Below, in pieces: positions 1-32,525 of a DNA stretch of 32,525 bases. Under the pieces are notes generated by a model. That model was not told the DNA's origin and did no database searches. It saw only the letters and a program-made list of their open reading frames with translations. The first letter of the stretch is position 1. Every line of letters begins with the position of its first letter. The position numbers were made by a program, and so were the translations under genes. Origin of the DNA: Bacteroidales bacterium (GTDB taxonomy: Bacteria; Bacteroidota; Bacteroidia; Bacteroidales; JAGONC01); contig JAGLWB010000419.1 in the NCBI GenBank assembly GCA_023133655.1, positions 1 to 32,525 of the forward strand, in the 5' to 3' direction.

Positions 1-2
1 GG

Positions 3-3000
3 CTACTGGCTATCGACCGAATACACCGGCAGCTGAATAAAAAAAGTAGTTCCAACGCCTTCTTCCGACTCGAACCATATTTTTCCTCCCGAATCGAGAA
101 TGATGCTTTTAACAATAGCGAGCCCCAGGCCCATTCCGCCTGTTTTGGTCGTAAAGTTGGGTGAAAAAATTTTATCTGCCTGGTCGCGCGAAATACCAAT
201 GCCATTATCAGTAACCTTGATCAGGTAATGATCAGCCGTTTGCTGTTCAATGGAGATTTCAATCATCTCATCTTCTGAATCCTTCTTTGCCTGGATAGAA
301 TTTTTAAAAAGATTATTGAACACTTGCAGCATTTGTTTTTTATCGGCATAAACATAATAAAGATGATCGTCCGGCTTAATGAACCGAAAATCAACATGAC
401 GCGATTCCTTAAAGAGATCGACTGACGCTGTGATGACTCGGTCAATTTCAATTTTTTCATACATTGATTGGGGCATCTTTGCAAAATCAGAAAATTCAGA
501 AGCTATCACAGAAAGATTATCAATTTGTTGGATGATTGCTTTAGAAAATTTCTTTAACCGCTGATCCCAGTCTGGTGCTTGCTCGTCCCAGGCTTTTTGT
601 AAATATTGTGTACTAAGTTTCATCGGGGTTAGCGGATTTTTTATTTCATGCGCAACCTGTTTTGCCATCTCCCGCCATGCGCTTTCTCTTTCTGATTGTG
701 CCAACAATTCGGCACTTTGTGCTAATTTGTCAATCATCCGGTTGTATTCAATCACCAGATTTCCTATTTCATCTTTCCTAACCCATTTAATTTTTTCATT
801 TGGGCGCCCAAGTTTTAATTTTCTAAGCTTATCTCTGATTAATTGCAAAGGAAAGGTAATGTAATTGGAAATAAGCAGCATCGTAAGTATTGAAATGGCG
901 ATAAGAATGATGTAAATATTTGTAAAGGCAATCATAAATGTCGAAATCTCCTGCCTGAGCTCTCCCTCTCTTGCAAAATAGGGTAAATTCAAATAGGCGA
1001 TCAGCTCATTACGGTTGTTCCGAAAAGGTACATAGGCTGAAAGGTAGTCATAAACGCCAATTTTCTCCTGGTGGATAAATAGTGTTTTGTTGTAATGGGC
1101 AAGTTGGTTAAAAGCAACTGCATTCATTTTTGTTGAAATCAGACCCTCCTTAAATATTTCAGGCCTGGAGGAGGCCAATAGATTCCCATTAATGTTGTAA
1201 ATATTGATGTCGGAGAAAAACACCAGGGAAAACTTAGTAAGCAAACTTTCAAGATAATCTTCCATATCGGGTGAAAGGCCAGGTGTGTCGGCAAGTTTAT
1301 GTTCTATTTCAATCAAAACAGAGTGGGCTTTTTCGCTCAGGGCATCCAGGTTTTTATCATTATTAATACCAATAATATAATAAAGCGATGAAATGCCGAT
1401 AACCAGAAACGATACCAACATAATTGAAACGATTGCTACCTGCATTCTTGTACGAAAATTCAATTCTTTTTTGACAAAAACGATCGAAAAATTAGAAACG
1501 GCCAAAAATATCAGGATATAGATGCCATAAAAAATTAACAAAAACGAAAAGGGAGCCAGGATCTCAATGAAGCTTTGCTTCTTTAAACTAATAATCACAT
1601 TTGTGGTTTCATCCGCTTTATAATTTAAGTGGTCATAGCCATTCCTATCAAAAAATAAAAAATCATCTTCCAGTCCACCATAAACAGATCCTTTGATGCT
1701 ATAAAAATACTTCCCTACACTTTTTACAAGTTCGCCTTTGCCGTAAATAGCATAGGAATAATTCGTGAGATCAATAAAACTGCTGGCTTTTTTGTCAACC
1801 AGTAGTTCGGGATATCCCAGTGCCTTTGGAACATACTTTGAATAGAGTTCAATATAAACATTCACAGGGTAATCGGGATCGTCTAAATGCTCTCCAAAAG
1901 TAAGTGCGGCAATATAATTAACGTCATCCGAGCCATCATCCAGGTAAAAAAGCCCCGGGCTGGCAGTCGGCTCACCAAGGCGGTTAATGACATCTTCAAA
2001 ATAATCATAACATGCGATGATATAATTCTCCGGCTGAATTTCAAGAACCCTTTGAGAATTGCATATTGTAAGTTGGAAATGATAGCTTGACCGGAATGGG
2101 TAAAGGTAATTATCAACGATATACTCTATGGTCCTTTCTTCCTGATCATCATATAACAGTGCGTTGCGAAGATTTTTGGCAAGTACTGTGTCGGCTAAAA
2201 GGTTTTTTTCAACATCATTAAACATATATTCAATGATTTTGTCTCTTTCTGTTGTTAGCCTGACTGCCATGAGTTTTCTTTCTTCCTGCTCTTTTATCCT
2301 TTCAAATTTATGAAGAGTATAAGTAGAAAACACGGCAAAAATAATCATGTTGAAAACGACATAATAGTAAGAAAATCGCTTGATTCTCCTTTTACGAACG
2401 TACCACAATGAAAAAAGATATATAAATATGAAAAAAACGTAGAACACTTCAATCCTGCCGGTTTTGAAACAGAAAACAGTGCAGGCCACCACAAGTGCAG
2501 TAATCAATATTATAGTATATGACCTTGTTGATGCACTCAGGTAATATATGAAGTCAACAAGTTTCTGGGAAAAAATATAAAAACCCAGCAATAAAGTAGC
2601 TACTGCTATAATCCCAAGGTAGCTTTCTGTTGTTAGCCCAAAAACATTAATTAACTTCAGGGAAATACTCGAATCGATAATTAGTCCTTTGAAGAGGCTG
2701 ATTAACAGACCATATCCCAGCAAAATTATCAAAAAGAGAACAAAAGAAACCGTGTATCTCTTTAAAGCAGAAAAGGTACTTATTCTTGGATTTGTAAGAA
2801 TAAGGGTTGAAAAAGCATAGGCAATAAATAGGAAAACGAAAGCATTAATGATCAGGTCACCCAATGAAGGTAGCATGGTTGACGACCCATAAAATTCAGG
2901 GCTAAATAGGGCCGATTGGTATAGTGCATGCGGAATATTGAAATGTGCGATCAAAAATCGTATGATCACAATATCAATGACAAAGGCAAAGAATAACACC

Positions 3001-3743
3001 CATCGTTTCTTAAAAAACGTTTTGAAGTATTTATAGAGCAACAGAGTGAAAGCAAAAAAAAGCAGCAGGCTGACGAGATAAAGGCAGAAAAGAATATTTT
3101 CCTGATAGGGGTGCAATGGTATATGCTCCTGGAAATCAAGAGAGAACAAGTATTGCTGGTCAATTGAAAAAATTTCATATTGGCTTCCTCCTTCAAAGAT
3201 TTCTGCACTTGGTGGAACAGGAAATGCCTTCTGAAATTCATTTACCAGGTAATCATTTTCATAGGCATAATCATTTTTTATAAGAATTAAACCAATGTAT
3301 GTTTTCTTTCCAACAGGCTTCATTATGATTTCAAACCACCCGTTCTTAAAATGATGAACTCTTTCAGAAAAAAAACGAGGCTCGAGTCTTTCCGGCGCCG
3401 GAACAACATTCTCAGACCAAAATTCCAGTGTTTCATTATCATAAATAAGAACAATAATCCCTTCTTTTTCATACAATCCCTCATACGCCGTTACATTGCC
3501 AAAATTATTGTTATCATCCCGTGCAATTTCCTTTTGAAGCAAATCTATCAGTAGTCCCTCTTTTTCATGAAGGGCCTTCTCAAGCTTTGAAGCAATTTGT
3601 TCGGGTTGATTATTTTTAACAAATACAAAATTGAGAATAATGGCAAGCATCAAAAAAACAAACGAGAGAGAAGCCGTAGCAATAATATTTTTTTTGTTTT
3701 GGTCTGACATGTTAAAAAACCGGTCTATATTACTGATAATCAA
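3..3743 (-). CDS. Large multi-TM sensor histidine kinase (NtrY-like: membrane domain, HAMP, HisKA, HATPase_c)
   Basis: ORF of 1246 aa; many N-terminal hydrophobic helices; H-box 'AWREMAKQVAHEIKNPLTPMKLS'; N-box 'NNLFKNSIQA'; G-boxes 'DNGIGIS' and 'GGMGLGLAIVKSII'. Confidence 0.92.
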   Translation of the reverse strand: MIISNIDRFFNMSDQNKKNIIATASLSFVFLMLAIILNFVFVKNNQPEQIASKLEKALHEKEGLLIDLLQKEIARDDNNNFGNVTAYEGLYEKEGIIVLIYDNETLEFWSENVVPAPERLEPRFFSERVHHFKNGWFEIIMKPVGKKTYIGLILIKNDYAYENDYLVNEFQKAFPVPPSAEIFEGGSQYEIFSIDQQYLFSLDFQEHIPLHPYQENILFCLYLVSLLLFFAFTLLLYKYFKTFFKKRWVLFFAFVIDIVIIRFLIAHFNIPHALYQSALFSPEFYGSSTMLPSLGDLIINAFVFLFIAYAFSTLILTNPRISTFSALKRYTVSFVLFLIILLGYGLLISLFKGLIIDSSISLKLINVFGLTTESYLGIIAVATLLLGFYIFSQKLVDFIYYLSASTRSYTIILITALVVACTVFCFKTGRIEVFYVFFIFIYLFSLWYVRKRRIKRFSYYYVVFNMIIFAVFSTYTLHKFERIKEQEERKLMAVRLTTERDKIIEYMFNDVEKNLLADTVLAKNLRNALLYDDQEERTIEYIVDNYLYPFRSSYHFQLTICNSQRVLEIQPENYIIACYDYFEDVINRLGEPTASPGLFYLDDGSDDVNYIAALTFGEHLDDPDYPVNVYIELYSKYVPKALGYPELLVDKKASSFIDLTNYSYAIYGKGELVKSVGKYFYSIKGSVYGGLEDDFLFFDRNGYDHLNYKADETTNVIISLKKQSFIEILAPFSFLLIFYGIYILIFLAVSNFSIVFVKKELNFRTRMQVAIVSIMLVSFLVIGISSLYYIIGINNDKNLDALSEKAHSVLIEIEHKLADTPGLSPDMEDYLESLLTKFSLVFFSDINIYNINGNLLASSRPEIFKEGLISTKMNAVAFNQLAHYNKTLFIHQEKIGVYDYLSAYVPFRNNRNELIAYLNLPYFAREGELRQEISTFMIAFTNIYIILIAISILTMLLISNYITFPLQLIRDKLRKLKLGRPNEKIKWVRKDEIGNLVIEYNRMIDKLAQSAELLAQSERESAWREMAKQVAHEIKNPLTPMKLSTQYLQKAWDEQAPDWDQRLKKFSKAIIQQIDNLSVIASEFSDFAKMPQSMYEKIEIDRVITASVDLFKESRHVDFRFIKPDDHLYYVYADKKQMLQVFNNLFKNSIQAKKDSEDEMIEISIEQQTADHYLIKVTDNGIGISRDQADKIFSPNFTTKTGGMGLGLAIVKSIILDSGGKIWFESEEGVGTTFFIQLPVYSVDSQ

Positions 3744-3853
3744 TTATTTAAGTGTCGAATCAAAAAGAAGCCTTTTAAGCCTCGCTTTACAATTATCCAC
3801 CCCTAAAACATTACTTGGGAGTGTTTGTCGCTTACAAAGCTTAAAAATAGCAA

Positions 3854-4738
3854 TTAATCCCTTTTTATAATAAAGATCAAGCTTGAATATTCATTTTGGT
3901 TTTTCTTTGCCCTCATATTGGAAAGAAGTCCATTCTTTGCAGCTGTAAAATAATTTATCTTACCCCTTTTATATTTTTCACTCAGCATACTCACATAAAA
4001 TGCATCTAGTTTCATCGGAAGTATTTTTGCAATTACCATGCCGTGATTTCGAAAAAGCATTGCTATTGAGTCTTTTGTAAAATGCGATAGGTGTCGCGGA
4101 ACGTCGTAAGCAGCCCAGTGCTCTCCATAAATTTTTGCATCCATGGAATTACAATTGGGAACTGCAACGATTAAAATGCCATCTTTTTTCAATATTCTTT
4201 TTACCTCTTTTACCCTGTCGATTAAATCCGGTACATGTTCGAGTACGTGCCACATAGTGATAACATCAAAGGCCCCGTCCGGAATCTTCTTCAATGCAAC
4301 CTCCTCACGAATATCCAAAGAGTATCTGTTGATCGCTGTTTTTCTAACAAGTTCATCCGGTTCTATGCCAACGGTTTTCCATCCTTTTTTCTGAAACAAT
4401 TTCAACAATTCACCCGAACCGCAACCAATATCCAAAATAGAACCCGTTGACTTAAAGGCTTGTACAATATTATACTTTCTGTCCTGGGTGAATTTTCTGG
4501 CCAACAGATAAATTTTATTAATAAATCCTTTCTTAGTGCCTGAGTGGGAAATATAACTTTCTGATTTATAATATTTTCCCAGTTCACCGGTAAATGGCCT
4601 GGGATTAATAAAACGGAATCCACATCCTGTGCATTCAACAATGGTAAATATTTGTTTACTGAGAAAATGATCTTTGCAATCAAGGTAATGGGTAAACTGG
4701 TCCTCTCCACAAATTATACAGCTCTCTATTTTTTCCAT
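3854..4738 (-). CDS. Class I SAM-dependent methyltransferase with N-terminal Cys-rich (zinc-ribbon-like) segment; start trimmed to the MEKIESC Met
   Basis: SAM motif 'SILDIGCGSGELLKLFQKKGWKTVGIEPD', 'FDVITMWHVLEHVPD'; N-terminal CIICG...CTGCGFRFINPRP. The supplied ORF starts at 4762, but its first residues (MFHVEQ) are translated parS DNA. Confidence 0.88.
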   Translation of the reverse strand: MEKIESCIICGEDQFTHYLDCKDHFLSKQIFTIVECTGCGFRFINPRPFTGELGKYYKSESYISHSGTKKGFINKIYLLARKFTQDRKYNIVQAFKSTGSILDIGCGSGELLKLFQKKGWKTVGIEPDELVRKTAINRYSLDIREEVALKKIPDGAFDVITMWHVLEHVPDLIDRVKEVKRILKKDGILIVAVPNCNSMDAKIYGEHWAAYDVPRHLSHFTKDSIAMLFRNHGMVIAKILPMKLDAFYVSMLSEKYKRGKINYFTAAKNGLLSNMRAKKNQNEYSSLIFIIKRD

Positions 4739-4745
4739 AATTTTT

Positions 4746-4761
4746 TGTTCCACGTGAAACA
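4746..4761 (+). promoter_or_regulatory. parS: parS site (ParB/Spo0J-type centromere), TGTTCCACGTGAAACA
   Basis: Exact 16-mer TGTTCCACGTGAAACA read from the sequence; identical to the widely conserved bacterial parS form. Confidence 0.85.
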
Positions 4762-4765
4762 ATAC

Positions 4766-6637
4766 TTACCTACCAAGGTATACCAATAATACAGAAATAT
4801 CGGCCGGTGATACTCCGCTTATCCTGGAAGCATGACCAATTGTATTGGGTTGTAACCTGTTAAGTTTCTCCCTGGCTTCATACGATAAGGCAGGTAATTT
4901 ATGGTAATCAAAATTCTCCGGGAGTTTAAGGTCTTCCATTTTGGATAACTTATTAGCAACTTCGCGTTCTTTACTAATGTATCTATCGTACTTCAATTGT
5001 ATCTCTGCTTCCTCAATCACCTCTTTATCGAATTCGTTACGTTTCCTTAAAAACTCATTAAATCCGGGAATCGCTTCAATCAAACCACCAATCTCAACCT
5101 GCGGGCGTAATAAAATATTAGAAATTTTTTGCTTCTCCTTTATTTTATCAGTTCCCCGATCAGTTAAGTACTTATTAATTTCTTCCGGGAGTGTACTTTT
5201 CTTTTTTATAAATTCGATTAGCCTATCAATGCGGTTCCTTTTATCCTCAACCCGCATCATTCTTTCTTTGCTGGCGAGTCCAATCTCGTATCCTTTTGGG
5301 GTTAACCGCAGATCTGCATTATCCTGCCTTAATAATATCCTGTATTCAGCGCGAGAAGTAAACATACGGTAGGGTTCGTCTACTCCTTTTGTAATCAAAT
5401 CATCAATTAAAACACCTATATATGCATCAGACCTGGACAAAATAAAATCAGACAAGCCATTCAATTTCCTGTTGGCGTTAATACCTGCCATTATTCCCTG
5501 GGCAGCAGCTTCTTCATATCCGGTAGTTCCGTTTATCTGCCCGGCAAAATATAAATGCTCAACCAAACGCGTTTCCATTGTATATTTAAGCTGTGTTGGG
5601 GGAAAATAGTCATATTCAATGGCATATCCGGGCCTGAATATCCTTGCATTTTCAAATCCCTCTATTAATACAAGGGCTTTGCATTGTATATCCTCAGGTA
5701 ATGATGAAGAAAATCCATTAAGATAAACCTCTACGGTGTCCCATCCTTCAGGCTCTACAAACAATTGATGCCGGTCTTTATGTGAAAACCTGTCAATTTT
5801 ATCCTCAATTGACGGACAATACCTGGGTCCCGTTCCTTTTATCCGGCCAATGAACATTGGTGATCTGTCAAAACCAGTTCTCAGGAGATCATGAACTTTT
5901 TTGTTTGTATAGGCAACCCAACAGCTTTTTTGATTTTCCAGTTTTGGAGTATCTATAAAAGAAAACTTCCCGGGAACCTGGTCACCTTTCTGTTCTTCCA
6001 GCCTGGAGTAATCAATGGATCGGCCATCAATTCTCACAGGTGTTCCGGTTTTTAGCCTGGCTGATTCAAACCCCATAGAATTGAGATTTTCGGTCAGTCC
6101 GACAGACGGTTTATCGCCAATTCTTCCTCCTCCAAAACTTTTTTCCCCAACATAAATAATTCCATTTAAGAAGGTGCCATTGGTAAGGATAACCGCTCCG
6201 GCAAATATTTCTAATCCCATTGAAGTCTCAACCCCAATCACCCTCCCATCCTTTGTCAAGATACGAATAACCATATCCTCCCGAAAATCGAGGTTTGGTA
6301 TTTTCTCAAGTTCCAGGCGCCATTCTTTTGAAAACAACCATCGATCGCTTTGTGCACGGGGGCTCCACATTGCAGGGCCTTTCGACTTGTTTAACATTCT
6401 GAACTGGATCATGGTTTTATCGGTAATGATTCCCGAATAACCACCCAGAGCATCAATTTCCCTAACTATTTGCCCCTTTGCCACTCCACCCATTGCCGGG
6501 TTACACGACATTTCAGCGATAGCTGTCAAGTTCATTGTAATGAGCAACACATTTGACCCGAGGTTCGCAGCAGCTGCCGCGGCTTCGGCACCAGCATGCC
6601 CGCCTCCAACAACAATTATATCGTATTTCCCTAACAT
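4766..6637 (-). CDS. mnmG: tRNA uridine-5-carboxymethylaminomethyl modification enzyme MnmG (GidA)
   Basis: 623 aa; FAD motif 'YDIIVVGGGHAGAEAAAAAANLGSNVLLIT'; 'SCNPAMGGVAKGQIVREIDALGG'; 'GQINGTTGYEEAAAQG'; 'RAEYRILLRQDNADLRLT'. Confidence 0.98.
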   Translation of the reverse strand: MLGKYDIIVVGGGHAGAEAAAAAANLGSNVLLITMNLTAIAEMSCNPAMGGVAKGQIVREIDALGGYSGIITDKTMIQFRMLNKSKGPAMWSPRAQSDRWLFSKEWRLELEKIPNLDFREDMVIRILTKDGRVIGVETSMGLEIFAGAVILTNGTFLNGIIYVGEKSFGGGRIGDKPSVGLTENLNSMGFESARLKTGTPVRIDGRSIDYSRLEEQKGDQVPGKFSFIDTPKLENQKSCWVAYTNKKVHDLLRTGFDRSPMFIGRIKGTGPRYCPSIEDKIDRFSHKDRHQLFVEPEGWDTVEVYLNGFSSSLPEDIQCKALVLIEGFENARIFRPGYAIEYDYFPPTQLKYTMETRLVEHLYFAGQINGTTGYEEAAAQGIMAGINANRKLNGLSDFILSRSDAYIGVLIDDLITKGVDEPYRMFTSRAEYRILLRQDNADLRLTPKGYEIGLASKERMMRVEDKRNRIDRLIEFIKKKSTLPEEINKYLTDRGTDKIKEKQKISNILLRPQVEIGGLIEAIPGFNEFLRKRNEFDKEVIEEAEIQLKYDRYISKEREVANKLSKMEDLKLPENFDYHKLPALSYEAREKLNRLQPNTIGHASRISGVSPADISVLLVYLGR

Positions 6638-6703
6638 TAATGATTAAAGGTGTATAAAGTATAAAAAAATGGAATTAAATCTCAGATTCAACCTTGATTT
6701 TAT

Positions 6704-6719
6704 TGTTTCACGTGGAACA
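6704..6719 (-). promoter_or_regulatory. parS: Second parS site, inverted relative to the first (TGTTTCACGTGGAACA on +)
   Basis: Exact reverse complement of TGTTCCACGTGAAACA; lies in the mnmG-ybeY intergenic gap. Confidence 0.85.
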
Positions 6720-6723
6720 ATCG

Positions 6724-7161
6724 TCAGGTCAACGGAGGGCGTAAAGATAGGCATTTATCTTCTGCCTCTCTCATTTCCCTCCGCTCAGCATCGGTACTAT
6801 CTTTGCCTCCCATAAGGTGTAAAATTCCATGAATTATAACCCTATGAAGTTCATCGCTGATACGAACCTTATATTCTTTAGCATTGGCCTTTATCCGGTC
6901 AAGGCTAATGTAAATATCACCAGAAATAATCGTTTGCTCCTCCGATTGATTAAATGTTAAGATGTCGGTGTAAGAATCGTGATTCAGGTAGGTGTTGTTT
7001 ATAGCAAGCAAATATTGATCCGGACAGAGAATTATGTTTATGTTGCCCGGGCTATTTCCCCATTTATAAATTATATGCCTAATCCATTCTCTAATTTTCC
7101 TTTTATCGTTAACACGATAAGATACTTCCTCATTGAAAAAAAGAATGTTATTAGTATCCAT
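6724..7161 (-). CDS. ybeY: Endoribonuclease YbeY (rRNA maturation)
   Basis: 145 aa; 'NHDSYTDILTFNQ', 'GDIYISLDRIKANA', 'HRVIIHGILHLMGGKD'; adjacent to mnmG. Confidence 0.93.
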   Translation of the reverse strand: MDTNNILFFNEEVSYRVNDKRKIREWIRHIIYKWGNSPGNINIILCPDQYLLAINNTYLNHDSYTDILTFNQSEEQTIISGDIYISLDRIKANAKEYKVRISDELHRVIIHGILHLMGGKDSTDAERREMREAEDKCLSLRPPLT

Positions 7162-7184
7162 GTATATACATATAACAATGGGTT

Positions 7185-7679
7185 CTATGCTTTCTTTTGC
7201 CTCTTCTTAGCCTCTTTACTGTATTCCTCCAGTTTTTTCTTTCTCTGACTTGCTAATTCCTTGCTTATTCCCTTAATGCCATATGTGATTTCTACTTCAT
7301 TGCCCTTTTCATTAAAAACAACCTTGTCGGCGAGTGATTTAATAATAAATATGCCCCGCCCTACATTATTTTCATCTGAATAAGATATATCAGTAGGGTC
7401 GATAACACTCTGAAAATCAAATCCTTGACCTTCATCTTTGATGGTGAAAGATAACTTACCGGGCTCTGCCTTAAATTTTATGCCTATCTCCTTAATGGGG
7501 TTGTTTTTGTTCCCATGAACAATAGCATTATCAACAGCCTCTAGAACAGCAATGGTAATATTTCCAAAATAATGATTGCTAATATTATATCTGTCACAAA
7601 TTTCTTCAATAAAACGTTCAACAAGGTAAACATTTTCTGGGCTGGACGGAATTTTTAATTGCATCTCCTCAAAAATCAT
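7185..7679 (-). CDS. RsbW-like ATP-binding anti-sigma regulatory factor (HATPase_c)
   Basis: 164 aa; 'AVLEAVDNAIVHGNKNNP', 'IKDEGQGFDFQSV', 'GRGIFIIKSLAD'. Confidence 0.88.
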   Translation of the reverse strand: MIFEEMQLKIPSSPENVYLVERFIEEICDRYNISNHYFGNITIAVLEAVDNAIVHGNKNNPIKEIGIKFKAEPGKLSFTIKDEGQGFDFQSVIDPTDISYSDENNVGRGIFIIKSLADKVVFNEKGNEVEITYGIKGISKELASQRKKKLEEYSKEAKKRQKKA

Positions 7680-7685
7680 ATCATT

Positions 7686-10600
7686 TTATTCTTCAAGGTG
7701 GAAAAGGTAATTATTTAATTTTTTCTTATAAAATGGCTTCAATGAAGGTGGAATTGTCTTTAATAACTCAACCTGTTGAGCGTTTATACTTTTATACTTA
7801 AAAAATTCCTCAGGGTTACTAATTTTTTGGTTTTTTGCTTCTCTTGATTCGCGCTTTTCTTCCTCCTTGCGTTTAAGCTCAGCTTTCTCCGATTGTAAAA
7901 GCCTTGTTAAAATATCTCGCTGCCTCATTAGGGTTTGGTTTGAAATCATTTTATTAACGAGGTCTCTTTCTGTTTTTTCCATATCATCAATCATCTTTCT
8001 GGCATTCCCATCAGCACCTACGCCTTCTTCCTTTAATTGATTTAAATATTTTTGGAACTGATTTCTGATCGCCTCTTGCTCTGCAGCCAAACGAGCAAAT
8101 TGTTCGCTTGTTACCTCCCCTCCGGGTAACCCTGTTTTACCCTTTTTCCCTTTACCGCTTTTCATTTGTTCAAGTTGCTTGTTGAGTTGTTCCTGAAGCT
8201 GTTTCATGGTACTTATTGATGAAGCACCCACGCCGGGGTTCGGACAAGAAGAACCACCGCTTGCCATTTGCGACATTTGTTGTTCCATTTGTTCTAACAC
8301 CTCAGATAGTAAAAGAGCAAGGTTGTTAACCGAGGTCATTACCAGTTGCTGGCTGGTTTTGGCCACAGAGATTCTTCGCTGATCTAACGCTTTTAAGGCT
8401 TTCTCAATATTTATATTTACCTCCCTTAACTCCCTGTTAATAACCGGCTTTACCATCACCTGCCTTTTTCCCAATGCAATCAATGAATCCTCTATCATCT
8501 CCATATCATCTTTGAGCTTTTTTTGATTCTGTATAATTTCGAGGTATTTAGGATCACTTCTTTTCACTACACCAACCCGTCCAATAAGGTCTTCCTGGTC
8601 AAAAGAAACCTGTAATAAATTCTCGAGAATTTCTCTTAGAGCATAAATGTCCTCGCCCAAGCCTTGTGCCTGCATAGCACTCATCATATCAAAAAGCTTA
8701 TTACCGAGTTGTCCCATTTTTTCAGAGGCACTCTTTTGTGATTTGGAAGATTTTCCCTTTTTACCCTCCCGGAGGTTTTCCATGCTGTTATCCAACTCCT
8801 CATCAATGCCGGTTTCTTCGCTTTCGGTATCAAAAAATTTATTGGGTTCTTCCAGGTCATTATTTTTCTCTTGCAGGTCGTCCAGGTCCTCTTTTATCTC
8901 ATCAAACTGCTTTTCAATCTCTTCCTGCTTTTCAATTAAACTATCAAGCTCATTTTTTTTTGAATTCTCTGTTTCATCTGATAATTCGTCCTGTTCTTCT
9001 GCCAGTTTTTCAATTTTTTCAATGGTTTCATTTAACTTCTTTTCCAGCTCCAGGCGCTTGAAAAGTTCCAGGCTTCTGTCAAGCTGCTCTTCTATATCCT
9101 CGCTTGTCCATTTCATCTTTTCAAGCATTTCATTCACTTTGTCCTTATCAATTTCTTCCAACATTTTTTGCAGTTCTTCAAATAACTCTTTCATTTCATC
9201 CGTCATGAGCTCTTCAAAAAGCTCCTCTAACCTCCGTTGTTTTTCAATAATCTCTTCATCTAACTTCTTGTACTGTTGCTCTTTTAGGGATCGCTCACTG
9301 TTTTGTTTCTGAATATTCTCAATTCTGTTTTGCAATTCTGCCTGTTTGTCGAGCAGATCCTGTATTTGTTGTTTTTCCTGCCAACTGATGTCGCTTTTTT
9401 CCATCAATCGTTTTGATAGATCGGTTAATTCTTTTTGTAAGGCTCTTATATCCTTCATAGCACTGCGAAGTTCGTCCTTAATATCTGCATTTGTCTGTTC
9501 AACTGCATCATCAATCTCTTCCAGGCTGGGGATTTTAAAAAACATTTTATGTGACTTGCTTGACTTGCTTCCATTAACCCCATCGTTATCCCATACCTCA
9601 AAATAATACTCAATTTCATCACCAGGCATGGCATCAATGGCCGACATATCAAAAAAATGAAAAAATTGTTGATGGTTTAAAGATTTTCTTATGTCAATCC
9701 GAATATTTTGGGTCTTGGCCGATTTTTTTTCGTTTTGACCTCCCTGATGCTTTTTATAGTTAAATGTTAGCGTTGTAAATCCATAATCATCTTTTATAAC
9801 ACCCCGGAAATAAATCCGGTTTTCAAAAACTGAATCATGATATTCTTCAACAACAATCGTTGGATATTGATCCGGTATAACCTTAATCAAATAAAATAAT
9901 GAGTCATTATTAAGTAAAAATTTGTTTCTTGTTTTTACCGAATAAGCGGTGCTTTGATAAAATGTATCAGAATAATTAAATGCATTTGATTTTTTTTTCT
10001 GCAAGTTAATCACTTGATCGTCTACGCTGAATATCAGGGACTCGGTGTCTCTGGTATAAAAACGCCATGATATAACAGAGCCTTCCGGCACAACAACATC
10101 GCCCATATTTTCCACAACCTCGTCTTCTTTTAATATATATGCGGGATAATCCAATTCTATTTCAAAATTAAGAATGATAGGCTTGGGGAAAACTATTATT
10201 TCATATTCCTTTGTATGAACCTTTCCAGCACTAAGAATAAATTTAGTGTTTCTTTGAATGTTTTTAAACCGGTAGTAGTGAGTTATTTTATTCTCTTTAG
10301 ATAGCCGAAAAGAATTTTCCCCTATAGTAATCATAATATGATCAGGGGTTTCGTCTCCTTCTACCTGAACATTCAATATAAAGTCTTCCTGCTGAATCGC
10401 CTTTAGGCTGTCGTTAATGATTATCAGCTCGAATGGTTTTTCTTTCTCAAAATAATCATAATGTTTAACAATCCTTTCTGTTGGGCCGGTTATTATCCCC
10501 GGTGCGGAAACCAGAATAAGAACAATAACAGCCAGGGGGGGCAAAATATATCTGATATATTTCTTATTTCCTGAAAGATTAATTGCGGATGTAAAAGGAA

Positions 10601-11021
10601 TCGGCTGAAGGGCGCTGATTTTTTGATTTATTCCAGCCTCTATCAACTCCTTGCTATACTCGTTGCCAAGTTTTTTCAAATGAAGAGTATTAAGAAGTTT
10701 ATCATCAATTGCGCTGAAATGATCACCGATTATTTCGGCTGCTTGCTCGTGAGAAATAATTCTCCCAATTTTAAATAATTTAAGCACCGGTATCACGATT
10801 AGCTTCCAAATAATGGCGGCGTTTATTATCAGGTACGCATAAAAAACAATTGTTCTCTCAACAATACCAAAGTGGGCAAAATGCTCAAGTATTATCACCA
10901 GGAGATAGAAAACCATGAGGACGGCCAGGCTATAAATAAACCCTTTTAGTACCAGGTTTTTATAGTACTTCCTAATAAATTCATCAAGCTTCCTGATCAG
11001 TACATTGTAATTATCATCCAT
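7686..11021 (-). CDS. DUF4175-type large membrane-anchored coiled-coil protein (start probably MDDNYNVL)
   Basis: Two N-terminal hydrophobic helices, beta-rich middle, long Glu/Lys/Gln coiled-coil C-terminal half. Supplied ORF starts at 11081, but a TAACTTTG-type -7 element (11093-11086, minus) suggests transcription starts near 11080, favouring the internal Met. Confidence 0.75.
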   Translation of the reverse strand: MDDNYNVLIRKLDEFIRKYYKNLVLKGFIYSLAVLMVFYLLVIILEHFAHFGIVERTIVFYAYLIINAAIIWKLIVIPVLKLFKIGRIISHEQAAEIIGDHFSAIDDKLLNTLHLKKLGNEYSKELIEAGINQKISALQPIPFTSAINLSGNKKYIRYILPPLAVIVLILVSAPGIITGPTERIVKHYDYFEKEKPFELIIINDSLKAIQQEDFILNVQVEGDETPDHIMITIGENSFRLSKENKITHYYRFKNIQRNTKFILSAGKVHTKEYEIIVFPKPIILNFEIELDYPAYILKEDEVVENMGDVVVPEGSVISWRFYTRDTESLIFSVDDQVINLQKKKSNAFNYSDTFYQSTAYSVKTRNKFLLNNDSLFYLIKVIPDQYPTIVVEEYHDSVFENRIYFRGVIKDDYGFTTLTFNYKKHQGGQNEKKSAKTQNIRIDIRKSLNHQQFFHFFDMSAIDAMPGDEIEYYFEVWDNDGVNGSKSSKSHKMFFKIPSLEEIDDAVEQTNADIKDELRSAMKDIRALQKELTDLSKRLMEKSDISWQEKQQIQDLLDKQAELQNRIENIQKQNSERSLKEQQYKKLDEEIIEKQRRLEELFEELMTDEMKELFEELQKMLEEIDKDKVNEMLEKMKWTSEDIEEQLDRSLELFKRLELEKKLNETIEKIEKLAEEQDELSDETENSKKNELDSLIEKQEEIEKQFDEIKEDLDDLQEKNNDLEEPNKFFDTESEETGIDEELDNSMENLREGKKGKSSKSQKSASEKMGQLGNKLFDMMSAMQAQGLGEDIYALREILENLLQVSFDQEDLIGRVGVVKRSDPKYLEIIQNQKKLKDDMEMIEDSLIALGKRQVMVKPVINRELREVNINIEKALKALDQRRISVAKTSQQLVMTSVNNLALLLSEVLEQMEQQMSQMASGGSSCPNPGVGASSISTMKQLQEQLNKQLEQMKSGKGKKGKTGLPGGEVTSEQFARLAAEQEAIRNQFQKYLNQLKEEGVGADGNARKMIDDMEKTERDLVNKMISNQTLMRQRDILTRLLQSEKAELKRKEEEKRESREAKNQKISNPEEFFKYKSINAQQVELLKTIPPSLKPFYKKKLNNYLFHLEE

Positions 11022-11195
11022 CTCTTTCCTAACAACGATTATTGTGTCTGTTTGGTGCCCGCTCACATAATAAAACACCAATTGACAAAGTTACAAACAA
11101 AAGCCTTCATACCAATAATTATGATACACCCATCTATTCAATACTTCATTTCCGGGGTGGTATACAATCCCATTAATACCCTTCTTTGTTCATCA

Positions 11196-11347
11196 ATGCA
11201 CCCCCTCTAACTCCTCCGCCAGCTGGCGGAGAGAACAGCGCTTACCAGTTATCTTCATAGCTCAGCCCTTCCCTTTCCGCCTCAGGCGGAGAGAAGGGGC
11301 TGGGGTTGAGGTGCATTAAAAATAAGGGGCCGGGGGATGAGGTGCAT
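11196..11347. repeat. GC-rich intergenic palindromic repeat element
   Basis: Perfect 18-bp palindrome CTCCGCCAGCTGGCGGAG (11214-11231); hairpin TCCGCCT-CAGGCGGA near 11276-11291; tandem near-copies of 'AAGGGGCyGGGG..TGAGGTGCATwAAAAAT'; opposing ATGCACC at the left end. Confidence 0.65.
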
Positions 11348-11378
11348 AAAAATGGGGAGACAAAAACGCCTCCCCATC
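11347..11378 (-). terminator. Intrinsic terminator of the efflux operon
   Basis: Minus strand: ATGGGGAG-loop-CTCCCCAT followed by TTTTT; downstream of the MacA-like CDS stop. Confidence 0.75.
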
Positions 11379-11438
11379 TGCTAACCTAAAAATATGAAAA
11401 CAACAAAAACAGAATTAACTTCCGTCTCATTTCAATTA

Positions 11439-12533
11439 CTAACGCATAGGTCCCTTATTTATTTTGATTTTATCTGTTGATTTCAGTCCTGAAATTATTT
11501 CAATATTAATTCCATCCGACAAACCCGTTTCAATGTACCTTTTTTCATACTGCTGAGGTGACGTTTCAACTTCCACGTAAGCCGAATCGTTCTCACCAAA
11601 TTGAAGCAGGCTTTCCGGGATAGCCATTACGCTATCTTGTCGTGCAAGAACTATATCAGCATTAGCACTATATCCGGCCCTGATAAATGATAACTCTTTA
11701 AGTGTAACATTTGCTCTGATTTCAAACTGAATGGCGCCGTTTTCTTCTTTGCCTTTTGGGGAAATATGCTCCAGCGATGCCTGAAAAGTATCATCCTCGA
11801 GGGCCCCAATTGACAAGATCAAATTCATTCCTTCTTTGATTTTACCAACTTCGGTTTCATCAATATTGCCTTTAAAGATCATTTCCCCCATATTAGCAAT
11901 AGAGGCAATGGTTGTGCCATCATTGAACGTATTACTTTCAATAACAGAATTTCCTTCTTCAACAGGCACATCAAGCACGGTTCCTTCGATGGTTGAACGG
12001 ATAAGGGTATTGGTCTCTTTTCCGGTTTCTTTTGTTTGTCCTTCCCGAATTAAAAACAGGTTATTTTGTGCTGCCTCCAATTCTTCAAGTGAAGTAAGAT
12101 ATTCAAGTTCATAAATTTCAAAGTCATTTCTGGGAATAATATTTTGTTCAAAAAGCTTCTTTTGCCGCTCATAGGTTCTCTTTGTGTTTTCAAGACCAAT
12201 TTTTGCCCGGTTAAGTCGCGATTCGGCATTGTTCAGACTAACCATATTCGGAATAATTCTGATCTTAGCGATAATATCTCCCTTCTTAACCAGCTGACCC
12301 GGTTCAACATACAATTCCTGAATTATTCCGGAAACTTTTGGCTTGATCTCAATTTCTTTCCGCGGTACAACAGATCCCGTGGCTACCGTTTTTTTAATGA
12401 TGTTCACCACAATTGGTGTTGACGTTTCGTAAACAACCGGTTCGGCTTTCGATTTGTTGTATAGGAAATAAATTGTCCCCGCAAAAACGACAATAATTAT
12501 CACTGCTAACAAAATTTTTAATGCTTTTTTCAT
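11439..12533 (-). CDS. Efflux periplasmic adaptor (HlyD/MacA-like membrane fusion protein)
   Basis: 364 aa; N-terminal TM; 'IKPKVSGIIQELYVEPGQLVKKGDIIAKI', coiled-coil hairpin, 'STIEGTVLDVPVEEGNSV'. Confidence 0.93.
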   Translation of the reverse strand: MKKALKILLAVIIIVVFAGTIYFLYNKSKAEPVVYETSTPIVVNIIKKTVATGSVVPRKEIEIKPKVSGIIQELYVEPGQLVKKGDIIAKIRIIPNMVSLNNAESRLNRAKIGLENTKRTYERQKKLFEQNIIPRNDFEIYELEYLTSLEELEAAQNNLFLIREGQTKETGKETNTLIRSTIEGTVLDVPVEEGNSVIESNTFNDGTTIASIANMGEMIFKGNIDETEVGKIKEGMNLILSIGALEDDTFQASLEHISPKGKEENGAIQFEIRANVTLKELSFIRAGYSANADIVLARQDSVMAIPESLLQFGENDSAYVEVETSPQQYEKRYIETGLSDGINIEIISGLKSTDKIKINKGPMR

Positions 12534-12576
12534 CTTTTATCTTTCGTTTTTCGTTTTTCTTCTTTCTTCTTTCGCA

Positions 12577-13839
12577 CTACTCATCCCTCAACGCCTCAAT
12601 TGGTCTAATCTTCACCGCTCTCCTGGCTGGAATAAATCCGGCAAAAACACCAGCGATAACCAATATAATCAGGGCGGTTATTGCTGCATTAAAATCCACC
12701 TCAGGGTTAACAAACATTTCATTGTTAGCGCCCGATTTAACTAACAAATAATTTACACCTTCGATAACCCCAACACCAATAACCAGTCCAATATAACCGG
12801 ATATGGTTGTAAGAAAGACCGATTCAATAATAATCTGACTCATTATATTCCATGGTGTTGCACCAATTGAGCGTTGAATGCCAATTTCTCTTGTTCTTTC
12901 CTTAACAATAATTAACATAATATTACTAACACCCACTACTCCGGCAAATAACGTTCCAACGCCAACAATCCAAATCAAAATCTCAATTCCATTAAACAAT
13001 CCTTTCATTTTTTTGAATTCCTCATCCAGGTTAAACGAACCAAAGGCCCGGTCATCGTCCGGGTGAATGCTGTGCCGGCTAGCCAATATTTCTTTGGCTT
13101 TTTCTTCCACAACCGACGCAGGTACGTCGTCCTTGGCTGTTATAGAATACCAACCAACAACATCTCCGTAATTATATGTTTTTTGAAGTGTAGTAAACGG
13201 TAAAAATATCGTTTGGTTTTCCCTGTCAGCACCCTGATCTGATCGCCTGGATTGGAAAACACCGACAACCTTAAAATAAACGCCTTGAATGCGGATGTAT
13301 TCGCCAATGGGAGCCTCATCAGGTTCAAACAAGTCATGAACAACCCGGACACCAATTACAGCTACTTTTCTTTTATGCTTGATATCTAATTTATTCAAAA
13401 ACCTTCCCTTGTTAATAGTCACCGGGCTAATGATATTAATTGCCGGATAATCACCAGAAATCGAATAGGCACCTGTTCTCAGGCCCCTTATTACATTGTT
13501 GTTTCCCTGTCCTCCCCATCCTTGTATTCTGGGAGCAATCATATCAATTTCGGGAATTTCTCTTAATAATGCCTCTGTATCGCTGTTGCGGAAGTTAAAA
13601 TACCTGCCTCTTGGAAAACCTTTATGGGGAATGGTTGTTTTACGGGTCCAGATAAACACACTATTAGTGGCCATATCACCAAAATCAGCAACCACAGAAT
13701 TGTGTAGTCCCGACCCTGATCCTAACATAATCACCAATAAGAAAATACCCCAGAAGACGCCAAAAGCAGTGAAGAAAGTACGTAACTTATTTTTCTTCAG
13801 GGTTATGAAAATTTCTCGCCAGCGATCAAGGTCAAACAT
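12577..13839 (-). CDS. ABC transporter permease (MacB-like, MacB_PCD + FtsX domain)
   Basis: 420 aa; 'LKKNKLRTFFTAFGVFWGIFLLV', 'GVSNIMLIIVKERTREIGIQRSIGATPWNI', C-terminal 'GFIPARRAVKIRPIEALRDE'. Confidence 0.95.
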   Translation of the reverse strand: MFDLDRWREIFITLKKNKLRTFFTAFGVFWGIFLLVIMLGSGSGLHNSVVADFGDMATNSVFIWTRKTTIPHKGFPRGRYFNFRNSDTEALLREIPEIDMIAPRIQGWGGQGNNNVIRGLRTGAYSISGDYPAINIISPVTINKGRFLNKLDIKHKRKVAVIGVRVVHDLFEPDEAPIGEYIRIQGVYFKVVGVFQSRRSDQGADRENQTIFLPFTTLQKTYNYGDVVGWYSITAKDDVPASVVEEKAKEILASRHSIHPDDDRAFGSFNLDEEFKKMKGLFNGIEILIWIVGVGTLFAGVVGVSNIMLIIVKERTREIGIQRSIGATPWNIMSQIIIESVFLTTISGYIGLVIGVGVIEGVNYLLVKSGANNEMFVNPEVDFNAAITALIILVIAGVFAGFIPARRAVKIRPIEALRDE

Positions 13840-13873
13840 AATTAATTATCTTATTGCTTCGTTTTCTAATTTA

Positions 13874-15106
13874 TTACTCGTCTCTTAGCGCTATAACGGG
13901 TTTAATGGATGCTGCTTTCCGGGCCGGTATAAACCCAGCAATGGTACCAGCCGCAATCAAAATCAGGGTAGCGCTGAGAGCCACCATCAAGTCTACTTCG
14001 GGGTTTTTGAAAAAATTGCGCGACTCATTAAAAAGTGGCGAAACAAGTTCAAGCAAACCAACACCCATAACAAGTCCCAGGTATCCGGCAAAAGCAGTTA
14101 TCAATATCGATTCTCTAAGGATCATTCCAATAATAGAGTTTGGTGTAGCCCCCATTGATTTCCGAATACCAATTTCCTTTTTTCTTTCTTTCACAACCAC
14201 AACCATAATATTACTAACACCTACAACACCTGCAATCAGCGTACCCACACCAATTACCCAAATAAACAGGCGTATTCCCGCAAAAAGGTTAAGAAATTTT
14301 TTATAGTTTTCCAGGGCATTCCAAATAAAAATTGCGCGCAGATCTTCCGGGTCAAATTTGTGCCTTTGAGCCAGGTCTTCCCTAATTTCATCTACGGTGA
14401 TATTACTCTGGGCTACTGTGGCATCGCCAAGTGTTAATGAAATCTGGTTAACCTTATTCCCCCTGTTAAATATGCGTTGTGCTGTAGAAATTGGAATGTA
14501 TACCCTGGTCATATCTCTTTCACTCCCCGGGTCGGTAAAAACACCAACTACTTTAAACGGGATACCTGCAACTTTAATGTATTTGTTGATAGCCTGCTCA
14601 CCTTTAAAAAGTTCTTTTTCAACAATTTCACCTATTACAACAGATTTTCTAAATTCATCAACGTCAATATCGTTCAAAAAACGACCCTTTATTACTTCAA
14701 GGCTCTCCAGGTATCCATAGTCGGGATGGCAAGCAAATATATCGTACGTGGCATGATCATTATTATAAGATATGGTAGTATTTTCCCAAATGGTAAATCT
14801 TGATGAAATATGCTCTTTGTAATTAACTTTCTTTATTGCTTCGTAATCCTGATTTGTAAACTGAATTCTTCTTCCTGGTTTTAATCCCTTATAGGGCTTA
14901 CTTGTTTGCCCACTATTAACCCATATACTATTTACAGCATCTCCTTTAAATTCTTCCTGTACGCCATTTTCCAGCCCATTACCAGACCCCAACAAGATAA
15001 TAAGCATAAATATACCCCAGGCAACACTAAAACCGGTTAGAAAGGTTCTGAGCTTATTTTTACTAATTGTATTAAAAATTTCCTGCCATTTATCTATATC
15101 GAACAT
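13874..15106 (-). CDS. ABC transporter permease (MacB-like), paralogue of the adjacent permease
   Basis: 410 aa; 'ISKNKLRTFLTGFSVAWGIFMLI', 'GVSNIMVVVVKERKKEIGIRKSMGATPNSI', 'GFIPARKAASIKPVIALRDE'. Confidence 0.95.
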   Translation of the reverse strand: MFDIDKWQEIFNTISKNKLRTFLTGFSVAWGIFMLIILLGSGNGLENGVQEEFKGDAVNSIWVNSGQTSKPYKGLKPGRRIQFTNQDYEAIKKVNYKEHISSRFTIWENTTISYNNDHATYDIFACHPDYGYLESLEVIKGRFLNDIDVDEFRKSVVIGEIVEKELFKGEQAINKYIKVAGIPFKVVGVFTDPGSERDMTRVYIPISTAQRIFNRGNKVNQISLTLGDATVAQSNITVDEIREDLAQRHKFDPEDLRAIFIWNALENYKKFLNLFAGIRLFIWVIGVGTLIAGVVGVSNIMVVVVKERKKEIGIRKSMGATPNSIIGMILRESILITAFAGYLGLVMGVGLLELVSPLFNESRNFFKNPEVDLMVALSATLILIAAGTIAGFIPARKAASIKPVIALRDE

Positions 15107-15118
15107 AGTCCTTTCTCA

Positions 15119-15832
15119 TTAATTCACATTCGCAGGAGATAATTTTTTGTGCTTATTTCCATTTAATTCATTTTTTACGATCAATCCATCATGCAACCGT
15201 ATAATTCGGTCTGTCATATGTGCAATATCATCTTCGTGTGTTACAATCAATACTGTTATACCGGATTGATTGACTTCTTTAATCTGTTCCATAACCTCAT
15301 AGGATGTTTTGGAATCAAGTGCACCTGTGGGTTCATCTGCCAGAATAATCTTTGGCCTGGAAACCAGTGCTCTGGCTATGGCTATCCGCTGCTGTTGCCC
15401 GCCAGATAATTCACTTGGTAAATGATCGGCCCACTCTTTCAGGCCCATTTTCTCTAATATTTCAAGAGCCATAGCGTTTCTTTTTTTTCGACTGATCTTT
15501 TTATAATAAAGAGGCAGGGCAACATTTTCCACAGCATTCTTAAAAGAAATAAGATTAAACGATTGAAAAACAAACCCAATGTGGCTATTTCTAAACTGAG
15601 CTGCTTTTTTTTCGCTCATATTTTTGATCGGTTTTCCTTCCAGATTATAGATTCCTTCATCATAACCATCCAGCATGCCGATAATATTCAGCAGGGTTGA
15701 TTTGCCCGAACCAGACGAACCCATAATGGCTACCAGCTCCCCTTTTTGTATTTCCAGATCAATCCCTTTCAGTACATGAAGATTATTGAATCCCATAATG
15801 TACGACTTGTGAATACTTTGTAGCGATATCAT
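15119..15832 (-). CDS. ABC transporter ATP-binding protein (MacB/LolD-type)
   Basis: Walker A 'GSSGSGKST', signature 'LSGGQQQRIAIARAL', Walker B 'IILADEPTGALD'; start probably MISLQSIHKSY rather than the extended MFYLFMT. Confidence 0.95.
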   Translation of the reverse strand: MISLQSIHKSYIMGFNNLHVLKGIDLEIQKGELVAIMGSSGSGKSTLLNIIGMLDGYDEGIYNLEGKPIKNMSEKKAAQFRNSHIGFVFQSFNLISFKNAVENVALPLYYKKISRKKRNAMALEILEKMGLKEWADHLPSELSGGQQQRIAIARALVSRPKIILADEPTGALDSKTSYEVMEQIKEVNQSGITVLIVTHEDDIAHMTDRIIRLHDGLIVKNELNGNKHKKLSPANVN

Positions 15833-16048
15833 AGTCATAAATAAATAAAACAATAAAATTATTTAAGCAATCATAAAGAAACGCATTTTTCATGCCAAGG
15901 TACATAACTAACTTTATACCAATAGAGTAATATAAGATAGATTAATTATTTTTCAACTAATTATGTTCGAAAATTAAACAGACTGTGTTCATAAACGATC
16001 AGGTAGTAGGGTTATAAATTGTCGGTTATGGTGTGCAGTGGAAAAAAA

Positions 16049-17428
16049 TCAACTTTCGTTCTTCTCTTTCCAAAGTTCTTTAAACGATTTAGGTTGCACT
16101 TCGGGAAGTGCGCGTCCCGGTCCCCACGATTTTTTGAAAAACATGTTCATGGCTAAACTCTTTGACCGCTGACCGGCCATATCAAGAACCCATCTTCTTT
16201 TCATGATATTCTTCCATCCTGTCATGACCATTTTTTCATTAAAAGTTATATGCTTTTTCTTAACTGCCTCGTTTCTGTTATAAAGCAACAATTCATGTAG
16301 ATTAATATTCACCGGACACACCTCTGTACATTTTCCACACAATGTAGATGCAAAACTCAAATGTTTGTAATTTTTCATCCCTTTTAAAAAAGGAGTAATA
16401 ACCGCTCCAATCGGCCCGCTATAAGTAGTACCATATGAATGCCCTCCAATATTTCTATAGACCGGGCAGGCATTCAGGCAGGCACCACATTTTATACAAG
16501 ATAAAGCTCTTCGCTGTTTTTCCTGCTTTAAAATTTCTGTTCTGTTATTATCAATTAGAATAACATGCATCTCTTCAGGACCATCGCTTTCTTTGTCCTG
16601 TCTGGGTCCGGTAACAATCGAATTATAAACGGTCATGCTTTGTCCTGTTCCATGTGAAGCTAAAAGAGGCCAGAAAAGCTGCAGATCTTCCATTGAAGGA
16701 ATGATCTTCTCAATGCCAGCAACTACAATATGAATTCTGGGCATGGAAAAAGTCAACATTGCATTTCCTTCATTCCCGGTAATTGCAACTGCTCCTATAT
16801 CTGCAATAAGGAAGTTAGCGCCTGTAATGCCAGCATCAGCATTAATAAATTTTTCTCTTAATAATTTTCTAACAAATAAGGTAATCTCTTCCGGCGAACT
16901 TTCATCGGAAATGTCAAATTTTTCATGAAACAGCTTTGCTATATCCTCTTTCGACATATGCATGGCTGGTGTAACAATATGATAAGGAGGTTGTTCGGCT
17001 AACTGGACGATATATTCACCAAGGTCGGTTTCAATCGATTCGATGTTGGATTTTAGCAACGCTTCATTAAGTTCTATTTCCTCGGTGATCATTGATTTTG
17101 ACTTAACTACCTTTTTCGATCTGCTTTTTGTTAAAATCCGAATGATTTCTTTTACGGCCTCCCGTTTATTTTGTGCCCAAAATACCTTTCCCCCTCTTTG
17201 AGTAAAATTACTATCAAAATCAATGAGGTATTTATCAAGTCTGTTGATAGTTTTGTGCTTAATAGATGCCGCTTTTTCCCTTGCCAGGTCAAGATTAGAA
17301 AATTGTTTTTCCCCTTCTATTACGGCTTCATCATAGCGCGACATATTAAATTGTATCGTTTGCCGATGACGCAAATCAAACACCTTTTTTTCAACATCTT
17401 CCTTAAATTTTCTATGCATATCTATCAT
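16049..17428 (-). CDS. lutB: LutB-like LUD-domain iron-sulfur protein
   Basis: 459 aa; two Fe-S motifs 'CIKCGACLNACPVYRNIGG' and 'CGKCTEVCPVNINLHELLLYNR'; LUD-type core 'ADAGITGANFLIADIGAVAITGNEGNA'. Confidence 0.88.
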   Translation of the reverse strand: MIDMHRKFKEDVEKKVFDLRHRQTIQFNMSRYDEAVIEGEKQFSNLDLAREKAASIKHKTINRLDKYLIDFDSNFTQRGGKVFWAQNKREAVKEIIRILTKSRSKKVVKSKSMITEEIELNEALLKSNIESIETDLGEYIVQLAEQPPYHIVTPAMHMSKEDIAKLFHEKFDISDESSPEEITLFVRKLLREKFINADAGITGANFLIADIGAVAITGNEGNAMLTFSMPRIHIVVAGIEKIIPSMEDLQLFWPLLASHGTGQSMTVYNSIVTGPRQDKESDGPEEMHVILIDNNRTEILKQEKQRRALSCIKCGACLNACPVYRNIGGHSYGTTYSGPIGAVITPFLKGMKNYKHLSFASTLCGKCTEVCPVNINLHELLLYNRNEAVKKKHITFNEKMVMTGWKNIMKRRWVLDMAGQRSKSLAMNMFFKKSWGPGRALPEVQPKSFKELWKEKNES

Positions 17429-17889
17429 TACCGATTATTCTTTGAAACAGATATTTTGTTAACCCTTCTTGTGTGTCTTCCCTTTTCAAAATCCGTAGTT
17501 AAAAAAATGTTAACAGCTCTTAAAGCCTCCTCAAAATCAATATACCTTCCGGGTAAAGCAAGGATATTTGCATCATTGTGTAACCTGGCCATTTTTGCAA
17601 TCTCTGCTGTCCAGCATAATGCAGCTCTTACTTCAGGATATTTGTTAGCTGTCATACTAACCCCGTTACCGCTACCACAAATAATAATGCCCATGCAAAA
17701 TTTTCCATTATTAACAGCTTCAGCTAATGGATGGATGTAATCAGGATAATCAACACTTTCTGGTGAGAAGGTTCCCATATCTTCAACTAAATAATTTTCT
17801 TTAAGTAATTCTATCTTTACATGTTCTTTTAAATCATAACCACCATGATCACATGCAATAGGTAGAACTTTATTTTTATCAAACATCAT
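17428..17889 (-). CDS. rpiB: Ribose-5-phosphate isomerase B
   Basis: 153 aa; 'ACDHGGYDLKEHV', 'CGSGNGVSMTANKYPEVRAALCW', 'HNDANILALPGRYI'; overlaps the LutB-like start by 1 nt (TAATG). Confidence 0.93.
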   Translation of the reverse strand: MMFDKNKVLPIACDHGGYDLKEHVKIELLKENYLVEDMGTFSPESVDYPDYIHPLAEAVNNGKFCMGIIICGSGNGVSMTANKYPEVRAALCWTAEIAKMARLHNDANILALPGRYIDFEEALRAVNIFLTTDFEKGRHTRRVNKISVSKNNR

Positions 17890-18409
17890 GGATACTTATT
17901 TAGCTAATGAAAAGAATATAATTTTTATGCAAATATAAATAGACTGAATGAAAAGAAATATATGTTTTAAACAATTAATTGTTAATAACTGTTTATTTTT
18001 GTTATCAATTTATTATAACTATCAGAGTAATTAACAATCTGACTAAATAATTAACTATTTTCTTTATTTATTAAAAGTAATTAACTATTTATAAACAACT
18101 ATTCAATGAATAGCAGCTGATAATTTATTAACAATAGTTTTAATAGTTTTTTTATTAATAAATTATAAATAATCTAAATTTAAGCTAATTAATAAAATAT
18201 ATTTGTTTATAAATTGTTGACTATAATAATACAAACATAAATTTAAAAAATAGATAAATTTTTTATAAACAAATTAACAGTCCTTATTATTACATAAAGG
18301 TTTTAAATAAACTTTTTAAATTAATTATTCTATGTTAATAAATTAAAGTTAATGATTTTTTTAAAAAATAATAAACAATAAATAATTGAAAAACATAACT
18401 GTTTTATAG
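17890..18409. other. AT-rich divergent intergenic region; candidate replication origin (oriC/DUE)
   Basis: ~520 bp with almost no G/C runs; six TTAT(A/T)AACA 9-mers: 17980-17988(-), 18089-18097(+), 18125-18133(+), 18204-18212(-), 18263-18271(+), 18333-18341(-); three TAATTAACWAT repeats at 18028, 18048, 18078; transcription divergence; G/C bias sign change. Confidence 0.5.
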
Positions 18410-19357
18410 ATGAATAATTTAGAATACAAAAGAGAATTTTTAAAACTGAAAAAAGAAAAAAATGCGGTTTTACTGGCACATTATTATCAGATACCTGAAA
18501 TACAGGATATGGCAGATTATATTGGGGATAGTCTGGGATTAGCCAAAACTGCAGTTGATATTGAAGCTGATATTATTGTATTTGCCGGTGTTCATTTTAT
18601 GGCCGAAACAGCAAAAATATTAAATCCGGGAACAAAGGTGCTATTACCTGATTTGGAGGCCGGATGTTCACTTGCCGCATCCTGTCCACCAGTAGATTTT
18701 AAGAAATTCAAAAAATTGCATCCTGATCATATTGTTATTTCATATATAAATTGTTCGGCAGCTATTAAAACCTTATCCGACGTTATTTGTACATCAGGGA
18801 ATGCTGTGCAAATAGTTGAATCATTTCCTAAAAATCAAAAGATAATATTTGCTCCTGATAAAAATTTAGGTGGATATATAAACAGGTTTACCGGACGAAA
18901 TATGGTACTTTGGGATGGTATCTGTGAAGTTCACGATATTTTATCGACAGAAATGATAATTAAGCTGAAAATTGAACATAAGGATGCTAAATTAATAGCC
19001 CATCCCGAATGTAAAGCCCCTGTTTTAGAATTGGCTGATTTTGTAGGTTCGACAACCGGAATGTTGAATTTTACTAAAAATGATGAAAGCAAAAAGTATA
19101 TAGTAGCGACTGAAACAGGAATTATTCATCAAATGAAAAAAAAATCTCCTAATAAAGAATTTATAGTGGTTCCCTCAGATGAAACATGTTCTTGTAATGA
19201 TTGCCCATATATGAAAATGAATACGTTAAAAAAGTTGTATTTATGTCTGAAAAATGAAACTCCTGAAATTAATTTAGCTGATGATGTAATAAACAACGCA
19301 TTAAAGCCAATAGAAAAAATGCTTGATATTTCGATGAAGCATAAACTTGTTAAATAA
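18410..19357 (+). CDS. nadA: Quinolinate synthase NadA
   Basis: 315 aa; '[28 protein letters not shown]', '[15 protein letters not shown]', '[16 protein letters not shown]', '[18 protein letters not shown]', '[12 protein letters not shown]'. Confidence 0.97.
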
Positions 19358-19406
19358 AGATAAACGGTTTATACCTGAAACCCGCTTCCCAATACTCACT
19401 ATTGTT

Positions 19407-20948
19407 ATGAAAATAAAAGAATTTCTAATAATCGGCTTAATCATTCTACTTTCGGGTTTTATTTTTGCACAGGAAAATAAGATAAACCCAAATGGACATA
19501 ATATTTTTTACCATGAAAACGGAACAATTTCAAGTGAAGGATTTATGGAAAAAGGAAAACCAAACGGATACTGGAAAACATACTATGAAAATGGAGTTTT
19601 GAAATCGGAAGGTAATAGAAAAAATTTTGAATTGGATAGTACCTGGGTTTTTTACGATGATGAAGAAAACGTTATACTTGAAATAAATTATCTTGATGGT
19701 AAAAAAAACGGAATTAGAAGAACTATTCAGGGAAGCGAAGTATTGGATGAAAATTTTGTTGATGATGTAAAAAATGGATTAACGGTATATTATTACCCGG
19801 AAGGAAATATTAGAAAAACAATTCCTTTCATCAATGGCCTGGAAAATGGATTTGCCAAAGAGTTTAACCATGAGGGCATTGTTATCAGCTTGATAGAATA
19901 TAAAAGGGGTTTTATTGTAAGCAGGGAGAAAATAAACAGAAAAGATCAAAATGGATTAAAACAAGGTAAATGGAAATATTTCTATGATAATGGCAATATC
20001 AGGTTGGAAGGAAATTTTAAAAATGACAAAAAAAATGGTTATTTTAAAGATTTTGATGAAAACGGAAACCTGATTATTGTAAGCAAATATATTGATGGTG
20101 TTATACAGGAGGATGTTGCTGAACTGGTCGAATTAGAAGTCAGAACGAATTATTACTCAAATGGAAAGGTAAAAACGGTAGCTAGTTATAAAAATAATAT
20201 TCCGGAAGGGATACGTAGAGAATATAATGAAGATGGGACAATTAAGACGGCTTATATTTTTAAAGAAGGAGTTATTATGGGAGAGGGTATAATGAACGAG
20301 AGAGGAGGAAAAGAAGGAGCCTGGAAAGAATATTATAACGATAAAATATTAAAAGCAGAAGGCAATTATGGAGACGGTAACCGAATAGGTGAATGGAAGT
20401 TTTATTATAGAAACGGAAAGATTGAACAAACAGGAAGTTATAATATGTTGGGAAAATATGATGGTGTCTGGTATTGGTATTTTCCCGATGAAGAGTTGCT
20501 TCGCGAGGAGAGCTATTTGAATGGTTTGTTAGATGGATATATAGTTGAGTATGACGAAGAAGGGAATATTATACTGGAAGGACAATATGTTGATGGATAT
20601 GAGGATGGAAAATGGTTGTTTATTTCAGGAGATATAACAACTGAGGGTTATTACATTGATGGCATGAGAAACGATAAATGGAAAATATATTACCCTGATG
20701 GATCGACAAGCTTTGAAGGTAAATTCATTGATGACAATCCAAATGGAAGGCATGTATATTATTGGGATAACCATAAAGTGAAACAAGAAGGCAGATACAT
20801 TATGGGAAGAAAAGAAGGAGATTGGGTTAAAAATAATTACGACGGAACCCCGTTTTTAGTTATTTCATATAAAAACGGTATTGAAAAAAAATATGATGGT
20901 ATTAAAATAAAACCAGAAATATTTGAAGAAAATCAAGAGGAAGAATAA
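19407..20948 (+). CDS. Secreted MORN/YwqK-type repeat protein
   Basis: Many repeats of the form 'YYENGxxKxEGxxxxGxxxGxWxxY'; N-terminal signal peptide MKIKEFLIIGLIILLSGFIFAQ if started at 19407, whereas the supplied start at 19347 overlaps nadA. Confidence 0.88.
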   Translation: MKIKEFLIIGLIILLSGFIFAQENKINPNGHNIFYHENGTISSEGFMEKGKPNGYWKTYYENGVLKSEGNRKNFELDSTWVFYDDEENVILEINYLDGKKNGIRRTIQGSEVLDENFVDDVKNGLTVYYYPEGNIRKTIPFINGLENGFAKEFNHEGIVISLIEYKRGFIVSREKINRKDQNGLKQGKWKYFYDNGNIRLEGNFKNDKKNGYFKDFDENGNLIIVSKYIDGVIQEDVAELVELEVRTNYYSNGKVKTVASYKNNIPEGIRREYNEDGTIKTAYIFKEGVIMGEGIMNERGGKEGAWKEYYNDKILKAEGNYGDGNRIGEWKFYYRNGKIEQTGSYNMLGKYDGVWYWYFPDEELLREESYLNGLLDGYIVEYDEEGNIILEGQYVDGYEDGKWLFISGDITTEGYYIDGMRNDKWKIYYPDGSTSFEGKFIDDNPNGRHVYYWDNHKVKQEGRYIMGRKEGDWVKNNYDGTPFLVISYKNGIEKKYDGIKIKPEIFEENQEEE

Positions 20949-20952
20949 TACA

Positions 20953-22566
20953 ATGAGACAAAACAAATACAACATCTATTTACCCGTATTATTTGCATTG
21001 GTATTAATTACCGGTATATATATGGGGGTTAAAATTATTAAAGCAGGACAGGGAACAAAAAACAGGATATTTACATTAAAACAATACCATGATAAACTGC
21101 ATGATGTGGTTCAGTTCATTGAACAAGATTATGTGGATTCAGTTTCTTCTGTTGAATTGAAAGAAATAGCCATTAAAGCCATGTTGAAAACCCTCGACCC
21201 CCATTCACACTACTTCAGCTCAGAAGAAATTAAAGCAGAGAATGAAAGGTTGGCAGGCAATTTTGAAGGTATAGGAATAGAATTTCGAGTTATTGATGAT
21301 ACCATTGTCGTAATGCATGTCATTCCCGGCGGGCCTTCAGAAAAAATTGGTTTAAGATCAGGCGACAGGATTGTGGGTATTGGAGATGAGCTTGTTGCCG
21401 GCGTTAACATATCAAACACAGATGTTGTAAAAAAGTTGAAGGGAGAGCGAAGAACAAAGGTTAAAGTTTCTGTTTTGCGATCGAAAGTGAAAAAAACAAT
21501 TGATTTTATTATTACACGTAACATCATACCATTGTACAGTGTTGATGTTTCCTATATGGTTGATGATAAAATAGGATATATTAAACTCAGTAAATTTTCT
21601 GCAACAACCCCTGATGAATTTGATGAAGCAATTATTATACTTAAGAGTAAGGGTATGGAAAAACTTATCGTTGATCTCAGAGGAAACGCAGGTGGTTATC
21701 TTAAATCGGCGATTGATCTGGCTGATGAATTTCTTAAGAACGATGAATTGATTGTTTATACAGAGGGTATTAACAGGCCTCGTCAATATGCTTATGCAAC
21801 TAAAAAGGGTAGGTTTGAAAATGAAGAAGTTGTTTTTTTGATTGATGAAGGATCTGCTTCAGCCAGTGAAATTGTTGCCGGGGCAATACAGGATAATGGC
21901 AGGGGGATGATTATTGGAAGAAGATCTTTCGGAAAAGGACTTGTACAGGAACAGCTTGATCTTTTTGATGGTTCAGCTATAAGATTAACCGTGGCAAGAT
22001 ATTACACTCCAACCGGAAGATGCATACAAAAGTCCTATGAAAACGGGGCCAAAGATTATCATGAAGAATATTACAGGCGTTTTGTAAATGGTGAAGTAGA
22101 ACACCCCGATAGCATTAAATTTGCAGATTCATTAAAATACATTACATCCGGAGGCAAGGTGGTTTATGGGGGAGGGGGTATTATGCCCGATGTTTATGTT
22201 CCGCTAAGGTCGGGAAATGAATATATATATTATAATAAATTGATAAATAATGGATTAGTATATCGCTTTGCTTTTCAATATACCGACCGACAAAGAAGCG
22301 ATCTTGAAGAAAAGTATGCAGTTGTTGATGATTACATAGAAGGTTTTTTAATTGACGAACAGTTGTTTTGGGACTTCATACGTTTTGCAGAAGATGATGG
22401 CGTTGAGCGTGATAAGCTTGGAATAAAAACCTCTGAAGAAAAAATCAAAACGCTTTTAAAAGCATTTATTGGCCGGAATATTCATAATGATAAAGCATTT
22501 TATCCTATTTACAATGAAAGCGACAGCATATTTTTAAAGGCATACCAGCTGCTTTCTTTGAGTTAG
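20953..22566 (+). CDS. S41 family C-terminal processing peptidase with PDZ domain
   Basis: 'LDPHSHYFSSEEI', PDZ 'VIPGGPSEKIGLRSGDRIVGIG', catalytic region 'EGSASASEIVAGAIQDNGRGMIIGRRSFGKGLVQ'; N-terminal TM. Confidence 0.95.
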   Translation: MRQNKYNIYLPVLFALVLITGIYMGVKIIKAGQGTKNRIFTLKQYHDKLHDVVQFIEQDYVDSVSSVELKEIAIKAMLKTLDPHSHYFSSEEIKAENERLAGNFEGIGIEFRVIDDTIVVMHVIPGGPSEKIGLRSGDRIVGIGDELVAGVNISNTDVVKKLKGERRTKVKVSVLRSKVKKTIDFIITRNIIPLYSVDVSYMVDDKIGYIKLSKFSATTPDEFDEAIIILKSKGMEKLIVDLRGNAGGYLKSAIDLADEFLKNDELIVYTEGINRPRQYAYATKKGRFENEEVVFLIDEGSASASEIVAGAIQDNGRGMIIGRRSFGKGLVQEQLDLFDGSAIRLTVARYYTPTGRCIQKSYENGAKDYHEEYYRRFVNGEVEHPDSIKFADSLKYITSGGKVVYGGGGIMPDVYVPLRSGNEYIYYNKLINNGLVYRFAFQYTDRQRSDLEEKYAVVDDYIEGFLIDEQLFWDFIRFAEDDGVERDKLGIKTSEEKIKTLLKAFIGRNIHNDKAFYPIYNESDSIFLKAYQLLSLS

Positions 22567-22641
22567 GGTGCGGAAAACAGAATTGTACTAACTTTGCCAA
22601 TTGAAAAAAGTATAATATTAATTTATTAAAAAACAGTAATT

Positions 22642-23217
22642 ATGGCATTTGAACTACCACCATTACCTTATGAAATGGACGCTTTAGAGCCGTGTATTTC
22701 AAGAAAAACGATAGAATTTCATTATGGCAAGCACCATCAGGCCTATGTAAATAATTTGAATAAGCTTATCCCTGGCACAGAATTTGAAAAAGCAACCCTT
22801 GAAGAGATTGTAAAAAAAGCAGAGGGAGGTATTTTTAACAATGGCGCTCAGGTATGGAATCATACTTTTTATTGGAATTGTTTAATCCCAAGGGGGGGTG
22901 GAGAGCCGAAAGGGGCATTACTTGATGCCATCATTGGATATTTTGGGTCTTTTGGTAAATTTAAAGATGAGTTTTCTTCAGCGGCAGCTACCCTGTTTGG
23001 TTCAGGATGGGTCTGGCTGGTTAAGAATGCTGAGGGTAAACTGGAGATTGTAAAGGAAAGTAATGCTGGTAACCCATTGCGTAATGGATTAACACCTCTT
23101 TTGACCTGTGATGTATGGGAACATGCTTACTACCTTGATAAGCAGAATAAGCGTCCTGATTATATTTCTGACTTCTGGAATTTGGTTGACTGGGATGCTG
23201 TTGCATCGAGGCTATAG
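22642..23217 (+). CDS. sodB: Superoxide dismutase (Fe/Mn family)
   Basis: 191 aa; '[15 protein letters not shown]', '[14 protein letters not shown]', '[32 protein letters not shown]'. Confidence 0.97.
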
Positions 23218-23223
23218 AGCTTT

Positions 23224-25071
23224 TTACTCTACTGTAACGGACTTGGCCAGGTTTCTTGGTTGGTCAACATTACACCCACGTAAAATTGCCATATGATAGG
23301 ACAAGAGTTGAAGTGGTATGGTTGCCAATAAAGGAACGAGAAATTCTTCTGTTTCCGGAATTTCAATATAATAATCCGCGAGTTCTTTAACGGTCTCATC
23401 ACCTTTGGTAATGATGGCAATTATTTTACCCTTTCTGGCTTTTACTTCCATGATATTGGTGATCACTTTTTCGTAAGTACCTTTATTCGTCGCAATAACA
23501 ACTACCGGCATTTCCTCATCAATGAGAGCAATGGGCCCGTGTTTCATTTCTGCGGCCGGGTATCCTTCTGCGTGGATGTAAGAGATCTCTTTCAGCTTAA
23601 GAGCTCCTTCAAGGGCAACCGGAAAATTATATCCCCTGCCAAGGTAGAGGAAGTTGCGGGTATTTTTATAGTTTTCGGCAATTTTCCAGATATCGTCGTT
23701 TGATTTTAATACATGTTTTATTTTTTTTGGAATCTGGTTTAGTTCATGTATGTATTGAAAATATTTTGATCGGGTTATGGTTCCTTTTTTACGGCCAATT
23801 AGCAAAGCCATCATAGTGAGAATAGTAACCTGGGCCGTGAAAGCCTTGGTAGAAGCTACACCAATTTCCGGCCCTGCATGGGTATAGGACCCTGCATGTG
23901 AAGCACGGGATATTGATGAGCCGACTACGTTACATATACCGATTATTGTTGCTCCTTTTGATTTGGCAAGCTTAATTGCCGCCAGGCTGTCAGCAGTTTC
24001 TCCGGATTGTGAAATAACAATAACTATGTCGTTTTCAGAAATAACGGGGTTTCTGTAGCGAAACTCGGAAGCATATTCAACCTCAACCGGAATTCGGGCA
24101 AGATCCTCGAACAGATACTCTCCCACTAGCCCTGCATGCCAGGATGTTCCGCATGCAATAATCAGAATACGATCAGCATTGGTCATTTTTTGAAGGTAAT
24201 CACTTATTCCACCGAGAGAAATACTCCCCTTGCGTGGGTCAAGGCGTCCACGCATACAGTTACTGACCGAATGTGGTTGCTCAAAAATCTCTTTAAGCAT
24301 GAAATGATCATAACCCCCTTTTTCCAGGGCGCTAAGGCTCATTTCGAGTTTCTCGAAGTAAGGGGTTTTATCTTTATTTCTGATTGTTTTTATTCTGAGG
24401 TCCTGATTTCTTTTGATGATGGCAATTTCTTCATCATTCAGATAAACCACATCCTTGGTGTATTCAACTATTGGTGTAGGGTCGGAGGCAATAAAATATT
24501 CTCCCATTTTTTTGCCGATAACGAGAGGGCTACTTTTACGGGCCGCAATTAACGTATCCGGATTGGATCTGGAAAAAACCAAAATTGCATAAGCTCCGAT
24601 AACCTGATTTAGGGCAGAGCGGACAGCTTCAAAAAGGTCTAAATTTTCATTTAGCTGTATATCTTCAATTAGTTGAATCAAGACCTCGGTGTCGGTATCG
24701 CTTTTGAATGAATAACCCCGCCCTATCAATTCCTTTTTTAACGGAATGTAATTTTCTATTATTCCGTTGTGAATAATGACCAGGTCGCCCGATTGGGAAG
24801 AGTGCGGATGTGCGTTAATATCATTTGGCTCACCATGGGTAGCCCACCGGGTATGAGCAATGCCGATCGTTCCCGCTGTTTTTTTACCGGTAATTTTAGC
24901 ATCCAGTTGTGATACTTTTCCCTGGGATTTATAAAGAAATAATTCGTTTTCTTCTTCATTCATGATAGCCACCCCTGCACTGTCATATCCTCGGTATTCC
25001 AGCCTGTACAGGCCATTGATCAGAACCGGATAAGCTTGTTTGTTACCAACATAACCAATAATTCCACACAT
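23224..25071 (-). CDS. glmS: Glutamine--fructose-6-phosphate aminotransferase (isomerizing)
   Basis: 615 aa; N-terminal MCGIIGYVG; 'GIAHTRWATHGEPNDINAHPH'; SIS motifs 'CGTSWHAGLVG', 'SQSGETADSLAA'; C-terminal 'LAKSVTVE'. Confidence 0.98.
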   Translation of the reverse strand: MCGIIGYVGNKQAYPVLINGLYRLEYRGYDSAGVAIMNEEENELFLYKSQGKVSQLDAKITGKKTAGTIGIAHTRWATHGEPNDINAHPHSSQSGDLVIIHNGIIENYIPLKKELIGRGYSFKSDTDTEVLIQLIEDIQLNENLDLFEAVRSALNQVIGAYAILVFSRSNPDTLIAARKSSPLVIGKKMGEYFIASDPTPIVEYTKDVVYLNDEEIAIIKRNQDLRIKTIRNKDKTPYFEKLEMSLSALEKGGYDHFMLKEIFEQPHSVSNCMRGRLDPRKGSISLGGISDYLQKMTNADRILIIACGTSWHAGLVGEYLFEDLARIPVEVEYASEFRYRNPVISENDIVIVISQSGETADSLAAIKLAKSKGATIIGICNVVGSSISRASHAGSYTHAGPEIGVASTKAFTAQVTILTMMALLIGRKKGTITRSKYFQYIHELNQIPKKIKHVLKSNDDIWKIAENYKNTRNFLYLGRGYNFPVALEGALKLKEISYIHAEGYPAAEMKHGPIALIDEEMPVVVIATNKGTYEKVITNIMEVKARKGKIIAIITKGDETVKELADYYIEIPETEEFLVPLLATIPLQLLSYHMAILRGCNVDQPRNLAKSVTVE

Positions 25072-25075
25072 AAGG

Positions 25076-26422
25076 CTATAAATTAAGTCGTGTATAAATT
25101 AGCTCAAGGGTTATTTGCTTAGAGGGAGTTTCAAAACCATTTAAAACTACCCTGTTGGCTTTTAATGATGCTCCCGGAACCAAAAGGTAAATTCCATTGT
25201 TTGGCTGATCACCATTAAGGACTTTTTGTAAATATTGAGTAATTCGAAAGCGATATCGTTCGTCGGTATAAATACCATCAAAATAATAATCACCTTGAAA
25301 TTGATCTGCAAGGAAATCAACACTCCCATCGTCGTTTATTTTTAGCAATGAAAGAGATTCCGGGGGTAACAAAATGTTTTGCGGGTCGTTATTATGAAAA
25401 ATCAACTGAGCCTCGTTAATAGCAATTTTTTCATCTTTTACCCATTCCATTATGTGCGGGAAGGTGACTTTTGTTTTAATACCTGCCATGGCCTGGCAAT
25501 AGACCAATTGCTGGCCCAAAGCCGTATCACCGTTAATTTGCGCTTTGAATTCAGGAGCTCCATCGGCGTATTCATAATGATTATAATTCCCAAACCGGGC
25601 GTTTGCAATGTTGTTGATTGATAAATAATATACCAACGAATCTTCATCATCATTATGAAAATGCAATTCCATATGGGAAATGGAAGAGAAGAAAGAGAGA
25701 TAAAGAATGGATCCATCTCCGGGCATAGTAACCGGGTCGGTTGAGATATAAATACCATTAATAAATTCTTTAAATACAACGTTATCTTCAAGGGAGGCCT
25801 GAGGTGCTGATAGGATTTTATCACCCAGAATGGTGTTCATCGGAATTTTCAGATGAGGTGCAAGGGGAACAGAATCGATATAAACACTATCGTTTGGCCT
25901 GGGCGCCGTTGTATAGTTTGCAAGCTCGGTTTGATCAATCTCCAGGTTATTGATGGAATAATAAGCCGAATCAAAGTTTATTTCTTCAACAACCTCAAAT
26001 ATTTTAAAAGTCAATTCAGTTAATGTATCTCCGTAGTATCCTGAATAGTCAATGGCCAGGACCATTGAGTCACACTGGGGGTTGGTTCCAAAATCAGGAG
26101 TAAGCGTTGTAAGGCTGAGCTGTGAGTAAATATTGGCTGTTGTTATTCCAAAAACCGGATCGAAAATTGACCCCAGTAACACAGTAGAAAGTTCATCCGT
26201 TCGAGCCGAATCCTCAAAGACTGAAAAAGCTACAATTGAGATTGTATCACTGAATTCAACGCCCAGAGGGTTATTGTCAACAAGATCCAGCCCAAGAGCT
26301 TCGGGCTTTTTATTACAAGAGGATAAAATCAACACCATGGTAATGGTGAAGAAAATGAGGTAAATGAATTTATGACTAAAATTTTTCAAGTTCTTTTTTT
26401 TTGCTGATAACGAAGAGCGCAT
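25076..26422 (-). CDS. DUF4270-type secreted lipoprotein
   Basis: 448 aa; lipobox-like 'VLILSSCNKK'; 'LGLDLVDNNPLGVEFSDTISI'; context between glmS and a GT5 N-domain protein, a typical Bacteroidetes arrangement. Confidence 0.8.
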   Translation of the reverse strand: MRSSLSAKKKNLKNFSHKFIYLIFFTITMVLILSSCNKKPEALGLDLVDNNPLGVEFSDTISIVAFSVFEDSARTDELSTVLLGSIFDPVFGITTANIYSQLSLTTLTPDFGTNPQCDSMVLAIDYSGYYGDTLTELTFKIFEVVEEINFDSAYYSINNLEIDQTELANYTTAPRPNDSVYIDSVPLAPHLKIPMNTILGDKILSAPQASLEDNVVFKEFINGIYISTDPVTMPGDGSILYLSFFSSISHMELHFHNDDEDSLVYYLSINNIANARFGNYNHYEYADGAPEFKAQINGDTALGQQLVYCQAMAGIKTKVTFPHIMEWVKDEKIAINEAQLIFHNNDPQNILLPPESLSLLKINDDGSVDFLADQFQGDYYFDGIYTDERYRFRITQYLQKVLNGDQPNNGIYLLVPGASLKANRVVLNGFETPSKQITLELIYTRLNL

Positions 26423-26442
26423 TGATTTATTATCAGAAAAAA

Positions 26443-27252
26443 TTATTCAGCAAGAATTTTATCATAAAAATCAGAATATGTTTGTATATATGTCTCTTCG
26501 GGTTGGTATTCTAATAATGGTTTTCCCGTTGACCGAGCATATTTTTCCAATTCCGCATTAATATTTTCGCTACCCATAATAAGTGCATCTGAATTGTCGA
26601 TGGCAGCCTTGATCAGGCTTCCATATTCCGGCTTTTTATAGTGGGTAAGGTCAGCATCGGTAATACCGTCCAGCTTAAATTTTTTATAAAAATCCTTATT
26701 TAATGTTTCTTCAAAATCATCGTCATAAAGAGATAAAAACACTTTTGTATCACAAAAAAGAGGATTGTCTTTAAAAGCTTTTTTAACATATAACGGAATA
26801 AGGCTTGTTACCCATCCATGGCAATGTACAACGTCTGGTGACCACCCTAGTTTTTTAATCGTTTCCAAAACACCACGTGAGAAAAAGATAGCCCGTTCGT
26901 CATTGTCTTCAAAAAATTTATCATTTTTATCACGGAAAATGAATTTTCGCTGGAAGTAATCTTCATTATCGATAAAATATATTTGCATTCTGGCCGACTG
27001 GATAGAAGCCACCTTGATAATCAGGGGGTAATCGTTATCGTCGATAATCAGATTCATTCCCGAGAGCCGGATCACCTCGTGAAGTTGGTTCCTTCTTTCG
27101 TTGATATTGCCATACCTTGGCATGAACGTCCTGATCTCTTTACCTTTTTCCTGGATTCCTTGTGGAAGGTAACGCCCAATGGTGCTCATGGGGCTTTCTG
27201 TTAGATAAGGGGTGATTTCCTGATTGACGAATAATACTTTTGTTTTTTCCAT
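26443..27252 (-). CDS. Glycogen/starch synthase-like protein, N-terminal GT5 domain only
   Basis: 269 aa; 'KVLFVNQEITPYLTESPMSTIGRYLPQGIQEKGKEIRTFMPRYG', 'PDVVHCHGWVTSLIPLYVKK'; no C-terminal GT1/GT4-type nucleotide-binding half. Confidence 0.85.
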   Translation of the reverse strand: MEKTKVLFVNQEITPYLTESPMSTIGRYLPQGIQEKGKEIRTFMPRYGNINERRNQLHEVIRLSGMNLIIDDNDYPLIIKVASIQSARMQIYFIDNEDYFQRKFIFRDKNDKFFEDNDERAIFFSRGVLETIKKLGWSPDVVHCHGWVTSLIPLYVKKAFKDNPLFCDTKVFLSLYDDDFEETLNKDFYKKFKLDGITDADLTHYKKPEYGSLIKAAIDNSDALIMGSENINAELEKYARSTGKPLLEYQPEETYIQTYSDFYDKILAE

Positions 27253-27519
27253 AGTTTATGGGGAGTTGGGGCATAAAAAAGTACAAAAGTAGTAATAATT
27301 TAGGTAAGATTCAATGTGTTTAGTAATAATAGGAATTATATGTTTTTGAAACTGAAATATTTGGACTAAATTATAAAACAAATTGCAAGGCGGGGAGCGT
27401 AGCGAAGAGAGCCCGGCTTGTCGGGGCTTTATGTAGTAGAAAGATAAAGATAATTAACCTTCTGGTTGTGGCCTGCAGCTGTTTTTACCTATAATTCTAA
27501 TGGAATTATTTTCTTTTTT

Positions 27520-27549
27520 TTTGAGAATATGAAATTTAATTTAAATTTG
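27520..27549 (+). promoter_or_regulatory. Predicted Bacteroidetes-type promoter for the proline dehydrogenase gene
   Basis: TTTG (27520-27523), 18-nt spacer, TAAATTTG (27542-27549), matching -33 TTTG / -7 TAnnTTTG; ATG at 27607. Confidence 0.45.
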
Positions 27550-27606
27550 CCTGTTATTTTGTTAACAATGCCAGGCTGAAACAGCTTGCAATAAACCAAT
27601 TAAAAG

Positions 27607-28518
27607 ATGATCAATAAAGCAATAGCCGCGATGCTTCCCTTTTTCCCCCAAAAATTTGTGTGGGTGTTTTCAAAAAAATACATTGCCGGAGAATCTCTTG
27701 ATGACGCTATCCGCGTGTCGAAAGATCTTAATGCCCGGGGAATGAAAGTCACACTTGATGTTCTTGGTGAATTTATCACCAACCTCAACCAGGCAGAAGA
27801 AAACGAAAAGGAATATTTAGACCTTATCGATGTTGCAGAGAAAGAACAAATTGATGGTAATTATTCAGTCAAGCCAACCATGTTTGGCCTGCTACTCGAC
27901 AAAGATGTTTGCTACCGCAATATCCGGGAAATCGTTGCAAAAGCTGCATTCTATAATAATTTTGTTCGTGTTGATATGGAAGATTCGCAATGTATAGATT
28001 TGGAAATAGAACTGTTCCGAAAACTAAAACAGGAGTTTCCCAAAAATGTTGGCCTGGTTTTTCAGTCGTATATGAAGCGCACCCTCAACGACATAAAGGG
28101 GTTGATGGATGTTCATTCTGAAGAGACCCCGCTAAATTATAGGCTATGTAAGGGAATATATGTTGAACACCCCGACATCGCGTTTAAAAAGTATCATGAA
28201 ATAAACCAACATTTTTTGGAGGAACTGGAATTTATGTTTCAGCACAAAATGTATCCCGGAATTGCCACACACGATAAGCCATTGATTAACGGGGCGTATC
28301 AACTTATTGAGAAGTACAATATACCGAAAGAGAAGTACGAGTTCCAGATGTTATACGGTGTCACCCCCGAATTAAGAAAATCAATTATCGAAAAGGGGCA
28401 CACCATGCGGGTATATGTTCCTTTTGGCAAACAGTGGTTTGGGTATTCAACCCGCAGGCTGAAAGAAAACCCTAAAATGGCAAACCATATTATAAAGGCG
28501 ATTTTTGTGAAAGGATGA
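27607..28518 (+). CDS. Proline dehydrogenase (monofunctional)
   Basis: 303 aa; 'VTLDVLGEF', 'SVKPTMFGL', 'VRVDMEDSQCIDLEIELFRKL', 'YRLCKGIYVEHPDIAFK', 'GIATHDKPLI', 'EFQMLYGV', 'MRVYVPFGKQWFGYSTRRLKENP'. Confidence 0.93.
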   Translation: MINKAIAAMLPFFPQKFVWVFSKKYIAGESLDDAIRVSKDLNARGMKVTLDVLGEFITNLNQAEENEKEYLDLIDVAEKEQIDGNYSVKPTMFGLLLDKDVCYRNIREIVAKAAFYNNFVRVDMEDSQCIDLEIELFRKLKQEFPKNVGLVFQSYMKRTLNDIKGLMDVHSEETPLNYRLCKGIYVEHPDIAFKKYHEINQHFLEELEFMFQHKMYPGIATHDKPLINGAYQLIEKYNIPKEKYEFQMLYGVTPELRKSIIEKGHTMRVYVPFGKQWFGYSTRRLKENPKMANHIIKAIFVKG

Positions 28519-28519
28519 T

Positions 28520-29908
28520 CTATGACTGCATCACCCTCTCAATGTCTTCAATCGTTTTTGGTATCGGTTTTCCCAGTACCCTGTACCCGGAATCGGTCAC
28601 CAGCACATCATCCTCGATCCTGATACCACCAATGTCCATATAATCACTGATTTTGTCGTAGTTAATGAATTCTTCAAATTTCTTTTTTGCTTTCCATTGA
28701 TCGATCAGCTCGGGAATGAAGTAAATACCGGGTTCCACCGTAAGTACAAAACCGGGTTGTAATTTTTTTGCCAGCCTGAGGAATGCCAGCCCGAATTGGC
28801 CTGATCTTTTTATTTCATTGTCGTATCCGACATTATTTTCGCCCAGGCCCTCTATGTCATGAACATCAAGTCCCATCATGTGCCCAAGCCCATGAGGAAA
28901 GAAAAGGGCATGAGCGCCCTGCGAAACAGCCTCATCTACATCGCCCTTCATAAGGCCCAGCCCTTTAAGGCCGCTGGCAACGGTTTTAGCAGCTAATAAA
29001 TGAATGCTTTTATAGGTAACACCCGGCCGGATGGCTTCAATTGATTTGACATTGGCGTCAAGAACAACCTGGTAAATCTCTTTTTGTCGCTGATTGAATT
29101 TTCCGCCAACAGGCACTGTCCTGGTTATGTCGCTTGCATAGTGCATGGTGGTTTCTGCCCCGGCATCGGTAACCATCATGCGGCCCTCGACAAGTGTGTT
29201 ACCATGATAATGATTGTGCAATGTTTGGCCGTTTATGCTTAGTATTATCGGAAAAGACACAGGCCCTCCTTTCGCAAGGGAAATACCCTCAATTGTTCCA
29301 GCAATTTCCCTTTCAATTACCCCCGGCATGGCCATTTTCATGGCAGTCAGATGCATGTCATAGGCAATATCAACAGCCTTTTCGATTTCGGAAATTTCAT
29401 ATTTATCTTTTATCGAACGAAGCTCAATCACGGCCATGATCAATTCCTGTGATACATAGTCATTGACCCGGGCAGTTAAAAAACCAAGAAGCTGTTTTAA
29501 TTGAACCAACTGTTCTCCCCGGTATGGAGGAAGGAAATGGACCTTTCTACCCGACTTAATTGCATCGTTTAAAAAATTAACCAGTGTACCGAATGGCTTT
29601 GTGTTTTCCACACCCACCCCGGCAGCCCTCTCTTTCATTAAAGGTTGTGGCCCCATCCAGATGATATCATCCATATCAACATCGTTGCCGAAAATGTAAT
29701 CTTTATCATTATCAACATCCAGCACTCCGGCCAGGTCCGGGTGGTCTAAACCAAAGAAATAAAGAAAATTGCTGTCCTGGCGAAAATGATAGGTGTTGGC
29801 CGGATAGTTAAAGGATGCCTCGCTGTTTCCCGGTATTAAGATTATTCCGGAATCGATCCGGTTTTTTAATTTGTTTCGTCGTTCTGTATATACTTTTTTA
29901 TCAAACAT
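28520..29908 (-). CDS. M24 family aminopeptidase P (paralogue A)
   Basis: 462 aa; 'FRQDSNFLYFFGLDHPD', 'MVTDAGAETTMHYASDITRTVPVGGKF', 'HGLGHMMGLDVHDIEGLGEN', 'LTVEPGIYFIPELI', 'GIRIEDDVLVTDSG'. Confidence 0.95.
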   Translation of the reverse strand: MFDKKVYTERRNKLKNRIDSGIILIPGNSEASFNYPANTYHFRQDSNFLYFFGLDHPDLAGVLDVDNDKDYIFGNDVDMDDIIWMGPQPLMKERAAGVGVENTKPFGTLVNFLNDAIKSGRKVHFLPPYRGEQLVQLKQLLGFLTARVNDYVSQELIMAVIELRSIKDKYEISEIEKAVDIAYDMHLTAMKMAMPGVIEREIAGTIEGISLAKGGPVSFPIILSINGQTLHNHYHGNTLVEGRMMVTDAGAETTMHYASDITRTVPVGGKFNQRQKEIYQVVLDANVKSIEAIRPGVTYKSIHLLAAKTVASGLKGLGLMKGDVDEAVSQGAHALFFPHGLGHMMGLDVHDIEGLGENNVGYDNEIKRSGQFGLAFLRLAKKLQPGFVLTVEPGIYFIPELIDQWKAKKKFEEFINYDKISDYMDIGGIRIEDDVLVTDSGYRVLGKPIPKTIEDIERVMQS

Positions 29909-29990
29909 GATTTAATTGTTTAAAGGGTGGTCATTAATAAATAATTATTGTTTCGCACTTATTTTTACCGTTTCCATTTTAGGTTGTTTT

Positions 29991-30086
29991 ACTTTGTGGG
30001 CCTTTGTGCTGAACTTCGTGATACTTAGTGGTTATAAAAGAGAGTTTAATTTTTACCACAAAGGGCTCAAAGGATTTCACAAAGGA
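29991..30086. repeat. CTTTGTG/CTTCGTG/CTTAGTG-type intergenic repeat, imperfect inverted arrangement
   Basis: Left: CTTTGTGGGCCTTTGTGCTGAACTTCGTGATACTTAGTGGTTA; right: ACCACAAAGGGCTCAAAGGATTTCACAAAGG, approximately the reverse complement motif set. Confidence 0.6.
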
Positions 30087-30271
30087 TTCGAATTTCTTAA
30101 TGTTATAATAATCAATATATTGTGTGTTTATACAATATGCGCGAAACGTTAGTAAAAAATTTGAGGCAGCAAAGATAGTGAATTATATCAAAAAGTATGT
30201 TTGAAACAAAGAGTCCTTCAGGCAATTTTATTGTTATTCAAAAAGGTTAATCCGAAAGGGAAAGCCCTGAT

Positions 30272-31132
30272 TTATTTTGGGTTTTTGTTTGCTATAGAAA
30301 CCAAATGTTTCATCAATAGCCAATTAAAAAAACGGGTGGGCAACTTCAACAACATAAACGTTCTTTTTGCATCATTGCCGACAATGTAAACATACTTTGG
30401 CTTCTTCGAGGTTAATCCATGGGCAACAACCTTTGCCACCTCAACGGCGGGTACAGGGTTAATTAAATCGTCTATAATATCGCTGATTTTAACAAAGAGG
30501 GTGTACGCATTGGTTATTTCAGGGTCTACAGATTTACGTAACCGATTTCTGTATGCCTTTGATTTCTCCCATATGGCGCTTTCAACCGGGCCAGGTGCGA
30601 CTAACGACACAAACATACCGAAGGGCTTTAGTTCCAAACGCAGGGAATCGGAAATGGCACGGACAGCAAATTTAGAAGCAGCATAAGTACCAGCCCCGGG
30701 GCTGGCCACAAAACTGGAGATAGATCCGATATTAATTATCCGACCCGAATTTATACGAAGAAGTGATAAAAAAGCCTTAGTTACAGCATGGAGACCAATG
30801 ACATTAACCTCCATTACTTTCCGGATTTCTTCTGTCGGCGTAGCTTCCAAAACACCCCCAATTCCAATTCCGGCATTATTAACAAGGCCAAACAAAGGGT
30901 ATTCTGTTTCGTTTGAGATCATATTATATGCATCAACAATTGTATCCTCTTTTTCAACGTCCAATATAACCGGCTTAAGCTTATCAGATCCTTCTTCTGT
31001 TAATTTTTTCTTATCTTCCTGATTACGAACTCCGGCAAACACCATAAAACCCAGGTTATCCAGATAGAGAGCACAGGCCTTACCTATTCCGGTTGATGCT
31101 CCTGTAATTAAAACAGACTTTTTGTCTTTCAT
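30272..31132 (-). CDS. Short-chain dehydrogenase/reductase (SDR)
   Basis: 286 aa; 'VLITGASTGIGKACALYL', 'LVNNAGIGIGG', 'IINIGSISS..GAGTYAASKFAVRAISDSLR', 'VAPGPVES'. Confidence 0.95.
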   Translation of the reverse strand: MKDKKSVLITGASTGIGKACALYLDNLGFMVFAGVRNQEDKKKLTEEGSDKLKPVILDVEKEDTIVDAYNMISNETEYPLFGLVNNAGIGIGGVLEATPTEEIRKVMEVNVIGLHAVTKAFLSLLRINSGRIINIGSISSFVASPGAGTYAASKFAVRAISDSLRLELKPFGMFVSLVAPGPVESAIWEKSKAYRNRLRKSVDPEITNAYTLFVKISDIIDDLINPVPAVEVAKVVAHGLTSKKPKYVYIVGNDAKRTFMLLKLPTRFFNWLLMKHLVSIANKNPK

Positions 31133-32436
31133 TTTTTCAACCCCCTTCCCATTAACGCCTCAATCTCCCCGACTTCTCTCGGTATCTCTTTCATCAGATC
31201 AACCGGTGTGTCATCAACCATTATATCGTTTTCAATGCGAATGCCAATGCCTTCTTTTTCGATATAGATAGCGGGTTCGAGAGTGAAAACCATTCCTTTT
31301 TCAAAAGGTATGTATTTGCTACCGACGTCATGAACATCCAGTCCGATGGGATGGGAAACGCCGTGCATCAGGTAATTGAAATACAAAGGTTTTTCGGGGT
31401 TTTGCTTTTTAACATCTTCTTCTGAGAACAATCCCAAGCCGATCATCTCTTTTTCCATCAGTTTATTCACTTTTTTATTGATTTGGTCGATTGTATTTCC
31501 GGGAACAAAAAAAGCTGTTGCAGTTTTTTGCACCCGTAACACGGCTTCATAGCATTCGCGCTGCCTGGGGGTGAATTTTCCATTTACCGGTATGGTTCTG
31601 GTGCAATCGGCTACATAATTGGCATACTCAGCACCAAAATCCATCAATACCAGATCACCCTCTTTACATATGTTATTATTTTCGGTATAGTGTAATACCA
31701 ACGCATTGTTACCCGATCCGATAATGGGCAGATAGGCATGGCCGCTTGCCCCCTTTCTGATGAATTCATGGGTCATTTCAGCCTCCACTTCATATTCCAT
31801 AACACCTGGCCGGATGAATTTAAGCACCCGGTGAAAAGCATCATTGGTCAGGTCGCACGCTTTTTGGAGAAGGGCTATCTCTTCAGGTTCTTTTATGAGC
31901 CTGAGCCCAATGAACAAAGGGGCCAGCCGGTGATAGGTATGAACGGGGAATTTATCACGAATTTCATGCGAAAAGCGGGTATCTCTGGATGGAACATCTG
32001 GAGAAAATTTAACATATTCGTTTTGGTTGAGGTAAACACGATCAACATGAAACATCAACTCCCTGAGGGTTATTTCAAAGTCATCAAGCCACATAACCGT
32101 TTGCACCCCTGAAATTTCTTTGACCTCTTCTTTGTTGTACTTATGCCCCAACCAAGTGGTCATTGTTTGATCAGCTTTTACGGTGAAAATGATTTCCCGG
32201 TATTTTTTATTGGGATGATCGGGGCAAATGGCCAGGATACATTTTTCCTGATCCAGACCTGAAAGATAGAAAATATCGGAATTTTGCCGGAATGGAAAAA
32301 ATTGATCACCGGTTCGGGGCATTTCATCATTAGCGTTGACAATCACAAGTGAATGGGGTTGAATTTTTTTGTTTAGTTTTTTTCTGTTTTTAATGAAAAG
32401 AGACGGAGTAATCGTTTTATATCTCATAGAGTGCAA
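31129..32436 (-). CDS. M24 family aminopeptidase P (paralogue B)
   Basis: 435 aa; 'FRQNSDIFYLSGLDQEKCIL', 'LVLMDFGAEYANYVADCTRTIPVNGKFTPRQRECYEAVL', 'HGVSHPIGLDVHDVG', 'FTLEPAIYIEKEGIGIRIENDIMV'; 4-nt overlap with the SDR start. Confidence 0.95.
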   Translation of the reverse strand: MHSMRYKTITPSLFIKNRKKLNKKIQPHSLVIVNANDEMPRTGDQFFPFRQNSDIFYLSGLDQEKCILAICPDHPNKKYREIIFTVKADQTMTTWLGHKYNKEEVKEISGVQTVMWLDDFEITLRELMFHVDRVYLNQNEYVKFSPDVPSRDTRFSHEIRDKFPVHTYHRLAPLFIGLRLIKEPEEIALLQKACDLTNDAFHRVLKFIRPGVMEYEVEAEMTHEFIRKGASGHAYLPIIGSGNNALVLHYTENNNICKEGDLVLMDFGAEYANYVADCTRTIPVNGKFTPRQRECYEAVLRVQKTATAFFVPGNTIDQINKKVNKLMEKEMIGLGLFSEEDVKKQNPEKPLYFNYLMHGVSHPIGLDVHDVGSKYIPFEKGMVFTLEPAIYIEKEGIGIRIENDIMVDDTPVDLMKEIPREVGEIEALMGRGLKK

Positions 32437-32469
32437 TTATTTAAAATGGTTACAAATTAATAAAATCTG

Positions 32470-32500
32470 TTTGTTAATAAATTAACATATCCTAATTTTG
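32470..32500 (+). promoter_or_regulatory. Predicted rightward Bacteroidetes-type promoter for a gene beyond the window
   Basis: TTTG (32470-32473), 19-nt spacer, TAATTTTG (32493-32500); spacer contains the inverted repeat TGTTAAT-AA-ATTAACA (32472-32487). Confidence 0.5.
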
Positions 32501-32525
32501 TCCGTTCATAAACCTACAAAAGAAA

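Follow-up and report, generated by a model that had tools for sequence, protein, structure and literature searches.

Paired parS sites at mnmG in a Bacteroidales genome and the association of parS, mnmG and the probable replication origin in Bacteroidota

Two 16-bp words on either side of mnmG in the window (the whole stretch of DNA analysed, 32,525 nucleotides, corresponding to the entire contig C356 of the draft) are best explained, at a probability of roughly 0.9, as the parS centromere sites of a chromosomal ParABS system, and the segment that carries them as an origin-proximal part of a Bacteroidales chromosome. The ParABS system, its parS sites and their proximity to the origin are textbook knowledge. 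In this sense the centromere is of the ordinary ParABS kind. The retention of parS and the origin at mnmG throughout the phylum, uncoupled from dnaA and parAB, is less familiar.

Exact parS sites on both sides of mnmG

The sites and the genes around them are arranged as follows:
3854..4738, minus strand: class I SAM methyltransferase, adjoining mnmG (follows mnmG in 53 loci compared)
4746..4761, plus strand: parS site 1, TGTTCCACGTGAAACA, exact match in the mnmG-methyltransferase gap
4766..6637, minus strand: mnmG (gidA), tRNA modification enzyme (PF01134, E = 8.5e-157), a conserved landmark flanked by the two parS sites
6704..6719, plus strand: parS site 2, TGTTTCACGTGGAACA, exact match in the ybeY-mnmG gap
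6724..7161, minus strand: ybeY, conserved gene upstream of mnmG (profile match and conserved order)
7185..7679, minus strand: gene for a HATPase_c_2 protein (anti-sigma-type kinase), part of the conserved block (profile match and conserved order)
7686..11081, minus strand: DUF4175 protein of the conserved block (profile match and conserved order)

Both words match the 16-bp parS consensus TGTTYCACGTGRAACA exactly, at the positions flanking mnmG given in the preliminary description, which had also placed them outside core coding sequence. Both are intergenic: site 1 lies 4 bp beyond the mnmG stop codon (4766), in the 27 bp that separate it from the likely methyltransferase ATG (4738), and site 2 lies in the 86 bp from the ybeY stop (6724) to the mnmG ATG (6637), 4 bp beyond the former and 66 bp upstream of the latter. 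The ATG at 4738 was preferred as methyltransferase start because a start at the alternative TTG (4762) would place parS inside the coding sequence. Loci of relatives widely share the gene order DUF4175-(HATPase)-ybeY-mnmG-methyltransferase, and the block is intact in this window. Following the methyltransferase, a histidine kinase of 1246 aa (HisKA, HATPase_c; window 3-3743) runs to the contig edge; its orthologue comes after the methyltransferase in several Bacteroidales loci. At 26443-27252 of the window, a 269-aa protein is encoded whose match to glycogen synthase (GlgA) profiles is confined to their first half.

A first-order Markov model predicts 2.3e-5 occurrences of TGTTYCACGTGRAACA for the window and 2.7e-3 for the whole genome, in agreement with the initial judgement that a chance match was unlikely. 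When up to 3 mismatches are allowed, the window contains a single further match (at 16646), which fits chance. In the own genome (3.76 Mb draft, 428 contigs), these two are the only exact copies of TGTTNCACGTGNAACA, 1.96 kb apart; matches with 1 mismatch number 0 and those with 2 mismatches 5, i.e., the sites are clustered and non-random in placement and not scattered genome-wide. That the words might be chance palindromes or transcription terminators is extremely improbable: a 16-bp palindrome near the mnmG stop can form a small hairpin, but no T-run follows the site along the direction in which mnmG is transcribed, the genome-wide expectation is far below one site, and among relatives the 16 bp are conserved and the flanks little. 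The conservation of parS at mnmG across relatives (see below) refutes this explanation.

The inverted orientation of the two sites, initially put forward as a feature of the locus, is correct for these two copies, since TGTTTCACGTGGAACA at 6704-6719 is the reverse complement of TGTTCCACGTGAAACA at 4746-4761. It is functionally empty, however, because the 16-mer is a palindrome save for one asymmetric base pair and the direction of the copies differs between relatives (both read TGTTCCACGTGAAACA in L100 and G340, opposite in L073), and orientation was rejected as a functional feature.

The cognate ParB

No parA or parB gene had been recognised in the window, and indeed the single ParA-ParB pair of this genome is encoded on another contig (C57), with ParB directly behind ParA. 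The chromosomal ParB homologue whose presence was to be verified is therewith at hand:
L017:12431-13243: ParA, cognate ParA of the own genome
L017:13233-14114: ParB (PF02195, E = 1.3e-31; TIGR00180)

The ParB matches solved Spo0J/ParB structures (E about 1e-50). Residues R173 and G201 define a parS-specific ParB, Q173 and R201 the site specificity of Noc (PMC7383237); the corresponding residues of the own ParB are R164 and G192, i.e., of parS type, and this combination is invariant in 30/30 aligned Bacteroidia ParBs. The CTP motif reads GERRCKA instead of GERRxRA, a conservative K for R exchange found only here among the 30. Two complete relatives (G423:C1:1993962 and G467:C1:253918) encode an additional ParB-like protein of greater length, in a frame of about 600 aa, which may stem from a mobile element.

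By analogy with the family, ParB produced from the parAB operon elsewhere on the chromosome would dock at either parS site, close as a CTP-dependent clamp and slide over mnmG and its neighbours, so that ParA could take hold of the ParB-loaded locus and move the freshly replicated origin region. A contribution of condensin in its canonical form appears unlikely from profile searches: ScpB (PF04079) was found neither in the own genome (G000) nor in 7 other same-order genomes, and in 7/33 genomes searched overall, including some other Bacteroidia. Canonical Smc-ScpAB loading at these parS sites is therefore improbable in this organism, or would proceed via something unrecognised. The absence of ScpB in same-order genomes fits the account of Bacteroides caecimuris as an organism without known condensins (PMC10197239).

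Linkage of parS to mnmG across Bacteroidota

parS is tied to mnmG in Bacteroidota. The GTDB family to which this genome belongs is small; parS sites are present in 4/5 of its species and adjoin mnmG in 3/3 relatives with an examined locus. At the level of the order, an exact site was detected in 80/119 genomes (none found in 39/119), and in 51 of the 54 genomes for which both a listed site and the mnmG position were available, one lies within 1 kb of this gene, often 3-12 bp beyond the mnmG stop codon. For 80 mnmG loci sampled from across Bacteroidota, the GTTNCACGTGNAAC core occurs within 150 bp of mnmG in 63 and on both sides in 38, and the proposed check on whether related Bacteroidota carry parS flanking mnmG thus had a positive outcome in many of them. 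The association is also apparent when flanking bases are not preselected: the full GTTNCACGTGNAAC core is present in 121/129 CACGTG words located within 150 bp of mnmG ends vs 16/77 elsewhere (0.88 Mb). As the relatives share ancestry, these counts across genomes represent non-independent events. In single-contig or near-complete genomes, parS is found at mnmG in every case in which the position of mnmG was established, the one exception being G348 (25 kb away).

The position of the sites in the two gaps adjoining mnmG, at short and conserved distance, would also suit operators of mnmG (or of ybeY and the methyltransferase gene) which resemble parS by coincidence. In Pseudomonas aeruginosa ParB represses some parS-adjacent genes (review PMC7022226), which makes regulation as a side effect plausible. 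As the primary role of the palindromes, however, an operator function is very unlikely: the word fits the ParB consensus (PMC7383237) and the genome has a matching ParB, the same-order sites are mostly downstream of mnmG (56 vs 14 upstream), which is odd for an mnmG operator, and the locus coincides with the skew origin in relatives.

Position of the replication origin and relation to known systems

Origin positions were fitted in six complete genomes, one of them from the same order, by a two-breakpoint model of the skew at third codon positions, corrected for gene strand (20 places per genome), since raw GC skew of 20-kb samples proved to be confounded by gene direction and was dropped. The fitted skew origin lies 4-242 kb from parS in all six, at a sampling resolution of about 100-250 kb, and is closer to parS than to dnaA in 240/240 bootstraps over the six genomes. 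The origin-proximal reading of the preliminary description is thereby supported indirectly. What that description did not foresee is that the parS-mnmG block is the origin marker, with dnaA and parAB distant: in the 16 genomes measured, dnaA and parS are 0.37-1.9 Mb apart (mean 0.55 of the half-chromosome, close to random), parB and parS 0.5-2.2 Mb. The data support that in this phylum the origin is marked by parS-mnmG instead of dnaA or parAB. In the complete relatives G423 and G467, dnaA is located near the terminus, almost half a chromosome from the skew origin, and a genome start set at dnaA is badly misplaced.

In the own genome dnaA is located at a contig end, and given a draft of 428 contigs the origin position was derived from the six complete relatives. 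An alternative is that rearrangement has carried mnmG, together with genuine parS sites, away from the origin in this particular organism; heavy rearrangement is seen in chromosomes of the phylum, with a dnaA position that looks random relative to parS. With the skew origin at parS/mnmG in 6/6 complete relatives including the same-order one, and with the DUF4175-ybeY-mnmG-methyltransferase block intact here, such a relocation is very unlikely. An origin-proximal position of the parS sites in this genome is accordingly expected by analogy with these relatives.

Clusters of DnaA boxes (at least three boxes in 500 bp) were detected in 11/80 mnmG loci, all of them 1.7-4.2 kb downstream of mnmG, vs 1 in 2.4 Mb of sampled genome, and probably represent oriC in several lineages. 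In Cytophagales-type loci the clusters occupy a gap of 350-450 bp that follows the methyltransferase gene and a gene with a Big_5 domain; these fixed-gap clusters are good candidates for the oriC of Cytophagales-type Bacteroidota, as judged from sequence. Individual loci with a cluster in the fixed gap, 1.7-2.9 kb past mnmG, are L030, L033, L035, L038, L045, L057 and L067. Pairs of DnaA boxes are present about 1-4 kb downstream of mnmG in the complete genomes G299, G472 and G148, and 37 kb from parS, near the skew origin, in G232. The window itself contains 14 DnaA boxes (one mismatch allowed) vs 11.6 expected, i.e., at chance level, and harbours no cluster; the two DnaA-box pairs of the own genome reside on C216 and C255, neither on this contig. 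The absence of a cluster from the window suggests that the own oriC probably lies beyond base 1 of the window or elsewhere nearby.

In this reading, the parS-mnmG block, unlike dnaA and parAB, stays with the replication origin in the phylum. On balance we favour a phylum-wide, mnmG-anchored unit of origin and centromere (DUF4175-ybeY-parS-mnmG-parS-methyltransferase with oriC nearby), kept together as dnaA and parAB came to occupy what are in effect random positions, and lacking a recognisable Smc-ScpAB condensin in its Bacteroidales form. Such a parS-mnmG-ori unit, phylum-wide and independent of dnaA and parAB, would be the addition to present knowledge, and frames the question of what holds ori, parS and mnmG together while dnaA and parAB are free to move. 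On the practical side, genome records of Bacteroidota often begin at dnaA as the origin, which, on these data, is off by hundreds of kb in most of the complete genomes analysed. As a simple origin marker, the parS-mnmG block is useful for replication-rate estimates from metagenomes and for the orientation of assemblies.

A literature search for parS and mnmG as whole words yielded no relevant paper, although earlier notice (e.g., in the Livny 2007 survey) is possible. Within the phylum, Hi-C analysis of B. caecimuris places the parS cluster together with the origin domain, parS and GC skew there define ori, and ori is reported not always to coincide with dnaA; a link of parS to mnmG is not drawn in the accessible part of this report (PMC10197239). 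For the Flavobacteriaceae Mariniflexile litorale and Algorimicrobium, Ori-Finder and GC skew put oriC at mnmG, and dnaA does not fit the skew in Mariniflexile (PMC11278836, PMC12843772). These are single-genome notes which, in their accessible parts, report no parS, and one figure legend in PMC11278836 swaps oriC and ter.

Noc and its binding site NBS (TATTTCCCGGGAAATA) share with the present system a ParB-family protein acting on a 16-bp palindrome. They differ in the core, which is CACGTG here, and in the specificity residues, R and G in the own ParB instead of Q and R (Q173/R201), and an assignment to NBS was rejected. The closest counterpart is the chromosomal parS of ParABS (Soj-Spo0J; consensus TGTTTCACGTGAAACA), with which the sites share the 16-bp palindrome matching the consensus, the few clustered copies, the origin-proximal location in relatives and a cognate ParB with R173/G201-type residues; they differ from it in bracketing mnmG and, in the complete relatives, in lying far from both parAB and dnaA.
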